Assembly (NCBI GenBank): GCA_030066985.1
Contig: JASJAN010000003.1
Span: 124,001-188,000, forward strand
Length of the DNA stretch: 64,000 bases
Source: Desulfobacterales bacterium
GTDB lineage: Bacteria > Desulfobacterota > Desulfobacteria > Desulfobacterales > JAHEIW01
Reading direction: 5' to 3'
How positions within the stretch are numbered: the first letter of the stretch is position 1; the number at the start of each line of letters is the position of its first letter. Under the pieces are notes generated by a model. It was not told where the DNA came from, searched no databases, and saw only the letters and a program-made list of their open reading frames with translations. A program made the position numbers and the translations under genes. Positions 1 to 64,000 of the stretch are shown in pieces.

Positions 1-1303
1 TTTTATAGACTTCCTCCAGATCCCGGATAGCATCCCAACAGTTGTGGCAGGGGGCAATGACCAGTTTGGCCCCGGTTCCCAGTATCTGATCCCGTTTGAC
101 CTTCATGCCGATATTGCGCTGTTCGCGGTAGCGGCCGATACCATTTAAACCACCGCCGCCGCCGCAGCAGAAATTGTGCTCGCGGTTGGGGGTCATTTCG
201 CGGAAATCTTCGGCAATATAACTCATGATTTCACGGGCCACGTCGGCCAGTCCCCCGTTGCGGATATAATTGCAGGAATCCTGGTAAGTTACCGGTTCCT
301 TGATCTTTTTGGCCGGATCGATTTTCAGTTTTCCGGTTCGCAGCGCTTCGGCCACCCATTCAACATAATGCAGGCTGTCAATCGGTGTTTTGCCGGTTTT
401 AAGCCCGGCCCAATAAGGCCCTTCGATAACGGTGGCACGGTAGGCATGGCCGCATTCGGTGACCACCATGCTTTTGGGTTTTAAGCGGTCCATGGCATCA
501 TAGACCGATTCGACCTGCAATTTGGCCGCTTCCCAGTCACCGGCAAACATGGCCAGACTAGTCTCCTCCCAACCTTCGCTTGGCACCGTCCAGTTCTCGC
601 CGGCCACATGGAACAGGATGGCGGCTTCGGCGATATCTTCCGGATAATGTTTGGGTTCCCGGGCATTGACGGTATAAATGATATCCGCATTTTCTTTATC
701 CACCGGAATTTCGAGCCCCGGCCAATCTTCCTCGTATTCTTCGGCCATCCATTCACAGGTATCGACCCAGTCTTCGGTGGTAATATCCATCTGGGCGCGA
801 AAAATGCGGTGCATGCCGGATCCGATCTTCATTTCCCAGGGAACAAAGCCCTGCCCGTAGAGCAGGCCGCGCAAGTAACTGAACATAATGCCGGTGTCAA
901 TCCCGAAGGGACAATAAACGCCGCAGCGGGTGCAACAGGTACACTTTGAGTAGGCCCAGTCCATGCATTTTTGCATAAAGGCATTGTCGACATCCCCTTT
1001 GCGGGCAATCAATTTACCTAAGGTTTCCTGAATCTTATAAGAGGGCACTTGTTTTGGATCGCGGCCGTTGGCCAAATAGTAAAAGCAGCTTTCGGCACAC
1101 AGACCGCAATGTGAGCAAATTTCCAGCCATGTTTTGGTGCGGGATTTCAATGTTTTTTGAATTGTGCCCCACAGGGCTTTGCGGTCAATATCCAGATCAT
1201 TCATCTGCTGATAGTATTCTTTGCCGCTTTTATCGGCCAACAGGGCCTGCAACTGTTCTTTGGTATCCACAGTCTTTTTGTTACAAAGTGTTCCTTCTGG
1301 CAT
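1..1303 (-). CDS. hmcF: HmcF-like iron-sulfur protein with CCG domain, 3' end cut by window edge
   Basis: Cytoplasmic HdrD-like subunit of the Hmc redox complex, expected to pass electrons between the membrane module and a cytoplasmic partner. I translated it from the ATG at 1303; about 434 codons are open to the left edge and the stop lies outside, so it is nearly complete against a family length of about 460. Two 4Fe-4S motifs are visible ([11 protein letters not shown] and [12 protein letters not shown]), then a C-terminal CCG-type domain with [13 protein letters not shown] and APCHNCW, the pattern that binds the special cluster in heterodisulfide-reductase-type proteins. It is the last gene of the hmc run, 141 bp after hmcE. 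The family is certain; the exact name rests on gene order. Confidence 0.9.
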
Positions 1304-1444
1304 TGTTCTGAATCCTCATAAGGATGCTGTTTAGATGGTTTTGTTTGTCAATTGTTTATGCGCTCAAATATAGCAACAAATTTGGTATAATGGAATCTTA
1401 TTATTTTATCGCTGACGCTTTCATTTATGCAGCCGACAGACTGC

Positions 1445-2122
1445 CTACCACGCTATGCCCTTGCTTTTCATGCCGCCGCGTTTGATGCCGTAATCCATGC
1501 CCAGCTGGGCCCGGGTCATGAAAAAAAGCAGAAAGTGCGACAATTTGGTCAGCGGTACGGCAATCAAGAGTACATGCCCGCTAATAATATGGGCTATCAG
1601 CCAAAAATAGTAGTCCGGCGCCCGGTGATAGGCCAAAAAACCGGTCAAAAAGGGTGATACGGCGATCAGCAGCAACAGATAATCATACCAGTTGGTGATG
1701 ATGCGCACCTCGGGCAGCGCAATGCGGCGCAAAATCAAAAAAATAACCGACACAATAACGATAACCGTCATGGCGTCCGCCACGGCTTCAGGCAGCGTCG
1801 GCAGGCGGATACCCAGCTTTTCATATAACAGGATGTTATGCCCCAGCAAGAAAATCGGTGTAATCAGGATGCCAAAGTGCATCAGAAAAACCCAGAGGGT
1901 AAACCAGGGATTCTTGCGCCAGCTGCGGGTCCCATATGGAAAAATCCAGAACAATATGGAACGTATGGCGCCTTTGACACCGTAGGAAACATTTTCGCCA
2001 TAGGTGACCCGGTCCAGCTTCCAATCAAGGCCTCTGATATAACGCACGCCCCGAACGATGAGACCAATAAAGAATATTCCGAATGATATCCATACCATCG
2101 GGCCGGTTAAAAACTCATACAT
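1445..2122 (-). CDS. hmcE: HmcE-like membrane cytochrome b (NarI-like) subunit
   Basis: Integral membrane subunit of 225 residues, resembling NarI/DsrM-type dihaem cytochrome b proteins. Five to six hydrophobic segments are visible, with several histidines in or near them (for example in MHFGILITP and AHIISGHVLL) that can serve as haem axial ligands. Length and position, between the tiny HmcD and the CCG-domain HmcF, match the Hmc complex of Desulfovibrio. It would connect quinone or membrane electrons to HmcF. The ATG start follows a weak GGAG-like site. Confidence 0.85.
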   Translation of the reverse strand: MYEFLTGPMVWISFGIFFIGLIVRGVRYIRGLDWKLDRVTYGENVSYGVKGAIRSILFWIFPYGTRSWRKNPWFTLWVFLMHFGILITPIFLLGHNILLYEKLGIRLPTLPEAVADAMTVIVIVSVIFLILRRIALPEVRIITNWYDYLLLLIAVSPFLTGFLAYHRAPDYYFWLIAHIISGHVLLIAVPLTKLSHFLLFFMTRAQLGMDYGIKRGGMKSKGIAW

Positions 2123-2202
2123 GCGTAACTCCTTTGTTCGCTAAATTACCGATTGTACTTAGAACTGACCATCCAACCGGCTTTCACAGCCGAATCGATC
2201 GC

Positions 2203-2343
2203 CTACTCTTCCTCATCATTGTCGCGCTGGCTCAAAAACAGATAAAAAAAGGTGAACCCCAGCAATGCACAAACGATGAGTATGTAAGTGATGCTTTCGG
2301 TGTGTAACATGTATTCCTGCAATGTGTGTATCGCGCCATCCAT
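2203..2343 (-). CDS. hmcD: HmcD-like 46-residue single-span membrane subunit
   Basis: A short gene read directly from the sequence: it starts MDGAIHTLQEYMLHTESITY, has one hydrophobic segment (about residues 18-37, including LIVCALLGFTFFYLFL) and ends in a charged tail with NDEEE. A GAGG ribosome-binding site lies 11 nt upstream. Size, topology and place between hmcC and hmcE fit HmcD, the small membrane component of the Hmc complex. It is separated from hmcC by the long palindromic element at 2410-2560. Function beyond complex assembly is unknown. Confidence 0.8.
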   Translation of the reverse strand: MDGAIHTLQEYMLHTESITYILIVCALLGFTFFYLFLSQRDNDEEE

Positions 2344-2409
2344 CTTATCTAAATCCTCGACTTTTCACTAACTATTTATATGCATAGTTCTTTAAAAGAA
2401 ACTCTACTT

Positions 2410-2560
2410 AAAGCTATTTTAAAAATCGTAGATCACGCTCAAGGGCGAGGCGTAAATCGATTCAAAAGTGGAGTCCGCCTCCGGCGGATTAGTATTCGAG
2501 CATTTTGAATCGATTTATAACAAAGCCCTTGAGCGTTAGATGCCTTTTTAAAATAGCTTT
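2410..2560. repeat. Long palindromic intergenic element, copy 1 (hmcC-hmcD gap)
   Basis: A 151-bp imperfect inverted repeat. Paired blocks from outside in: 2410-2425 with 2545-2560 (AAAGCTATTTTAAAAA), 2436-2446 with 2525-2535 (CGCTCAAGGGC), 2454-2467 with 2503-2516 (AAATCGATTCAAAA), and a central hairpin TCCGCC-TCC-GGCGGA at 2474-2488. Between the blocks lie unpaired motifs shared with the copy at 37432: TAGAT/AGATG, GGCGT opposite ATAACAAA, and GTGGAG opposite TTAGTATT. Its outer edge coincides with the first base of the hmcC stop codon. It could act as an RNA structure separating hmcABC from hmcDEF expression, or be a mobile palindrome; both are inference. Confidence 0.85.
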
Positions 2561-3729
2561 TAGTGGTCCTCATAGTCCGGGTGCGAATAAAGTATCGGCA
2601 TCCGGGTCACAATAAACCGGAAAGCCAGAACGCCTAATGTCACCAGAAATACCGTAATCACTATCTCCATCCAGTGCGGAAAATAGCGATCGCTGGCCGG
2701 CAGATGCCAGTTAAAGGCAATCAGAGAAATATTTAAGCGGTTGACCACCAGACCCAAAACCGTCCAGGCCGCCGTCCATTTAATCAGTTTTATATTTTTA
2801 TCACGCACGCCGACCGCATACAGAAAACAGGGCAGCGCCACAAAGCCCAGCAATTCGACCAGAAACCAGAGCCCAAAATTGGTGCTCAGCAAATGCCAAT
2901 TATTGCCTTCAGAAATACCGATGACTTTAATGATAAAATAGCCGGCCAGCACCATGGAGGCGGCTTTGCCGAAACCGAGGGCAACGGTATCCTTTTCTTT
3001 TAGATGGGCCTCGTCCATCTTATGGGCAAAATAGCGGTGCGACAGCGTGCTTTCAAAAATCACCATTGATAGGCCGGCAATGATACTCGATATAAAGAAA
3101 TACACGGGTAAATAGGGCGAATACCACAGCGGATGCAATTTGGCCGGGGCAATCAAAAACAGAGCACCCAGCGAGGATTGGTGCAGGGTAGACAGGACAA
3201 CACCGAAAATGGTTAACAGAATCGTCAGTCTGACCACTATTTTACGGGCCCGCTTCAATCCCAGCCATTCCATGGCTGCCGGGGAGAATTCTATAAACAG
3301 CACCGTCAGGTAAAGCGCAACACAAGCGGCCACCTCAAACAACAAAGAGGTGGTTCCCCGCTGCATGATAAACGGATATGGCAGTCGCCAGGGTCGGCCC
3401 ACATCGTAGTGCAGCGCGATGACAACCAGGGCATACCCTAAAAAACCGGTCAAAATAGCCGGACGTACCGCCGAATGGTATTTCTTCATGCCGAAAAGGT
3501 AAACCGCGGCCGAGGTAACATAGCCACCGGCAGCCAGGGCCACACCTACCAGCAGGTCAAAACCGATCCATATCCCCCAGGGATTGTAGTCGGACAAATT
3601 GGTGACTGCATCCAGACCGACGGTAAACCGTATCACAGTTACAATTAGTCCCAGGACAACAATAATTCCGGCAATCACATTAAAAGGTGTTATTAAAGAT
3701 TTGCCGGTTGTTGCGGCTTCATCAGACAT
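2560..3729 (-). CDS. hmcC: HmcC-like NrfD/PsrC-family integral membrane subunit
   Basis: Polytopic membrane protein of 389 residues in the NrfD/PsrC family, the quinone-interacting subunit type that partners with four-cluster ferredoxin-like proteins. About ten hydrophobic segments are visible, with the N-terminal block LSDYNPWGIWIGFDLLVGVA typical of this family. Its ATG overlaps the hmcB stop (TGATG), implying translational coupling. It would link periplasmic HmcA/HmcB electron transfer to the membrane pool. No haem motif is present, as expected. Confidence 0.92.
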   Translation of the reverse strand: MSDEAATTGKSLITPFNVIAGIIVVLGLIVTVIRFTVGLDAVTNLSDYNPWGIWIGFDLLVGVALAAGGYVTSAAVYLFGMKKYHSAVRPAILTGFLGYALVVIALHYDVGRPWRLPYPFIMQRGTTSLLFEVAACVALYLTVLFIEFSPAAMEWLGLKRARKIVVRLTILLTIFGVVLSTLHQSSLGALFLIAPAKLHPLWYSPYLPVYFFISSIIAGLSMVIFESTLSHRYFAHKMDEAHLKEKDTVALGFGKAASMVLAGYFIIKVIGISEGNNWHLLSTNFGLWFLVELLGFVALPCFLYAVGVRDKNIKLIKWTAAWTVLGLVVNRLNISLIAFNWHLPASDRYFPHWMEIVITVFLVTLGVLAFRFIVTRMPILYSHPDYEDH

Positions 3730-4838
3730 CAGGAACCCTCCTCACTTGGCTTCTTTTCCGCTTTATCAGGCTGCGCTTCGGCATCCTCTTCTTCGGCAGG
3801 TTTGGCAGTCTCTTCAAGTGCCTTTTTGACCGCCTTATCGATCTCTTTTTGCTTCATTTTATTGAGTGCTTCGATTTCGGCCTTCTTTGTAGCTTGGGCC
3901 TCGGTGTTGGCTTGCTCGACCGCAGCGGCAACGGCCAGAGCTGTTTCCTCTTTGGCGATCTTTTCTTTGCGCTTGTTCATGGCATAAATGCCGGTCAGTA
4001 GCACCGGCCAAAGCCCGACAACGACCGGCACAGCACTGAGCGCACCGGCGGTTAGCTTCGGCGCCGGGGTGACCCCCAGGTCTTCGCGCATGGCGACCTC
4101 TTTGAAAGGCACGGCTGACAGATACAACCAACTGGTGCCGCCCATTTCATTTTCACCGTAAATGTGATTTACATAGCGATCGGGGAATTTGCTGATTCGC
4201 GCCCGGGCAACCTTCAATAGGTCCGTGCGTTTACCGTAAGTCAGCGCTTCGGTGGGGCAGGACTCCACACAGCCGGGAAGCAGGCCCTTTTCAATGCGCG
4301 GGGAGCACATCGTGCATTTCATCACCCGTGGCGTAAAGGCGCTGTCGTATTCGTAAGTGGGTATTTCAAAGGGGCATGCAATCATGCAGTAGCGGCAGCC
4401 CACGCAAACCGAGGCATCGTAAATCACAGCTCCTTTATGGGTCTTGGTAAATGCTTGCACGAAGCATGCTGACGCACAGGCCGGTTCAAGACAATGGTTG
4501 CACTGCTCCTTGCGATACAACGGCCCTTTGCCATTGGCTTTGCTGACGTCATCAAAACGATTAACGACGGTATAGGTCCTGGCATTCGTGCGGCGTTTGG
4601 TATCCATAACGGAGAGATCATCAAACGGCCGCTCGGGAGCCGGCAACTCGTTGACCTTGTTGCAGGCTTCTTCGCATTTGCGGCATCCAATACAGCGGGT
4701 ATTGTCGAACAAAACCCCCATACTGTTCGGATAACCACTAAAATGCTTGTTTGAAGCCGCATTAGCGGTTTTTCCAAGGGTCGTGCCGGCGGTTGCAGCA
4801 CTCAACCAGCCTAAAAACTTTCTGCGTGTGATCGACAT
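3729..4838 (-). CDS. hmcB: HmcB-like periplasmic four-cluster [4Fe-4S] protein with membrane anchor
   Basis: Electron-transfer subunit of 369 residues. The N-terminus has a twin-arginine signal ([15 protein letters not shown]), so it is exported folded. Four cysteine groups typical of DmsB/PsrB-type proteins follow: [31 protein letters not shown] and CTMCSPR-CVESCP. Near residue 265-290 is one hydrophobic anchor ([19 protein letters not shown]), then an unusually long, highly charged lysine/glutamate-rich tail of about 80 residues. It sits between the multihaem cytochrome and the NrfD-like protein, so it probably relays electrons between them. The long acidic/basic tail is the odd point. Confidence 0.92.
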
Positions 4839-4888
4839 GGTTTCCTCAACTTTTGCAGTCTGCAGTTAGAATGATGTTTAATCTGAAG

Positions 4889-6478
4889 CTATTCTTTTTT
4901 CGGGTGACATGCCACACAATTCGTTGCCACCGGTTTTTCAAGGTTCATGGCCTCGTGACATTCCATGCACTGACGGTGGTAGGCGGCCATGAGACCCGGT
5001 CTGTTCGGGTCCCGCTCATCAAAAGGCCGGCCATGGCAGCTGGCACAGCTGGGCGGTTTTTTAGCCGCCGGACTATGATGGTGACACGCCTGACAGAGCG
5101 TGTTTTTGTCAGCGTGAAAATAGGCCACCAGCTTGTTATCTTTAATATTGTTGGACAGTGTCTGGACGATCTTACGATGCGGCAACTTCACCGCCGCATA
5201 CTGGTCTTTTATTGCATTGATTTCCACCGTTTCAGGAATATCCTCGGGCGGGTACATGGCGCTTAGGGGTTCGCGTGCGTTCAGATACATAGCAGCCAGT
5301 TCTTTTTCTTCGGTCTGCTGAAGACTTGCGGCCACTTGAGCCACATCTGCCATATGACAGGCCTGACAGGCAGCGGGATCCTGCTGCCGGGTTTTGGCAA
5401 TACTGACGTGACAGCCGGCGCACTCGGGGGAACGCTGGTTTATTTCATGACACCCCGCGCAGCTCATTTTGACATTCAAGCGGTGCATGGATTCCTCGAG
5501 GGTCACAAATTTGCCTTCTTTGGTACCCTGTAGCGTGTGGCACTGGACACAGGCGTTTAAATTGGCATGATGGCACACCCGACAGGTATCATTGTATTCT
5601 TCGTGAGACTTGTGGCTGAATGGCACCATCTTCATACGCGTGGCCTGCTGGGGATCTGTGATTCCGGCCTTGCTGGTGCGCACAAAAACCGTATCTGGCT
5701 GATTGCGCTGCATGCGCGGGACTTCCTTGAGCCTTTCAATCAGCTTCTGTTGGGCGGGGTCATGACAACCGCCGCAGGTTATCGGGCCGGCATCATCGAA
5801 TTTGGCCAGGGTTTGGCGATGGCAATTAATACAGTCTATATGTGATGCCTCGCGCAACGAGATTCGGTTTTCCACAGTAACGTCTTGGTGACAATAGCGG
5901 CAGGTGCCTTCTTTGCCCTTGGCGTAAAACAGCTTCTTAGTGACTTCATCAAATTCGTGATGGCAGCGTTCACACTTTTTATCCTGCGCTTTAGAATGCC
6001 GGTAGTGCAAAGACCGGTCCATACCGATCGGCTCCCAGATAGAGGTAAGATCCATTCGTTCCTGATGGCACTCGCCGCAGGTCAGCGGCCCGCTTTTGCC
6101 ACCGCCATCCGCGGTTTGCTGATGGCAGGCAATGCAGTTGGTGTGGTAAACGTCCATTACCGCCTGGGAGGAGGAATCTTCAAGGCGCATGTATTTAAAT
6201 ACCAGGCGGTCTTTTTCGGTTAAATGACAGGCTTTGCAGTCCTGGTTTTTCTTTTCCAGCGCTTCGGTATGCTTCTGGTGCAAAAATGTTACCGCCGGTC
6301 GCTCCAATTTGCCGAATTGCTGCATGGAATCGATCTGGATAATGTCGGCCCGCTGCTGCATCTCGGCTTCGGTCGGGTTTTTGGCCCCGAAATTCCCGGA
6401 ACATGTTAGACCAATCGAAACAGCAAATACGATCACTGGGATGCTTGTCAGGTTAAGCCGTAATTTACCGATTTTCAT
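4889..6478 (-). CDS. hmcA: HmcA-like 16-haem periplasmic cytochrome c
   Basis: High-molecular-weight multihaem cytochrome of about 529 residues. I count sixteen CxxCH motifs, from CKACH near residue 80 to CVACH at the C-terminus, the number known for Desulfovibrio HmcA. It exchanges electrons with periplasmic hydrogenases or small cytochromes and feeds the Hmc complex. The N-terminus is a signal peptide; a cysteine follows the hydrophobic stretch (SIGLTC) but the box is not canonical for a lipoprotein. I prefer the ATG at 6478, eight bases after AAGGA, over an upstream TTG. It is the first structural gene after rrf2. Confidence 0.93.
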   Translation of the reverse strand: MKIGKLRLNLTSIPVIVFAVSIGLTCSGNFGAKNPTEAEMQQRADIIQIDSMQQFGKLERPAVTFLHQKHTEALEKKNQDCKACHLTEKDRLVFKYMRLEDSSSQAVMDVYHTNCIACHQQTADGGGKSGPLTCGECHQERMDLTSIWEPIGMDRSLHYRHSKAQDKKCERCHHEFDEVTKKLFYAKGKEGTCRYCHQDVTVENRISLREASHIDCINCHRQTLAKFDDAGPITCGGCHDPAQQKLIERLKEVPRMQRNQPDTVFVRTSKAGITDPQQATRMKMVPFSHKSHEEYNDTCRVCHHANLNACVQCHTLQGTKEGKFVTLEESMHRLNVKMSCAGCHEINQRSPECAGCHVSIAKTRQQDPAACQACHMADVAQVAASLQQTEEKELAAMYLNAREPLSAMYPPEDIPETVEINAIKDQYAAVKLPHRKIVQTLSNNIKDNKLVAYFHADKNTLCQACHHHSPAAKKPPSCASCHGRPFDERDPNRPGLMAAYHRQCMECHEAMNLEKPVATNCVACHPKKE

Positions 6479-6528
6479 CTGCAAGATCCTTCGTAAAAAA
6501 AATTGAGGTTAACCTATCAGATTACGAT

Positions 6529-6969
6529 TTATATCTTTTTGCCATTAATAGTTTTCTTTTCCACTTTGAGTAAGTCGTGGATGGTTGTTTCATCATAAAT
6601 CTTAAACATGGCGGCGTCGACTTTGTTCCACATCGGCGCAAAGGCACACTGACCGTCAAAGGGGCAATCGCCCTTGGACACGCAGGCAACGCATTCAGCT
6701 TGTCTGCTGGGGCCTTGCATGAATCGCAGGATATCACCAACGGAAATCTCTTTAGGGGAACATTTTAGAAAATAGCCGCCATAGAATCCGCGTTTGGATT
6801 CGACCCATCCGCTGCTCTTAAGCTGTCCAAGGATTACTTCCAGAAAGCGCATCGGAATAGATTGGGCCTCGGCGATTTCGGATATTTTTTTGGGTCCTTG
6901 ACCCAAATACTTGGCAAGTTCAAAAATCGCCCGTAACGCGTATTGGTTTTTCTTTGGCGTAATGGCCAT
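6529..6969 (-). CDS. rrf2: Rrf2-family transcriptional regulator of the hmc operon
   Basis: DNA-binding regulator of 146 residues. An N-terminal winged helix (YALRAIFELAKYLG through FYGGYFLK) is followed by a C-x5-C-x5-C cysteine group (CVSKGDCPFDGQC) spaced like the Fe-S ligands of IscR and NsrR, so it may sense redox or iron-sulfur status. In Desulfovibrio vulgaris rrf1/rrf2 lie after the hmc genes and influence their expression; here the regulator is the first gene, 50 bp before hmcA, directly behind two operator-like palindromes. Autoregulation together with hmc control is the simplest reading. Confidence 0.9.
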   Translation of the reverse strand: MAITPKKNQYALRAIFELAKYLGQGPKKISEIAEAQSIPMRFLEVILGQLKSSGWVESKRGFYGGYFLKCSPKEISVGDILRFMQGPSRQAECVACVSKGDCPFDGQCAFAPMWNKVDAAMFKIYDETTIHDLLKVEKKTINGKKI

Positions 6970-7000
6970 GGCTTTTAATCCCGAGTGTTCGGGTAGGGTA

Positions 7001-7050
7001 TTTCTCGACTATTTTAGTCGGGAAGTTTCTTGACTCTAATAGTCAAGAAA
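7001..7050. promoter_or_regulatory. Two abutting 25-bp inverted-repeat operators (candidate Rrf2 sites)
   Basis: Copy 1 at 7001-7025 is TTTCTCGACT-5 bp-AGTCGGGAAG; copy 2 at 7026-7050 is TTTCTTGACT-5 bp-AGTCAAGAAA, a perfect 10-bp inverted repeat. They touch without a gap and lie just downstream of the -10 box of the rrf2 promoter, where a bound dimer would block transcription. Confidence 0.8.
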
Positions 7051-7056
7051 GAGCTA

Positions 7057-7085
7057 AACATAATCAAGAAAGCCATCAAAGTCAA
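7057..7085 (-). promoter_or_regulatory. Sigma70-like promoter of rrf2-hmcABCDEF
   Basis: On the minus strand TTGACT (7085-7080) and TATGTT (7062-7057) are separated by 17 bp. The expected start point falls inside the tandem palindromes at 7001-7050. The region upstream to about 7145 is very AT-rich. Confidence 0.65.
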
Positions 7086-7263
7086 TGGTTTTTTTTTTAA
7101 AAAATGCTGTTTTTTTATATATAATATTAATAAGTTATATAATATTACTACATAGTAGGATGTGACATACGACACCGTGGTAATTGTCATAATAGGCCGT
7201 CAGAAAAAGGGTATTGCGGATATAGTTTTGGGCATATTGACGAAAAAATCGAATATTTCTGAA

Positions 7264-7345
7264 GCAGGTGCCAGAGGTCAGAAAACAGAGGACAGAAAAG
7301 CGCTTTAATTTCCATTAATTCAATATTTCAATCTGTCTTCTGATA
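7264..7345. repeat. Intergenic repeat of the GACAGAGG/CTGTCTTC family
   Basis: Opposed arms built on short quasi-tandem units (AGGTCAG, ACAGAGGACAG on the left, CTGTCTTCTG on the right) flank about 40 bp of AT-rich sequence. The same unit types recur at 7940-8088, 23727-23777 and 57432-57467. The gap 6970-7426 otherwise holds only the rrf2 promoter and operators. Confidence 0.6.
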
Positions 7346-7426
7346 GTGGAACTTAGTAGAAAAGAAAGGCAGCGCCATGAGTGGCCCTGCCCTTTTTGTT
7401 TGTTGTCATCTATGTAAAGATGCCGG

Positions 7427-7729
7427 TCAGTGAATAGCGATCTGATGCGCATCCTGCATTGGATCTTTAAACGGTATCGTGACCTTTAAGACACCATTTT
7501 CAAATTTTGCGCTGGCGTCTTTTGCATTCACCGGGCAACAGAAAGCTGCTGTGGTGACATATTCAAAGTCTTTGCGGGGTGCGGTGAGACTGAAGCTGTC
7601 TTCAAGCATCTTAAGATTGATATCTTTTTTATCGACTCCCGGAAGACAAATTTCCAGGTTTAATTTCTGGCGGTCATCATCCACATATGAACACACCTCT
7701 GCGGCCATCTTAAACTTATCTTCTGCCAT
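7427..7729 (-). CDS. Small heat-shock protein, Hsp20/alpha-crystallin family
   Basis: Protein of 100 residues that is almost entirely an alpha-crystallin domain; ATP-independent holdase chaperones of this family keep unfolding proteins soluble. The core pattern is visible: [20 protein letters not shown], then [12 protein letters not shown] near the C-terminus, the usual GxLxITxP-like strand. It is shorter than typical Hsp20 because the flanking arms are minimal, and it carries an unusual CC pair (AAFCCPV). The start at 7729 is chosen because GGGAGG lies a few bases upstream. The inverted repeat at 7778-7804 is a possible control site. Confidence 0.85.
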
Positions 7730-7777
7730 TGATACCACCTCCCTTAACTTAACCGCAGTGACGGATAGTTTCATTTG

Positions 7778-7804
7778 ATATGAAGAACACCATGTTCATC
7801 ATAT
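7778..7804. promoter_or_regulatory. Inverted repeat upstream of the Hsp20 gene
   Basis: ATATGAAGAAC (7778-7788), 5 bp, GTTCATCATAT (7794-7804): eleven-base arms with one mismatch, ending 49 bp before the hsp20 start. Position suits an operator, but no regulator is known here. Confidence 0.5.
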
Positions 7805-7939
7805 GAGATTATGGTAATGCACAAACATTTAATTGCAAGCGTGGGGCAGCCGCTTGGCTCAATGTGCTGTTTAACAGTTCAATATTGACAATACCAACCG
7901 GCGGTTTATTATGGCGGTATTGGTGTTAGCCAAAAAAAG

Positions 7940-8088
7940 TGTTCAGGTGTCAGGTGTCAGGATTCAGAAGACAGATGTCAGACGACAGAAGACAGATCCA
8001 AAATTTGAAAATTGAAGCTGCCTTTCTATCTTCTGTTTTCTGTTCTCTGTCCTCTGTTTGCTGACACCTGAAACCTGACACCTTACAC
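7940..8088. repeat. Composite inverted repeat, GGTGTCAGGTGTCAGG family, copy 1
   Basis: Left arm CAGGTGTCAGGTGTCAGG followed by GACAGA-type units; right arm CTCTGTCCTCTG then CTGACACCTGAAACCTGACA. The two arms are reverse complements in nested order, so the whole can fold on itself. It fills most of the gap 7730-8169 before coaE. Confidence 0.8.
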
Positions 8089-8169
8089 GTATAATTAGAC
8101 CGCATTTTGTGAAGTACTTGAGCAGCGCAAAACTGGATGGCACAATCTTAACCGAGAAGGAGATTACAG

Positions 8170-8778
8170 GTGCAGGTCATCGGGCTTACAGGCGGAATTG
8201 CCACCGGTAAATCAACCGTATCTGCCATGCTAAAAAAAGCAGGGGCCATTATTATCGACGCCGACCGTATTGCCCGGGCAGTGGTTAAAAAAGGATTGCC
8301 GGCCTATCGGGAAATCGTCGAATATTTTGGCACTGACATTCTGCTGCCCGACGGTGAGATTAACCGTAATGCGCTGGGTGATATTATTTTCAACGATCCC
8401 GCAGAAAAAAAGCGCTTAAACAGCATAGTGCACCCACGGGTCGCAGCAGAAGTCGACCGTCAACTTAAGCAGTTCGAAAAAACCGATCCGCAATCACTTG
8501 TTGTTCTGGACATACCACTGCTGTTAGAAGCCGGCATGCACGCAGATTTAAGCGAGCTCATCGTCGTCTATGCGCCGCAGCAACTGCAGATCGAGCGCTT
8601 GATGCATAGAGATCGCATTTCAGAAGCCGAAGCCCTTGCCCGTGTGCGCTCTCAAATACCGATAGGGGAAAAGAAAAAAAAAGCCACCATCGTCATTGAT
8701 AATTCAGGCACCATCGACCACACCCGCCAACAAACCCTTGACATATTTAAACGACTAAAAGACAGTACAGCAAGATAG
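8170..8778 (+). CDS. coaE: Dephospho-CoA kinase
   Basis: Last enzyme of coenzyme A synthesis: it phosphorylates the 3'-hydroxyl of dephospho-CoA with ATP. The P-loop is GLTGGIATGKST at the N-terminus, followed by IIDADRIAR, and VVLDIPLLLEAG near residue 115, all hallmarks of CoaE; length (202) is normal. The start is GTG at 8170, six bases after AAGGAG. The 246 bp after the gene (8779-9024) contain no gene I recognise; one open frame there lacks a good start codon. Confidence 0.95.
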   Translation: MQVIGLTGGIATGKSTVSAMLKKAGAIIIDADRIARAVVKKGLPAYREIVEYFGTDILLPDGEINRNALGDIIFNDPAEKKRLNSIVHPRVAAEVDRQLKQFEKTDPQSLVVLDIPLLLEAGMHADLSELIVVYAPQQLQIERLMHRDRISEAEALARVRSQIPIGEKKKKATIVIDNSGTIDHTRQQTLDIFKRLKDSTAR

Positions 8779-9024
8779 ATCAACCTGGCAGCTCCTCAGA
8801 CCAGGGTGCTGCGGTTGTCAGGCAACGCTTTGACGACTTGGTGCAGTACGAAGCAGACAACGTGCACCCTGCCCAACGCGATCCATATCGACTGCTGAGT
8901 TCTTCCAGGAAGCATCAGCACGTTATTGACGGCCAAGAAAAGAAGTCTTAAGTTTTTGAATAATTTACGGCTGCTGAGGAGGCAAATTCCGCTTAATCTT
9001 TAATTAAAAAGTTAGAAGGACACC

Positions 9025-10176
9025 ATGAATATTGTCGTACCCAGCGAAATCCATCCTGCGGAAAACCGGGTGGCTCTGCTGCCCGAGCATGTTGCCCGCC
9101 TGGTTGAAAAAGGAGCGCAGATAGCGGTTGAGTCCGGTATTGGCAAAACCTTAAACATCCCCGATGAAGAATATAAAAAGGTCGGCGCATCAATTGAATC
9201 GGATCGGCATCAATTGTATCAGCAGGCGGATATGGTGCTTCAAATCCGCAAACCGGCCATAGAAGATGTCGCGCTACTTAAAGAAGAAAGCATTTATGTC
9301 AGCTTGATGGACCCGTTTAACGAACGCGAGCTGATCGAAGCCTTCGGAAAAAAGGGCGTGACAGCCATTAGCATGGAAATGATCCCGCGAATCACACGGG
9401 CTCAGAAAATGGATGTCTTGAGCTCTCAATCAAATCTGGCCGGTTATGCAGCGGTCATTATTGCCGCTGAACGTATCGATAAAATATTTCCGATGATGAT
9501 GACACCGGCCGGAACCATATCACCAGCCAGGGTGTTTGTGGTCGGTGTCGGTGTGGCCGGCCTGCAGGCCATTGCAACTGCCAAACGGCTGGGGGCACGG
9601 GTGGATGCCTTCGACACACGACCGGTGGTTGAAGAGCAGGTCAAATCACTTGGCGCGCGCTTTGTCAAAATTGATCTGGGCGAAACCGGCCAAACGAAAG
9701 ACGGCTATGCCAAAGCCTTAACCGAAGAACAATTGCAAAAGCAACGGGAAGGAATGGCCAAAATCTGCGCGGCGTCAGATGTGGTCATTACCACCGCCCA
9801 GTTATTCGGCCGTAAAGCACCGCTCATCATTACCGCTGAGATGGTTGCGGGGATGGCCAGAGGATCGGTGCTGGTGGACCTGGCGGTGGAATCCGGCGGT
9901 AACATTGCCGGCTCACAGCCGGATCAAGAGGTTGATGTCAACGGCGTGCGTATCATCGGAATGGCCAATCTACCGGGCAAGGTGGCAGTCAACGCCAGCC
10001 AGATGTTTTCTGCCAACATGCATGCGCTGGTGGATGAATTCTGGAATATAGAAGACAAACGCTTTGTGCTGGATTTTGAGGATGAGATTTTGCAGGGGTG
10101 TGTAATCACCCACAAGGGCGAGGTGGTCAATCAGATGATCGCGGATCACTACGCCCAAGCGAGTTCGTCCGGCTAA
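9025..10176 (+). CDS. pntAA: NAD(P) transhydrogenase subunit alpha part 1 (domain I)
   Basis: Soluble NAD(H)-binding subunit of the proton-translocating transhydrogenase that moves hydride between NADH and NADP+. The 383 residues show the alanine-dehydrogenase-like fold: the N-terminal block PSEIHPAENRVALLPEHV, a Rossmann stretch VFVVGVGVAGLQAIATAKRLG (here slightly shortened), and VDLAVESGGNIAGS. A separate domain-I subunit plus two membrane/NADP subunits is the Rhodospirillum rubrum-type arrangement. AAGGA precedes the ATG. It is separated from pntAB by 246 bp that contain a dispersed repeat. Confidence 0.95.
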   Translation: MNIVVPSEIHPAENRVALLPEHVARLVEKGAQIAVESGIGKTLNIPDEEYKKVGASIESDRHQLYQQADMVLQIRKPAIEDVALLKEESIYVSLMDPFNERELIEAFGKKGVTAISMEMIPRITRAQKMDVLSSQSNLAGYAAVIIAAERIDKIFPMMMTPAGTISPARVFVVGVGVAGLQAIATAKRLGARVDAFDTRPVVEEQVKSLGARFVKIDLGETGQTKDGYAKALTEEQLQKQREGMAKICAASDVVITTAQLFGRKAPLIITAEMVAGMARGSVLVDLAVESGGNIAGSQPDQEVDVNGVRIIGMANLPGKVAVNASQMFSANMHALVDEFWNIEDKRFVLDFEDEILQGCVITHKGEVVNQMIADHYAQASSSG

Positions 10177-10217
10177 TCTATTTATCAGCAAAAACATAGA
10201 TCCCAAGTCAGCAAACA

Positions 10218-10375
10218 AGGTGTCAGGTGTTCCGCCGCAGGCGGATTCAGGTGTCAGGGAGCATAAGACTAAAATCAGAAACAGCGAAAACATGCGCCCG
10301 ATAATGCATCTGAGTGACAAGGCCTTAAAAATGGCCAGCAAAGACCTGAAACCTGACACCTGACACCTGAAACCC
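10218..10375. repeat. Composite inverted repeat, GGTGTCAGG family, copy 2 (inside pnt operon)
   Basis: Arms GGTGTCAGGTGT and CCTGACACCTGACACCTG flank about 110 bp. The interior (ATAAGACTAAAATCAGAAA... GCATCTGAGTG.CAAGG... TGGCCA) is clearly homologous to the interior of the copy at 33563-33713, so these two are one dispersed repeat rather than only similar arms. A small extra hairpin CCGCCGCAGGCGG lies in the left arm. Confidence 0.85.
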
Positions 10376-10422
10376 AAGACCATGGTTTACATCAATGGAA
10401 CTTAGGAATTATTTGAGAGTGG

Positions 10423-10734
10423 GTGCCGAAAGGAGATTTTAAAATGTCTATAGGCCTATTGATCTTTGTGTTCATTCTGGCCATCTTCCTGGGGGTGGAA
10501 CTGATTACCAAAGTGCCATCGCAATTGCATACGCCTTTGATGTCCGGAACAAACGCCATTTCAGGCATCACGATCGTCGGGGCGCTGACGGCAGCCGGCA
10601 CCGGTTCAGATACCTTTGCCGCAGTTGTGGGGACCATTGCGCTTATTCTGGCCACCATCAACGTGGTCGGCGGATACCTGGTGACCAATCGCATGCTTGC
10701 CATGTTTAAGCGCAAGGATCAGGAGCAAAAATGA
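10423..10734 (+). CDS. pntAB: NAD(P) transhydrogenase subunit alpha part 2 (membrane domain)
   Basis: Small membrane subunit (103 residues) carrying the PntA transmembrane helices. It starts with a hydrophobic segment (GLLIFVFILAIFLGVELI), contains the conserved THTPLMSGTNAISGI-like segment as LHTPLMSGTNAISGI, and ends after a third helix at NVVGGYLVTNRMLAMF. The stop overlaps the pntB start by four bases, so the two are probably translationally coupled. The start ATG follows AAAGGAG. Confidence 0.94.
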   Translation: MPKGDFKMSIGLLIFVFILAIFLGVELITKVPSQLHTPLMSGTNAISGITIVGALTAAGTGSDTFAAVVGTIALILATINVVGGYLVTNRMLAMFKRKDQEQK

Positions 10735-12119
10735 CGGACTACGGCGCTGTTTTGATTGATTCGGGCTATATCCTGGCATCGATGCTCTTTATTATCGGCA
10801 TCAAGATGCTTGGCCGACCGGAGCGTGCCCGCCAGGGCAACATGGTCTCGGCTTTGGGTATGCTCATTGCCGTGGTTGCGGCTTTATTTGAATGCTGTCT
10901 GTCGTTTTCACTGGTCATCGCCGGTATGGCCGTTGGTGCACTGATCGGCGCAATTGCGGCCCGCACGGTAAAAATGACCTCCATGCCGCAAATGGTGGCG
11001 ATCCTCAACGGTTTTGGCGGGTTGGCCAGTCTGCTGGTCGGCTGGGAAAACTATCATAGCTCTCCCGACGGCAACCACTTTGTCATTTTTGCGATCGTTC
11101 TGGCAGTATTGATTGGCGGCGTCGCATTTTCGGGCAGTGTGGTGGCCTATGGCAAACTGGCCGAGCGCATCTCCGGGCGGCCGATATTTTTTAAAGGCCA
11201 AAAAATAATCAATGCCGCCATCATTGCCGCCATTTTCATTTGCGGCGCGCTGTTTGTCTGGAGCCCGACGGCAGCGCTGGCCTATCCGCTTTTAATCCTC
11301 ATCATTGCCCTAGCACTGATTCTGGGGGTCCTGGGTGTTATCCCCATCGGCGGTGCTGACATGCCGGTAGTCATTGCCTTGCTCAACAGTTATTCCGGAC
11401 TGGCCGCCAGTGCCGCCGGCTTTATCATTTTAAATAACGTGCTGATCGTTGCCGGCGCGCTGGTGGGCGCCAGCGGTTTGATTCTGACCGGCATTATGTG
11501 CAAAGCCATGAATCGTTCTCTGGCCAATGTCCTTTTCGGCGGTTTGCAAACAGCGGTCAGCAAAGCTGGAGCCGACCAGGTACAGGGCGAGCCCTCTCCG
11601 ATCTCGCCGTCGGACGCCTATTTTGTCCTCGAGGCTGCAAGCTCGGTGGTGTTTGTTCCGGGTTATGGAATGGCGGTGGCCCAGGCCCAACATGCGGTTA
11701 AAGAGCTCGGTGATATTCTGGAAGAAAACGGTGCTGAAGTTCGCTACGCCATTCACCCGGTCGCCGGCCGCATGCCAGGTCACATGAATGTTTTGCTGGC
11801 CGAAGCCAACGTGGTCTATGATCAGCTGGCCGAAATGGATGATGTCAACCCGATTATGGAAAGCGTCGACGTTTGTGTGGTCATCGGAGCCAACGACGTC
11901 GTCAACCCGGCTGCCAGGGAAATCGAATCCAGCCCCATTTACGGCATGCCGGTCATCAATGCGGATCAGGCCAAAACGGTCATCGTTATGAAGCGTTCCA
12001 TGGCAGCCGGATTCGCAGGGGTGGACAATCCTTTGTTTATCAAACCCAACACCCGCATGCTCTTTGGTGATGCCAAAGCGTCCCTGCAGCAGTTGGTTTC
12101 AGAGTTCAAAGAAAGTTAA
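10731..12119 (+). CDS. pntB: NAD(P) transhydrogenase subunit beta
   Basis: Membrane and NADP(H)-binding subunit (462 residues), completing the proton-pumping transhydrogenase. The first half holds about nine hydrophobic segments including MPVVIALLNSYSGLAASAAGF; the C-terminal domain III has the NADP-binding signatures VPGYGMAVAQAQH, HPVAGRMPGHMNVLLAEA and SVDVCVVIGANDVVNPAA. In an anaerobe it would balance NADH and NADPH using the proton gradient. The stop codon lies inside a perfect 15-bp palindrome. Confidence 0.96.
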   Translation: MTDYGAVLIDSGYILASMLFIIGIKMLGRPERARQGNMVSALGMLIAVVAALFECCLSFSLVIAGMAVGALIGAIAARTVKMTSMPQMVAILNGFGGLASLLVGWENYHSSPDGNHFVIFAIVLAVLIGGVAFSGSVVAYGKLAERISGRPIFFKGQKIINAAIIAAIFICGALFVWSPTAALAYPLLILIIALALILGVLGVIPIGGADMPVVIALLNSYSGLAASAAGFIILNNVLIVAGALVGASGLILTGIMCKAMNRSLANVLFGGLQTAVSKAGADQVQGEPSPISPSDAYFVLEAASSVVFVPGYGMAVAQAQHAVKELGDILEENGAEVRYAIHPVAGRMPGHMNVLLAEANVVYDQLAEMDDVNPIMESVDVCVVIGANDVVNPAAREIESSPIYGMPVINADQAKTVIVMKRSMAAGFAGVDNPLFIKPNTRMLFGDAKASLQQLVSEFKES

Positions 12120-12144
12120 TGGCCGCAAAGCGGCCATTAACTTT
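12112..12144 (+). terminator. Perfect hairpin overlapping the pntB stop codon
   Basis: AAAGTTAATGGCCGC (12112-12126), loop AAA, and its exact reverse complement at 12130-12144; the pntB TAA is in the left arm. There is no following T-run, so it may be a 3' mRNA-stabilising or Rho-independent-like structure. The next repeat element begins at the very next base. Confidence 0.6.
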
Positions 12145-12313
12145 CAGGTGTCAGGTTTCGGGTGTCAGGTGTCAGCAAACAGATGATAGAAGACAGAAAT
12201 CAGAAGTCAGATAATGTACATTTCTTACCAGCTATTTTGATCTGTTTTTCGTTGTTTGGTCCCTGACACCCGACACCTGAAACCACCAGGTATTTCCTGA
12301 CACCTGATACCTT
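12145..12313. repeat. Composite inverted repeat, GGTGTCAGG family, copy 3
   Basis: Left arm CAGGTGTCAGGTTTCGGGTG and GACAGAAATCAGAAG units; right arm CCCTGACACCCGACACCTGA then CCTGACACCTGATACC. The interior is not related to the 10218 and 33563 copies. It occupies the whole pntB-cobB gap. Confidence 0.8.
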
Positions 12314-12328
12314 AAAACCTTATGAATT

Positions 12329-13084
12329 ATGAAAAAAGAAATTACCCAAATAGCAGATAAAATTAGCAAAGGTGGAAAAAACATCATCTTTACAGGTGCC
12401 GGCATCTCCACCGAGAGCGGTATCCCGGATTATCGCAGCCAGGGGGGTATCTGGGATAAATTTCGGCCGGTCTATTTTGACGAATTTATGAACTCGCGTG
12501 AATCCCGGGAGGAATACTGGCAGCGATGGCAAGAGCTGTACCAGGGTATCCAGCAGGCACAGCCCAACGCCGGGCACAACGCTATTGCCACACTTTATAA
12601 TCTAGGGCTGCTGGAGGCCGTCATCACCCAGAATGTGGATGGGCTTCACCAGCAAGCTGGTCTTGCCAATGATGCGGTCATCGAGCTGCATGGCAATACC
12701 CGGCGCATTCGCTGTATGAGCTGCCGCAACATCATCTCCACCGCCGAAACCGTCAAACGCTTACAATCCGGCGATATGGCTCCGGAGTGCGATTGCGGCG
12801 GTTACTTAAAACCCGACACCATCTCATTCGGTCAGGCCATGCCCGTTGTCGAAGTTGAAAAAGCCGCCGCTCTATCCCAGACCTGTGATTTTTTCATGGT
12901 CGTGGGCTCCACCCTATTGGTGCAGCCGGCTGCCCATATGCCTGTCTACGCTCGACAGAACAATGCCTTTCTTGCCATTGTCAATTTGTCCGAAACTCCC
13001 TGCGATCAGATGTGCGATGTGCTGATTCGGGATAAAGCGGGCGAGGTACTGCAGCTGATTGTGAAAACAATTGAAAATGTGTGA
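12329..13084 (+). CDS. cobB: NAD-dependent protein deacylase, sirtuin (Sir2/CobB) family
   Basis: Removes acyl groups from lysines using NAD+. The 251 residues show the sirtuin signatures in order: FTGAGISTESGIPDYRSQGG, TQNVDGLHQQAG, the catalytic ELHGN histidine, a zinc module with CMSC and ECDCGG, then SFGQAMP and VVGSTLLVQPA. The second zinc pair is C-x-C rather than the more common C-x-x-C. It follows pntB after a repeat block and has no obvious partner gene. Confidence 0.95.
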   Translation: MKKEITQIADKISKGGKNIIFTGAGISTESGIPDYRSQGGIWDKFRPVYFDEFMNSRESREEYWQRWQELYQGIQQAQPNAGHNAIATLYNLGLLEAVITQNVDGLHQQAGLANDAVIELHGNTRRIRCMSCRNIISTAETVKRLQSGDMAPECDCGGYLKPDTISFGQAMPVVEVEKAAALSQTCDFFMVVGSTLLVQPAAHMPVYARQNNAFLAIVNLSETPCDQMCDVLIRDKAGEVLQLIVKTIENV

Positions 13085-13345
13085 AATTGGCCACAGACCC
13101 ACACAGACTCACACTAACCTTTTGTTCGGCCGACATTGGCCGAACAAAAACAGTCAATCGCTTCGCGATTTTAAAAATATGTGATCACCATTCCTATTGA
13201 AGTGGATTTAAATTGGTCGACTTAAGATATATCTTATGATGTGTAAAACTGTTGGCCGCAGGGCATACAGTTTTTCCTCGGGCAGCGTCGCCCGAGGAAA
13301 AGATCTGTCTGTGTATGTCTGTGTGGGTCTGTGGCTAATTACAAT
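13085..13345. repeat. Composite palindromic block with CACAGACC arms and internal hairpins
   Basis: Outer arms ATTGGCCACAGACCCACACA and GTGTGGGTCTGTGGCTAAT are inverted copies. Inside lie two hairpins of identical geometry, 12-bp stem and 6-nt loop with T/A ends: TTTTGTTCGGCC at 13120-13131 with its complement at 13138-13149, and TTTTCCTCGGGC at 13272-13283 with its complement at 13290-13301. A third small hairpin AATCGC-TTC-GCGATT follows the first. It fills the gap between cobB and the convergent BON gene, so either hairpin may serve as a terminator. Confidence 0.8.
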
Positions 13346-13355
13346 TAAAAACAGA

Positions 13356-13889
13356 TTAGCGGACTTTAATATTATCGATGACCTTGATCACGCCATCGGT
13401 GTTGCGGGAAATGTCAAGCGCCCGGTCTCGCTGGTATTTAGTGCTGACAACCCCGGTAAGTGTCACCACACCCAGGTAGACATCGACATCAATATTCAGC
13501 GAGCGAACTTCCGGTTCGGCAATCAGCTTGGCTTTGATTTTATTGCTGAGCACATTATCGTCCCAGACATCGCCAAAGCTTCTTTCACCAATCTGAATAT
13601 TATTGGAGACCGATTTTACACCCGGCACGCTTTGCGCGATTTGCGCGGCGCGTTTGGCTTCATTGGTGGTAGCAACCGCACCCGTCAGCGTAACATGGCC
13701 GTCAATGGTATCCACATCGATCTGACGGGCTTTGACAATTTTGTCTTTCACCATTTCATGGTTGACCCGAGTGGTGATGGTGGAATCATCCACCATGCCT
13801 TCGACCGGGCCCTTACCGGACTCCCGCGTACCGGCACAACCGGCAATGGCAAACACGAATAATACCCATAACAATAACGCTTTTTTCAT
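13356..13889 (-). CDS. BON-domain lipoprotein (OsmY-like)
   Basis: Periplasmic lipoprotein of 177 residues: signal peptide MKKALLLWVLFVFAIAGC with a good lipobox, then two BON repeats (about residues 40-105 and 110-175), each with the pattern ..V.V..G.VTLTG.V.....R..A....... BON domains are thought to bind phospholipid or help at the envelope under stress. The start at 13889 is chosen because it opens the lipoprotein signal and follows AGGGAG. Confidence 0.88.
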   Translation of the reverse strand: MKKALLLWVLFVFAIAGCAGTRESGKGPVEGMVDDSTITTRVNHEMVKDKIVKARQIDVDTIDGHVTLTGAVATTNEAKRAAQIAQSVPGVKSVSNNIQIGERSFGDVWDDNVLSNKIKAKLIAEPEVRSLNIDVDVYLGVVTLTGVVSTKYQRDRALDISRNTDGVIKVIDNIKVR

Positions 13890-14154
13890 GATCCCTGCTC
13901 CCTTGTGTGGTGATATTTGTAATGCGATAACGATAATGCAGTGTAAACTTATCCCGACAAAATTATGCAAATTTTATGCTTAAGGTGGGAATTAAATATT
14001 TTCTTAATATTATCGGGTTGTTATATAAAGCTTGCAGATAAGCTGCAGGTTTATGTGTATACAAAATGTCAAATCGAGAGAACCGGTGTGTCATATTTAC
14101 TATACCATATTCTCCAAAGGATAACACTTTCAATTTCATGTAAGGATCAAATAT

Positions 14155-14820
14155 ATGCAGATCGTCAATAATCTTCATGCCTTCGTTTGGCAATCACCGA
14201 GTGCCAACAACTGCAATGCCTATTTTATTGATGGGCCATGCCGGGTGCTGATCGACCCGGGTCACCGTGCCCTGTTTGAACACGTTGAATCGGGTTTAAG
14301 GGGATTGGGGCTCACCACAAACGACATCAATTTGGTGGTTTGCACCCATGCACACCCGGACCATCTGGAAGGTGTTCAGCTGTTCAAAGAAAAATCAACC
14401 CTGTTTACCCTCAGCGAAATTGAGTGGCAATGGGCTCTGAGCGCTGGTAAAAACATGAGCGCGGCTTACGGGATGGATATCGAGACCATCACACCGGATT
14501 TTTTCCTGCAGGAGGGCAACTTATCTCTGGACGGGCTTGAATTGCAAATTTTCCATACACCCGGTCATTCACCCGGCTCAGTCTGCGTTTACTGGCCGGC
14601 ACAAAAGGCGCTTTTTACCGGTGACCTGGTTTTTAAAGACGGTCTGGGGCGAACCGATCTGCCCGGCGGCGATGGCGCTCAGATCAAAGACAGCATTCAG
14701 CGCATGGCCCGGCTGGATGCGGAGCTGCTGCTATCAGGACACGGCGAGGTCGTTTCCGGTGCTCGCAAAGTCAGCTCAAACTTTGAGCGCATCACGGAAT
14801 ATTGGTTCGGGTTCATATAA
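14155..14820 (+). CDS. Metallo-beta-lactamase-fold hydrolase
   Basis: MBL-fold protein of 221 residues. The metal-binding motif is CTHAHPDHLEG, further histidine is in HTPGHSPGSV, an aspartate is in FTGDLVFKDGLGRTDLPGG and the last histidine is in LLSGHGEVV, so the two-metal site looks complete. The overall pattern is closest to glyoxalase II-like and persulfide dioxygenase-like hydrolases; the substrate cannot be told. It stands alone, with an AT-rich region upstream. Confidence 0.9.
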   Translation: MQIVNNLHAFVWQSPSANNCNAYFIDGPCRVLIDPGHRALFEHVESGLRGLGLTTNDINLVVCTHAHPDHLEGVQLFKEKSTLFTLSEIEWQWALSAGKNMSAAYGMDIETITPDFFLQEGNLSLDGLELQIFHTPGHSPGSVCVYWPAQKALFTGDLVFKDGLGRTDLPGGDGAQIKDSIQRMARLDAELLLSGHGEVVSGARKVSSNFERITEYWFGFI

Positions 14821-15026
14821 AGACAAAAGGCAGCTGACAAGCATTAGAAAATGTCAGGTACCAGTTGGGTTGAAGTTCTTTCATTATACATCCTATTTAC
14901 CGACCCGCAAAATTTCATATTTATAAATCACTTCGAATACATTATCAGTTCAGCAATATTTCTGATTCATGTCTGAAAGGTGTTTTTAACTTTGCTCTGC
15001 TATCAGATATTGGGTTTTCCTCTTTT

Positions 15027-15323
15027 TTACATAAATTCTGCAAAGCTCTCCACTTTTGGCATTTCAAAATGGTGGTCCTTCAAATTATCGGGGATGGGGT
15101 GCATACCATAAGGCATGACACGCGGCAACAGCCGCATGAACATGATCTGGCGGTGTTTCAATCTTATGGCAACCAAACTTAGAAAGGTAGCCCAAAAAAC
15201 CATAATTGGCCTCTGGATTATGTCAGGATTTTTATTGCCAAAAGATGCTATCTGCAATATTGGTGAAATTGCATTATGTTTATATTGATTGCGAGGAATC
15301 TGAATCATAAAACTGCTGAACAA
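15027..15323 (-). CDS. Unrecognised 98-residue reading frame
   Basis: I do not recognise this. The N-terminal third looks random, while the C-terminal part contains a hydrophobic stretch (IMVFWATFLSLVAI) followed by MRLLPRVMPYGMHPIPDN and a charged end, which looks more protein-like. It may be a remnant of a longer membrane protein. No convincing ribosome-binding site is visible. Apart from it, 14821-15391 is AT-rich and shows no gene. Confidence 0.25.
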   Translation of the reverse strand: MFSSFMIQIPRNQYKHNAISPILQIASFGNKNPDIIQRPIMVFWATFLSLVAIRLKHRQIMFMRLLPRVMPYGMHPIPDNLKDHHFEMPKVESFAEFM

Positions 15324-15391
15324 AGAGAGCGATCAAAGGGTTCCATCCAGCTAAAATTATATCTATTTCTCAAACACCTATGGAGGATAAA

Positions 15392-16396
15392 ATGACAGAT
15401 AATTTATTTAAAGCCTTGGTGGTAGAAGAAACTGACGATAAAAAATACACGCGTCAGATCCTCAACAAAACCATAGATGACCTCCCCCAGGGGGATGTGG
15501 TGGTTGAAGTGCACTATTCTTCCTTAAATTACAAAGATGCCTTATCCGCCAGTGGCAATAAAGGAGTAACACGCAACTATCCCCATACACCCGGCATCGA
15601 TGCTGCTGGCGTGGTGGTTGAAAGCACCGATCGCACCTTCAAACCCGGTGATCCTGTTATTGTCACCAGTTATGATTTAGGTATGAATACCGCTGGGGGA
15701 TTTGGCCAATATATTCGAGTACCCGGCCAATGGGTGGTTCCCCTGCCGGACGGATTGACGTTAAGAGAAGCCATGTGCTATGGAACCGCTGGATTTACGG
15801 CGGCACTATCTGTCTTTCAACTGACCGTTCATGGAGGTATTTTGCCGGAGCATGGCGAGGTGCTCGTATCGGGCGCCACCGGCGGCGTTGGTGGCATTGC
15901 CGTGGCAATTTTGTCAAAACTGGGTTACACGGTCGTTGCCGTTAATGGTTTGGTAGATGAATCGGAATATCTAAGACAAATCGGTGCACAGAAAATCATC
16001 AGCATTGAAGAGGCCACGGATCAAAGCGGTCGCCCGCTTCTTAAGTCTCTCTATGCCGGCAGCATCGACACAGTTGGTGGAGATATCCTGGCTACATCTA
16101 TCAAATCTGTTAACGCCAATGGTGTGGTGACCACTTGCGGCAACGTGGCATCACCTGAGCTGCCGATCAATGTATATCCCTTCATACTGCGTGGTGTCAG
16201 CCTCGTGGGTATTGATTCCCAAAATTGCCCGATGCCGAACCGGCTCAAGACCTGGGATAAACTCGCCGATGAATGGAAAATCCCCATGATGGAAACGGTC
16301 GTGCATGAAATTACCATAGTCGATCTGGACCAGGCGATCGAGCGTATGTTACAGGGCCAACATAAGGGTCGGGCAATAGTCAATATGAAAACCTAA
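15392..16396 (+). CDS. acuI: Zinc-independent alcohol dehydrogenase-family oxidoreductase, AcuI/YhdH type
   Basis: Medium-chain reductase of 334 residues in the YhdH/YhfP group, whose characterised members (AcuI) reduce acryloyl-CoA with NADPH. Visible signatures: SSLNYKDALSASG, HTPGIDAAGVV, GTAGFTAALSV and the nucleotide loop VSGATGGVGGIAVAIL. The cysteine zinc ligands of classical alcohol dehydrogenases are absent, as in the family. I start at 15392 because GGAGG lies seven bases before it and overlaps the alternative ATG at 15380. Confidence 0.9.
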   Translation: MTDNLFKALVVEETDDKKYTRQILNKTIDDLPQGDVVVEVHYSSLNYKDALSASGNKGVTRNYPHTPGIDAAGVVVESTDRTFKPGDPVIVTSYDLGMNTAGGFGQYIRVPGQWVVPLPDGLTLREAMCYGTAGFTAALSVFQLTVHGGILPEHGEVLVSGATGGVGGIAVAILSKLGYTVVAVNGLVDESEYLRQIGAQKIISIEEATDQSGRPLLKSLYAGSIDTVGGDILATSIKSVNANGVVTTCGNVASPELPINVYPFILRGVSLVGIDSQNCPMPNRLKTWDKLADEWKIPMMETVVHEITIVDLDQAIERMLQGQHKGRAIVNMKT

Positions 16397-16541
16397 ACGG
16401 GCTTCGTTTTCAGTTGAGTGTTGAAACAGTGTTTAGCGCGAAGGAATTCTGGCACTATTGGATGTCGGGTTCGGAAGTGAGGCTTTTTTGTTGTACGAGG
16501 TCCCCAGAAGATATGTGGGGAGGCGCACTCCATGCGAATAA

Positions 16542-17078
16542 TCAAATTAGCAGGTCGGTTCTCTCCTGATTGAGTCTTTCCTCAAACTCAGCTCTTATCG
16601 CCTCGACCATTTTGCGCCATCCTGGATCACTTCCAAGATTGGGCACCACCGCTGATCCGGAAATGAAGTGTGCTCGGGCAAGATTTTCTTTTGCGATTTT
16701 GCTTTGGGCCTCAGCAGCCGTTTGGATTTCCGTTTCAAAATCCTGCAAAACGGAAACCAGGCCCCGCATATTGGAATCGGCAAATTGCGATAGCAGTTCT
16801 AACAACACCATATTGTCTTTACCGAGTTCAATCCGGTCGCAGATAGCTTTGAGCAAGTGTTTGTGTTGCTCTCCCGTTAACTTGTGCGTCTTGCGCAGTG
16901 ATTGGTATTCGGCTTTAAACTGCTCCTGGCTAATGATCTCATCTTGAAATTTCTGCACCAGACCGCGCAGACGGCTTTCGATTTCTTTGTCTTTCTGATC
17001 CTGTTTTTCTTCTTCACTCAGATTCAGGTTCTTGGTTTTTTCCATTACCAGATCTAAAGTGCTTTTTATTTCGGCCAT
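16542..17078 (-). CDS. Uncharacterised helical protein downstream of the CULT gene
   Basis: Not recognised. The 178 residues are strongly charged and predicted largely helical, with a KDKEIESRLRGLVQKFQDEI stretch and no signal peptide or membrane segment. No metal-binding or catalytic motif stands out. It starts 11 bp after the CULT-domain gene on the same strand, so the ClC channel, CULT protein and this protein are probably co-transcribed; a role tied to its neighbours is only inference. Confidence 0.75.
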   Translation of the reverse strand: MAEIKSTLDLVMEKTKNLNLSEEEKQDQKDKEIESRLRGLVQKFQDEIISQEQFKAEYQSLRKTHKLTGEQHKHLLKAICDRIELGKDNMVLLELLSQFADSNMRGLVSVLQDFETEIQTAAEAQSKIAKENLARAHFISGSAVVPNLGSDPGWRKMVEAIRAEFEERLNQERTDLLI

Positions 17079-17089
17079 ATCATTTCCTC

Positions 17090-17521
17090 TTATGACTCAG
17101 GCTCGATCAATCGATCGAGGATGAACCCATGAAAACTGTCACCGCTGGTGGCAATAAATATCCAGCCCAGATGGGTCATGCACAAGGTACAATAACTGAC
17201 ACGCCAGGCGTAGCCGGAAAACCAGGTAAATTCGGTCGAAGGCGGCCCGGCATAGCCGCACCCCTGGGCGGTTTTAAAACAACCGATTTCAAATACAATG
17301 CCATGGGGATTGGCAAAGGTATGCTGGTGGGTCCCTTGGACCGTGATGCGCTCGGTGGGCCGGGTAATGGCCTGACGGCACTGACGGCAAAGAATATATT
17401 CCTCTTCCTCGGGCTCTTGTTCCGGCGCTTCTTCTTCGGCCAGCTCCGTTGCGCCGCGACCGTCTTTTTTGGGCGAACGTTCCCGAAGCAAAGGTGTATG
17501 AACGATCTCTGTGGTTTCCAT
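17090..17521 (-). CDS. Bacterial cereblon-like protein (CULT domain)
   Basis: Protein of 143 residues. After an acidic low-complexity N-terminus (about residues 20-42) comes a CULT domain, the thalidomide-binding fold of eukaryotic cereblon. Zinc ligands are Cys45, Cys48, Cys111 and Cys114; the aromatic cage is Trp100, Trp106 and Trp120, with spacings of 6 and 14 that equal those of human cereblon Trp380, Trp386 and Trp400. The tail is WFSGYAWRVSYCTLCMTHLG. Single-domain bacterial CULT proteins such as MsCI4 are known but their cellular ligand is not. The start at 17521 has GGAG eight bases upstream; a TTG at 17560 is the alternative. Confidence 0.88.
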   Translation of the reverse strand: METTEIVHTPLLRERSPKKDGRGATELAEEEAPEQEPEEEEYILCRQCRQAITRPTERITVQGTHQHTFANPHGIVFEIGCFKTAQGCGYAGPPSTEFTWFSGYAWRVSYCTLCMTHLGWIFIATSGDSFHGFILDRLIEPES

Positions 17522-17586
17522 TTCACCGGCTCCCGAGGCAGGGTAATCCCCTTTTACCAAATCACGCCAGTAAAGCAGGCTGCCGA

Positions 17587-19341
17587 TTATTTGAAAAGCG
17601 ATTTTTTAAGAACCGCTTTGTTATAGGCCCCGATAATGTCCCGGCGGCTGATCACACCTTCCAGGTGGGAAGGATCTTGCGCGGACACAACCGGCAAGAC
17701 CGCAAAATCTTTTAAACTGATCTTTTCAAGGGCCGTATATAAATTCTCATCTAACGATACGGTCACCAGTTCGGTTGATGCGATGTCTTTGGCCACCACC
17801 AGATCTTTGAGGTTCTCATCAAAAATAGCTTCGTTATAGTCATTGAATGAGACAATGCCGATCAGTTGTTTTTGGTCATTGATGACCGGAAAACTGTTAA
17901 ACTTGCTTTTGGATATCAGCTGAGCCATTTGACCCAGCGGCAAGGCTTCGTTGATGGTTTCAACATGGGGGGTCATGACATCTTTGACAAACAATGACTT
18001 AAGGACATTGACCTCTTTGCCCTCTTTGATATTCACACCCCGGCGCATCAATTTGAGGGTATAGATGGACTCCCTGGAAAATTGCCCGCTGGCAATGGTG
18101 GCAATAATGCAGGCCAGCATCAAAGGCAGAATGATTTTATAGGTTCCCGTCATTTCGAAGAGAATTAAAATAGCCGCCAGTGGCCCATGGGTGGTGGCAC
18201 TGACCACTGCGCCCATTCCCACGATGCTGTATGCCCCGGGCGATGCCGTAATAGTGGGAAAAAGCTGGTTCACAACGAATCCAAAAAATCCACCGGCCAT
18301 GGCACCCAGAAAAAGCGATGGGGCAAAAATGCCGCCTGAACCACCGGAACCTATGGTAATAGAGGTCGCCAGTATCTTTATCGGCACCAGAAGTAGCAAC
18401 AGCCACCAGGCCATTTGTTGCGCCAATGCCATGTCAATGGCGCCGTATCCAACTCCCAGAATCTGAGGAAAAGCTAATGCGCTGGCGCCCAAAATCAACC
18501 CGCCGAATATTCCCTTGAGGTAATCGGGAAATTTAATGTCATCAAATAGATCCTCGATGCGATACAGGGTTTTGGTAAACAATACCCCCACCGCCGCGCA
18601 AAAAATCCCCATGACCAGATACATGGGAAGTTCCCAGGCACTGACCAGTTCGTAGGTCGGAACAATAAATGCCGGTGTATCCCCCAAGTAAGCCCGTGAG
18701 ACAGCTGTAGCCACCACAGAGCTGATCACAATCGGGCTAAATGTCGCTAAACCGAAATCGCCCAGGATCACTTCCAGGGCAAACATGGAGCCCGCTATGG
18801 GAGCATTAAAGGTGGCGGCAATGCCGGCGGCCGCTCCGCAACCGACCAGGGTGCGCATGCGGTCGGCGGATACTTTTAAAACCTGCCCCAGGGTTGATCC
18901 GATGGCGGAGCCGATTTGAACGATCGGGCCTTCACGGCCTACCGAGCCACCAGTGCTGATGCTGATGGCCGATGCCAGGGTTTTAACGACCACCACCCGC
19001 TTGCGGATCACGCCGCCCTTAAGCGCCACCGATTCCATGACCTCAGGCACACCATGTCCCTTGGCCTCTCTGGCAAAAAAATACACCAGCGGCCCCACAA
19101 TCAGCCCCCCGATGGCCGGAATCAGCACACGATAATACCAGGGAAGATTCACCACCAGCCCCAACAGATCTTCTTTACCGCCGTAAGCCAGTGTTTGGAA
19201 AAAATCGATCAGATATCGAAACCCAACAGCGCCGTAACCCCCGGCCAACCCAACAACCACGCCCAGCACGGCCATAATCGTATGCTCATTGGCTTGCAAT
19301 TTTTTCCAACTCGATAGGCTTTCTAGAATGGTTGTTTTCAT
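17587..19341 (-). CDS. ClC-family chloride channel or H+/Cl- antiporter with CBS pair
   Basis: Membrane protein of 584 residues. The ClC core (about residues 20-430) shows the anion-binding signatures: GHGVPEVMES, GSVGREGPIVQIGSAIG with the gating glutamate, and GSGGSGGIFAPSLFLG. Residues about 455-580 form two CBS domains (FVKDVMTPHVETINEALPLG and DLVVAKDIASTELVTVSLDE), which usually bind adenine nucleotides and regulate the pore. It is the first gene of a minus-strand run with the CULT protein and an unknown helical protein. Confidence 0.93.
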   Translation of the reverse strand: MKTTILESLSSWKKLQANEHTIMAVLGVVVGLAGGYGAVGFRYLIDFFQTLAYGGKEDLLGLVVNLPWYYRVLIPAIGGLIVGPLVYFFAREAKGHGVPEVMESVALKGGVIRKRVVVVKTLASAISISTGGSVGREGPIVQIGSAIGSTLGQVLKVSADRMRTLVGCGAAAGIAATFNAPIAGSMFALEVILGDFGLATFSPIVISSVVATAVSRAYLGDTPAFIVPTYELVSAWELPMYLVMGIFCAAVGVLFTKTLYRIEDLFDDIKFPDYLKGIFGGLILGASALAFPQILGVGYGAIDMALAQQMAWWLLLLLVPIKILATSITIGSGGSGGIFAPSLFLGAMAGGFFGFVVNQLFPTITASPGAYSIVGMGAVVSATTHGPLAAILILFEMTGTYKIILPLMLACIIATIASGQFSRESIYTLKLMRRGVNIKEGKEVNVLKSLFVKDVMTPHVETINEALPLGQMAQLISKSKFNSFPVINDQKQLIGIVSFNDYNEAIFDENLKDLVVAKDIASTELVTVSLDENLYTALEKISLKDFAVLPVVSAQDPSHLEGVISRRDIIGAYNKAVLKKSLFK

Positions 19342-19592
19342 TGACCGACCCGGGATTTAACTGTCCGAAATTATTCAAATAGGTGAGATACAGAGGCCGA
19401 TTTAGACTCTTAGTACCTGAAAATATTTATGATTTTTATATATGTCGCCTGACGGCCATGTCAAGCGATAAATCAAGAATAAAAATCTAATGATAACAAA
19501 TTGGCATTATTCGATATTATTTAGCATCAATTTTAAGATTGACGCCGGCCCCGATATCGGCTAAAAGATATTTTTTCATGCCCAGTCGGGTC

Positions 19593-19620
19593 TTGACATC
19601 ACCCAAAAAGTACCTATATT
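19593..19620 (+). promoter_or_regulatory. Sigma70-like promoter of the zinc-ribbon gene
   Basis: TTGACA (19593-19598) and TATATT (19615-19620) are separated by 16 bp, about 65 bp before the ATG at 19687. The rest of the 345-bp gap from 19342 is AT-rich and holds no gene. Confidence 0.7.
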
Positions 19621-19686
19621 GGCAGCAAAAAGCGAGACTTAGTAACACTGCTGATTGATATAAGGCTTTTATTTAGGAGGATCTAA

Positions 19687-19923
19687 ATGCCGTTTTACGA
19701 ATTTCAGTGTCCGGAAGGCATCGTCACCGAAAGCTTGGTTCCGATGGATACCAAGCACATCAAATGCCCCCATTGTAACCGACGGGCTAAAAAAATCATG
19801 TCTGCCTGCTCTTTTAAGCTGGTGGGTGGTGGATGGTACGCGGACGGGTATGCTTCTACCAAGAAAGGCGCCGGTAAAACGACCGCTAAAAGCGCCAAAA
19901 AGGAATCAAAAAAGAACGGTTAG
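19687..19923 (+). CDS. FmdB-like zinc-ribbon protein
   Basis: Protein of 78 residues starting MPFYEFQCPEG, the FmdB/CxxC zinc-ribbon pattern, with CPHCNRRAKKIMSACSF as the second half. The first knuckle is degenerate (CPEG in place of CxxC), so the metal site may be incomplete. The tail after WYADGY is a lysine-rich, probably disordered stretch (AGKTTAKSAKKESKK), common in this family. Function is unknown; family members were first described as regulators of formamidase. AGGAGG precedes the ATG. Confidence 0.85.
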   Translation: MPFYEFQCPEGIVTESLVPMDTKHIKCPHCNRRAKKIMSACSFKLVGGGWYADGYASTKKGAGKTTAKSAKKESKKNG

Positions 19924-20030
19924 TGCCATAAAATACCGGGCATCCGACCGGTATGCATGACGCTTTAAATCTGATCAGCCAACCCAAATCTGATAGCAGC
20001 GCATAAAGCGACTCAATTTTAGCAAAAAAT

Positions 20031-20057
20031 CCCCCCTGCGAACCCGTTCCAGGGGGG
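20031..20057 (+). terminator. Rho-independent terminator-like hairpin
   Basis: CCCCCCTG (20031-20038) and CAGGGGGG (20050-20057) pair with an 11-nt loop, followed by TTGCTTTT. It lies 108 bp after the zinc-ribbon gene. Confidence 0.7.
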
Positions 20058-20193
20058 TTGCTTTTATGGCCTCTACATTGGCCTTTTCCAGCCCTATTCG
20101 ACAAGTCTACTCCCGATAAAAGCATTCTTTCTGATGTTTCGATATCCATCAAGCAGCATAACGTCGAACTCGTAAAGCCCCTGGAGGAGTAAA

Positions 20194-21690
20194 GTGGCCA
20201 AAAAATGCGAATATTCCAGCATAAAAATCCCCAACGACCCCAAATATGCTACCGCAGCAGCCATTTACGTGTCTGAAATAGCTCGGGCCATCGGGATGAC
20301 ATCATCGGACTTAAAGGCGCTTGAAAACGGAGTCATCGGAGCGATTAACGCATTGCTGGATTACTCCTTCGAACCCTCAGAAAAAGGGTTCATGGTAATC
20401 ATCTGTGAAAGGGTCCCTGAAGGCCTAAAAGTGAGCCTGAGGGACAAAGGCCTGCCCTTCGGCACCGATAGCCCACAGGGCGATCAACCCAACATCACCG
20501 AATCCTTTTTTAGGCTGCAAGAATACCTGGATGAAATTCAACTCAATAACCTGGGGCCGGACGGCAAAGAGCTGGTATTAATCAAACATCTAAACAACAA
20601 AAGTGTTTCCGACTATTACGCCGCCTGCGATTTGGAGCCATATGAACCGCAAGCACCGCCGATCGCGACATCTCCTGGTGAATTCAAATGCCACGTACGG
20701 CAATTGCGATCGGACGACGCCCCGGAGGTATCCAAAACCATCTATAAGACCTACGGTTACACCTATCCCCACGATTATGTCTACTATCCTGAAAAAATTA
20801 TTGCCTTAAATCAAAGCGGCCAGGTGTATTCGGCCGTTGCCATTGCAGATGATGACGACATTGCCGGCTACGGTGTCTTTCAGCTCTGGGATGAAAACCC
20901 GCAAATTGTAGAAATGGCCCAGGGCGTGGTCAAACCCGAGTACCGCTCTTTGGGTTGCTTTCGCAATATTACCCGATATCTTTTGGATCAGGCCAAAACC
21001 CGCGGCATCCAAGGCGCTTTCGGCGAGGCGGTTACCAACCACACCGTATCGCAGCATACGGTGCACGGTTTCGGTTTCAGGGATTGCGGCTTAAGACTGG
21101 GATTAATACCGCCGAATACTGTTTTTAAGGGTATGAACGCTGGCGCTTCTCAGCGTGTGAGTATGTTGGTGCAGTTTTTGTATCTACAACCACCAGCGGC
21201 ACATTCTCACCGCATTTATGCGGTGCCGCATCACAAAGACATTATGACAGACTTGTACGCGGAGTTGGGTGTTACGCCAATCATCCAGCAAAGCGCGTCA
21301 GATAAAGTGATCCTTCAATCCGCAAAAGCTGAGTTCAAAATTAAACTCTTTGGATCAATGCGCTATGCCCGAATTATCATCGACGGTTTTGGTCAAAATA
21401 GTGTTGCAGCGCTGAAAAACGAGATCCGTGAGCTGTGCCTTAAAAAAATCGAAATTATCAATCTCTTCTTGAACCTGTCAGATCCATTAACTGCCAGCAC
21501 CACAGCGCAAATAGAGAGGCTGGGATTTTTCTTTGCCGGTATATTGCCGCAGGGGTTCAAAGATGGTGATGCGTTGATTTTGCAGTATTTAAACAACGTG
21601 CGCATCGATTACGATGCCATTCAGGTTAAATCCGGCATGGCCAAGCAGCTGCTTGAATATGTGCGTCAGCAGGATCCCAATTCTGAGTAA
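20194..21690 (+). CDS. Fusion of an anti-sigma-type ATPase domain and a GNAT acetyltransferase
   Basis: Protein of 498 residues. Residues about 15-150 resemble the RsbW/SpoIIAB-type HATPase fold (EIARAIGMTSSDLKALENGVIGAI, DKGLPFG), the serine kinase domain that binds anti-anti-sigma factors. Residues about 165-330 carry a GNAT-like segment (VRQLRSDDAPEVSKTIYKTY, GVVKPEYRSLGCFRNITRYL), followed by about 160 residues I cannot assign. The fusion suggests stress-signal control of an acylation reaction, but this is inference. Start is GTG with GGAGGAG nine bases upstream. It stands alone. Confidence 0.75.
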   Translation: MAKKCEYSSIKIPNDPKYATAAAIYVSEIARAIGMTSSDLKALENGVIGAINALLDYSFEPSEKGFMVIICERVPEGLKVSLRDKGLPFGTDSPQGDQPNITESFFRLQEYLDEIQLNNLGPDGKELVLIKHLNNKSVSDYYAACDLEPYEPQAPPIATSPGEFKCHVRQLRSDDAPEVSKTIYKTYGYTYPHDYVYYPEKIIALNQSGQVYSAVAIADDDDIAGYGVFQLWDENPQIVEMAQGVVKPEYRSLGCFRNITRYLLDQAKTRGIQGAFGEAVTNHTVSQHTVHGFGFRDCGLRLGLIPPNTVFKGMNAGASQRVSMLVQFLYLQPPAAHSHRIYAVPHHKDIMTDLYAELGVTPIIQQSASDKVILQSAKAEFKIKLFGSMRYARIIIDGFGQNSVAALKNEIRELCLKKIEIINLFLNLSDPLTASTTAQIERLGFFFAGILPQGFKDGDALILQYLNNVRIDYDAIQVKSGMAKQLLEYVRQQDPNSE

Positions 21691-21700
21691 GTTTCCCACC

Positions 21701-21800
21701 TTCGCTAAAGCTACGGCGGGCAGGCAGGTGTCCAGCCTTCGCTTGGAAAGCCACGGCCTGGCGGGCAGGTTTCGGGTGTCAGGTGTCAGACGACAGAGGT
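21701..21800. repeat. Mixed intergenic repeat (CTTCGCT/GGCGGGCAGG and GGTGTCAGG units)
   Basis: Two CTTCGCT...GGCGGGCAGG units (ACCTTCGCTAAAGCTACGGC and CCTTCGCTTGGAAAGCCACG, each followed by GGGCAGG) run into GTTTCGGGTGTCAGGTGTCA. This is a one-sided remnant of the same repeat types found elsewhere. Confidence 0.6.
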
Positions 21801-21874
21801 TCAATGCTTTGGCTGCTGCCCAAATCAACCGCAAACAGCCGGAAGCGAGAATCTAACGAAAGGCATAGCGTGAT

Positions 21875-23350
21875 TTAGATTTCCTGGGGTTGAAGCCTGT
21901 TGAACAATCCATATTGTTCAAACAGTTTGGTAAGCTCATCTTTTAAGGTGTTGGCATTATCAAGCGCTTTCAAATATTCGCTCTTGAGAGAATTGATCTT
22001 ATCCAGCACCGCTAAATATTCCAAACGGAAAGTGTTGGCCCCCTTCTCAATATCTATGTCATATTGTTCTTTCAAAGCATTAACGCCGTTTTTCAATGCT
22101 ACCAGGTACTCCTCTTTAAGAGCACGAAGCCTTTCTAGAGCGCTTTCATATTCGCTCCTTAGACTACCGGCTCCTTTTTCTCTGGCGTTCAGGTATTGTG
22201 TTTGCAACTCATGTAACAGTTCTTTGACCGAAATAATATTTTCAATCCTAGATGCATTGCTTCCGGCAAAAATAAACCCATCCTGCAGATTTCCTTGTCT
22301 GGCGTTATCAAGCGCCAATGAGATACAATAGCGGGCGGTCCTGATATCACAGCTTTTAAGGCACTTCCAGGCACATTTAATTTTCATCTTTTTGCCGGCC
22401 GATATATCCCTCAGAAATTGGCTCTTAATCGCCCGACCCGGCATACCGACGGGGCTCTTAATAATTTCGATATCATCTTCGCTGCAGGCGACATATGATT
22501 CCTTGAAGCGGATATCGGCATCGCATTCATATGTGGCCACGAACCGTGTGCCCATCTGAACACCGCTGGCACCCAGTTTGAAAAGATTGTGGATATCACT
22601 GCCCGTATAAACACCACCGGCGGCGATGACCGGAATGGTCCGGTGCAATTTATCCTCATAGTCCTTGACCACGGCAACAACCTCGGGCAAAATACGCTCG
22701 AGGGCAAAATCAGGATCATCGATTTGCTCGGTTTTAAATCCCAGATGCCCGCCCGCTTTTGGCCCCTCTACAACAACACCGTCGGGGACATCCTTATATT
22801 TTTTCAGCCAGGATCTGAAGATAAGACCAGCCGCTCTGGCAGAGCTGACGATCGGAACCACTTTGACCCCCGCTGACCTGAGCGCCTCAACCGGAATCCC
22901 CTTGATCGGAAGCCCGGCACCGAGAAAAACGATATCGACCTTCTCCTCGATGGCGACCATCAGAAGCGCGGAAAAATCATTCACAGCAACCATAATATTA
23001 ACACCAATGATTCCCGAACTCATCTCTTTTGCTTTTCTGATTTCTTTTCTTAAGGCAATGGCATTGGCATCTTGATGCGTGGCATAATATTCAGGATCAA
23101 GCATCCCGATTGAATTTGCCGCAATGACCCCGATGCCGCCTTCATTGGCAACCGCTGAAGCCAAACCTGACAGGGATATGCCAACCCCCATTCCGCCCTG
23201 AACAATCGGGAGTCTGGCGACCGAATCACCGATTCTTAGCTTGGGCATGCGGGTCCACTGGATTTTCGAAAGATCAAATCGTGGCCAATCGATGTCACTG
23301 AAACCTGTTTTTCCCTTTTTTAATCTTGATAACATGTTAAAATCTTTCAC
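21875..23350 (-). CDS. Nitronate monooxygenase-like FMN protein with C-terminal helical repeats
   Basis: Protein of 491 residues. Residues about 25-370 form an NMO/2-nitropropane dioxygenase TIM barrel: VQGGMGVGISLSGLASAVAN, VEGPKAGGHLGF, IPVIAAGGVYTG and GASGVQMGTRFVAT bind FMN. Members oxidise alkyl nitronates, but many, including anaerobic ones, act in lipid or enoyl metabolism, so the substrate is open. Residues about 378-485 are an added tail of six to seven repeats of 14-15 residues with consensus SLKxEYLxALxxxN, probably amphipathic helices. Start is GTG at 23350 with GGAG eight bases upstream. Confidence 0.88.
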   Translation of the reverse strand: MKDFNMLSRLKKGKTGFSDIDWPRFDLSKIQWTRMPKLRIGDSVARLPIVQGGMGVGISLSGLASAVANEGGIGVIAANSIGMLDPEYYATHQDANAIALRKEIRKAKEMSSGIIGVNIMVAVNDFSALLMVAIEEKVDIVFLGAGLPIKGIPVEALRSAGVKVVPIVSSARAAGLIFRSWLKKYKDVPDGVVVEGPKAGGHLGFKTEQIDDPDFALERILPEVVAVVKDYEDKLHRTIPVIAAGGVYTGSDIHNLFKLGASGVQMGTRFVATYECDADIRFKESYVACSEDDIEIIKSPVGMPGRAIKSQFLRDISAGKKMKIKCAWKCLKSCDIRTARYCISLALDNARQGNLQDGFIFAGSNASRIENIISVKELLHELQTQYLNAREKGAGSLRSEYESALERLRALKEEYLVALKNGVNALKEQYDIDIEKGANTFRLEYLAVLDKINSLKSEYLKALDNANTLKDELTKLFEQYGLFNRLQPQEI

Positions 23351-23726
23351 TTAATGCTCCCTCCCGCAAAGAAACATCATATGGGGCTGTTTTCCCAACA
23401 ACACAGGGAAACCGTTTTTAAATTAGGCTTATGGGTCAAGGATGCATAAAGAATGGTGCGTTTTATGGAGGGTATCCTTGATTTTCTGAAGGGTTAACTG
23501 TGCAGTTACCACCGATCAGCTTCTGCCTATGCGATTAGAAACAAATATAGCATGAATGACGTCAAGATACGAGGATGAAATTGAATAGATATTGTTTTCA
23601 AAGAAAGTGGCTATGTTCTACGTGTTAAATACTTATTTATTCCAAAATCTTATAACCGATTTGCCGCCTCTAAAAAAATGCCACCCGCGTCTGTCAAATG
23701 ACATTTTCGCGTCATTTACCAATCAA

Positions 23727-23777
23727 ACATCTGTCATCTGTCCTCTATCTTCTGCCCTCTGTCTTCTGTCATCTGCG
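23727..23777. repeat. One-sided CTGTCNTCTGTC repeat
   Basis: About seven consecutive degenerate heptamer-like units (CATCTGT, CATCTGT, CCTCTAT, CTTCTGC, CCTCTGT, CTTCTGT, CATCTGC). The rest of the 429-bp gap 23351-23779 shows no gene; the divergent region near 23360-23470 is a possible promoter area for the preceding gene. Confidence 0.7.
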
Positions 23778-23779
23778 AC

Positions 23780-25228
23780 CTACTTTGAGGGCGCAACATA
23801 ATTGGCCACGTAATAATCGTCGATGATCCCCCGGGCTTTGAGCGATTCGCCAAAGTCCCGAGCAGATTTTTTATCGGGAAAATGCGCAATCCGAACCTGG
23901 TACCATTTTTTATCGGCGCTGATAGCTTCTCTCCAGTAAGCGTCCAGGTTTTGTTTTTTTAATTGTTCGACGTATTTTTGGGCATAGGCCGGTTTCAGAT
24001 AAGCCGCCACCTGCAGGGTAAACGGGTCCGTGATGACTTCGGGAGTCTTTTCTACTTTCTGAGCGACTGGCTTTTCAACCTTGACCAGATGCGTCACTGT
24101 GTTGATCACCAATATAATAACCGCCACTGCCAAACCGGCGAGTAAAACTCCCGCCAGCGCTTTTCTTGATCGCGTCGATTGCAAGGACCGACGAATCAAC
24201 CGTAAAATCCACGCTGGCACAGCCGTAACATCTTCATAAAATGTCTGCAGCACTGCGCCGGCGGTTTTAAAAATCGAGGTACGCTTTTGCAACGACAGCT
24301 GCGCATCTCGAGGTGCGGAAGGCTGAACCGGGGGCTTAAATCCGGTGCTCATTTTCTTTATCTCAGCCGCATCGAGGCCTTCCAGGTGTGCGTATGCCTG
24401 TTGCAACATTGGCTTGTTGTGTTCGCCAGGCGAAATCCAGCGCACACACGCCGCAATCCCTTTCAGTATGGCCGGCCGGTGGTCGCTTTTTTCAATCGCT
24501 TTAAGATAAACTTCCAAAGCCCACTCGTCGGCGCGTCTTTCTTGCAGAAAAAGGGCTGCCAGACCATTAAGGAATTGGGCCGACACCGGTTTGTCGCCCA
24601 CCAGCGCGTGCCGATAGGTTTGCAATGCCGGAAAATCGGTTCTTTCCAGTATCAAATAATAGCGGGCAAGCACTGGCTGGATGGTTGGGTTGCGGGGCTG
24701 GGCGCGGCCGATAAGATAAGCCAGTTCCTGATGTTCCTCTCTGAGACCGCCGCGGTTCTCAACATGCGCGATCCAGCTTTCAGCCACCTCTTCGTCTTGC
24801 GGATTGCTATACAAATACGATACCAAAAATGCTTCGGCATCATCGCTTTTGCTGGCGCGCGCCAGATAAAACCGCGCGATGCGTGCCCGCAACGGAACAG
24901 CTTTCTGCTTTTTGGCCACCGGTGAAATCAAAAAACTGTCGAAAACCGCCAGAGCGCGCTGAAAACGATTTTCGGCCTCGGCAACCATACCATCTCTTTC
25001 AAAAATACCCGCTTCATAAATGAGTTGCTGGACGGTGTTCAGCCCCCAGCGGTTAGCAACCCAGCCAATCAGCAAAAACATGGCCATCATAATGAGTACA
25101 ACCGGTAGAGGTGTCCATTCAAGACCAATGCGGCTCTGGAAGGATGGTAATACCCAGAGACTGAGAGCACCTCCAAAAAAAACCGTCAACCATAGACGGG
25201 CGGCAATATGTTTACAAAAAGAAAGCAT
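23780..25228 (-). CDS. Membrane protein with TPR-like region and C-terminal SPOR domain
   Basis: Protein of 482 residues. Two hydrophobic segments open it (LTVFFGGALSLWVLP and VVLIMMAMFLLIGWVA), followed by about 250 cytoplasmic residues of helical TPR-like repeats (IYEAGIFERDGMVAEAENRF, ALEVYLKAIEKSDHRP). A third membrane segment near residue 385 (VLLAGLAVAVIILVINTV) leads to a SPOR domain at about 405-480 (FTLQVAAYLKPAYAQKYVEQ, WYQVRIAHFPDKKSA). SPOR domains bind denuded septal peptidoglycan, and the gene lies 134 bp after PBP1A, so a peptidoglycan or division role is likely. Confidence 0.8.
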   Translation of the reverse strand: MLSFCKHIAARLWLTVFFGGALSLWVLPSFQSRIGLEWTPLPVVLIMMAMFLLIGWVANRWGLNTVQQLIYEAGIFERDGMVAEAENRFQRALAVFDSFLISPVAKKQKAVPLRARIARFYLARASKSDDAEAFLVSYLYSNPQDEEVAESWIAHVENRGGLREEHQELAYLIGRAQPRNPTIQPVLARYYLILERTDFPALQTYRHALVGDKPVSAQFLNGLAALFLQERRADEWALEVYLKAIEKSDHRPAILKGIAACVRWISPGEHNKPMLQQAYAHLEGLDAAEIKKMSTGFKPPVQPSAPRDAQLSLQKRTSIFKTAGAVLQTFYEDVTAVPAWILRLIRRSLQSTRSRKALAGVLLAGLAVAVIILVINTVTHLVKVEKPVAQKVEKTPEVITDPFTLQVAAYLKPAYAQKYVEQLKKQNLDAYWREAISADKKWYQVRIAHFPDKKSARDFGESLKARGIIDDYYVANYVAPSK

Positions 25229-25251
25229 GTTTCATTTGTGTTGTGTTTTTT

Positions 25252-25346
25252 ACCACAGGGATCACGAAGCACACAGAGATTCTACTAATATATATGAAAA
25301 TTTTGATTTTTTAAAAAAACTCTGTGACCTCTGTGTTCTCTGTGGT
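25252..25346. repeat. Inverted repeat with CACAGAG/CTCTGTG arms inside the PBP1A-SPOR gap
   Basis: Left arm ACCACAGGGATCACGAAGCA then CACAGAG; right arm CTCTGTGACCTCTGTGTTCT then CTGTGGT. The arms are imperfect reverse complements around 40 bp of AT-rich sequence. Confidence 0.75.
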
Positions 25347-25362
25347 TAATCTTTTTATCATA

Positions 25363-27534
25363 CTATTCCGGTGGTAGTTCTTCTTCCCGAATCGTAGATT
25401 CGTCTGTCGATTCAACGAAGGGTTTATCCACCGTCCGTGTGGCGGGTTCATCGCCCTTTTGCAGGCGCTTAGATTCATCCGTTGTTGGGATGACAGGGCT
25501 GCCTGTCTCCTTTTCGACGGGTTGCACCGGCTGATCGGATGCCGTTTGCCCTGAGCGTAATGCAACTTTGACTTTTTTTTGGGTCCACTGACCGGCAACA
25601 GCCCCGTTAACCGGGTTCACCGATGCAAAGTGGATGTCCGATGGAACGATAAATTCCCGGGCCGGTTCGCCGCTGGTCGCCTTGATCATAAAATCCCCCC
25701 ATATCGGTGCCGCACCCCGACCACCGGTAATGCCGACACCATTTACATCGCGCATGCTGGCACCGCGATCATAGCCCACCCAAACACAAACACTCAGTGT
25801 GGGCGTGAACCCGGTAAACCAGGCATCACGAAAATCGTTCGTCGTACCGGTTTTGCCGGCTGCCGGCAAATCAAAGCCCGACCGCCGGACCACGCGACCG
25901 GTGCCAGCTGTTAAAACACCGCGCATCATATCAATGACTTGATAGCCAATGCTGGCATCCAGCGAACGCTGGCCGCGGACGATATGCTCTTCCAGCACCC
26001 GGCCCAGGGGATCCTCAACCCGGCGAATCCAGAACGGTTCATGGTGAACGCCACCGGTAGCAAAGGTGGCAAAGGCCGTGGCCATCTCGAGGGGGCTGAC
26101 ACTGGAGGTGCCCAAGGCCACAGAATATACGGGTGACAGCGGACTGGTAATGCCGCTGCGGCGGGCTACATCGACCACCGCTTCAGGTCCCACGCGCTCA
26201 ACCAACTGAGCAGCAATCACATTGACGCTTTTCATAAGGGCCTGCTTTAGAATCATGGGGCCTTCAAATTCGCGCCTGAAATTTTTCGGTCTCCAGTCAG
26301 GGGCGCCCACAACCGGAATGGTAACCGGTTTGTCTACAAAGACACTGGTTGGCATCAATTTCAGTTTTTCAAAGGCCGCATAATACAAAAATGGTTTAAA
26401 TCCCGAGCCGGGCAGACGGTTGTTTTCAACCGCGCGGTTGAATTCCGTTTCCGAATAATCTCTGCCGCCTACCATAGCTTTGACGGCGCCGGAGGTGCAT
26501 TCAACTGCCACCAATGCCCCCTGCGGGTGTGATTGGGAAGGATGGGTTGCGGAATCAGCTGCGCCCGGTATTCCCATTAATTGATCGAGCTTTATCAAAC
26601 CGCCTTGCAAGGATTTGACGGCCCAGGCTTGCTGCTGGGGGTCTAAGGTGGTGCTGACTTTCAAGCCGCCATGGTACACCACCTCCGGGCCGTATCGTTC
26701 TTCAAGATCCTTTAAAACCAGGTCGAGAAAGTAACTGCCCCTGGGGGAGCCGGCCGCAAGCGGTGCCAGTTGCAGATCGGCCTGTGAGGCGTCTTGAGCC
26801 TGTTCGGCGGTAATGTATCCCACTGCAACCATGCGGGCCAGCACCAGCTGCTGTCTTTTGCGGGCCCTTGCTAAATGCCGATAGGGATTGTAACGCGTCG
26901 GTGATTTGGGCAGCCCGGCCAGCAAGGCGGATTCAGCCAGATTCAGTTCCAGGGCCGGTTTGCCGAAAAAAGATCGCGCCGCCTGCTCTATGCCATAGGC
27001 CCCGACACCGAAAGGAATTTGATTTAAATAAGCTTCTAAAATTTCGCGCTTGCTGTATTCGGTTTCAATTTGCAGCGCCACCAGAAGTTCACGGAATTTA
27101 CGCATATAGGTCCGTCGGTAACTAAAAAACAGATTCTTGGCAAGCTGCTGGGTAATGGTAGAGGCACCTTGAATTTTTCCGGGCTCAAATAGGGTGATCC
27201 ACAACGCTTTTAATGTGCGCAGCTTATCCAGACCATGATGTTCCCAAAAGCGGTGGTCTTCAGTGGCGATCACCGCCTCAATAAAATCTGGGGAAATCCG
27301 GTTAAGGGGAACGACTTCCCGACCGCCGATGATCATCAATCTTTCGCCGGTGGCCGCGAATATTTCCGTCGGTGGCGTTTCAATAATGCGTCCAAGGGGT
27401 TCCGGCACCCGGGGCAGGTCGCTGAGCGCAACAAAAAACAGCCCGGCCGTCAGCAGGGCCCCCAAGCCGGCCACTGTTATCGCCAAATAAAAAATAATGC
27501 TAAAACGACGCACAAATACGGCAAACAGGCTCAT
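25363..27534 (-). CDS. mrcA: Penicillin-binding protein 1A (bifunctional glycosyltransferase/transpeptidase)
   Basis: Bifunctional peptidoglycan synthase of 723 residues. An N-terminal membrane helix is followed by the GT51 glycosyltransferase (AVIATEDHRFWEHHGLD, QGASTITQQLAKNLF) and the penicillin-binding transpeptidase with the SxxK motif in GSGFKPFLYY, the SxN motif in KSVN and KTGT in AGKTGTTNDFRD. The C-terminal 90 residues are low-complexity and charged, and probably disordered. It lies between an unknown membrane-anchored protein and the SPOR protein on the same strand, suggesting one envelope operon. Confidence 0.95.
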   Translation of the reverse strand: MSLFAVFVRRFSIIFYLAITVAGLGALLTAGLFFVALSDLPRVPEPLGRIIETPPTEIFAATGERLMIIGGREVVPLNRISPDFIEAVIATEDHRFWEHHGLDKLRTLKALWITLFEPGKIQGASTITQQLAKNLFFSYRRTYMRKFRELLVALQIETEYSKREILEAYLNQIPFGVGAYGIEQAARSFFGKPALELNLAESALLAGLPKSPTRYNPYRHLARARKRQQLVLARMVAVGYITAEQAQDASQADLQLAPLAAGSPRGSYFLDLVLKDLEERYGPEVVYHGGLKVSTTLDPQQQAWAVKSLQGGLIKLDQLMGIPGAADSATHPSQSHPQGALVAVECTSGAVKAMVGGRDYSETEFNRAVENNRLPGSGFKPFLYYAAFEKLKLMPTSVFVDKPVTIPVVGAPDWRPKNFRREFEGPMILKQALMKSVNVIAAQLVERVGPEAVVDVARRSGITSPLSPVYSVALGTSSVSPLEMATAFATFATGGVHHEPFWIRRVEDPLGRVLEEHIVRGQRSLDASIGYQVIDMMRGVLTAGTGRVVRRSGFDLPAAGKTGTTNDFRDAWFTGFTPTLSVCVWVGYDRGASMRDVNGVGITGGRGAAPIWGDFMIKATSGEPAREFIVPSDIHFASVNPVNGAVAGQWTQKKVKVALRSGQTASDQPVQPVEKETGSPVIPTTDESKRLQKGDEPATRTVDKPFVESTDESTIREEELPPE

Positions 27535-27554
27535 TAAGGTATCCAGTAGTATGT

Positions 27555-28457
27555 TTATTTATCTGGCAAGCTGACGGACAGGTCATCCCTCTCTGCTCCT
27601 TCAAGGTGCTCTCGCAATCGCCAGACGGCCCACTCCTGGCCCTGTATAATCAGAACGCGGCGCTGGCTGCCTTCAAAAAATTCAAAACCCAGTTCGATGA
27701 AACCGGACAGGGTTTCATCGGAGATGCCAACCCGCACGATCTGACCGGACGCTGCGAGCAACAATTCCGGGTGCGGTACCACGCTGCGACGCGCTTCTTC
27801 GTGAAATGCTTCCAGGGAATGAAAGAATTGATCGGCCGTGTAAATACGGTTTTTAAAATTGGGCAGCTCATCCAGAGATTCCACCAGGGCCACCTCGCCA
27901 CGTTCCAACTGAGACAACAGGCTGTGCCTAAGTTCAAGTTGCCGCAGCACGCGATTGTTGGCATCCAGTAAATAGACCATCAAACCACTACCAGACTTTT
28001 CAAAATACGTCCGACGCCAGCGGTCCTGGCTGATAAGAGCCAACAGGTCGAGCGGTGATATCATTTCCTGTGCAATTGACGACGCCAGATGCATATAGAG
28101 CCGGCGGAAATGGTCGGCTGATAGCATGACGCCATTTTCGGAGGTCACCCTGGCTGCAATTTGCGTAAACGTAGCTGCGCTGCGGGCTTCACGCTGTATG
28201 GCCTGGCGGTCGATCAGAATCTGCTCCAAGGCTTGCTGGGCAGTTTGGGTCCGGTGGCTTTTTTCCCAGATTGAGCCAGACTCAGGCCGCTCTGAATTGG
28301 TGGTCACCAGATAAGATCCCAATGCCCGTTCGATCCAATCAAATCGAAGCTCCAAAATAAAAATGGCGCTGATCAGAGTGAAGATCAAAAGGGGGCGCAG
28401 GGCAAACATTCTTTTGGCCCATTCTTTAAAATTGCTTGGCTCGGCCCAGTCAGTCAT
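27555..28457 (-). CDS. Uncharacterised membrane-anchored protein upstream of PBP1A
   Basis: Not recognised. The 300 residues have one N-terminal membrane segment (LLIFTLISAIFILELRF) and a periplasmic domain with helical and mixed parts; MVYLLDANNRVLRQLELRHS resembles a short extracytoplasmic sensor-like strand pattern. No enzyme motif is visible. It lies 20 bp before mrcA on the same strand, so an accessory role for the peptidoglycan synthase is plausible, as outer-membrane or inner-membrane activators of PBP1A are known in other bacteria. Confidence 0.75.
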   Translation of the reverse strand: MTDWAEPSNFKEWAKRMFALRPLLIFTLISAIFILELRFDWIERALGSYLVTTNSERPESGSIWEKSHRTQTAQQALEQILIDRQAIQREARSAATFTQIAARVTSENGVMLSADHFRRLYMHLASSIAQEMISPLDLLALISQDRWRRTYFEKSGSGLMVYLLDANNRVLRQLELRHSLLSQLERGEVALVESLDELPNFKNRIYTADQFFHSLEAFHEEARRSVVPHPELLLAASGQIVRVGISDETLSGFIELGFEFFEGSQRRVLIIQGQEWAVWRLREHLEGAERDDLSVSLPDK

Positions 28458-28505
28458 GATAATGGTATTCTAAGAAAAGGAGTGAATCGTGTCAAGGAAG
28501 TGAAG

Positions 28506-29267
28506 ATGAAGGTTTGCTTAAAAAACAAATATGTATCTGTTTTGCTGATCTGCGCAGGATCAGTCTTAGCAGCCACCCATTGTCTCAGCGCCGTGGTTGT
28601 CTATGACCGGGTGACAACCGTAGAAACACCAGTCTACTTGAAAGTGTTGACCAAAGGAAAGCTTTTTGCTGACGGCGGCCGACTCGTGGAATTTTATCTG
28701 GATGATCAGCGGCTGGGTAAAAATTTAACCGGCGGTGATGGTTACGGGTATCGAAAATACATTCCCCAGCGCCCGGGCATCTTCAAAGTGCGGGCCACCT
28801 CAGACGGCGAAAGTGGCAATGGTCTGCTACTGGTGATGAAAAAAAACGAAAAAGCCGTCCTGATTGAAATCGAAGGCGGATTTAAAGATGCATTTATCTC
28901 TGATATCGCAGCCGGTGCCGGCCGCCAGTCAGTTGAGCAACTGCTTAAAAAATACCGCATCATTTACTTGAGCCGCAATACCGGAATTCGAATGGCCCGA
29001 AATTGGCTGGATGAAAAGTCGTTTCCAGATGCACCGTTGCTGCGCTGGCGGGGTGCTCAAACACTTAACGCCCTGGAGAAGAAAGGTATTCAGCTGTATG
29101 CCATCATCGGTGGGCCGGCGGTAATTGCCGAAGCCGCCGACCATATTGAAAAAAGGTTTAGCTTCGATGAAACCCAGAAGGGGCAGACCGTAAGCGACTG
29201 GCACGAGCTGATGACAGAGTTGCCCCGAAAAAAACCCGTTGATCCTGCCAAAAACAAAAAAAAGTAA
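28506..29267 (+). CDS. Exported protein with a degenerate HAD/LNS2-like segment
   Basis: Protein of 253 residues with a signal peptide (YVSVLLICAGSVLAATHC). A beta-rich front half (GKLFADGGRLVEFYLDDQRL, RPGIFKVRATSDGE) precedes a stretch reading AFISDIAAGAG then YRIIYLSRNTGIRMARNWLD and FPDAPLL, which resembles the LNS2/lipin-type HAD fold. The catalytic DxDxT would be DIAAG here, so the second aspartate and threonine are missing and phosphatase activity is unlikely. I start at ATG 28506, six bases after AAGGAA; GTG 28482 sits directly on its putative ribosome site. It is divergent from the PBP1A operon. Confidence 0.7.
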   Translation: MKVCLKNKYVSVLLICAGSVLAATHCLSAVVVYDRVTTVETPVYLKVLTKGKLFADGGRLVEFYLDDQRLGKNLTGGDGYGYRKYIPQRPGIFKVRATSDGESGNGLLLVMKKNEKAVLIEIEGGFKDAFISDIAAGAGRQSVEQLLKKYRIIYLSRNTGIRMARNWLDEKSFPDAPLLRWRGAQTLNALEKKGIQLYAIIGGPAVIAEAADHIEKRFSFDETQKGQTVSDWHELMTELPRKKPVDPAKNKKK

Positions 29268-29379
29268 ATTGATAACACTATTGCCGACCGCCAAGCAATT
29301 TCCCAAGCCCCATTCCTATCAGATCGCTTAAGGATTAAAATTTTAAAAACGACGAAGCGTTGAGAGCTGAACCAAAGCT

Positions 29380-30747
29380 TTATTTAGGGCCTAAGTATTT
29401 GTGAATGGTCCCATCGTCAGCGACGGCATAGATTGCGCCGTTATTGCCCAAGGCAAGGGATGACAGTCCGTTACCCCGAAAATTCGTATCCTGGCTGCGG
29501 GTTGACAGATCGTAGCTGAACGTCAGCATGGCACTTGTCGATACGTACACGCAATTCTTCGTCACCACCGGTGAAGCAAGCGTTTGGCCGGGCAGACGAA
29601 ATTTGCGAGGCGTATCCTGATCATATACGAGGCTGCCGTCCTGTTGATCCAGCACTTCAATATGATCCTTGGCGACAAGGAAAAGGTGAGCTTCGGGGTC
29701 TGCCGCTGGCGTAGCTAATACTGGCTGGCCGGCATCGTGTGACCACAATTTTATCCCGGTTTCGATGTCATGTGCCAGCACAGTGCCGTCTTGACGCCCA
29801 AATACCATCATGCCGTTGGGCAACACGGCTGTAGAGGAATGTTTTTGAAAAGGGTGAAATTCATGCCAGACGACAGATAAGGTTTCATCCCATTCGAAGG
29901 TGCCGATACTGCAAAGATTGTCTGCAATCGCAATCAGCGGCAATTTTCGAGCCGTAAACACAGCTACTGAGGGATCAACAAACCCATCCGGGAACAAGGG
30001 GCTTTCATTGGCATTTCCAGGGGAAAACGCGGAAGTTATATCCCATAAAGCAGATACTGATTTAAACACATCCGCCTTGCGCGCCTGCAAAACTTCGCTG
30101 CCCCAATCGCACCGCCCCAAGGCTTTGCTGTCAAGCAGCTCAACTGATTTGCCGTTATCGCGCAAAGCTAAAAGTGCGCCCTGTGGACCTCCATCATCCA
30201 CTATGGTTACATATATAAATACAAGTGTGAATTCGCCCCAAGTGAGTATTTTTGGGGCACCGGAGGTGAAGCCGTCATTCATAATCGGAAATGACCAGCG
30301 GATTCGGCTGAATTCATCAACCTTGTGGAGGACGCTCTTTATTCGAGCGTCTGAGTGCCGGTGGTTGGAAACAACATAGATGTCCCCGTCTCTTGAAATC
30401 GCAGGTGTTGACATAATAGCAGCGGATTGAAAATCAGCGGCAAATGATCGGCGCCAGCGCTCATTGCCATCTTCTGAATTGATGGCGACCAGCTCTCCTT
30501 CGGCAGTTCCGAAGTAAATCACCTCTCGACCGTCGACGTCAACTCCGATGACCGGTGAAGAGGTTGATATTTTGTAAGAGCCGGAAACCCAGGCTGCTGA
30601 CAAAGCAAACCCACTTTCAACACCGACATAGCCCTGGCTGGGCAAATCACCCTGAAAATGTCTCCAACGCGGCATACCATGGCTGGCACAGCCAACCAGA
30701 ATCAACACACAAAACGCCCAAAAAACATTACGCAACAGTAACGTCAT
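29380..30747 (-). CDS. PQQ-type beta-propeller lipoprotein (BamB-like fold)
   Basis: Lipoprotein of about 455 residues: signal peptide ending in FCVLILVGC, then repeated propeller blades with the tryptophan-docking pattern, for example YFGTAEGELVAINSEDGNER, HDIETGIKLWSHDAG and VLDQQDGSLVYDQDTP. Members range from BamB of the outer-membrane assembly machine to unrelated scaffold proteins; without bam neighbours the role is open. The start at 30747 follows AAGGA by seven bases and opens a standard lipoprotein signal; an ATG at 30780 is less likely. Confidence 0.82.
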   Translation of the reverse strand: MTLLLRNVFWAFCVLILVGCASHGMPRWRHFQGDLPSQGYVGVESGFALSAAWVSGSYKISTSSPVIGVDVDGREVIYFGTAEGELVAINSEDGNERWRRSFAADFQSAAIMSTPAISRDGDIYVVSNHRHSDARIKSVLHKVDEFSRIRWSFPIMNDGFTSGAPKILTWGEFTLVFIYVTIVDDGGPQGALLALRDNGKSVELLDSKALGRCDWGSEVLQARKADVFKSVSALWDITSAFSPGNANESPLFPDGFVDPSVAVFTARKLPLIAIADNLCSIGTFEWDETLSVVWHEFHPFQKHSSTAVLPNGMMVFGRQDGTVLAHDIETGIKLWSHDAGQPVLATPAADPEAHLFLVAKDHIEVLDQQDGSLVYDQDTPRKFRLPGQTLASPVVTKNCVYVSTSAMLTFSYDLSTRSQDTNFRGNGLSSLALGNNGAIYAVADDGTIHKYLGPK

Positions 30748-30859
30748 ATAAAGGTCCTTTATCAGATATGAGTTCCGCAATGATCTTCTATCTTGTAAAC
30801 TGGGCGAACATTTATGTCAATATTTTCCCTAAATTCGAATGATTAAGGTTAATCAGGAC

Positions 30860-31180
30860 CTAATCAACCAGTTGATAGCCGGCAGCTTTCCAGGACGCCA
30901 CACCGCCTCTTAGCACCGTCACATTGGCATAACCGTCTTTTAGCAGTTTAGCCGCCTGACCGGCGGCACTCGCCTCCTTCGGTCAGGCGCAGTAAAAAAT
31001 GATTTCCTGACTTTTATCCAGCGTTGGTACGCTGGAAAGAAATTCCGCAAACGACAGCGCTCCTTCAAGCTGATTCTTTTTAAATTTCTCAGCATCATCA
31101 TAAGCACAAACCAAAAGGGCCCGGCCGGAGCTTATCTTTTGCCTGGCTTCATTTACCGATATGCGAACGGGTTCACTCAT
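30860..31180 (-). CDS. Rhodanese-like protein with in-frame TGA, candidate selenoprotein
   Basis: A rhodanese-fold protein of 106 residues if the TGA at 30983-30985 is read as selenocysteine (U66). The frame stays open on both sides: SGRALLVCAYDDAEKFKKNQ before, then IIFYCAUPKEASAAGQAAKL and NVTVLRGGVASWKAAGYQLV after, ending at TAG. In relatives the loop reads YCxCPxExxSA, so U66 takes the place of the second cysteine of the active loop. A 10-bp stem encloses the TGA (30953-30989). AAAGGAG precedes the ATG. Rhodanese-related selenoproteins are known from marine metagenomes. A simple nonsense mutation is the alternative, but the exact position argues against it. Confidence 0.82.
30953..30989 (-). 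promoter_or_regulatory. Candidate bacterial SECIS hairpin at the rhodanese TGA
   Basis: Read on the minus strand, CGCCTGACCG (30989-30980) pairs perfectly with CGGTCAGGCG (30962-30953). The TGA is in the 5' arm; a GGC/GCC inner stem with a GAGT tetraloop sits within the 17-nt loop, giving an apical G about 12 nt after the TGA. Location and loop fit bacterial SECIS elements. Confidence 0.65.
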
Positions 31181-31273
31181 TTTTTGCTCCTTTGGTATGA
31201 CGTGAATGGTGGTTTTTATAACATAGTTAGGATTAGCCCAGAAGCAACTGCAGAATTATAAGTAAAAGAAATG

Positions 31274-31313
31274 GGCTTTTGGCGTCTTTGCGTCTTAGCG
31301 CCTTTGCGTGAAA
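31274..31313. repeat. One-sided repeat of GCGTCTTTGCG units
   Basis: GGCGTCTTTGCGTCTTAGCG then CCTTTGCGTGAAAA: three to four degenerate 8-bp units, the same style as the other intergenic repeats but without an opposing arm. Confidence 0.55.
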
Positions 31314-31356
31314 ATCTAAAAGTGGAATTTTTTAGTGCGCGTATCCGGTGAACCAA

Positions 31357-32259
31357 CTACCATTGACGGTATTGATAATGACCGCGATGCAGGTTGTAAA
31401 GCACTTCGACGGAAAAAAGCAAAGCTACGGATGAATAGAAAATCCACATGAGAATCAGAATAACGGAGCTTAAAGACCCATATAAGACACTAACCTCTGT
31501 GATATGGCTGATATGCAGACTGAAAAGTTTACGGGCAATAAGCCAAAGCAGGCAAAACAATATCGCTGATATCAGGCGGTGCCGAAACCGTATTTTCACA
31601 TTTAAGAACAATTTGATGGTCACCAGGTAAAAAACGATCAAGACCACGGCAGATAAAAGATTTATCCGATGTGAAGTCAGAACCGGCATGGCCAATTTAT
31701 AGATCTGATGAACATAAGGGGTGTTGTTTATGGTATTTAAAACATGAGACCCCACAGTTGATAAAATTATCCAGATGAAGTTGGACATAAAGAACAGCAG
31801 ACCGGCAAAAACGCTGATAATAACATAAAAAGCCTGACCAAAAACCAGATGACGCGGCGGCAGCTTAAATATCCTACGATAGGATGTTTCAAGCGATTTG
31901 AAAAAAAGGCCACTAATGATTGGCAGCATTAAAAAATTAATGGCCTTAAAGGAACTGTAGCCGTCCGGGTTGATGACATGGGCTTTAATCCAACCTTTGG
32001 AGACAAAAGGAATGATATGATTGATCTCTTCTGCCAAGATCTCCGAGATATTGCTCGACAGCGCTGCATTGGCAACAAAAAATCCTTTAATAAAATCAAA
32101 TATCAGAATGCTTAGCGTCGAGAACGGAATAATGGATAGCAGAAAGACAAAAGATATTGAAAGCGACAGCGTAACACAATCATCTTTAGCAAATTTATTT
32201 AACGAGGCAATCAAAAGATGATAGCCCGGAATGTGTAAACGCATGACCCGTGTTTTCAT
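31357..32259 (-). CDS. YihY/UPF0761 family inner-membrane protein
   Basis: Polytopic protein of 300 residues in the YihY (formerly RNase BN-like, BrkB) family. About six hydrophobic segments are visible, including LSLSISFVFLLSIIPFSTLS, FYVIISVFAGLLFFMSNFIW and GSLSSVILILMWIFYSSVAL, the last a family hallmark that ends in VLYNLHRG. Function is unknown; nuclease activity originally ascribed to the family was later withdrawn. I chose the ATG at 32259; a TTG at 32328 would add 23 residues with no better ribosome site. Confidence 0.88.
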   Translation of the reverse strand: MKTRVMRLHIPGYHLLIASLNKFAKDDCVTLSLSISFVFLLSIIPFSTLSILIFDFIKGFFVANAALSSNISEILAEEINHIIPFVSKGWIKAHVINPDGYSSFKAINFLMLPIISGLFFKSLETSYRRIFKLPPRHLVFGQAFYVIISVFAGLLFFMSNFIWIILSTVGSHVLNTINNTPYVHQIYKLAMPVLTSHRINLLSAVVLIVFYLVTIKLFLNVKIRFRHRLISAILFCLLWLIARKLFSLHISHITEVSVLYGSLSSVILILMWIFYSSVALLFSVEVLYNLHRGHYQYRQW

Positions 32260-32354
32260 TATCGCTACCAGCAGGCCTTGACGGCCAGCGCCCCCTATCC
32301 CCCTAAAAATACTTTGTGGCCGAAACAAACTTCAGCGAACTTGATCGTCTCCTA

Positions 32355-32585
32355 TTAGGATTCCAATAGTTCAGCTGATAAATCTTCACGAACATCATAA
32401 TCCAATGACTTTATGTTTGGAAAAAGATCAACCAGAATGTCTTTTGATTTTTCGATGCTGTTGATGGCCCGAAACATCTTGTTGTTTTCAGTCCTGGTCA
32501 GATCCAGTTGTCCGCTAATTTCGTCAATATCATCCAGAATGAATTCGAGTTCATTGATGACTCGCAAAAGATCCTGAGCCTCCAT
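32355..32585 (-). CDS. Small acidic helical protein
   Basis: Not recognised. From the ATG at 32585, which has AGGAGG eight bases upstream, it encodes 76 acidic residues, probably two long helices (LLRVINELEFILDDIDEISG and SIEKSKDILVDLFPNIKSLD), likely coiled coil. No signal peptide or motif. It lies between the yihY and DUF3179 genes on the same strand. Confidence 0.6.
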   Translation of the reverse strand: MEAQDLLRVINELEFILDDIDEISGQLDLTRTENNKMFRAINSIEKSKDILVDLFPNIKSLDYDVREDLSAELLES

Positions 32586-32835
32586 AACATCCTCCTTTTT
32601 TTTAAGATCCCCCACTCCTGAAAAATTATCGGCAGTCGTACCGAAAACTTGAGCGATATTTAAACGCTCCCATTCAAACAGTCTGATGGCGGTATTCATT
32701 TGATTTTGTAGTTATATAGAAGGGATAAAAGATGTGAAGAGGAATCGGGGGCTAAGGTTCTCGTTTTCACCAGATCGAACTAGGCAGCAAGAACCCAGCA
32801 GCTTTTGGATAAAAACTTTGAAACTTGAAGCTGTA

Positions 32836-33474
32836 TCATTGCATAATTTTAGATTCAGGGTGCTTTTTCTGCCATTTCTCCCAGCGTGTATCTTCAAAGT
32901 CCAGCATCGGCAAGCGCCGGTTATAATAAACCCCCTGGATGCCCCTCAAACCTTTTTTATCTGGATACCATAATGAGCCGGTTTCTCGATCGTATAAAAC
33001 AAAGGTGCTGTCGTAAGTCCAGCCCGATGGCACCAGCTCGATGGCGCGCCCATCTATCCGGCGACTGTACACAGCCGCTAAATTGACAAGCGGTCAGTAG
33101 GCCGCTGCTATGGGTTTTTCTCCGACATGGCTATTGGCGACTTCGTGCCGCCAGAGTTTGGATACCGCATAGGCGTTGGCATGCTCGCCTTCGGCAATGC
33201 CAATAACGCGTTCATTTCTTCTGGCCGTTTGATTCGCTTCGCTAAACTGAGAATCATCAAGCGGGGTAAATGCATTACGCCCAATTCCATGTTCAAATCG
33301 ATGGGGCTTGAAACCAATCGATACGGCCTGGGTGATATCCCAGCGTTCACCATGCCGGTCGATGATGTAAGTTTTGCCATTTTCCTCGATAACCCGTGAA
33401 AACGCCTGACCCATTGCAATCCCTAAAATCAAGGATAGTATCAATACCTTCAAAAAAACAATGATTCTAAACAT
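32836..33474 (-). CDS. DUF3179-family exported protein with in-frame TGA, candidate selenoprotein
   Basis: Reading through the TGA at 33094-33096 gives one 212-residue protein with a signal peptide (FLKVLILSLILGIAMGQAFS). Both halves are clearly DUF3179: GIGRNAFTPLDD, VIGIAEGEHANAYAVSKLWR, HEVANSHVGEKPIAAAY before the TGA, and PLVNLAAVYSRRIDGR, YDRETGSLWYP after it. The family motif is YCPLxG..., and here it reads YUPL, so the TGA replaces its conserved cysteine. The frame is open to TAA at 32836. I start at ATG 33474, six bases after AGGAGG. Function of DUF3179 is unknown. Confidence 0.82.
33075..33093 (-). promoter_or_regulatory. Short hairpin after the DUF3179 TGA, possible SECIS
   Basis: Minus strand: CCGCT (33093-33089) begins immediately after the TGA and pairs with AGCGG (33079-33075) around the loop TGTCAATTT. 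A second weak hairpin (GGCTGT/ACAGTCGCC) follows. It is less convincing than the one in the rhodanese gene. Confidence 0.4.
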
Positions 33475-33562
33475 TTCCATCCTCCTGAAAAATTACAAGA
33501 TTTCAAACAAAATCGTTCTTGGGTAGAATTTTGTCGGTTGGAGGGATAAATAACTTACAGAT

Positions 33563-33713
33563 AGGGTGTCAGGTGTCAGTGTTCAGGTGTCAGGGAACAT
33601 AAGACTAAAATCAGAAAACAGTAAAAACAAGTGCTCAATGCCGCATCTGAGTGGCAAGGCTTCGAAAGTGGCCACTGAAGGTCTGACACCCGAAACCCGA
33701 CACCTGAAACCTT
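33563..33713. repeat. Composite inverted repeat, GGTGTCAGG family, copy 4
   Basis: Arms AGGGTGTCAGGTGTCAGTGT and GACACCCGAAACCCGACACC flank an interior homologous to 10218-10375 (CATAAGACTAAAATCAGAAA, GCATCTGAGTGGCAAGGC, GTGGCCA). It fills the gap between the Mth938-like and DUF3179 genes and ends at the stop region of the former. Confidence 0.85.
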
Positions 33714-33714
33714 A

Positions 33715-34059
33715 TCAACATGTGAGGTGGAAGGCTCCCGCCACATCCTGCCCCTCACCCACCAGGCGATTAAACGTAGCGGTGGCTTCGGCAGTTGTTT
33801 GGGCGATGACTTTGATCTGTTGGCTCTCAAGCGTCTGGCGAACGGCATCCGGCACTGCCATATTTCCGGCGTATCCCGTGCCAATAACCAAAATTTTTGG
33901 TCCGGCAGTCAAAATATCACCAATATCATCAGCGGCCAGACGGTGGCCTTGCTGCCGCCACCAATTACCGATAACTTCACCGCGAATTATTTTTAGATCC
34001 TGGTGGTATGTCGTCCCGTTTACCGTCATGTGACTGCCGGTGGCATATTGATCAATCAT
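33715..34059 (-). CDS. Mth938/AAMDC-fold protein
   Basis: Small protein of 114 residues of the Mth938 (DUF498) family, also found as NDUFAF3-like assembly proteins in mitochondria. Visible features: NGTTYHQDLKIIRGEVIGNW, then PKILVIGTGYAGNMAVPDAV and the C-terminal EATATFNRLVGEGQDVAGAF. No catalytic role is established. GAGG lies five bases before the ATG. Upstream is divergent from the phosphatase gene. Confidence 0.85.
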   Translation of the reverse strand: MIDQYATGSHMTVNGTTYHQDLKIIRGEVIGNWWRQQGHRLAADDIGDILTAGPKILVIGTGYAGNMAVPDAVRQTLESQQIKVIAQTTAEATATFNRLVGEGQDVAGAFHLTC

Positions 34060-34259
34060 TTCAACCTCGCTTTTAATCTCATTTCGTTTCGGATGCCATT
34101 ATTTAAGAGTCTTCCAGAACCTAAGACCCTGATAAAATAAATCAAGTCCGGTCAACCGCGATGCCTGAAATTGCTTTCCATAAGATTATGTGCTTTAAAT
34201 GATAACGGCCTAATATATTCGCCAACAGTAAAAACATATTGGCTGAGCATATCTTCAAT

Positions 34260-34832
34260 ATGTCAACGCAACCCTTAAAAATCGATTTAACCAGAAAGGT
34301 GCCCTTTGATCAGGCTTACTGGGTCGTACCGGATCTGCTCATGGCCGGTTACTTTCCCGGATCAGCGCTGATCCAGGACCCCCATCCGCAATTAAGCGCA
34401 TTGCTGGAATGCGGCATACGCCATTTCATAAATCTGATGCGGACCGATGAGACCCAATGGTACAGTAAGCCCATTAAGCCTTATGAAGCCCAGACACAGG
34501 CACTTGCCCGAAAAATGGGGGTTGAGGTCAGCTTTGATCGCATGCCAATAAAAGATATGGGGGTTCCCAACCGCATCGACATGGCACGCATTCTGGACGG
34601 CATCGATCAAAAAATTGAAAACGGCAAACCTGTTTACATCCATTGTCTGGGAGGTGTTGGCCGCACCGGCACGGTTGTTGGGTGTTATCTCGCCCGGCAT
34701 GGATATGCTTCCGGACAAAAAGTGATACAACTGATTCAACAGCTTAGGCAGAACACAGCTACACACAACCGATCCTCTCCTGAATCCAATCCGCAAATCG
34801 ATCTGGTGCTTTCATGGGTGCAAGGAGAATGA
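34260..34832 (+). CDS. Dual-specificity-type protein phosphatase
   Basis: Cysteine-based phosphatase of about 190 residues. The P-loop is HCLGGVGRTGTVVGCYL (HCx5R), with a preceding acidic loop (PIKDMGVPNRIDM) that may supply the general acid aspartate. The N-terminal WVVPDLLMAGYFPG pattern matches small atypical dual-specificity phosphatases. The start is uncertain: ATG 34260 and TTG 34239 both lack a clear ribosome-binding site. It lies 19 bp before murB. Confidence 0.87.
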   Translation: MSTQPLKIDLTRKVPFDQAYWVVPDLLMAGYFPGSALIQDPHPQLSALLECGIRHFINLMRTDETQWYSKPIKPYEAQTQALARKMGVEVSFDRMPIKDMGVPNRIDMARILDGIDQKIENGKPVYIHCLGGVGRTGTVVGCYLARHGYASGQKVIQLIQQLRQNTATHNRSSPESNPQIDLVLSWVQGE

Positions 34833-34851
34833 TTCAGGGATATACAAACCA

Positions 34852-35766
34852 ATGGATGTTTTAAAAATAGCAGACCAATTGGCCACGCTGGAAGCCGTCG
34901 AGGTCAAAACCGATGAATTACTGGCACCATACACCAGTTACAAGATCGGTGGGCCGACTGCGGTGTGGGTGGCCCCCGGTACCGAATCAGCCATCGGGGA
35001 GGTGCTGTCGCTGGTGCACACTCATGATATCCCGCTGTTTGTCATGGGTCTTGGCTCAAATTTACTGGTTTCGGATAAAGGCTGGACGGGGGTTACACTG
35101 TATCTGGGCGCCAATATCAGTGGCTGGCACTTCGATGGCCCGGTTGCACGGGTCCAAGCGGGAACCCTCCTGTTGGACCTCATCCGGCATGCCGTTGATG
35201 GCGGCCTTGGCGGCATGGAACTCATGGCGGGGATCCCCGGCAGTGTAGGCGGAGCGCTGCGCATGAATGCTGGTGCATTCGGGCAGGAAATAGAGCAAAC
35301 AACGCTCAATGTCAATGGCTTCCTGCCAGACGGCTCGCCATTTGCGGCTGAGCGCCAGGATATTCATTTCGGTTATCGCCAGGTGTCTGATCTGGAAGGC
35401 GTGGTGCTGACATCCGGACAATTTCGCTTCATGCCATCAGACGCTGCGATCCTAAAGCAGCGCATGGATGATATACTGGCAATGCGGGCAAAAAAGCAGC
35501 CGCTGGATTTTCCTTCCTGCGGCAGTGTTTTCAAGCGCCCCCCGGGCTATTACGCGGGCGCCTTAATCGAAGAAGCGGGCTTAAAGGGTGAACGCATAGG
35601 CGGCGCCATGATCAGCCCCAAGCACGCTGGTTTTATTCTGAACACAGACGATGCCCGGGCCACGGATGTACTTGGCCTCATTCGCAAAATCGAAGAAAAG
35701 GTCTGGCAGCGGTTTGGCGTAAAACTTGAAAGAGAAGTCAAACTGATCGGTACGTTTGACGATTAA
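34852..35766 (+). CDS. murB: UDP-N-acetylenolpyruvoylglucosamine reductase
   Basis: FAD enzyme of peptidoglycan precursor synthesis that reduces UDP-GlcNAc enolpyruvate to UDP-MurNAc with NADPH. Signatures in 304 residues: TSYKIGGPTAVW, LGSNLLVSDKGW, GIPGSVGGALRMNAGAFGQE, FPSCGSVFKRPPG with the catalytic serine, and AGLKGERIGGAMISPKHAGF. This is the shorter type II-like form without the extra insertion. It probably shares a transcript with the phosphatase gene. Confidence 0.96.
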   Translation: MDVLKIADQLATLEAVEVKTDELLAPYTSYKIGGPTAVWVAPGTESAIGEVLSLVHTHDIPLFVMGLGSNLLVSDKGWTGVTLYLGANISGWHFDGPVARVQAGTLLLDLIRHAVDGGLGGMELMAGIPGSVGGALRMNAGAFGQEIEQTTLNVNGFLPDGSPFAAERQDIHFGYRQVSDLEGVVLTSGQFRFMPSDAAILKQRMDDILAMRAKKQPLDFPSCGSVFKRPPGYYAGALIEEAGLKGERIGGAMISPKHAGFILNTDDARATDVLGLIRKIEEKVWQRFGVKLEREVKLIGTFDD

Positions 35767-35797
35767 AAATGCCACACCGGATCAGAACTTCAATTCA

Positions 35798-35892
35798 AAC
35801 ACGAAGATCAGGAAGAACACGAAGATCAAAGGAAGTTTGCTTATAGACGCTTCGCTTTGAAGCCCTTTATGGGCTTCGTGTCCTTCGTGGTC
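35798..35892. repeat. Inverted repeat with CACGAAG/CTTCGTG arms
   Basis: Left arm ACACGAAGATCAGGAAGAAC then ACGAAG; right arm CTTCGTGTCCTTCGTGGT. The interior includes a small hairpin GCTTCGCTTTGAAGC. It fills the murB to transporter gap. Confidence 0.75.
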
Positions 35893-35925
35893 AGACTTTT
35901 ACATCCATAAAAAAAATTTGACGAA

Positions 35926-37257
35926 ATGGACTCAGAAATTCCTCGCAACAGCCGGCAACTGACCGGCTTTTTCATTCCGCTTGCCATTCAGGCAACCTCC
36001 CAGGCACTCTCCTATCCCCTGGTGGCTATGGTGGCCTCGCGCGGACCCGGTGGGCCGCTCAACCTGGCCGGGCTAGCGCAATCGACCACTGTCATGGTCT
36101 TTCTAGGCATGTTCGGAATTACCTATGTGACGACAGGCATGGTCTATGCGGCTTCACGTGAAGGCTATCGCACCTTTAGAAACGTGGTTCTGCTGACCGG
36201 TTTGGGGGTGATCCTGATTCAGGCCGTCTTGAGCATTCCCGCGCTGGCCCACCTGCTCTTCGGCCGCCTCATCGGTTTGCCGCCTTCCATCGAAGCGCCG
36301 GCCAAAATCACCCTGCTGGCCAGCATCCCGGTGCAGTTTTTATTTTTTTTGCGCACCCCTTTTCTGGTCATCATGTATATTCACAAAGCCACCGCCAAAG
36401 CCAGCATCGCCACCATTGGCCGCATTGTCATTACTGCCGTTTTGGCACCGATATTCAGTAACATGGGTCTGGTAGGGCCGGTCTGGGCAGTGGTTTGCCT
36501 GACCCTGCCGGTAGCGCTCGAATGCCTGGTGGCGAAATTATACGCGGATCCTTTTATCAAAACCCTGCGCCCCTCAGTGGACAAAACTCCGCGCGCCATT
36601 GAAATGTTTATGTTCAATCTGCCGCTGTCCGTAGGTGGTTATTTGCTTTCCGCTTCGGCGATGATCATGGGCGCCTTTATCGCTCGAGCGCCGGATCCGG
36701 AGCGCATACTGCCAGTCTGCTATCTGGCGATGGGGCTTGCCAACCCGGTGGCCTATGCCGCCACGCGTGTCCAAACCACGGTGCTCGCTTTTCCCCCGAA
36801 AAGCCTCAAAGACCCGTTGACGTTTCGTTTTGGGCTTGCAGCCGGTCTGTGTTTGGGGTTGCTCCCACTGACCTTTATTTTGCCCGGTTTGATTGAGTTG
36901 TATTATGTCACCTTACAAAAATTGGACCCGGCCGATCTTGGGTTGATCCGAATCACCGCGGTGGCCCTGGTTTCCTATCCGCTGAGTGTGGCCATCCGTG
37001 CCCAGAGCGAAGGGCTTGCTGCCTGGTCGAAAAAGCCCACAACGGTGATGGCCGGGCATTCAGTTTTTCTGCTCACCATTCTCGCTTCCGGTTTCATTTT
37101 GCTTTTTGCGGGTGCTCAGGGCTATGTCATCTGTGCCGTGAGCTTGTCGTTGGGGAGTTTGTCTTCTTCAGCGACCATGCGGATACTAATGAGTCGATCC
37201 AGATCAAAGCCGGCTCCTGTGGCTCCGACAACCACCTCGGTCGGTCAAATTCGGTAA
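35926..37257 (+). CDS. MATE/ANK-like polytopic membrane protein
   Basis: Membrane protein of 443 residues with about twelve hydrophobic segments arranged in two similar halves, as in the MOP (MATE/flippase) superfamily. Segments such as GFFIPLAIQATSQALSYPLV and FMFNLPLSVGGYLLSASAMI fit the family best; a canonical substrate signature is not visible. It could export drugs, pyrophosphate-like anions or lipids. The C-terminal 25 residues are polar and low-complexity. Confidence 0.7.
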   Translation: MDSEIPRNSRQLTGFFIPLAIQATSQALSYPLVAMVASRGPGGPLNLAGLAQSTTVMVFLGMFGITYVTTGMVYAASREGYRTFRNVVLLTGLGVILIQAVLSIPALAHLLFGRLIGLPPSIEAPAKITLLASIPVQFLFFLRTPFLVIMYIHKATAKASIATIGRIVITAVLAPIFSNMGLVGPVWAVVCLTLPVALECLVAKLYADPFIKTLRPSVDKTPRAIEMFMFNLPLSVGGYLLSASAMIMGAFIARAPDPERILPVCYLAMGLANPVAYAATRVQTTVLAFPPKSLKDPLTFRFGLAAGLCLGLLPLTFILPGLIELYYVTLQKLDPADLGLIRITAVALVSYPLSVAIRAQSEGLAAWSKKPTTVMAGHSVFLLTILASGFILLFAGAQGYVICAVSLSLGSLSSSATMRILMSRSRSKPAPVAPTTTSVGQIR

Positions 37258-37261
37258 GCTG

Positions 37262-37368
37262 GGTTGGCCCGTTGAGCCGGTTAAGCCCGTTGAGCCCGTT
37301 AAATAGAAAAAATGCCTGATGTCAATCTTCAACCGGCAAACGGGCTAACCGGTAACTGGCTCAACCTT
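37262..37368. repeat. Inverted repeat with GCCCGTTGAG/CTGGCTCAAC arms
   Basis: Left arm TTGGCCCGTTGAGCCGGTTA then AGCCCGTTGAGCCCG; right arm AACCGGCAAACGGGCTAACC then GGTAACTGGCTCAACC. Starts five bases after the transporter stop. A related one-sided unit is at 43919-43948. Confidence 0.75.
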
Positions 37369-37431
37369 TGAATTATAGATTAAGGTGTTCAAAAGGCGTG
37401 ATGTTGAGAAAGAACATATTTATAAACGATT

Positions 37432-37576
37432 AAACGGATGGCAGAACGGTTAGATTTTGTCCGAGAGCACGGCGCAAACTGGTGGAAAAGCGGAGCGTAC
37501 ACGATAGTACGTGAGTATTTTCCGCCAGTTTGTAACACAGCTCTCGGGCAAAAGATGATTGTTCTGCCATCCGTTT
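37432..37576. repeat. Long palindromic intergenic element, copy 2 (after ferredoxin)
   Basis: A 145-bp imperfect inverted repeat. Outer arms AAACGGATGGCAGAAC (37432-37447 with 37561-37576) pair perfectly; then CCGAGAGC (37461-37468 with 37540-37547), AAACTGGTGGAAAA (37476-37489 with 37518-37531, one G-T) and a central CGTAC-ACGATA-GTACG hairpin. Unpaired motifs match copy 1: AGAT on both sides, GGCGC opposite GTAACACA, GCGGAG opposite TGAGTATT. Its edge is the first base of the ferredoxin stop codon. Stems share almost no sequence with copy 1. Confidence 0.87.
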
Positions 37577-37776
37577 TAGTCGGAATCTTCCCATGTAATG
37601 CAATCCGTCGGACACGTCTCCATCGCTTCTTCAATACAGTCTTCGGGTCCGCCCTCAGGCAAGATCACTTCTGCTTTTTCTTCTTCTTCGTTAAACGCAA
37701 AAACTTCTGCGCAAAGCTCAACACAGCTCTCACAGCCGATACATTCATCGGCGTCGATCACAACTTTTCTGGCCAT
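37576..37776 (-). CDS. Single-cluster [4Fe-4S] ferredoxin
   Basis: Small electron carrier of 66 residues. Cluster ligands are in CIGCESC and in the C-terminal CPTDCI, so one 4Fe-4S cluster with an additional CxxC-like cysteine is expected; the rest is acidic (NEEEEKAEV, WEDSD), typical of soluble ferredoxins. Start at 37776 because GGGGG lies just upstream; the first ATG further up lacks one. It is followed immediately by the long palindrome at 37432. Confidence 0.9.
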   Translation of the reverse strand: MARKVVIDADECIGCESCVELCAEVFAFNEEEEKAEVILPEGGPEDCIEEAMETCPTDCITWEDSD

Positions 37777-37956
37777 TATACAATCCCCCTTTATGAGTTT
37801 ATCATTGGACGGTTCGCCCAATTGAAAGAATCCCTAAGATAAGGTCTGCAAAACTAAAAGCAAGGGGATTGACATTCGCTCTAATTTAAGCTTCAGTAAC
37901 GTCTTCTATGGAAATTAACATGTCCAAAACAGCATTTAAAAAAAGCAGCCATTTTT

Positions 37957-39135
37957 ATGAACCGCCAACCGGCAAATGATCGTCAATCAGCAGAATTTAA
38001 AACCGGGGGCATCATTGTGCTTTCGGTATGCCATTTCATTCACGATGTCTATTCCAGTTTTCTGTCCCCGCTTCTGCCGCTTCTGATCGAAAAACTGTCC
38101 ATGTCTTTGACACAGGCCGGTTTCCTTTCATCGATCATGCAGATACCAGCTCTGATGAATCCCTATATCGGGATTTTGGCCGATAGAATCAGCGTTCGCT
38201 ATTTTATCATTCTCGCGCCCGCATTGACCGCTGTTCCGATGAGTCTGATCGGCCTGGCACCCAGTTATGGCATCTTGCTGATATTATTATTTATAACCGG
38301 TATTAGCGTTTCGCTTTTTCATGTGCCTTCCCCGGTGATGATCTCACGTTTAGCCGGTTCCAAAAAAGGCCGTGGAATGAGTTTCTATATGACCGGTGGT
38401 GAACTTGCCAGAGCCGTCGGACCCCTGGTGGCGGTGGGGATGGTTTCTATTGCCGGGCTCGAAGGCTTCTATCCCATTATGGTCTTCGGTCTGGCAGCTT
38501 CGACCTGGCTATATTTTAATTTTCGGGAAGTACCGATTAGCATTGATAAAAATCGCAAAATTTCCCTACTGCAAACCTGGCACGAGCTGCGGTTCATTTT
38601 GAAGCCGTTGACAGCGATTCTCATCGCCCGAGGATTCATGCATGCGTCTTTAGCAGCATTTTTGCCAACCTTTATTAAACTGGAAACCGGTGATCTCTGG
38701 CTTGCCGGCGCTGCACTGACGATATTTGAAATCAGCGGCGTTGGCGGCGTTTTTGCGGCCGGTTCTCTGAGCGACCGTTTTGGCCGCCGCCGGATTCTGC
38801 TCATTTCATTGTTGGGCGCGCCGATCAGTTTGCTTGTCTTCGCCTGGATTGGCGGTTGGATCCGGTTTTTGACCTTAGCCGTTATCGGATTTACCCTCTT
38901 GTCGACAACTCCGGTAATGCTGGCCCTGGTACAGGAACATGCCAAAAGCAGTCCATCTGCTGCCAATGGATTCTTCATGATGGTCTCCTTCATGGCCCGT
39001 TCGGCAATCGTGGTCGTCGTCGGCTTCATCGCGGACTTAATCGGCCTGCGCGCCACCTATTTCATCAGCGCTATCATGGGGCTTGCAGCAATACCGTTTG
39101 TTCTCAAGCTGCCAAAACGAAAATCCGCAGGATAA
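37957..39135 (+). CDS. MFS transporter, fosmidomycin-resistance (Fsr) like
   Basis: Major facilitator of 392 residues with about twelve hydrophobic segments. The opening segment HFIHDVYSSFLSPLLPLLIE and the repeat motif GILADRISVRYF in loop 2-3, plus SDRFGRRRI in loop 8-9, fit the Fsr/YfcJ group. Substrate unknown. It is followed by a sodium/proton antiporter on the same strand. Confidence 0.88.
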   Translation: MNRQPANDRQSAEFKTGGIIVLSVCHFIHDVYSSFLSPLLPLLIEKLSMSLTQAGFLSSIMQIPALMNPYIGILADRISVRYFIILAPALTAVPMSLIGLAPSYGILLILLFITGISVSLFHVPSPVMISRLAGSKKGRGMSFYMTGGELARAVGPLVAVGMVSIAGLEGFYPIMVFGLAASTWLYFNFREVPISIDKNRKISLLQTWHELRFILKPLTAILIARGFMHASLAAFLPTFIKLETGDLWLAGAALTIFEISGVGGVFAAGSLSDRFGRRRILLISLLGAPISLLVFAWIGGWIRFLTLAVIGFTLLSTTPVMLALVQEHAKSSPSAANGFFMMVSFMARSAIVVVVGFIADLIGLRATYFISAIMGLAAIPFVLKLPKRKSAG

Positions 39136-39232
39136 AGTTTTACTTGCCCGGCAAGCATGTTTTATGTTTGCCGTATCGAGGATCGAACAGGAAAACAATA
39201 ACGAAATTTCCAACACCGAATACCCCAATAAA

Positions 39233-40480
39233 ATGAAACTATTTAACATTTTGGCCATTTTGATGACCCTCTCAGCAGGGTTCAGCTATATCAACCATCG
39301 GTTTATCAAGTTGCCGACCACTATCGGTGTAATGGCAATTTCTTTGCTGGCCTCGCTCGTACTGATCGGTCTGAGTTCCCTGGGAATTCAGCTTGAAGAA
39401 GATGCCCGTTTCTTGTTGAACAACATCGATTTTGATGAAACCTTACTGCACGGCATGCTCAGTTTCCTGCTGTTTGCCGGAGCCCTGCATATTAACCTTT
39501 CAGACCTGTTCCAGCAAAAATATATTATCAGCACACTGGCCACCATCGGTGTTATCGGGTCCACATTTATCATCGGCCTGGCCAGCTGGTGGGTGCTGGG
39601 CTGGCTGGGTATAAATTTGCCGTTCATCTATTGCCTTTTGTTTGGTGCCTTAATTTCGCCGACAGATCCTATAGCTGTTATGGGCATTTTAAAAAAAGCG
39701 GGTGTACCCGCGAGCCTCGAAGTTAAAATTACCGGTGAATCGCTGTTTAACGATGGCGTTGCGGTGGTGGTGTTTCTGGTCATATTGGAAATTGCCACCG
39801 GAACAGGGGGCGTGACCCCAGCTTCGGTGGCTGGGCTGTTCATAAAAGAAGCCGTTGGTGGACTGATCTTCGGCCTGCTCATCGGTGGCATTGCCTATTG
39901 GATGCTGAAAAGCGTGGAAAATTACCAGGTCGAGATACTGATTACACTGGCTCTGGTTACCGGTGGATTTGCGCTGGCTGACAGCTTGCACCTTTCCGGA
40001 CCGATTGCCATTGTGGTGGCAGGGCTGCTGATCGGTAATCATGGTCGCATGCTGGCGATGTCAGAAGAGGTGCGCGACCATCTGGACAAATTCTGGGAAC
40101 TGGTAGATGAAATCCTGAATGCCGTCCTGTTCGTCATGATCGGACTGGAAGTTTTGATTTTAACTTTCAACCAATCCTATCTTTTGGCAGGCATTATTCT
40201 GATTCCGCTATTGTTGGGTGTTCGCTTTATCTGTGTCGGTATACCGGTGGTGATTCTCAAACACTTCCGAACCTTCAGCCCACATGTGATCAAAATCATG
40301 ACCTGGGGGGGACTGCGTGGGGGTATATCGGTGGCGCTGGCCCTGTCTCTGCCGGCAGGACCGAACCGTGAGGCCATCCTAGCGGTGACCTACATCATCG
40401 TGGTTTTTTCCATCATCGTGCAGGGCTTGACCATCGGCAAACTGGTAAAAAATAGAAGAGGACTGAGTAACGAGGACTGA
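39233..40480 (+). CDS. Sodium/proton antiporter, CPA1 family
   Basis: Antiporter of 415 residues with about twelve membrane segments. Family hallmarks: ALISPTDPIAVMGILKKAG, GESLFNDGVAVVVFLVILEI with the acidic residues for cation exchange, and MTWGGLRGGISVALALSLP. Exchanges cytoplasmic Na+ or K+ for protons. The start at 39233 opens the membrane part; an upstream ATG would overlap the previous gene. The last codons lie in a short tandem repeat. Confidence 0.9.
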   Translation: MKLFNILAILMTLSAGFSYINHRFIKLPTTIGVMAISLLASLVLIGLSSLGIQLEEDARFLLNNIDFDETLLHGMLSFLLFAGALHINLSDLFQQKYIISTLATIGVIGSTFIIGLASWWVLGWLGINLPFIYCLLFGALISPTDPIAVMGILKKAGVPASLEVKITGESLFNDGVAVVVFLVILEIATGTGGVTPASVAGLFIKEAVGGLIFGLLIGGIAYWMLKSVENYQVEILITLALVTGGFALADSLHLSGPIAIVVAGLLIGNHGRMLAMSEEVRDHLDKFWELVDEILNAVLFVMIGLEVLILTFNQSYLLAGIILIPLLLGVRFICVGIPVVILKHFRTFSPHVIKIMTWGGLRGGISVALALSLPAGPNREAILAVTYIIVVFSIIVQGLTIGKLVKNRRGLSNED

Positions 40481-40492
40481 GGACTGAGTATG
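40457..40492. repeat. GAGGACTGA tandem repeat across the antiporter stop codon
   Basis: AGGACTGAGTAACGAGGACT then GAGGACTGAGTA: three to four units of GAGGACTGA. The TGA of the antiporter (40478-40480) is inside the repeat, so the C-terminal residues are encoded by repeat DNA. Confidence 0.7.
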
Positions 40493-40604
40493 GCACACTC
40501 ATGAGTAGCAAGATTTTCCAAGCAAAAGTAGACGGAAACAAGTTCAAAAATAGAATATCTCAATTTGAGAGCCTATATTTAATTTCGTTGAAAGCGAATT
40601 ATAA

Positions 40605-40633
40605 TTTCCCAGTTTCTGGAAGAAACTGGGAAA
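40605..40633. terminator. Bidirectional terminator between convergent genes
   Basis: TTTCCCAGTTTCT (40605-40617), loop GGA, and AGAAACTGGGAAA (40621-40633): a perfect 13-bp stem with A/T ends, between the antiporter (plus) and the molybdoenzyme (minus). Confidence 0.75.
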
Positions 40634-40669
40634 AAATCTTATTAATCCTGTAAATTATGTCTAAAACTA

Positions 40670-41368
40670 TCAGTCGAAGCGTTCTTCTTTCCATGGATCC
40701 GCCGTGTTAGAGTACCCCCTGCTTTCATAAAATCCAGGTTCATCCTCTTCGCTAAAACGGATGCCCTCGAGCCACTTCACACTTTTGTAAAAATACAGAT
40801 CCGGCACCAAAGCTCGCAAAGGCGCACCATGTTCTTTGGGCAGCGGTTTTCCGGAAAATTGATATGCCAAAATAACATTTTCCTTGACCGCCTCGCTGAT
40901 GGGAATATTGCTCGTGTACCCGGCATGCCCCTCGAAAATGACAAATCGGGCGCTTTTTTTGACGTTAACACGTTTCATTATTTCTGTAACCCGAATACCG
41001 GTCCATTTTGAATCCAGCAGGGTCCAACCGGTCACACAATGCACATCACAGATCTGGGTGATCGGATTTAAACCCCTCAGATTCTGAAACCGGATGCGTT
41101 GGGGGTTTTCGACCTGACCACTGATTTTCAGCGTTGCGTCGCTCATTTGACCGGATCCTGGCGCCCCCCCCATGGGTTTCAGCGCTTTGACCGCATGTTG
41201 GCCCGGTGGGATGCGGGATCGTCCATCTGGTCTGAGGGTGGCGGCCCATGCCCGGTTTTCATTAAGGCTGAGTTTAATAAATAGTCCCGGCAGCCCAATG
41301 GATACCAGACCGCCGCCGGTCAGGGTCATAAAATTCCGTCGCGTTAATTTCTTTGAGTTGATACGCAT
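40670..41368 (-). CDS. TAT-exported molybdopterin oxidoreductase, MsrP/sulfite-oxidase fold
   Basis: Protein of 232 residues. A twin-arginine signal (LTRRNFMTLTGGG) directs folded export. The oxidoreductase molybdopterin domain shows ICDVHCVTGWT with the molybdenum-ligating cysteine and YTSNIPISEAVKENVILAYQ, PLPKEHGAPLRALVPDLYFY. It is closest in pattern to MsrP-type periplasmic enzymes, which reduce methionine sulfoxide, but a dedicated MsrQ cytochrome is not adjacent. Substrate remains open. Confidence 0.87.
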   Translation of the reverse strand: MRINSKKLTRRNFMTLTGGGLVSIGLPGLFIKLSLNENRAWAATLRPDGRSRIPPGQHAVKALKPMGGAPGSGQMSDATLKISGQVENPQRIRFQNLRGLNPITQICDVHCVTGWTLLDSKWTGIRVTEIMKRVNVKKSARFVIFEGHAGYTSNIPISEAVKENVILAYQFSGKPLPKEHGAPLRALVPDLYFYKSVKWLEGIRFSEEDEPGFYESRGYSNTADPWKEERFD

Positions 41369-41626
41369 TTGTGGATCAATGTTTAGACTCGATAATTTGT
41401 AGATGTTTATACAAGCTCAAGATAAGGTTAAATTACCCATCTGGCAACTTTACTCGTGATTGTAGAAATTTGTAAAATGGTGATTATTATTTTTGCTGTT
41501 TAACAACAATAATCAGATGGATCAAAACCTAAAAGCATTGCGTTATATAGTTTGATCTGTTACCCTGCGCACTTGTTTTGCCGATAGCAATCGGCCAACA
41601 GAGACACCTTTTAAGGAGACATTATA

Positions 41627-41998
41627 ATGGCAGAAGACCAACAGCAACCGACCGAATTAAAACTGGATCGCAATAATCTTTACAAAGAGGAAACCTTTTC
41701 AGATTTGAAGGTGGGGATGATTAAGCGCATGACACCGGTAAAGTCAGATGGCACGGTGGACAAAACCCGCAAATCGGTTTTTGTCGCCCATACATCGTTG
41801 ATGACCCCCGGCGGGCCGCTGCCCTTGCAGGCCGTCATTCAAGCCAAAGATCTGCAACAGGCGATTAAAAAATTTCCGGAGGCCATGACAGCTGCCATGG
41901 ATCGACTGGCTGAAGAGGCCAAAAAATATCAAGAACAGCAGCAGCAAGACAATCGTATTGAAAAACCGGATTCTCGCATCATTGTACCCGGCAGATAA
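41627..41998 (+). CDS. Uncharacterised 123-residue cytoplasmic protein
   Basis: Not recognised. It has no signal peptide or membrane segment. The middle part (VGMIKRMTPVKSDGTVDKTR, VFVAHTSLMTPGGPLPLQAV) looks like a folded domain with strands, followed by a long charged helix (QAIKKFPEAMTAAMDRLAEE) and a glutamine-rich end. AAGGAG precedes the ATG. The 258-bp upstream region and the 267-bp downstream region show no other gene. Confidence 0.8.
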   Translation: MAEDQQQPTELKLDRNNLYKEETFSDLKVGMIKRMTPVKSDGTVDKTRKSVFVAHTSLMTPGGPLPLQAVIQAKDLQQAIKKFPEAMTAAMDRLAEEAKKYQEQQQQDNRIEKPDSRIIVPGR

Positions 41999-42265
41999 TG
42001 AACAAATAAGCGGTTGGATCAATACAGATCGGGCTTTGAATTCGTTTTCTGCCTACTGTTTTATAAGTAAATTCAGAATTTGAACTTAAACTAACGCAAA
42101 AATCCTAGACAATATCATGATATACTAGCATGGGTTCACATAATACCTAGTATTTTGCCCCCAAACATATCATCATAGCCGATTAAACCCTTCTGGTTAT
42201 AGGTATCCTTTCGAAATTAATAATTAAAAACATCTGGATGTTTTCTAGTATTTAAGCGCAAACAT

Positions 42266-43540
42266 ATGACAATGAAGTCCTTTCTAAAAAAATTTTCCGG
42301 AAAAACACCCCTGGCGCACGAACACGAGGGTGATGAGCTGTTTGCCGCAGATCTTTGGGGCAAAGCCAAAATTGAATATGAACGCGCTTTGCAGAAAATG
42401 GAACGCAGTACAGCCCCGGACCCCGATTTTAAAGCCCGTTTACAGCAAAAAATAAGCGGCGCCAAAGAGGCCCTGGCACGCGGTCATAAACGCAGTGCAG
42501 ACGATATGCTCGATGCCGGCTATTATGATGATGCACGAGAGCTCTATCTGCTGGCCAGGGAGCTGACCAATGATCCTGCGCTTCAAACTGAGCTGGAAGA
42601 AAAGCATCAATTGCTTGATTTTCAAATGAGCAAGTCGATTGGGGACTCGCTCAGCGAAGATGTCGAAGCACCTTTTGAAGACGATGACCATCGTTTGGAG
42701 ATCGAAAAACCTGAATTTTCACAGCCAGACGAAGAGAAGGATGAAACCTTTAGAGCCTTGTGCGGCGCTTTGCCGGAAGAAGTTCAAAAAGCCTATCTGA
42801 GCTATGGCCCAGATTTTAAAAAAGGTTATCTGGCATTGAACCGGGGAGATTTTTCGGCAGCAGCAGATTACCTGAGCAGCGCCCTGGCGGAAAATTCGAC
42901 TTCGGGCAGCTTTGTCCCCCTGGAGCTGGCAACTGCATATCTAAACCTGGACAAGCATTCGGAAGCGCAACAACTGCTTGAAACGCTATTGCAGGATCAA
43001 CCCCAGGCGCTTCCCGCCTACCAGCTTTTATGTGAGATTTTTTGGGAACAGAACGAGTTTAAGCGTGCAGAAGCGCTGCTTCGTTCGGTGCCCCAAGAGC
43101 TGACCGAATCCGTGGCGGTGTATCTTTTAAAAGGAGAAACATTGTCTCGAGCTGGGGACCATCCTGCCGCCAAGACACTTTATCAAACATTTTTAAAAAC
43201 TTATGGATGGGATGAACGTATTGCCCGGGAATTGGCCAATACCCATGAAGCGCTAAACGAGCTGGCCAATGCACGCAATTTATACCGGGAAATGATGGCA
43301 CAGTGCCGAAGTTGTCATGCGCGAATCGATCCCTTCATCAAGGAACGCTACGCCGATCTTTGTTTTGATTCCGGCATGCACGGCAGTGATATCCTTGAGC
43401 TATATCTCGCCCTGGCACAGGAAGTGCCTGCTAAGGCAGCGTATTATTATGAGAAGGTCAGCCGCATTTATACCGCCCAGGGCAATACCACAGAGGCCGC
43501 ACGATTTAGCGCAATCGCCGAAAAGCTGTCCCAAAGGTAA
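42266..43540 (+). CDS. Tetratricopeptide-repeat protein with a CxxCH motif
   Basis: Protein of 424 residues made largely of TPR-like helices, for example ADLWGKAKIEYERALQKMER, LELATAYLNLDKHSEAQQLL and ANTHEALNELANARNLYREM. There is no signal peptide, so it is probably cytoplasmic. Near residue 350 is AQCRSCHARIDPF, a CxxCH that in an exported protein would bind haem; without export it more likely binds zinc. An acidic linker (EDVEAPFEDDDHRLE) separates two helical blocks. Partner unknown. Confidence 0.8.
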   Translation: MTMKSFLKKFSGKTPLAHEHEGDELFAADLWGKAKIEYERALQKMERSTAPDPDFKARLQQKISGAKEALARGHKRSADDMLDAGYYDDARELYLLARELTNDPALQTELEEKHQLLDFQMSKSIGDSLSEDVEAPFEDDDHRLEIEKPEFSQPDEEKDETFRALCGALPEEVQKAYLSYGPDFKKGYLALNRGDFSAAADYLSSALAENSTSGSFVPLELATAYLNLDKHSEAQQLLETLLQDQPQALPAYQLLCEIFWEQNEFKRAEALLRSVPQELTESVAVYLLKGETLSRAGDHPAAKTLYQTFLKTYGWDERIARELANTHEALNELANARNLYREMMAQCRSCHARIDPFIKERYADLCFDSGMHGSDILELYLALAQEVPAKAAYYYEKVSRIYTAQGNTTEAARFSAIAEKLSQR

Positions 43541-43610
43541 AAAGCGCTTCGTTTTACCAAGAAGCTCACGACGGTCTTAAAACGCAACATTATAATATCT
43601 TAAACAAAAC

Positions 43611-43676
43611 TTCGTGCTTCCCACGCCCGCCATGCGAGACCGCAAGGCGAGGCGGGCGGGTTCGTGTTTTTCGTGG
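43611..43676. repeat. CTTCGTG repeat around a CCCGCC/GGCGGG hairpin
   Basis: CTTCGTGCTTCCCACGCCCG, then ...GGCGGGCGGGTTCGTGTTTT, CGTGG. Same CTTCGTG unit as at 35798-35892, one-sided, with an internal hairpin of CGCCCGCC and GGCGGGCG. Confidence 0.6.
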
Positions 43677-43714
43677 TGAATCATAAAATACAGAATAATG
43701 GCAAAGGCAAGAAT

Positions 43715-43912
43715 ATGGCCAACGAATATTTGATCGATATCCACAACTATATCAGTAAACAAATTGAATCGGCCCAAAAACGCCAGGCTGAAGCGCAGCA
43801 AAAAGACGATCGGGCATCACAACGATTTTATGAAGGACAACTGGCGGAATGGGCGTGGATTCGCGCTTATCTGGCTGAGAGGGTGGACCTTAAGACCCAA
43901 AAATATTTCTAG
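43715..43912 (+). CDS. Small helical protein, paralogue A
   Basis: 65 residues starting MANEYLIDIHNYISKQIESA, with no known motif. It is a diverged paralogue of the next gene: both have YLxDI near the start, a charged middle and YEGxxxA...YL towards the end. A purine-rich AAAGGC site precedes the ATG. Both precede nudC on the same strand. Confidence 0.65.
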   Translation: MANEYLIDIHNYISKQIESAQKRQAEAQQKDDRASQRFYEGQLAEWAWIRAYLAERVDLKTQKYF

Positions 43913-44126
43913 ATCGGTTGGCCCGTTACCAGTTAGCCCGTTTCCGGTTGTGAAATGGAGATTATCTTTTATATTTGGATATATTACATTATTTGGATCC
44001 ATCTTAGCGCGCACCTTTTGAGCACCTTAATCTCATAAAATTGGATGCGAAATTCCGCACATGGTTGCGGGAGCCAGCAAACAAAACCTGGACTTTTAAA
44101 GCCAATTTCAAATTTGGAAATTTAAA

Positions 44127-44342
44127 ATGGCATATATATATTTGTTAGATATTTATGAATTGATTGATCAAAGGGTTGCAGATGCGCAGACTGGCTTGAA
44201 GAATGGATCCGGTGATCGGAATAAACAAAAATACCAGGAAGGCCGCATCAAAGCCTTAACGGACTTCCAAGATTATCTGACCACCCAATTTAATCCCAAA
44301 CTGCCACGCCGCATTCGCCAATCTCTCATAAAAAAGAATTGA
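44127..44342 (+). CDS. Small helical protein, paralogue B
   Basis: 71 residues starting MAYIYLLDIYELIDQRVADA, with KYQEGRIKALTDFQDYL in the second half and a basic tail. Similar to the 43715 protein over its whole length apart from the tail. Probably two helices. It stops four bases before nudC, so the two are likely co-translated. Confidence 0.7.
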   Translation: MAYIYLLDIYELIDQRVADAQTGLKNGSGDRNKQKYQEGRIKALTDFQDYLTTQFNPKLPRRIRQSLIKKN

Positions 44343-44346
44343 ATCT

Positions 44347-45159
44347 ATGGCCTTTATTCCTGACTTTAAAACCCCTTCAAAAGAGGCAGCCAATGCCCTG
44401 TGGTTTATTTACGATCAGGGTAAACTGTTGGTCAAAGTCAGAAACGATAGCTGCTCCATCCCTGAAACATCAGATTTAAAAAAAACTCAAACCACTGTGA
44501 TCCACAAACAATATCTTGGCACTCTGGATGACCGCCCCTGCTATGCTGCCGAAATAGCCGATAGCAATCCTGAAGAGACGAATCTGGAGCCCAGAGATTT
44601 GCGGGCACTGTTCAGCGTATTGGATGAGAATCTGATCTGGATCGCCGGGCGAGCAAACCAACTGGTGAACTGGAACCAAACCCATCGATATTGTGGCAGC
44701 TGTGGTAAACAGACCGAATTTAAGTCAGACGAGCGCGCTAAAATTTGTTTGCACTGCGGGCTAACCAATTACCCCCGCCTATCGCCGGCTGTTATTGTGG
44801 CCGTTGTAAACGGGGATCAAATCCTGCTGGGGCGCAACAAACGCTTTAAACTGCCGTTTTACAGTGTTTTGGCCGGTTTTGTGGAGCCGGGTGAGACGCT
44901 GGAGCAATGTGTCGAAAGAGAGATACGTGAAGAAGTGGGTTTAAGGGTCAAAAATATCCGCTACTTTGGCAGCCAGCCATGGCCGTTTCCGAACTCATTG
45001 ATGGTTGCCTTTACGGCCGATTACGACGGCGGTAATATTCGTGTTGACGGATCTGAAATCGTCGATGCGGCCTGGTTTAAAAGAGACAACTTACCGCGAA
45101 TTCCCCCCAAGATAAGTATCGCCAGGCAGCTCATTGAATGGTTTGTTAAATATCATTAA
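44347..45159 (+). CDS. nudC: NADH pyrophosphatase (NUDIX hydrolase)
   Basis: Hydrolyses NADH (or NAD-capped RNA) to NMNH and AMP. The 270 residues have the NudC layout: N-terminal domain, zinc ribbon CGSCGKQ...KICLHCG near residues 117-138, then the Nudix box GFVEPGETLEQCVEREIREE ending in VGL, and FPNSLMVAF with the NADH-pyrophosphatase SQPWPFPxS signature. Start is ATG 44347 right after paralogue B. Confidence 0.93.
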   Translation: MAFIPDFKTPSKEAANALWFIYDQGKLLVKVRNDSCSIPETSDLKKTQTTVIHKQYLGTLDDRPCYAAEIADSNPEETNLEPRDLRALFSVLDENLIWIAGRANQLVNWNQTHRYCGSCGKQTEFKSDERAKICLHCGLTNYPRLSPAVIVAVVNGDQILLGRNKRFKLPFYSVLAGFVEPGETLEQCVEREIREEVGLRVKNIRYFGSQPWPFPNSLMVAFTADYDGGNIRVDGSEIVDAAWFKRDNLPRIPPKISIARQLIEWFVKYH

Positions 45160-45192
45160 AATTCGACCTCCAGACCTTAAATGGACGGTCGT

Positions 45193-45525
45193 TTAGGGCA
45201 ATTGTATGTTCTTACCCCCCTCACAGTTGGTGGAATTGCGGCCGCTGGTGCGCGATTGATTATACAATCGGTAGTTATAGCGAATTTTACCAAAACGGCT
45301 CTTTATCTGTTGCCGCTGGCCTCTTTTAACTACGCCCCTATAAATTTCTCCGCCTCTCGGCAGCCGATTCCCATCACGGTCGTAATCATTGACTACGACA
45401 TGCGCATCTTCCCGGCCGGCTTTTACAAAGCAGGTATATTGAGCAGCGGGCGATTCGATGGGTGCCATAAAAATGATGCAAACAACCGTGGAAATAAATA
45501 GGATGCCAAACAGTTTGACTTTCAT
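45193..45525 (-). CDS. Secreted small protein of unknown function
   Basis: 110 residues with a signal peptide (LFGILFISTVVCIIFMAPIE then SPAA) and a basic mature part containing three cysteines (TCFVKAG, NSTNCEGG). DYDRDGNRLPRGGEIYRGVV looks like a beta-rich domain. Not recognised. Confidence 0.65.
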   Translation of the reverse strand: MKVKLFGILFISTVVCIIFMAPIESPAAQYTCFVKAGREDAHVVVNDYDRDGNRLPRGGEIYRGVVKRGQRQQIKSRFGKIRYNYRLYNQSRTSGRNSTNCEGGKNIQLP

Positions 45526-45838
45526 TTTTTTCTGCCTCTCTTCGTTCTTGTTGGCGATGTTGACTTCCCTGTTGAAGATCCGCTTGAAAGTGCTGAACAG
45601 TATCGCTGCGGTCTAAAATGATAAGCAGTGCTACATTCCCCTAAAGTGTGTTGCCTTTGTGTAAGATAAGGTTACCTCAGGTTGTTCGAAACGTCAATAT
45701 TACTGGTCGGTTTGCAACTTGACGATCGTTAATCTAGCCTTAGTCTTACTAAAGTAAATTCTTCCACATGTCACACATTCTCCAGTTCACTTTCAGAATG
45801 GTGATGATCACAATCGTTTTTCAGATGGGGGGACAACG
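45526..45838. other. Gene-free gap upstream of the first RND system
   Basis: 313 bp without a gene. It separates two divergent genes and should contain promoters for both; TTGACG near 45719 is the best -35 candidate on the plus strand, but no convincing -10 follows. GGGGGG lies shortly before the adaptor ATG. Confidence 0.6.
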
Positions 45839-47416
45839 ATGCACATCATCTCTCTAAAAAATGCCGCCTTAATCGATACCTGCCGTCGAAGCGGCATCTT
45901 CGCAATAACAATTCTTGCCTTTTTGCTGCAAAGCATGATTTTTGGCTGCCAGTCGGGTGAAACTGATGAAACTATTCAACCGGCGCGGCCGGTCACCTAC
46001 CTGACGCTTGCCAAGCGCACGCCCGTCAGTCAATCCCTGGTGGCCGGGTCCGTTGAGTCCTGGAAAAGAGAAACCCTCGGGTTTGATGTCAACGGGCGGC
46101 TGCGATTTGTGAAAGATCGCGGCACCAATGTCCAGGGGCCCGCAACCGATGATGCCGGTAATATACTGCAAGCGGGAACACTGGTGGCCGAGTTGGAAAG
46201 CCCCCGCTTTAAAGTGGCCGTCAGCAAAGCGGCGGCGGACATCCGCGATATCGAAGCTGAAGTTTTTCGCGCTAAACGCGATTTTGAGCGCCAGCGCAAT
46301 ATTTTTGAGAAAGGTGCCGGAGCCAAGAGCTTCTTGGACAAAGCCGAGGCCGATTTTAAAGCGGCCAGAGCCAGACTGGAGGCGGCTCAGGCCAATCTGG
46401 CACAAACCAAGATCGATTTGGCCGATACGCTGCTGTTTGCGCCTTTCAGTGGGCAGGTTGCCAGGTTGCATGCGATTCGAGGCGGCTATGTGGAACGGGG
46501 CGAACCGGTGGCCACCATTCAGATGATGGACCCGATCAAGGTCGAAGTTGCCGTCTCACCGGAAGTGGAACAAAATCTGAATTACAACGATTTGGTTCTG
46601 GTTTATGGGGGTCCCGGCGAAGCGCCCCTTCATGGTTGGGTCCACAACAAAGCGCCCACCGCAGACACCGCCACGCGCACATTTATGGTGACATTGCTGG
46701 TCCGCAACCGCCTGGTGGAAATCGGGATACCCGAGGAGGTGGATCCGCAAGACATTATTCGCACTAACGCACTGTACAGTCTGGAATCTGAGAAAGCCGA
46801 CGGCCAACCGCCGTTTTTTGCCAGTGAAGACACGCTCTACAAAGATAAGGACGGGTTTTTCGTCTGGAAGGCCGATGGAGTGACCATTAATGATTTGGGG
46901 GGTACATTCAACCCGGTGTTCACGGTAAGCAAAGTCAGGGTAAAGCCGGGCGAACGCTTTATCAGGGCTTTCGGGCTGTTTTCCTTCCGTGAACTGGTGG
47001 ATATCGGCTCCCTAAATCCAGAAACCGATCTGGGCGTGGCGAATGCGCCGTCCGATCTGCAGGAGGGTCAATCTGTGGTGTGGGTGCGTAAAAACTGGCT
47101 GTTGCGCCCCGGTCAAGTCGTCGGGGTCGACCTTCAACAGGGCCGGCTGAACACCGGGTTTTACGTGCCGGTTCTATCGGTTATGAAAGAAGGCGCCGGA
47201 TATCATGTGTTTGCGGTCGAATCCGTGGATGAAACCCACCAGCGGGCAGTAAGGGTGGCGGTCAAAACCGGTCAAAACATCGGCACGCTGATTGAAATTA
47301 TACCGGAGGCAGCGGACAGGTTGTCGGACGGTATGAAAGTTATCGTGGACGGAGCCGCTTACCTGCGGGAGGGTGACCCAGTCAATGCCTTTGTCGAAGT
47401 CGAGGTCAAGCTATGA
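45839..47416 (+). CDS. RND efflux periplasmic adaptor (MFP/HlyD family), enlarged
   Basis: Membrane-fusion protein of 525 residues, longer than the usual 350-400. A lipoprotein-like signal ends in SMIFGC. The hairpin-and-lipoyl region is clear (VAELESPRFKVAVSKAAADI, ARARLEAAQANLAQTKIDLA, LLFAPFSGQVARLHAIRGGY). Between about residues 295 and 430 there is an extra beta-rich segment (FFVWKADGVTINDLGGTFNP, WVRKNWLLRPGQVVGVDLQQ) not typical of AcrA. It connects the RND pump encoded next to an outer-membrane factor that is not in this window. The stop overlaps the pump start. Confidence 0.9.
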   Translation: MHIISLKNAALIDTCRRSGIFAITILAFLLQSMIFGCQSGETDETIQPARPVTYLTLAKRTPVSQSLVAGSVESWKRETLGFDVNGRLRFVKDRGTNVQGPATDDAGNILQAGTLVAELESPRFKVAVSKAAADIRDIEAEVFRAKRDFERQRNIFEKGAGAKSFLDKAEADFKAARARLEAAQANLAQTKIDLADTLLFAPFSGQVARLHAIRGGYVERGEPVATIQMMDPIKVEVAVSPEVEQNLNYNDLVLVYGGPGEAPLHGWVHNKAPTADTATRTFMVTLLVRNRLVEIGIPEEVDPQDIIRTNALYSLESEKADGQPPFFASEDTLYKDKDGFFVWKADGVTINDLGGTFNPVFTVSKVRVKPGERFIRAFGLFSFRELVDIGSLNPETDLGVANAPSDLQEGQSVVWVRKNWLLRPGQVVGVDLQQGRLNTGFYVPVLSVMKEGAGYHVFAVESVDETHQRAVRVAVKTGQNIGTLIEIIPEAADRLSDGMKVIVDGAAYLREGDPVNAFVEVEVKL

Positions 47417-50400
47417 ATCTGCCTAAATTTGCGTTGCAACACAAACCGATTGTATTAGGTATTGCATTTCTATTGTTATGTGCCGGCCTCAACACCTTTT
47501 TGACCGCACCCCGCCGCGAAGACCCTGAATTCATCATTCGGGAAGCCACCGTCACCACCGAATGGCCGGGGGCCAATGCCCGCCAGGTGGAAGAGCTGAT
47601 ATCCGATAAAGTTGAAAAGGCGGCCGCCAACATCAAACAGGTCCGACGCGTGATATCTCGCAGCTATTATGGGCGCTCGGTGGTGAATGTATCCACCATA
47701 TATGAGATTGACGACACCGCGCCTGTGTGGCAGAAGCTGCGCGCCGAGATGCGGCTGCTGCAGACGGAGCTGCCGGAAACGGCCCATCCGCCCAAGGTCG
47801 ACGATAACTTCGGCGATACCGCCGCCCTGGTTCTGGCGCTCTACCAGGATCCGGAAACCGCCAAGACACAACCCTACACGCCGCGCCAATTGGAAATCTT
47901 TGCCAAACGACTGCGCGACCGGCTGATGGATCTGCGGCCGGTGACCAAGCGGCCTGACGGTCGCGTGGTGCCGCTGACCACCGAACCCGCCTATGTGGCC
48001 CGCCTGGACCTGTATGGCGTTCAGCCGGAAGTCATCTACCTGGAAACAATTGCCGAGAAGTGGAGCCAGCTGGGCATCACCAGCGATTTTCTACAGCGCA
48101 TACTCAGCGAGCGCAACGTGATCGCCCCGGCCGGCATTCTTAATACCGAAGACTACCGCATCAACACGCGTATTACCGGCAACTTTGATGCCGTGCGCGA
48201 AATAAACGGTGTGGTCGTGGACCGCATCACCAGAGATAAGCAAACAGAGGCACCTGCAAAACCCAAATCCAAGCGTCCGGCGTTTGATGTGCCGGTCAAA
48301 CTCAAGGACCTGGATATTGTCGTGAAGCGCGAGTACCAGGATCCGCCTGCCGCGCTTACCTATTACGGCGACTCCGAAGCATCGATGCCCGCTATTGTGC
48401 TCTCGTTTACCATGAAGCCGGGGAAAAATATCTCCTGGCTGGGTGATGCCGTGGAGTTGCTGCTGGAAACGGCCAGCCAGACCTTTTTGCCGCCGGATAT
48501 CCGTGTTGCCGTGGTTTCAAATCCCCCGGCTTTTGTGGAGAAAAAGGTCAGCGACGTGGTCGACAACCTGATTTCAGCGGTTGTTTTGGTGCTGATCATC
48601 CTTAGCCTGCTGGCCGGGCCGCGGGTGGCACTGGTCACTGCCATTACGGTTCCGCTGGTTATGTTGACCGCCTTGGCCCTGATGCGCATCTGGGATGTCG
48701 AAATCGAACAAATCTCGCTGGCGGCCCTGATTGTCGCGCTGGGGCTGCTGGTGGACAACGCCATTGTCATCGGTGAAAACTCGTCCCGCTTTATGAGTGA
48801 GGGGATGCCGCGCGAAAAAGCCGTAGTAGAGGGCGCTACGACAGTCGGTACCTCGCTGCTGTGGTCTTCGCTGACCACCATCGGCGTTTTCATACCGATG
48901 GCCTTTGTCCTGCCGGGGGACATGGGCGAATATGTTTTCAGCCTGCCGGTGGTGGTCTCCCTGACCCTGCTGGTCAGCTGGCTGTGTGCCATGACGGTCA
49001 CCCCTATTTTAAACTTTTACCTACTGAAGCCTATCGCCGGGCTACCGATTGTCATGGTTATTAAATGGATCGCCGCCAAGCTGGGCATAAAAGGGCGTGA
49101 ACGGCCTGCCAAAGACGATGCCGCCAAAGATAATTTATTTGTCGTCCTTTTGCGCTGGGCCATTCGGCTGCGCATGGTGGTCATCCCCGCTGCTTTTGCG
49201 TTGCTGTTTGCCTCGTTTATGCTGCCGGTGCCGCCTTCTTTTTTCCCGGATTCGGATCGCCCGCAGTTTGTGGTGGATGTCTGGTTGCCCGAAACGGCAT
49301 CCATTTACCGCACCGCCGACACTACCCAGCAGGTTGAAGCCCTCATACGCCGGCTCAGCCAGGTCAAACGGCAGGACGGGGCCTGGGTGGCGTCTGTCGA
49401 TGAAGACGGAAATCCGTTTCCACGGCTGGATAATATGGTGACTTACGTTGGCGCCGGCGGTCCGCGTTTTTATACGGGCACAGATCCCAAACCGGATGCG
49501 CCGCATTATGCCCTGATATTGATCAATGCCAACGACCCGGAGGGTGTCTATGATTTCATTGCCGACATTCGCTACGCGGCCTGGAACGGCATCGGTCAGC
49601 AGGGCGATCCCGACTACCTGCCGCCCATTACCGGTGCCCGGGTCGTCCCTCAGACACTCGTGTTGGGCGTGCCCGTGCCCACACCAATCCAATATCGCAT
49701 CTCGGGACCGCGTCTGGCAGATGAGGCGGTTTTGCGCCATTACGGCCTCAAACTAAAAAATATACTCAAAGACAGCCGGATGGCCTGGGATGTGCACGAC
49801 AGCTGGGGTGTTTATGGTCTGCAGCTGGATGTCGATGTCGATTCGGTGGATGCCAACCTGGCTGGCGTGACCAATAACACCATTGCACGCACCCTCAATG
49901 CCTATTACAGCGGACTGCATCTGACCCGTTACCGCGAAGGCGATCGCGAAATCCCGGTGATGCTGCGTCTACCCAAGGATCAACGTCAATCCCTTCAAAA
50001 GGTGAATACCGCCTTTGTCGAGGGTTATGACCGCAAAGTCCCCCTGAAGGCTATCGCTGATTTAAAGGTACGCTACGAACCCACCCTGATCACCCGCTAC
50101 CAGCGCGAGCGGTCCCTGTGGGTGCAGGCGCGGCCGGAGACGGATTTTTTGGCCAGGGAAGTATTGGAGATATTGAAGCCTCAGGTGGCTGCCATCGAAA
50201 AGGAGCTGCCACCCGGATATCATATCGCCAACGGCGGCATCGACGAAGAGGCCGTGCGTGGCGAACGCGCCAATAACGTGGCCCTCGGTGTCGGGGCCCT
50301 ATTGGTCATCCTATGCCTGCTGCTGCAGTACAACTCGGCGGTCAAGCCTCTGCTCATTTTATTGACGGTCCCGCTGTCGGTCATCGGCGGGATGCTGGGT

Positions 50401-50832
50401 CTGTGGATGCGTGACATTCCGTTCGGATTTATGGAAACGCTGGGTTTTTTGGCATTGTTCGGCACGGTCTTGAATGCTGCTATCCTGTTGATCGATTATA
50501 CCGAGCAGTTGATCCGCGAAAAGCTGAATGCCAAAGAAGATCTGGCACCCGAAGGAGAGCGCTCTTACTGCGGTTTGACCTGGGAAGCTTTCCGCAGCTG
50601 CATGCTGAAGGCCGCTCGCGTGCGCCTGTTGCCGATTTTTATGACCACCGCCACCACCGTGGCCGGGTTGATGTCGCTGATGTTTGGCGGCGGGCCGTTG
50701 TTTAAAGGTCTGGCTACGGTTTTTGCTTCCGGGTTAATTGTGGGCAGCACCATTACGGTGTTTGTGCTGCCGGCGCTGATCGCCCTATTTGTCAAAAATT
50801 TCCGCTTTCAATTGGTGCGCCCTGAAGGTTAA
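47413..50832 (+). CDS. RND-family efflux pump permease
   Basis: Inner-membrane pump of 1139 residues. The order is typical: helix 1, a large periplasmic loop, helices 2-6 with LVDNAIVIGENSSRFMSEGM and TSLLWSSLTTIGVFIPMAFV, a second large loop, and helices 7-12 including ALFGTVLNAAILLIDYTEQL. Proton-relay acidic residues are in the helix-4 GLLVDNAIV region. Substrate unknown. It overlaps the adaptor gene by four bases (ATGA). Confidence 0.93.
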   Translation: MNLPKFALQHKPIVLGIAFLLLCAGLNTFLTAPRREDPEFIIREATVTTEWPGANARQVEELISDKVEKAAANIKQVRRVISRSYYGRSVVNVSTIYEIDDTAPVWQKLRAEMRLLQTELPETAHPPKVDDNFGDTAALVLALYQDPETAKTQPYTPRQLEIFAKRLRDRLMDLRPVTKRPDGRVVPLTTEPAYVARLDLYGVQPEVIYLETIAEKWSQLGITSDFLQRILSERNVIAPAGILNTEDYRINTRITGNFDAVREINGVVVDRITRDKQTEAPAKPKSKRPAFDVPVKLKDLDIVVKREYQDPPAALTYYGDSEASMPAIVLSFTMKPGKNISWLGDAVELLLETASQTFLPPDIRVAVVSNPPAFVEKKVSDVVDNLISAVVLVLIILSLLAGPRVALVTAITVPLVMLTALALMRIWDVEIEQISLAALIVALGLLVDNAIVIGENSSRFMSEGMPREKAVVEGATTVGTSLLWSSLTTIGVFIPMAFVLPGDMGEYVFSLPVVVSLTLLVSWLCAMTVTPILNFYLLKPIAGLPIVMVIKWIAAKLGIKGRERPAKDDAAKDNLFVVLLRWAIRLRMVVIPAAFALLFASFMLPVPPSFFPDSDRPQFVVDVWLPETASIYRTADTTQQVEALIRRLSQVKRQDGAWVASVDEDGNPFPRLDNMVTYVGAGGPRFYTGTDPKPDAPHYALILINANDPEGVYDFIADIRYAAWNGIGQQGDPDYLPPITGARVVPQTLVLGVPVPTPIQYRISGPRLADEAVLRHYGLKLKNILKDSRMAWDVHDSWGVYGLQLDVDVDSVDANLAGVTNNTIARTLNAYYSGLHLTRYREGDREIPVMLRLPKDQRQSLQKVNTAFVEGYDRKVPLKAIADLKVRYEPTLITRYQRERSLWVQARPETDFLAREVLEILKPQVAAIEKELPPGYHIANGGIDEEAVRGERANNVALGVGALLVILCLLLQYNSAVKPLLILLTVPLSVIGGMLGLWMRDIPFGFMETLGFLALFGTVLNAAILLIDYTEQLIREKLNAKEDLAPEGERSYCGLTWEAFRSCMLKAARVRLLPIFMTTATTVAGLMSLMFGGGPLFKGLATVFASGLIVGSTITVFVLPALIALFVKNFRFQLVRPEG

Positions 50833-51041
50833 AATGCAGCTGCCATTGCCTGTTGAATTTTGCTTTAAAACCAACTCAAATCCGAAAATTCTCCTTTGCC
50901 TCATCAACCAACGTTCATGACCTGCCAGGCGCACGGGGATCAAACAGCAAATTTTCGTGTTTCCAAAATGTCAGGCATGAACTTGCCCTATTTGAATGAT
51001 GACTGCATCAAAGAGATGGATATGCGCTGCTCGACTGGAGA

Positions 51042-51602
51042 CTAGCGGCGATTGTCGACGAGGGGGATGTTGAAGGTGTAAGCACGGCCCTGATATTGAA
51101 TTTGAAGAACGATATTGGCGATATGTTCCGAGGGTTTCTGATTGGCCTCAAATGACCAGTTGATCAACTTTCGCTCCTCAAAGGGTTCCAAACCATCAAA
51201 ATCAGAATCCGGCTGGCGTGTAAAATCGGCAGATTCCGTCAGAACCAGACCGGCATCATCCGTTTCCGTTTGTTGTTGGCCGGAATTTTTTTGATAGACT
51301 TTTTTGGAAAGAAATGTGATTTTGTGGAGGGTAAGGTTTTCAAACCCGATGTTGTAAAAATCGATCGCCTGTGTTTGCCAGGGTACGTCCGATGGATAGC
51401 CTTTGTACGGTTGCCGGCCGACATATTGGCAATCGATTTTAAGAAACGGTGTGCCTTGATAATCGGTCACCATGCGCTTTACGGTCCGCTCTTGATAAGG
51501 ATTTGACGCTGCATTTTTCCCCGGGTCGGTTGCGCTGCACCCGGCCCAAAAACTGCAGACGGCAAACCATACGATCATATACCTGACGACGCCTGATTTC
51601 AT
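51042..51602 (-). CDS. Lipoprotein of unknown function
   Basis: 186 residues with a lipoprotein signal (MIVWFAVCSFWAGC) and a beta-rich mature region; the middle (FENLTLHKITFLSKKVYQKN, RKLINWSFEANQKPSEHIAN) resembles an immunoglobulin-like or FxLYD-type domain, but I cannot assign it. The ATG at 51602 has GAGGA eight bases upstream. Confidence 0.7.
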   Translation of the reverse strand: MKSGVVRYMIVWFAVCSFWAGCSATDPGKNAASNPYQERTVKRMVTDYQGTPFLKIDCQYVGRQPYKGYPSDVPWQTQAIDFYNIGFENLTLHKITFLSKKVYQKNSGQQQTETDDAGLVLTESADFTRQPDSDFDGLEPFEERKLINWSFEANQKPSEHIANIVLQIQYQGRAYTFNIPLVDNRR

Positions 51603-51728
51603 GAACCCGATCCTCAACATTAAACGTTCGAATATCACATAACTTATCGGCCATGTGGGTGCAAGCCTTTAATTTTGTATCAGATTTTCTTGCAGCTGAT
51701 CTATTGTCCAGTCAAAAAGGAATTTCCC

Positions 51729-52037
51729 ATGATATATGTCATTGCCACCATTGAGCTAAAGCCGAATTCGAGAGAAAATTATCTGACGATCTTGCAGAAC
51801 AATGTGCCCAAGGTAAAAGCTGAAGCCGGCTGTTTGGGATACGAACCGGCCGTTGACATCGATTCCGGTTTGGCTTTTCAAAGCGCCATCAGAGAAGATG
51901 TGGTCACCATTGTCGAAGCCTGGGAAAGCCTCGAGCATCTGGTGGCCCATCTCAAAACGCCGCATATGCTTGCCTACCGGGATGCGGCCACACCGTACGT
52001 TCAACAGGTTAGCGTTCGGGTTATGACGCCGGCCTGA
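51729..52037 (+). CDS. Antibiotic-biosynthesis monooxygenase (ABM) domain protein
   Basis: 102-residue dimeric alpha-beta barrel. Signatures: MIYVIATIELKPNSRENYLT, EAGCLGYEP, VVTIVEAWESLEHLVAHLKT and PHMLAY. Members include quinol monooxygenases (YgiN) and haem-degrading enzymes, so the substrate is uncertain. AAGGA precedes the ATG. Confidence 0.85.
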   Translation: MIYVIATIELKPNSRENYLTILQNNVPKVKAEAGCLGYEPAVDIDSGLAFQSAIREDVVTIVEAWESLEHLVAHLKTPHMLAYRDAATPYVQQVSVRVMTPA

Positions 52038-52107
52038 ACCATTTAGTTGCACAAATACTTCACGCTGGTCTCAGCAAACGCTTTTCACTTTTAGATGCGT
52101 AACCCCT

Positions 52108-52216
52108 AAGTGAATAAAGTGAACTAAAGTTCGGAGTGCCTAAAGTTGAGGAATTCTATCTTTTTAAAAGGAGGGAGCGCAAGCGACACCACAATTTTAG
52201 GCACTTTAGGCACTTG
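52108..52216. repeat. Inverted repeat with CTAAAGTG/CACTTTAG arms
   Basis: Left arm AAGTGAATAAAGTGAACTAA then AGTTCGGAGTGCCTAAAGTT; right arm CAATTTTAGGCACTTTAGGC then ACTTG. An inner GAGCGC-AA-GCGACACC segment may form a small hairpin. It fills most of the gap before yedK. Confidence 0.75.
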
Positions 52217-52287
52217 TAAATTCAACCGCTTTTATAGCAATAATGAAAGCGCTTTTGACTTAGCTTCGATCTTGGAGGTAACTGCTT

Positions 52288-52959
52288 ATGTGTGGCCGCT
52301 TTGTAGGATATCGTCAACTGGATGAGCTGCAGCAATTTTTCCCCATTGACCGCGCCAATTGCGACGTGGCCGCCAATTTCAATGTGGCGCCGACACAGGA
52401 AATTTTGGCGATATACACCTATGAGGGCGAAAACTGGCTGGATAGATTCCATTGGGGGCTAGTGCCGTTTTGGGCCAAGGACCCATCCATCGGAAATCGC
52501 ATGATTAATGCCCGTGCTGAAACGATTGCCGAGAAACCGTCCTTTAAAAATGCCTTTAAAAAGCGCAGGTGTTTGATCATTGCCGATGGTTTTTATGAGT
52601 GGAAAGGCACCAAGGGGCAAAAACAACCGATGTTGATCACGCTGCCGGATAAGAAACCTTTTGCATTTGCCGGGTTGTGGGAGATCTGGTACAAAAATAA
52701 GCAGGCGCCAGCTTATCGGTCATGTACGATCATCACAACGGAAGCCAGCGCATCGATACGCGAAATTCACCATCGAATGCCGGTAATACTTAAACCCGAG
52801 GTTTACAGGGATTGGCTGAACCCGCAATATCAGAATACAGAGAATTTAAAACATATTCTGGCAGTGGAACGCCTGACGGAATTGACCAGCTACCCGGTAT
52901 CAAAGCAAGTCAACTTCGCGCGCAATAATGACCTCTCGCTTTTAGATCCAATTAAGTAA
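52288..52959 (+). CDS. yedK: SOS response-associated peptidase YedK/HMCES family
   Basis: 223 residues starting MCGRFVGYRQLDELQQFF: Cys2 is the family residue that crosslinks to abasic sites in single-stranded DNA after removal of the initiator methionine. Also present are NVAPTQEIL, NARAETIAEKPSF, IADGFYEWKG and the HHRMPVIL histidine. It protects abasic sites during replication. Confidence 0.95.
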   Translation: MCGRFVGYRQLDELQQFFPIDRANCDVAANFNVAPTQEILAIYTYEGENWLDRFHWGLVPFWAKDPSIGNRMINARAETIAEKPSFKNAFKKRRCLIIADGFYEWKGTKGQKQPMLITLPDKKPFAFAGLWEIWYKNKQAPAYRSCTIITTEASASIREIHHRMPVILKPEVYRDWLNPQYQNTENLKHILAVERLTELTSYPVSKQVNFARNNDLSLLDPIK

Positions 52960-52972
52960 ATCACAGAACACG

Positions 52973-53161
52973 TCAAAAAGTTCGTATCAGCACTGCCCAC
53001 GCGCTCAGCGCCAGCACGACGGCAACCAACATGGCCTTTGACGCTGGCGCCAGCAAACGGACAATCCCCACCAACACCGTAATGAGCACCAAAGCGGCAA
53101 TGATAATGGCTGGTGCCATGATCCACGGAATTTTATCCGCCAGCGCTAAGAATTGCTGCAT
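52973..53161 (-). CDS. Small membrane protein with two helices
   Basis: 62 residues starting MQQFLALADKIPWIMAPAII with two hydrophobic segments (PWIMAPAIIIAALVLITVLV and KAMLVAVVLALSAWAVLI). Not recognised. The ATG at 53161 has GGAGG five bases upstream, better than alternatives. Confidence 0.65.
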   Translation of the reverse strand: MQQFLALADKIPWIMAPAIIIAALVLITVLVGIVRLLAPASKAMLVAVVLALSAWAVLIRTF

Positions 53162-53550
53162 TTTATCCTCCTGCGGTGGGTTTTTAAGACAGGTTTGGTG
53201 GCGCGGTTTCAAGTTTTTCGACGATCGTGTCAGGCATCAGGTGCTGTTTCAGGATATCTAGATTTTAGGTTGCCGTTAGTGAAGTGAGCAAGAGCTGAGA
53301 AGTTCCACTGATGTTAAGAATGGGTGCCACAAAAGCGTCAAATTTGCGCACCATTGTATATATACCACATGTTGTATGTCAATAAATAAATTATACCATA
53401 TATGCTACTTTTTATGGGTTCTCAAATAACTGCAAACTAAAAAGCGGATTGAAACTTCATCCTGTACAACTGCGGTTTTATCTGCTAAAACCCTCCCTTC
53501 CAATCAACAGGCCGCTAAAAAGAGGAAAACAAGAAAGATCCGAGGGGGAT

Positions 53551-53727
53551 ATGAAAGGTCCGCTCAACAAAGGTGCTAAAAAACCGGTGTGGTATGAAAA
53601 TAAAAACACCGTTAATGGCTTTCTGGATAAAGGCAATAACCGTAGGACCGGTAGACTCGAGAAAAATCCACCACCTGATAGGCATTCCTGGTTAGAGATC
53701 ATCAAAAGATCATGGCGTGTCAAATAG
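53551..53727 (+). CDS. Possible 58-residue basic protein
   Basis: Starts MKGPLNKGAKKPVWYENKNT, lysine- and arginine-rich, with no known motif. A strong GAGGGGGAT site lies directly before the ATG, the main reason to list it. The surrounding gap 53162-53908 also holds a weak GGTGTCAGGC fragment near 53226 and a GGGCAGC/GCTGCCC hairpin near 53822-53842, but no other gene. Confidence 0.35.
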   Translation: MKGPLNKGAKKPVWYENKNTVNGFLDKGNNRRTGRLEKNPPPDRHSWLEIIKRSWRVK

Positions 53728-53908
53728 GGCTAAATTTTACCCTGTTTCGATTGGCATCAGGGGATATTCACGCCAGGTATTCGCTTACTGGAAGGTTGCC
53801 TCGAATCGGTGTCAATATAAAAGGGCAGCTAGAGCTGCTGCCCTGTATAGGCGGAGAAAGCATTCTAATCCTTGCAGGTCTACTCCCACCAGTTTATAGA
53901 TGCCTGAT

Positions 53909-54127
53909 TTAAGAGCGACTGTCCGTCATAAAAGCTTCGTTAATCAAATTTTCGACCTCTGGTCTACGCTTGAAGATCGGTATCAGATCCAAAAAGCGCT
54001 GAAGTCTCTGCTCACCAACCACACGAATGATTAATATCGCCAAAGCCACTGTTGCCCCGATGAGAACGACACTGGCGCAGCTTTTAATCGTAAAGCGCTG
54101 GTCGCGCGACCATAGTTTGCCTATCAA
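53909..54127 (-). CDS. Small membrane protein
   Basis: 72 residues with one hydrophobic segment (ASVVLIGATVALAILIIRVV) and a basic N-terminus (KLWSRDQR). Not recognised. No strong ribosome site; listed with low confidence. The following 414 bp (54128-54541) contain no gene I can support. Confidence 0.4.
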   Translation of the reverse strand: MIGKLWSRDQRFTIKSCASVVLIGATVALAILIIRVVGEQRLQRFLDLIPIFKRRPEVENLINEAFMTDSRS

Positions 54128-54541
54128 AAAGATCGCCCCCCCCTATTATTCGGTTAAGATGATACCATTAATTCTTGGAACTATCTTCTACACCAAATTT
54201 CATCGCAAATTTAATGTATTTTCGCTCAGCAATTTTATTGTTCACTTCAGAAAAATGAATCACATTCTCTGGAATCCTGAAATTTCGGCGGTATTTTTCC
54301 AAAAATATTTCAATTCCTGACTGTATATGCCGATATATGTCTTCCTTGAGGTATAGAGAAGCAAAAATCATGCACGATTTAAAAGCGCCGCAAAGAGATC
54401 AAATTATTAACATATTCAGTCACCTATATATTTTTTTGGACTGTTAAGCTATACATCTACATGAAAAAAGTTTCCCAATTATGGCGAAATGGCCTTACTA
54501 ATGAATATGGGGATGCAAAAACAGTGGTCGCAGGCGCGCAT

Positions 54542-55054
54542 TTAGCGGTCGATTTCACCGGCCGTCAATGATTCCAAACGCATTTGCTGCGATCGCCAGA
54601 CATTGTTATCGTTTGCAAACGATTCGATATTCTTGTTCGTCAAGAACTCTACCATTTTAATGTCATCCACGGCCAGATCTTCATTTCCCATTTTGGTATG
54701 CAGCGTTGCGCGACTATAGTAGGCTGCACCATATTCGGGATCCAGCTCAATGGCTTTCTCAAAATCAACTATGGCATCGGCATCTTTTCCCTGTCTTTCC
54801 TTGGCAAGACCGCGCAAGTGATAGGATCGCGCCAGATCGGGATTTAGTTGGATCGCACGATCAAAATCAGCAATGGCTTCATGCAAATGATCGGAGCGAA
54901 AATATGCCGAGCCCCGGCTCATATAGGCGAGTGTGTGTTCCGGGTCGGAGTCGATAGCCTGTGTCAAATGTTTAATGCTTTCATCGTAATTATTTTTTAA
55001 AAAAGCAAACATACCGTTTATGTAACTGTTATTGGCCTCTGTATTAGTTGTCAT
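54542..55054 (-). CDS. Tetratricopeptide-repeat protein, probable CarH-type target
   Basis: Cytoplasmic protein of 170 residues with about four TPR units (IKHLTQAIDSDPEHTLAYMS, AIADFDRAIQLNPDLARSYH, AIVDFEKAIELDPEYGAAYY). Such proteins scaffold complexes. The start at 55054 lies 33 bp from 11-bp direct repeats (55087-55119) that match those in front of the cobalamin-binding regulator, so it is a likely regulatory target. Confidence 0.85.
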   Translation of the reverse strand: MTTNTEANNSYINGMFAFLKNNYDESIKHLTQAIDSDPEHTLAYMSRGSAYFRSDHLHEAIADFDRAIQLNPDLARSYHLRGLAKERQGKDADAIVDFEKAIELDPEYGAAYYSRATLHTKMGNEDLAVDDIKMVEFLTNKNIESFANDNNVWRSQQMRLESLTAGEIDR

Positions 55055-55086
55055 CGTACACCTCCATTGTGACGAATCGAATTATT

Positions 55087-55119
55087 TTGTCTAATTTATG
55101 TCTAAAATTAAGTTAGAAT
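55087..55119 (-). promoter_or_regulatory. Three 11-bp direct repeats, candidate operator of the CarH-like regulator
   Basis: TTGTCTAATTT, ATGTCTAAAAT and a weaker TAAGTTAGAAT follow one another without gap (55087-55119); TGTCTAA recurs at exactly 11 bp. Head-to-tail 11-bp sites are how CarH-type repressors bind. The site sits 33-65 bp before the TPR gene. Confidence 0.65.
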
Positions 55120-55227
55120 GCATAGATGTCAAGCCGGTTCGCCGGATGGCAATAAACAAGGTGATCAAACTGATAACACGGCTGGATATAGAAGGAGAAT
55201 TTTGCTGCGGTTGCCCAAGAGGGGCAG

Positions 55228-56154
55228 TCAACTCAATTTGTCTAAAATATTGCGGAAATCGGATATGTTATGCGGATACAAGACGTTCAGTTGCTTTAAT
55301 GCTGCCGCGCATGATTGCAGACCGCTTCCGCCGACGATGATGGCCACTTGTTCGGTCACGTATCGACGTAATTTTTTTATTTCGCGCAGGGTCTGTCTTT
55401 CAGCATCCTGGTAAACGATGCTGAGCGCAATTGCCAGCGCATTCTTGTGTACGGCAGCAGCTGCAATTTCTTCGGCTGGCAGATTGGGCCCAAAGTAAAA
55501 CACACCCCACCCGGCCTCTGCAGCGATGATGGCAGCCATCAACGCACCCAGTTCATGCCAGTGGTTTGCCGGGGTTGCAACGACGATTTTCGGCATCGGC
55601 AGCAGCGGGCGGTAGACAGAGAGCATATCCCGCAAAAAAGAAACCAGAATTGATGAGGCCATGTGCTCATTGATGATTTTGAGCTCACCCCTACTCCAGC
55701 GCTCACCAATTTCAATCGTCAAGGGTATGACCACTTCTTCAAAAAGCCGCGGCCTTGTGAGCACGACGGCAGCTTGGCCTAAAGCGGCCTCAAACGCCAA
55801 CTCATCCAGGTTATCCACAGCCGTTTGGCACGCTTGCAGGAGCTCTTCGGGTGTGGTCAGCTGGGTCTGAAAAGTTTCAATCGGCCCGGTATCTGCAGCA
55901 GCGCTGCCGATAATATCCGACAGTGTATTATCGTCTAATTCTGACAACTGCGCTATGCGGTGCCCCCTCTGGCAAGCTTGCTGCAGAAGCTGCAAATGCT
56001 GGATGTCGCTTTCAGAATATAACCGGCGACCGGTCGCGGTGCGACCCGGCTGCACTGCACCATAACGTTTTTCCCAGGCGCGGATCACATGCGCGCTCAA
56101 TCCGGTCTGCCGCGCAACAAATCCTATCGGGTGTATTTTGCGCTTGTTACGCAT
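55228..56154 (-). CDS. MerR-family regulator with cobalamin-binding domain (CarH/LitR type)
   Basis: 308 residues. N-terminal MerR helix-turn-helix (IGFVARQTGLSAHVIRAWEK then RY), a four-helix cap, then a Rossmann-like B12-binding domain. The CarH signature Trp-x9-Glu-His is present (Trp153, Glu163, His164), and His200 in HELG matches the lower axial cobalt ligand. Glycines VGGSG complete the B12 fold. The residue after the tryptophan is serine, not the histidine that forms the light-induced adduct in Thermus CarH, so photochemistry may differ. Known relatives repress carotenoid or photolyase genes in the dark. Direct-repeat sites precede this gene and the TPR gene. Confidence 0.88.
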   Translation of the reverse strand: MRNKRKIHPIGFVARQTGLSAHVIRAWEKRYGAVQPGRTATGRRLYSESDIQHLQLLQQACQRGHRIAQLSELDDNTLSDIIGSAAADTGPIETFQTQLTTPEELLQACQTAVDNLDELAFEAALGQAAVVLTRPRLFEEVVIPLTIEIGERWSRGELKIINEHMASSILVSFLRDMLSVYRPLLPMPKIVVATPANHWHELGALMAAIIAAEAGWGVFYFGPNLPAEEIAAAAVHKNALAIALSIVYQDAERQTLREIKKLRRYVTEQVAIIVGGSGLQSCAAALKQLNVLYPHNISDFRNILDKLS

Positions 56155-56197
56155 GCCGCCAAGCTAACATAGCACCGATGAGATGTCAAAGAAATTT

Positions 56198-56215
56198 TAG
56201 ACAAATCATTGACAA
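56198..56215 (-). promoter_or_regulatory. 11-bp-spaced direct repeats upstream of the CarH-like gene
   Basis: On the minus strand TTGTCAA (56215-56209) and TTGTCTA (56204-56198) begin 11 bp apart, 44-61 bp before the regulator start. A third, weaker unit TTTGACA follows. They match the motif before the TPR gene, implying autoregulation. Confidence 0.6.
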
Positions 56216-56306
56216 TTCTCTAGTGACCAGCGTTCACTAATTTCTGTCAAAAAAGTGCGAGACCATTGGGCGAAATACACGGCAGCAATTTCTGTGACAG
56301 GCGCCT

Positions 56307-57275
56307 TTAGCTCTCGGAAGATCTTTTCACATGCGGACAACGGTTTGATAGAGATAAATCTCCATCCACGGCTGATGGTCTCTTCTTTGGCAACCACCCC
56401 ATCACACGGCCGTCGATAATGATCAACCCCAGAAAGATACAACCCATGCCGGCATATTCGGCCAGTCTAATATCCTCACCCAGGACCCCGACCCCCAGCA
56501 AAAGCGCGCTGATGGGAATCAAAAATGTCACCAGCAGCACATTTGTGGCGCCAACGGCGGCCAACAAATGAAAATAGAGAAGATAGGCCGCCGCAGTGCT
56601 GACAACGGCAATACCTAAAACGGCCGCGATAGCCTCAATGGAAGGTTGAATCCCAAAGGGTGCATCGACGATGATGGCCAGTGGCAGCATAATGACAGTT
56701 GAGCACAGCAACATGCCGGCAGAATTGACGAGGGCAGGAATATTTTTAAAACGCTTGCCGAAGATTCCGGCAAAACCATAACTGAGTGCAGCAAGGAGCA
56801 CCGCTGCCTGCCCCAGACCGCGCCAGCTAAATCCATCGGACAGCTCGGGTTTCATCATCAGATAAACGCCCATAAAACCGACGACAACCCCCAATATTTT
56901 GGAAAAGGTCAGGCGTTCATCTGCGGTTAAAAAATGGGCCAGCAAAACTGTAAAAATCGGGGTTGTTGCATTCAGAATCGATGCAACGCCGCTTTCAATG
57001 CGGGTTTGTCCCCAGGCAATGAGGGTGAAAGGTATGGCATTGTTAAGCAACCCTAGCAGAATGTATCCCATCCATGTTTTTAAGGAAACCGGCAGTTTTT
57101 TGCCGCCAAGGTATACAGCCCCAACCAGAAATACAGTGGCAATGGCAATCCGCAGAAATACCAGCGTAAATGGTTGAAAATCGCGTAATGCGATTTCTAC
57201 GAAAAAAAAGGAACCTCCCCAGAAAAGTGATAGGATCGTTAGCAGTCCCCATTGATGTGAGTTCATTGATCCCAA
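56307..57275 (-). CDS. DMT-superfamily (EamA) metabolite transporter
   Basis: 322 residues with ten membrane helices in two EamA repeats (GLLTILSLFWGGSFFFVEIA, FSWRGLGQAAVLLAALSYGF, EYAGMGCIFLGLIIIDGRVM). Substrate unknown. The TTG at 57275 has AGGAG eight bases upstream; the ATG at 57266 is the alternative. It precedes the CarH-like gene on the same strand by 152 bp. Confidence 0.88.
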   Translation of the reverse strand: MGSMNSHQWGLLTILSLFWGGSFFFVEIALRDFQPFTLVFLRIAIATVFLVGAVYLGGKKLPVSLKTWMGYILLGLLNNAIPFTLIAWGQTRIESGVASILNATTPIFTVLLAHFLTADERLTFSKILGVVVGFMGVYLMMKPELSDGFSWRGLGQAAVLLAALSYGFAGIFGKRFKNIPALVNSAGMLLCSTVIMLPLAIIVDAPFGIQPSIEAIAAVLGIAVVSTAAAYLLYFHLLAAVGATNVLLVTFLIPISALLLGVGVLGEDIRLAEYAGMGCIFLGLIIIDGRVMGWLPKKRPSAVDGDLSLSNRCPHVKRSSES

Positions 57276-57431
57276 TTGGATTCTCCTCTCTGATTTATAA
57301 CTCTTGCCCCACTGTAATGGTATGCTGGGAACGCCGCCACCCGATTCTTGCGATATTTTGGCAGACGATGGTCATTACCAAATTTTAAGATAGAAAGAAA
57401 GCGCTCTTTGGCCTTATCCCGACCGCAACAC

Positions 57432-57467
57432 CCCCTCTGTCCTCCGTCCTCTGACTTCTGTCATTTG
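57432..57467. repeat. One-sided CTGTCCTC repeat
   Basis: CCCCCTCTGTCCTCCGTCCT then CTGACTTCTGTC: four to five degenerate 7-bp units. The remaining gap 57276-57773 is AT-rich with no gene. Confidence 0.6.
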
Positions 57468-57773
57468 GACCACAGCGATATGTCATTTAGGTAATAAAAC
57501 TATGGCATGAATTACCCAATTATTTGATTTTTAAATTTTCTTATTTTTATAATAAATTGATATATATACAAAAATAAAAATCAATGACAATGGCATATTT
57601 TTTGCATTTTGCGAATGGTGTCTGCAGGTGCCGAGACCTTCAATGCTTAGGTTTGGCTCGCAGCAGGCACTTCTATCGGCTGGGGGGCGGGTTCTCATTT
57701 TACCCCTTTTACCCTTCAAATTGGTATGCCTTTTGGGAACCCCAACCCCCTTCTTCCCTTACAATTAATCATT

Positions 57774-57842
57774 GAGCGGGGGCTCAAAAGGGAGCGCGGC
57801 CTAAACGGGTCACAAACAGGTTCGAATCCTGTACCCGCTCCA
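57774..57842 (+). other. tRNA-like sequence with intact acceptor and T arm but aberrant middle
   Basis: Acceptor strands GAGCGGG (57774-57780) and CCCGCTC (57834-57840) pair fully; the T arm is ACAGG-TTCGAAT-CCTGT; a GCTC/GAGC D-like arm is visible. The anticodon arm is not a normal 5-bp stem with 7-nt loop (GCGGCCTAAACGGGTCAC). The total, 67 nt plus CA, is short. It is not a standard tRNA; it may be a degenerate tRNA or a dispersed tRNA-like element. Confidence 0.6.
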
Positions 57843-57857
57843 TTTCCTGGGTGACAT

Positions 57858-58061
57858 ATGAAAATACTATTCGCATCTGTGTTTGCTGCTGTTTCGATTG
57901 CTATCTTTATTGGATTGGCTGAGGCTGGCGTCTTTACGGATATTATCACCCATCTTAAAAACAACGGGATAACGGGCCCGGGGAAGATACCATTGCCAGT
58001 TTTTATGTTTCTGCTGGCCATCGGGATTATCGGCATTTTGGGAATTAGGCGAAAAGGATAA
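57858..58061 (+). CDS. Short exported protein with C-terminal sorting-like helix
   Basis: 67 residues: signal peptide (FASVFAAVSIAIFIGLAEA), a short mature stretch, then KIPLPVFMFLLAIGIIGILG followed by RRKG. The tail (proline, hydrophobic helix, arginine cluster) resembles PEP-CTERM-like sorting signals, though the exact PEP motif is absent and the passenger is tiny. It precedes the PilZ gene by 8 bp. Confidence 0.55.
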   Translation: MKILFASVFAAVSIAIFIGLAEAGVFTDIITHLKNNGITGPGKIPLPVFMFLLAIGIIGILGIRRKG

Positions 58062-58069
58062 AAACGTTT

Positions 58070-58447
58070 ATGGATCGCCTAAATCACCTCAAATCCAGGA
58101 AGGATGCACGGTTGGTTTTCCGAAGAAACCAGGAGGTCGCCGTGCGCTGCTTGACCAATACCTGCAATTTTGATGGCCACATCAAAAATGTCAGTTCTTC
58201 AGGAATATTCATAACAACCAACCAGCATCTGCCCATCGGTGAGGAAATAGCAGTTTCTTTCAGCTTTCCCGACTCCGGCAATCATGTCAAGGCAACCGGA
58301 AAGGTCGCCCGGGTTACCAATTCCGGAATCGGTGTCGAAATACAAGTCTATTTCAAAGAAAAAGACAGCCCGTTCAAAAAATCGACAAAAAGCCGCAAAA
58401 AGCAGCCTCAGCTGGTATTTTTGGACTCAACCAGCCCACCCGAATAA
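58070..58447 (+). CDS. PilZ-domain protein
   Basis: 125 residues. The c-di-GMP-binding motifs are visible as RLVFRRN (RxxxR) near residue 14-20 and NVSSSGIF (D/NxSxxG) near residue 40. The C-terminal 25 residues are basic and probably disordered. It is likely a c-di-GMP receptor; effector unknown. Confidence 0.85.
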   Translation: MDRLNHLKSRKDARLVFRRNQEVAVRCLTNTCNFDGHIKNVSSSGIFITTNQHLPIGEEIAVSFSFPDSGNHVKATGKVARVTNSGIGVEIQVYFKEKDSPFKKSTKSRKKQPQLVFLDSTSPPE

Positions 58448-58697
58448 AACCCCGCTTCAGCCGCGTCTAACTTTGCTGAATGTCTTATCCGGTGAGCCTT
58501 TCAACTTAAGCGCCTAACGTTAAAGCCCGCCATGACCATTCGATTCCTGCAGAGCACAACATCTGCACCTGCAGCGCGAGCAGGGTGTTTTTGAGATTAA
58601 TATGATAATTTCATATATTTAAAAAAAATTACTACTTAAAAAAATTGTGAGTGGTTCAAAAATCAGCTAAACTGGTAAGTATCAACAAGCACATAAC

Positions 58698-59045
58698 ATG
58701 CTCATGATTACGATAGCATCATTCAACCAAACAAGAAGTGATAACGGGCAATTTTTTTCGTTGATCTTTTTTTTTGCTGCTTCCGCTGGCCCTGGGCATA
58801 CTCACCATATACCTGTCCATCGATCTTTTTGAGTATTTAAAAAACACCATCCGGCTGCCTACACGCAAATGTTCTTTAATAGCCTTTTTGGCATGTCCGG
58901 TAACGATTTGCTTTACCTGGTCAAACCACAGGAATATTTTCGATTTTTGATGGCACCGGCTGATATTAAGGATCATAATATCGGGATGTACAAAAAAAGA
59001 ATCAAGTTAAGTCTATCCGGTCTGCTGGGACTCATGCTTATTTAG
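58698..59045 (+). pseudogene. Frameshifted membrane-protein remnant
   Basis: A reading frame from ATG 58698 (MLMITIASFNQTRSDNGQFF) continues only if two frames are joined: after the T9 run at 58767-58775 the sense frame reads LLLPLALGILTIYLSIDLFE, and after the A6 run at 58839-58844 it reads HHPAAYTQMFFNSLFGMSGN then LLYLVKPQEYFRFLMAPADI to a TAG at 59043. Either a decayed gene or homopolymer sequencing errors. Family not recognised. The rest of 58448-59191 shows no gene. Confidence 0.5.
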
Positions 59046-59191
59046 GTCTTGTCGAGCATCCTCTTCTGATCGAATCACATGCATTATTCCGCAAACCCGC
59101 TCTCCGTATAAACCTATCAGCATCTTCCAACCTGCAATTTGTCAACTTTGGAGTGATCCCTGGTATTTTGCGTTTTAAATTGTTATAAATC

Positions 59192-59229
59192 TACCTACCG
59201 GTAGGTAATTTTCTTGACAACGTCAAGAA
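59192..59229. promoter_or_regulatory. Two palindromes upstream of the TetR gene, with embedded -35 box
   Basis: TACCTACCGGTAGGTA (59192-59207) is a perfect 16-bp palindrome; TTCTTGAC-AAC-GTCAAGAA (59211-59229) is a perfect 8-bp inverted repeat whose TTGACA can serve as -35. Both suit TetR-family operators 60-100 bp before the regulator start. Confidence 0.75.
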
Positions 59230-59289
59230 TTTACCATAAGCAGGCACCGTCTGAAGCATATCTATCACGAGCACTAAGATGGAACCAAT

Positions 59290-59901
59290 ATGAAAAACAA
59301 TAGTGGAATAAAGGCAAAAACACCCAATGCGCGCCAGAGGGTGCTGGAAACAGCCATCGGTATTTTTGCCGAGAAAGGCTATGCCGGAACGTCTGTGCGC
59401 GAAATTGCCGAGCAGGCTGGCGTCAGCAAACCGATGCTTTATTACTACTTTAAAAGCAAAGAAGGGCTTTTTCTGGCCATTTTGGAGATGGCGGAAGATT
59501 TACAGAAACATTTGCTGGCCGAAGTGCTGGACTCGAAAGGCGATGTATTGGAGCGGCTGCTGATGCTTTATCGCCGAGTTTATGAGGAGGTTGAAGCGCA
59601 CCGCAGCCTGTATAAAATGATTCATGGTCTCATATTCGGCCCCCCTCAGGGGACACCCAATTATGACTTCACACGCTATCATGGTCACATGATCGAAGCC
59701 ATTCGCAAAATTTATCAGAAGGGGATCGCCCAGGATGAGGTCAGAAAATCGGTCGACGACGAGGTGGCCTTGCTGGTGTTGAGCGTCATCGACTTTTGTT
59801 TGCACATGGATCAGGTAAAACCCCAGTCCGCAGATCCACAGCGTCCCGAACGATTGCTGCGACTGGCATTTCAAGGAATTCAAAAAGAGACGGTAAACTA
59901 A
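59290..59901 (+). CDS. TetR/AcrR-family regulator
   Basis: 203 residues. The N-terminal helix-turn-helix is typical (VLETAIGIFAEKGYAGTSVR, EIAEQAGVSKPMLYYYFKSK), followed by an all-helical ligand domain. It is the first gene of an RND operon (adaptor at 59902, one base after its stop), and two palindromes lie upstream, so it probably represses its own operon until a substrate of the pump binds. Confidence 0.93.
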   Translation: MKNNSGIKAKTPNARQRVLETAIGIFAEKGYAGTSVREIAEQAGVSKPMLYYYFKSKEGLFLAILEMAEDLQKHLLAEVLDSKGDVLERLLMLYRRVYEEVEAHRSLYKMIHGLIFGPPQGTPNYDFTRYHGHMIEAIRKIYQKGIAQDEVRKSVDDEVALLVLSVIDFCLHMDQVKPQSADPQRPERLLRLAFQGIQKETVN

Positions 59902-60954
59902 ATGCAAACCAAACGACTATTAACACTTCTGGTATTTTTGTTGTGGTTCGGTTTTTTAACTTACGGTTGTGATGACAAAGCCGGTTCAGCGACAACTGAA
60001 AACCATATAAACCAGCCAGAAGCAGTTGCGGTTTCGATTGTTAACATCACGGCAGAACCGATACGGGATGTCATTTTTTTGCCGGGAACAACCGAAGCCT
60101 GGCAGGACGTCCAGGTGTCAGCCGATACAGCCGGCCGCATCGAATGGATGGGGCCAAACGAAGGTGACCTCGTCCAAAAAGGCGACCTGCTGGTCAAAAT
60201 CGACGTTTCGGCCCTCAAGGCCGCAATGGCCCATGCCGAGGCCCAATATCAATTGGCTGATGATCTTTATCAACGCCGCCGGCGACTTTTCAAGCGCAAA
60301 ATCATTGCCCAGGAGGAACTGGATCAAAGTGCCACTCAGCGCAAATTGGCAGCCACCGACCTGCAGCAGATAAAGGTCAAATACAATCATGGTTTCCCGC
60401 GTTCGCCGATCAACGGTATCATTAATCACCTGTACGTCGATACCGGTGAGTTCATTGATACCGGCAAACCGATTGCCGACATTATTAATATCGACCGTAT
60501 TAAGATCAATGTGCGCGTACCGGAACTTGATATCCGCTTTGTGCTGCAGGGCCAAAAGACACCGGTCAAGATTGATGCTTTTCCCGCTAGAAAGCTCAAC
60601 GGAACAATCGATTTTGTGGCCTTTAAAGCCGATCCGGCCACCAAAACATTCCTAGTCCGCACGATAGTCGAAAATCCATTTGCCGACATCCGCCCCGGGA
60701 TGATCGCCCGGGTGGCTTTTGTGCGCCGCATGATTCCGGACGCATTGCTGGCACCGCTGTTTGCACTGGTGGACAAAGGCGGCGAACGTATAGCGTTCGT
60801 CGAAAAAGACGGTATCGCGCAATCGCGAACCGTTGACATCGGCGTCATTGAAGGCGATCGCGTTCAAATAACCAGCGGTTTAAATCCCGGCGACCATCTG
60901 ATCGTCAGGGGCCAGACTGAAATTGAAGACGGCATGAGGGTGCGTGTGCAATGA
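59902..60954 (+). CDS. RND efflux periplasmic adaptor
   Basis: 350-residue membrane-fusion protein with lipoprotein signal (WFGFLTYGC). The lipoyl and hairpin parts are clear (GRIEWMGPNEGDLVQKGDLL, DLYQRRRRLFKRKIIAQEEL) and a beta-barrel region (RPGMIARVAFVRR) follows. It starts directly after the TetR gene and overlaps the pump gene by four bases. Confidence 0.92.
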   Translation: MQTKRLLTLLVFLLWFGFLTYGCDDKAGSATTENHINQPEAVAVSIVNITAEPIRDVIFLPGTTEAWQDVQVSADTAGRIEWMGPNEGDLVQKGDLLVKIDVSALKAAMAHAEAQYQLADDLYQRRRRLFKRKIIAQEELDQSATQRKLAATDLQQIKVKYNHGFPRSPINGIINHLYVDTGEFIDTGKPIADIINIDRIKINVRVPELDIRFVLQGQKTPVKIDAFPARKLNGTIDFVAFKADPATKTFLVRTIVENPFADIRPGMIARVAFVRRMIPDALLAPLFALVDKGGERIAFVEKDGIAQSRTVDIGVIEGDRVQITSGLNPGDHLIVRGQTEIEDGMRVRVQ

Positions 60955-63900
60955 TTCTGAATCGATATGCACTCAAACGGCAGATTACCGTTTTGGCGCT
61001 GCTGGTGGTCATCGTGATTGCCGGGTTATACTGCTACGTTTCACTTCCGCGGGAATCTTTTCCGGATATCACCATTCCTTATGTATTTGTGACCACCACC
61101 TATGAGGGGGTGGCACCGGCCGACATGGAGGAGCTGATCACAATTCCCATTGAGCGCAAACTCAAAGGCATTGATGATGTCGAAGAAATCCGCTCGACTT
61201 CCGCTGAGGGGTTATCCACGGTCGCCATTAAATTTTTACCCTCGGTTGATCTTGATGATGCCCTGCAGAAAGTGCGCGACAAGGTTGACCAGGCCGAAGG
61301 TGATTTGCCGGCTGACCTGCAGGATGATCCGGTGATTAAGGAAGTCAATTTTTCAGACATGCCGGTAATTCGGGTCGTATTATCGGGACCATTCAGCTTG
61401 CGGCGTCTGCAGAATTTAGCCGAAGACATGCAGGACCGGCTTGAATCCATTCCCGGCGTTTTGGAAGCGCGCCTGACAGGCGGCCTGGAACGTGAAATTC
61501 ATGTGGAATTTGATCTGGATCGCGTGCGCGCATACAACGTGCCTTTTTCCAGCATTGTCGGTGCGGTCAACAACAGCAATGTCAATATGCCCGGCGGCAG
61601 CATGGATATCGGCGAAGCCAAGTACCTGGTGCGGGTGCCGGCGGACTTTGGGCATCCATCTGAAATTTTTTCGATTGTGGCCTATGTGCGGGACGGCAAA
61701 CCGGTTTATCTGAGGGATATCGCCACGATCAAAGACGCCCATAAAGATCCGCTGACCCGCTCCCGTATCAATGGTAAAAATAGCGTCACTATCGGGGTTC
61801 TCAAGCGCAGCGGTGAAAACATCGTACGCGTCACCGAAGAAGTCAAACGGGTGGTCGACGATATGCGGCCCGAGCTGCCGCAGACCCTGCAAATTGATCT
61901 GACGGCCGATCAGTCCAATGACGTACGACTGCTGGTGGCAGACCTGGAAAATAACATCATATCGGGACTGATCCTGGTGCTGGCAGTCATTTTCTTTTTT
62001 ATCGGCGGCCAGTCCGCTATTTTCGTGGCCCTGGCCATCCCCTATTCCATGTTTATCACCTTTGCGCTCCTGACCGGCTTCGATGTGACGTTGAATATGG
62101 TGGTGCTGTTTTCATTGATTCTGGCGCTGGGGATGCTAGTGGACAACGGCATTGTCATTGTCGAAAATATTTACCGCCATATGCAGCAGGGCAAAAACCG
62201 CGCAGAGGCAGCCGCTGCGGCAACCGACCAGGTGGCCTGGCCGGTGATTACGTCCACCCTGACCACCCTGGCGGCTTTTTCGCCCATGCTGTTCTGGCCG
62301 GGTATTATGGGCGAGTTCATGGGGTACTTGCCCATGACCCTGATTATGGCCTTGAGTGCTTCGCTGTTTGTGGCGCTGGTGATCAATCCGGTGCTGTCCG
62401 CCCGTTATCAGAAAATTAAAACCGGCCCGCCCGCCAAAAACCCGAAGATCCGCGAGCCACGTGTTAAACAGGTTTATCTGTTTTTGCTCAAATGGTCTTT
62501 GCAACATCGCTGGGTGGTCATCACGGTGGCGGTTGTCTTGCTGATTGGCGCTGCCCTGGCTTTTTTCTTTTTCGGAAAGGGCACGGAATTTTTTCCCGAA
62601 ACCGAGCCGCGCCGGGCGTATGTTAATATCAAAATGCCGGAAGGCACCAATCTGGACGCCTCCGATCGGCTGGTGGCCCAGATCGAGAAAATTGTGGCTG
62701 AATATGAAGACATCCGTTATGTCATATCCAATATCGGTGCCATCGGTGGAGACCCTTTTTCCCAGGGCGGCACCGGGACCCATATCAGCCGGGTGGTGCT
62801 GGACTTCAAAGATTTCCATGATCGCTCCCGACCTTCGTCGGAAATTGTCAAAGAGGTACGGCAGCGGATCCTAAGCGCCATCCATGGGGCGGAGGTGCAG
62901 GTGGAAAAAGAAGAAGAAGGCCCGCCCACCGGACCACCGATCAATATTGAGATTTTTGGAGAAGATATATATTTACTCGGTGAACTGGCCGCCCGTGCTC
63001 GCAAAGTGATCAAGGACATCCCCGGTCTGGTGGATTTAAAGGATAATTTTGTGAAGGGCAAACCGGAAATCCGTGTACGGGTGGACAAAGAAAAAGCCGC
63101 CCTGATGGGATTGGATACCTATACCATCGCCTATACGGTAAAATCGGCCATCAACGGGGTTAAAGCCGGTGTTTATCGCGAGGGCAAAGATGAATATGAT
63201 ATTATGGCGCGTTTGCCCAAACGCGATCGTCAGTCCATCAAGAGCCTGAAGCGCATCACAGTTTCAGGCCCTGAGGGTGAGCCGATACCTCTGACCAGCC
63301 TGGCCAAGGTGAACCTGGGCAGCGGAATTGGTGCAATTATGCGCCTGGATCAGAAACGGGTGGTCACCATATCAGGCGATGTATCGGGGCGCCTGGCCAA
63401 TGACGTCATCAAAGACATCGATGCCCGCCTGTCTCAGCAGATCGATTGGCCCAAAGGATATCGTTTCCAATTTACCGGTGAACAGGAAGAACAGGCCAAG
63501 GCCCAGGCTTTTTTGAGCAAGGCTTTTTTTGCCTGCATTGCCCTTATTATGCTCATCCTATTGACCCAGTTTAACTCGCTGGTTACCCCGCTGATCATTC
63601 TGGCCTCGGTGGTGTTTTCCCTGATCGGTGTATTTTTGGGCCTGCTGATCACCGGCACGGCGTTTGGTATCATCATGACCGGCATCGGTGTCATTAGCCT
63701 GGCGGGGGTCGTCGTCAACAACGCCATCGTGCTCATCGACTACATCAACCAGCTGATGGCCAAAGGCCTGTCATCCACCGAAGCCCTGCTGCGTGCCGGC
63801 GCGGTGCGCTTCCGGCCGGTGATGCTTACCGCCATCACCACCATTCTGGGCCTGCTGCCGATGGCCACCGGCATCAGCTTTGATTTCCGCAAAATGGCCC

Positions 63901-64000
63901 TTGATATCGGCGGTGAGTCCTCCCAGTGGTGGGGGCCTATGGCGGTGGCTGTGATCTTCGGTCTGGGATTCGCCACCCTACTGACGTTGATCCTGGTGCC
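60951..64000 (+). CDS. RND-family efflux pump permease, 3' end cut by window edge
   Basis: Translated from ATG 60951; about 1016 codons are open to the right edge. The order matches AcrB-type pumps: LPRESFPDITIPYVFVTTTY, helices 2-6 with LGMLVDNGIVIVENIYRHMQ, and GVISLAGVVVNNAIVLIDYI in the second half. About 30 to 60 residues are probably missing. The substrate is unknown; the cognate outer-membrane channel is not in the window. Confidence 0.93.
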   Translation, partial: MILNRYALKRQITVLALLVVIVIAGLYCYVSLPRESFPDITIPYVFVTTTYEGVAPADMEELITIPIERKLKGIDDVEEIRSTSAEGLSTVAIKFLPSVDLDDALQKVRDKVDQAEGDLPADLQDDPVIKEVNFSDMPVIRVVLSGPFSLRRLQNLAEDMQDRLESIPGVLEARLTGGLEREIHVEFDLDRVRAYNVPFSSIVGAVNNSNVNMPGGSMDIGEAKYLVRVPADFGHPSEIFSIVAYVRDGKPVYLRDIATIKDAHKDPLTRSRINGKNSVTIGVLKRSGENIVRVTEEVKRVVDDMRPELPQTLQIDLTADQSNDVRLLVADLENNIISGLILVLAVIFFFIGGQSAIFVALAIPYSMFITFALLTGFDVTLNMVVLFSLILALGMLVDNGIVIVENIYRHMQQGKNRAEAAAAATDQVAWPVITSTLTTLAAFSPMLFWPGIMGEFMGYLPMTLIMALSASLFVALVINPVLSARYQKIKTGPPAKNPKIREPRVKQVYLFLLKWSLQHRWVVITVAVVLLIGAALAFFFFGKGTEFFPETEPRRAYVNIKMPEGTNLDASDRLVAQIEKIVAEYEDIRYVISNIGAIGGDPFSQGGTGTHISRVVLDFKDFHDRSRPSSEIVKEVRQRILSAIHGAEVQVEKEEEGPPTGPPINIEIFGEDIYLLGELAARARKVIKDIPGLVDLKDNFVKGKPEIRVRVDKEKAALMGLDTYTIAYTVKSAINGVKAGVYREGKDEYDIMARLPKRDRQSIKSLKRITVSGPEGEPIPLTSLAKVNLGSGIGAIMRLDQKRVVTISGDVSGRLANDVIKDIDARLSQQIDWPKGYRFQFTGEQEEQAKAQAFLSKAFFACIALIMLILLTQFNSLVTPLIILASVVFSLIGVFLGLLITGTAFGIIMTGIGVISLAGVVVNNAIVLIDYINQLMAKGLSSTEALLRAGAVRFRPVMLTAITTILGLLPMATGISFDFRKMALDIGGESSQWWGPMAVAVIFGLGFATLLTLILV

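Follow-up and report, generated by a model that had tools for sequence, protein, structure and literature searches.

The analysed window is a stretch of 64,000 nucleotides of contig JASJAN010000003.1 (positions 124,001 to 188,000) from a Desulfobacterales bacterium. On its minus strand, an orientation that the first-pass annotation had not given, lies a gene (33474..32836) whose product is assigned to DUF3179 (PF11376) by Pfam, with an E-value of 4.1e-32 and 112.2 bits where the cut-off is 27. The match covers profile positions 7-148 out of 292, i.e. the first half of the profile and not the two domains of a full-length member. When the sole internal TGA is taken as a residue, the frame spans from ATG 33480 or ATG 33474 to a second TGA (Table 1), and, read from ATG 33480, its translation begins with MEMFRIIVF and ends with HPESKIMQ. 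The internal TGA stands in the context PIAAAY-U-PLVNLAAVYSR. A Shine-Dalgarno-like motif precedes ATG 33474 by 6 nt and leaves 0 nt to ATG 33480, and three family relatives (L049, L050, L090) possess a Met at the position of ATG 33474, none having one two codons earlier. Because of this spacing and of the Met in the three relatives, ATG 33474 is the likelier start. The residue numbering of the structural model (Sec129, His112, Glu113) counts from ATG 33480.

Table 1. Features of the DUF3179 locus (coordinates within the window)
Feature	Position	Strand	Remarks
Short DUF3179 selenoprotein gene (predicted)	32836..33474	-	212 aa from ATG 33474 (214 from ATG 33480); TGA terminator 32838..32836
Shine-Dalgarno-like AGGAGG	33481..33486	-	6 nt before ATG 33474 (read from sequence)
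N-terminal hydrophobic helix (residues 2-24), putative signal peptide or membrane anchor	33409..33477	-	model and N-terminus scan
Single Rieske-like-fold domain with Sec (residues 96-203; predicted)	32872..33195	-	predicted model and structure alignment
Conserved His112-Glu113 pair	33142..33147	-	probable proximity to Sec, from strand order
In-frame TGA, probably read as Sec127 (Sec129 in model numbering)	33094..33096	-	conserved Cys column of the family
SECIS-type hairpin GCGGCUG-UGUA-CAGUCGC	33061..33078	-	7 bp, 4-nt loop, -10.5 kcal/mol

In the window, 36 frames of similar size can be read through a TGA, five of which, including this gene, are covered over less than half of their length by other long ORFs; a read-through frame is therefore not rare by itself. 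What is not attributable to chance is the family similarity on either side of the TGA, together with the location of the TGA at a conserved column. Alignment with relatives places it at the cysteine of the YCPL motif, as the first-pass annotation had proposed. Its further claim, that the frame and the family similarity continue across the TGA, is confirmed by the Pfam match, by a frame open up to a fixed end and by the dN/dS ratio between the window gene and its nearest relative, which amounts to 0.093 upstream of the TGA and to 0.079 downstream: purifying selection is equally strong on both sides. The codon at this column is TGA in all four family genomes compared, and the stop codons found at one fixed end column in four family genomes are TGA, TAG, TAA, and TGA. 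Since the end column is fixed while the stop codons differ, the second TGA of the window gene is its terminator. Six family genomes were considered, four of which encode the whole gene with its TGA, while the gene is cut by a contig end in G299 and G297 returns no match. Synteny around the gene, judged by eye, is kept within the genus.

By profile comparison, the long form of DUF3179 is a tandem duplication of a single domain, the halves compared in 25 long rows scoring 132 against each other as compared with at most 16.5 in 100 column shuffles. In the aligned consensus, the second copy is devoid of the His-Glu and CPL motifs. The short form, of which the window protein is a member, comprises one domain copy, an N-terminal extension, and a hydrophobic start. 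A hydrophobic N-terminus is present in 44 of the 53 short rows and a lipobox-like motif in 22 of the 53, the start codons having been chosen by script, and the proteins of the short branch are predicted to be exported. The third residue after Sec is a Val in the window protein; in the 53 short rows, the four commonest residues at this position are V (44), I (4), A (2), and Q (1), while it is A, C, T, or S in 23/23 long Sec rows and T or C in 16/17 Cys rows. The row set used for the residue and duplication counts dropped rows of 480 aa or more, whereby one Cys row was lost. The window protein contains no cysteine at all, making an internal U/C pair impossible, and 30 of the 53 short rows have none beyond residue 45.

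The first alignment contained five short members, all five with TGA in the place of the family Cys. Relatives were then identified at 38 loci by scanning species genomes, and these loci carry 43 copies: 42 of these possess the TGA at the motif, one a Ser, and none a Cys, with the reservation that the scan used patterns taken from Sec members and may be biased toward them. Profile searches, run on 395 and 82 genomes, are less prone to this bias. In the 395 genomes of the own phylum, all six full-length short matches exhibit the TGA at the motif; two partial matches stop short of the column: L107 is cut by a contig end, and L100 is a C-terminal remnant (1498-1680, genome G331) whose upstream part is absent in any frame from the 3.2-kb locus. 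In the 82 genomes of a second phylum, the 23 matches below E 1e-37 all contain an internal TGA, one of them also a TAA, and TGA occupies the column itself in all 15 copies read. The next match, L142, is a 271-residue, short-like distant relative with a Cys (CILAD). In a tree of 94 rows, the short branch together with L142 reaches 99 percent SH-aLRT and the short branch alone 83, the placement of L142 being unsure on account of its long branch; duplicate loci (the same genome reached by another route), L064, L069, L083, L091, and the two partial matches were excluded from this tree. The record titles of the short-form loci name Desulfobacterales, other Deltaproteobacteria, Nitrospirota, Calditrichota, KSB1, Latescibacterota, Bacteroidota, and Handelsmanbacteria, but the phyla are fewer than the names because the genomes labelled KSB1 and Bacteroidota group with a Calditrichaeota genome. 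The short branch thus uses selenium almost without exception. For the family as a whole, 297 genomes drawn from the phylum gave DUF3179 matches in 31 genomes (33 places), and the 31 places where the motif was read comprise 20 Sec and 11 Cys forms.

Some individual copies depart from the common pattern. At locus L072, three short DUF3179 genes lie together (5309-8200); the first is the Ser form, with the motif YSGFFEKTAIYER replacing UPLV in an open frame, and paired short genes occur in L074, L075, and L084. In a Handelsmanbacteria MAG, the short copy L083, one of the 42 with TGA, has an in-frame TAG (6232-6234) immediately ahead of the HQVAN motif; the Sec TGA comes further on, and the frame continues to either side. 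The short copy L141 contains an in-frame TAA. Among the long forms, L028 (G263) has a second in-frame TGA (TTWKUWKK), which may be a sequencing error, a second Sec, or decay.

Downstream of the UGA, the window transcript is predicted to form a SECIS-type hairpin, the loop of which lies 22 nt past the UGA. The bacterial SECIS model, as printed in PMC13188914, asks for a loop of 3-9 nt, a stem of 4-16 bp, a G in the first two loop positions, a distance of 16-37 nt from the UGA, and an energy of at most -7.5 kcal/mol; the window hairpin agrees with all these printed points, its UGUA loop having the G in second position. Tested at this fixed position against synonymous codon shuffles, the hairpin has a mean z of -2.02 over 54 short Sec genes, which represent 47 distinct regions, and of -1.91 over 22 long ones, which represent 21, as compared with +0.16 in 18 Cys genes (including L142, L093, and L094), bearing in mind that the rows are related, hence not independent, and that the test was chosen after the whole-stretch folding result was known. 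Duplicate loci were left out of it, and its motif rule skipped L072:5309, the N-terminal piece of L083, and L042. Some Cys genes fold at this position too, the lowest z among them being -1.88. Over a wider stretch after the TGA, the mean z is -1.56 (45 genes) versus +0.08 in a control stretch. The whole-stretch folding energy was discarded as a weak discriminator (-0.97 for 20 Sec loci versus -0.35 for 11 Cys loci, in a set mixing long loci with five short Sec loci). Pairing in the stem, observed versus shuffled, amounts to 96.6% versus 94.6% in short group 1, 82.6% versus 80.0% in short group 2, 83.0% versus 76.6% in the long Sec genes, and 42.9% versus 47.9% in the Cys genes; covariation is weak here, the strong conservation of the codons leaving little room for it. 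The hairpin, at 33078..33061 in the window and in the homologous stretches, adopts two registers in two short branches, GCGGCUG/CAGCCGC and GGCUG/CAGCC, which arise from different synonymous alanine codons, the encoded LAAVYSR peptide being nearly identical.

The first-pass annotation had named selA, selB, selC, and selD as genes to look for, and a lack of selA, selB, or selC as contrary evidence. All four are present in the genome, selC as a tRNA-Sec gene with the anticodon TCA, and selD carries an in-frame TGA of its own (CGUA). The same genome encodes a second DUF3179 protein, of the long form (L001), with a TGA at the same column (FUPLT). Among 52 chosen genomes, a selA hit at E 1e-30 is found in 30 of the 36 with a Sec form and in 15 of the 16 with Cys forms only; it is therefore permissive rather than diagnostic, and selA was abandoned as an uninformative marker of Sec forms, being found alike with both. 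Six Sec-form genomes return no selA at E 1e-30, one of which is rated 100% complete. At E 0.001, selA is found in 32 of the 34 searchable genomes with short genes, a count from which L080, L084, and L085 (same genome represented by another locus) as well as L064 were left out.

AlphaFold2 modelled the window protein with a mean pLDDT of 94.9. After realignment of 969 chains, the first 30 of the best 50 listed are Rieske proteins or Rieske-domain oxygenases, with Z-scores from 6.9 to 3.3, covering about residues 96-213 of the model, while unrelated chains start at Z 2.7. The best Z-score, for predicted models only, is 6.9 for the window protein (95 residues aligned, 3.0 Å) and 8.0 for a long Cys homologue (90 residues aligned, 2.8 Å; pLDDT 88.4). 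For the latter, all of the best 50 rows listed, involving both domains, presumably have the Rieske fold, as judged in part from their titles, and the matches listed include two small subunits of nitrite reductase, a subunit that is Rieske-like and devoid of the cluster. Foldseek places Rieske proteins in the first six rows for the long model, none being significant; at E 0.001, it retrieves no PDB entry with either of the two models. The comparison of DUF3179 and Rieske sequence profiles scores 15.8, which is not significant since 100 shuffles reach up to 17.5, and the ligand patterns CxH...CxxH or CxH...CxxC occur in 0/94 DUF3179 rows. Therefore, from these Foldseek and profile results and the absent ligand motif, we speak of a Rieske-like fold and not of a Rieske protein; on the models, the window protein probably adopts a Rieske-like β-fold devoid of the iron-sulphur ligand motif. 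No thioredoxin-fold rows are among the matches listed for the two models. An early idea, in which UPL and His-Glu fell on the Rieske ligand boxes, was dropped: the strand order assigns Sec to the turn that joins strands 3 and 4, and the non-significant profile alignment undercuts the idea as well. Separately, relatives encode Rieske-like proteins (L166, L168, L170-L174) with a C-x-H first box and a CCS-type second box that departs from CxxH. A comparison of model m8778860ce7ce with a viral structure library reports one match, an uncharacterised Indivirus ILV1 protein (E 1.2e-5, 236 residues, 16% identity). By sequence, a PDB search reports a lectin as its best hit (E 0.17) and NCBIfam no match for the window protein; over 44 members, NCBIfam gives a single match to one member (E 0.007), taken as chance.

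The genomic surroundings do not name a substrate. Among the 252 flanking ORFs clustered (up to 4 per side, 38 loci), the commonest family occurs in five loci, is outer-membrane-like by eye, and lies beside the KSB1/Calditrichota-type copies. The Desulfobacterota loci exhibit no conspicuous partner beyond the synteny of the genus, and no conserved operon partner indicating a substrate is found across the 38 loci. Downstream of the short gene in L051, L059, and L086 lie neighbours that, by eye, resemble an ArsR-type regulator and an arsenite-methyltransferase-like protein. In the Thiothrix subterranea plasmid (L094), the Cys-type DUF3179 gene adjoins a gene annotated as a GDCCVxC domain-containing (seleno)protein and is also beside a DUF4395 gene and a thioredoxin-domain gene.

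Selenocysteine at this position is well supported by the sequence data, and codon 127 would almost certainly be read as such by the bacterial Sec machinery, directed by the hairpin starting 15 nt downstream. If instead the TGA were a nonsense mutation, translation would stop there and the remainder of the gene would be decaying. This is scarcely credible: standard annotation would indeed yield a 128-residue ORF, and broken or partial copies exist in other genomes (L083, L141, L100), but the TGA is retained in same-genus as well as distant relatives, the frame remains open to its fixed end, and both the selection after the TGA and the ensuing hairpin favor selenocysteine, the reading preferred by the first-pass annotation. 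The additional frame-breaking changes that it had named as contrary evidence did not materialise either, nearly all TGA frames of the relatives being otherwise open, with purifying selection acting on the four of the family that were tested, and the broken copies not being near the window. Some bacteria possess unusual tRNAs that read UGA, and the codon might thus be decoded as cysteine or another residue. Among the literature matches listed for UGA-reading tRNAs, none deals by its title with such decoding; this explanation is highly improbable in view of the complete Sec system, including tRNA-Sec, and of the hairpin, which accompanies the TGA forms and on average not the Cys forms, while a general UGA-reading tRNA needs none.

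The role of the selenocysteine is a matter of more tentative proposals. The N-terminal hydrophobic segment would export the single-domain protein, and, from the strand order, Sec would sit at a strand end in a hairpin turn with the conserved His-Glu pair at the same end. As the window protein is itself cysteine-free, we propose a one-selenol reaction, in which the selenol would act outside the cytoplasm, reducing an oxidant or an oxidised substrate, and would then be regenerated by an external thiol or a partner protein; we hold this reaction possible, at slightly under an even chance, and we infer only in this sense the redox role suggested by the first-pass annotation. Its main rival is a metal site, where the Sec selenol would bind a metal together with His112 and Glu113 in a metal sensor, a scavenger, or a mononuclear enzyme. 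The His (45/53 short rows) and the Glu (53/53) would be located at the Sec end, no cysteine is available for pairing, and the protein is predicted to be exported, all of which would suit a metal ligand; against it, the His column contains a Phe in 5/53 short rows and no recurring metal genes lie beside the gene, save for the three loci with ArsR-/arsenite-methyltransferase-like neighbours. Such a site is unlikely. As to the fold, the Rieske likeness may reflect a common β arrangement in an otherwise unrelated protein, since the structure aligner itself notes that Z-scores under 8 can do so, a range that includes the short form, and neither sequence profiles nor Foldseek give a significant match. 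Two separate models, comprising three domains, nevertheless yield Rieske-led lists, with a gap to the unrelated rows in the first, and an unrelated fold is rather doubtful. Our overall best explanation, which we hold with good confidence, is a functional, single-domain Sec-containing DUF3179 protein, predicted to be exported, with a probable Rieske-like fold and a possible one-selenol redox function. The chances are about even for the broader proposal that DUF3179 is a clusterless Rieske-fold family with Sec/Cys and His-Glu in a different turn, the single-domain branch of which would be committed to Sec across phyla.

The assignment of selenocysteine to DUF3179 is not new. The family is tabulated as a selenoprotein family, with a UxxC/T motif, in PMC9312934 (2022) and PMC13188914 (2026), and the former credits Zhang and Gladyshev 2007 for these selenoproteins. 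The published members belong to the same Pfam family and have Sec at the same conserved Cys column as the window protein, and their UxxC/T type is present in this genome too, as the long UPLT member L001. In contrast, the window protein consists of a single domain where they have two, carries UPLV in place of UxxC/T, and lacks Cys. According to PMC9312934, almost all selenoproteins have Cys homologues; the only Cys relative found for the short branch is the distant L142. The predicted fold resembles that of the iron-sulphur Rieske domains and of the small subunit of nitrite reductase, from which DUF3179 differs by the absent ligand pattern, by the lack of significant sequence kinship, and by a Sec that, from the strand order, would be in a different turn from the iron-sulphur ligands. 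Most characterised selenoproteins have a thioredoxin-like fold, as stated in PMC13188914. The thioredoxin-fold UxxC/CxxU selenoproteins likewise exchange Cys and Sec at one conserved position, but the window protein has no partner cysteine and falls outside the UxxC/CxxU pattern. The deep-Sep paper reports three unnamed hypothetical selenoproteins. None of the short UPLV form, the duplication, and the Rieske-like fold is mentioned in the literature searched, which is a weak statement as DUF3179 is rarely named there; to that extent, the single-domain UPLV branch, the tandem duplication of the long form, and the Rieske-like models would be new.

This uncharacterised family thus divides into single-domain and duplicated forms, each of which now has a structural hypothesis. 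The short-form genes would be cut at their TGA by ordinary annotation. If the proposed reading is true, DUF3179 would represent a class of selenoenzymes built on a fold without a Sec example among the literature matches listed, and the window protein would work without any cysteine. A branch that nearly always uses Sec, on a different predicted fold and here in a cysteine-free protein, would offer a clean place to ask what selenium brings as compared with sulphur.
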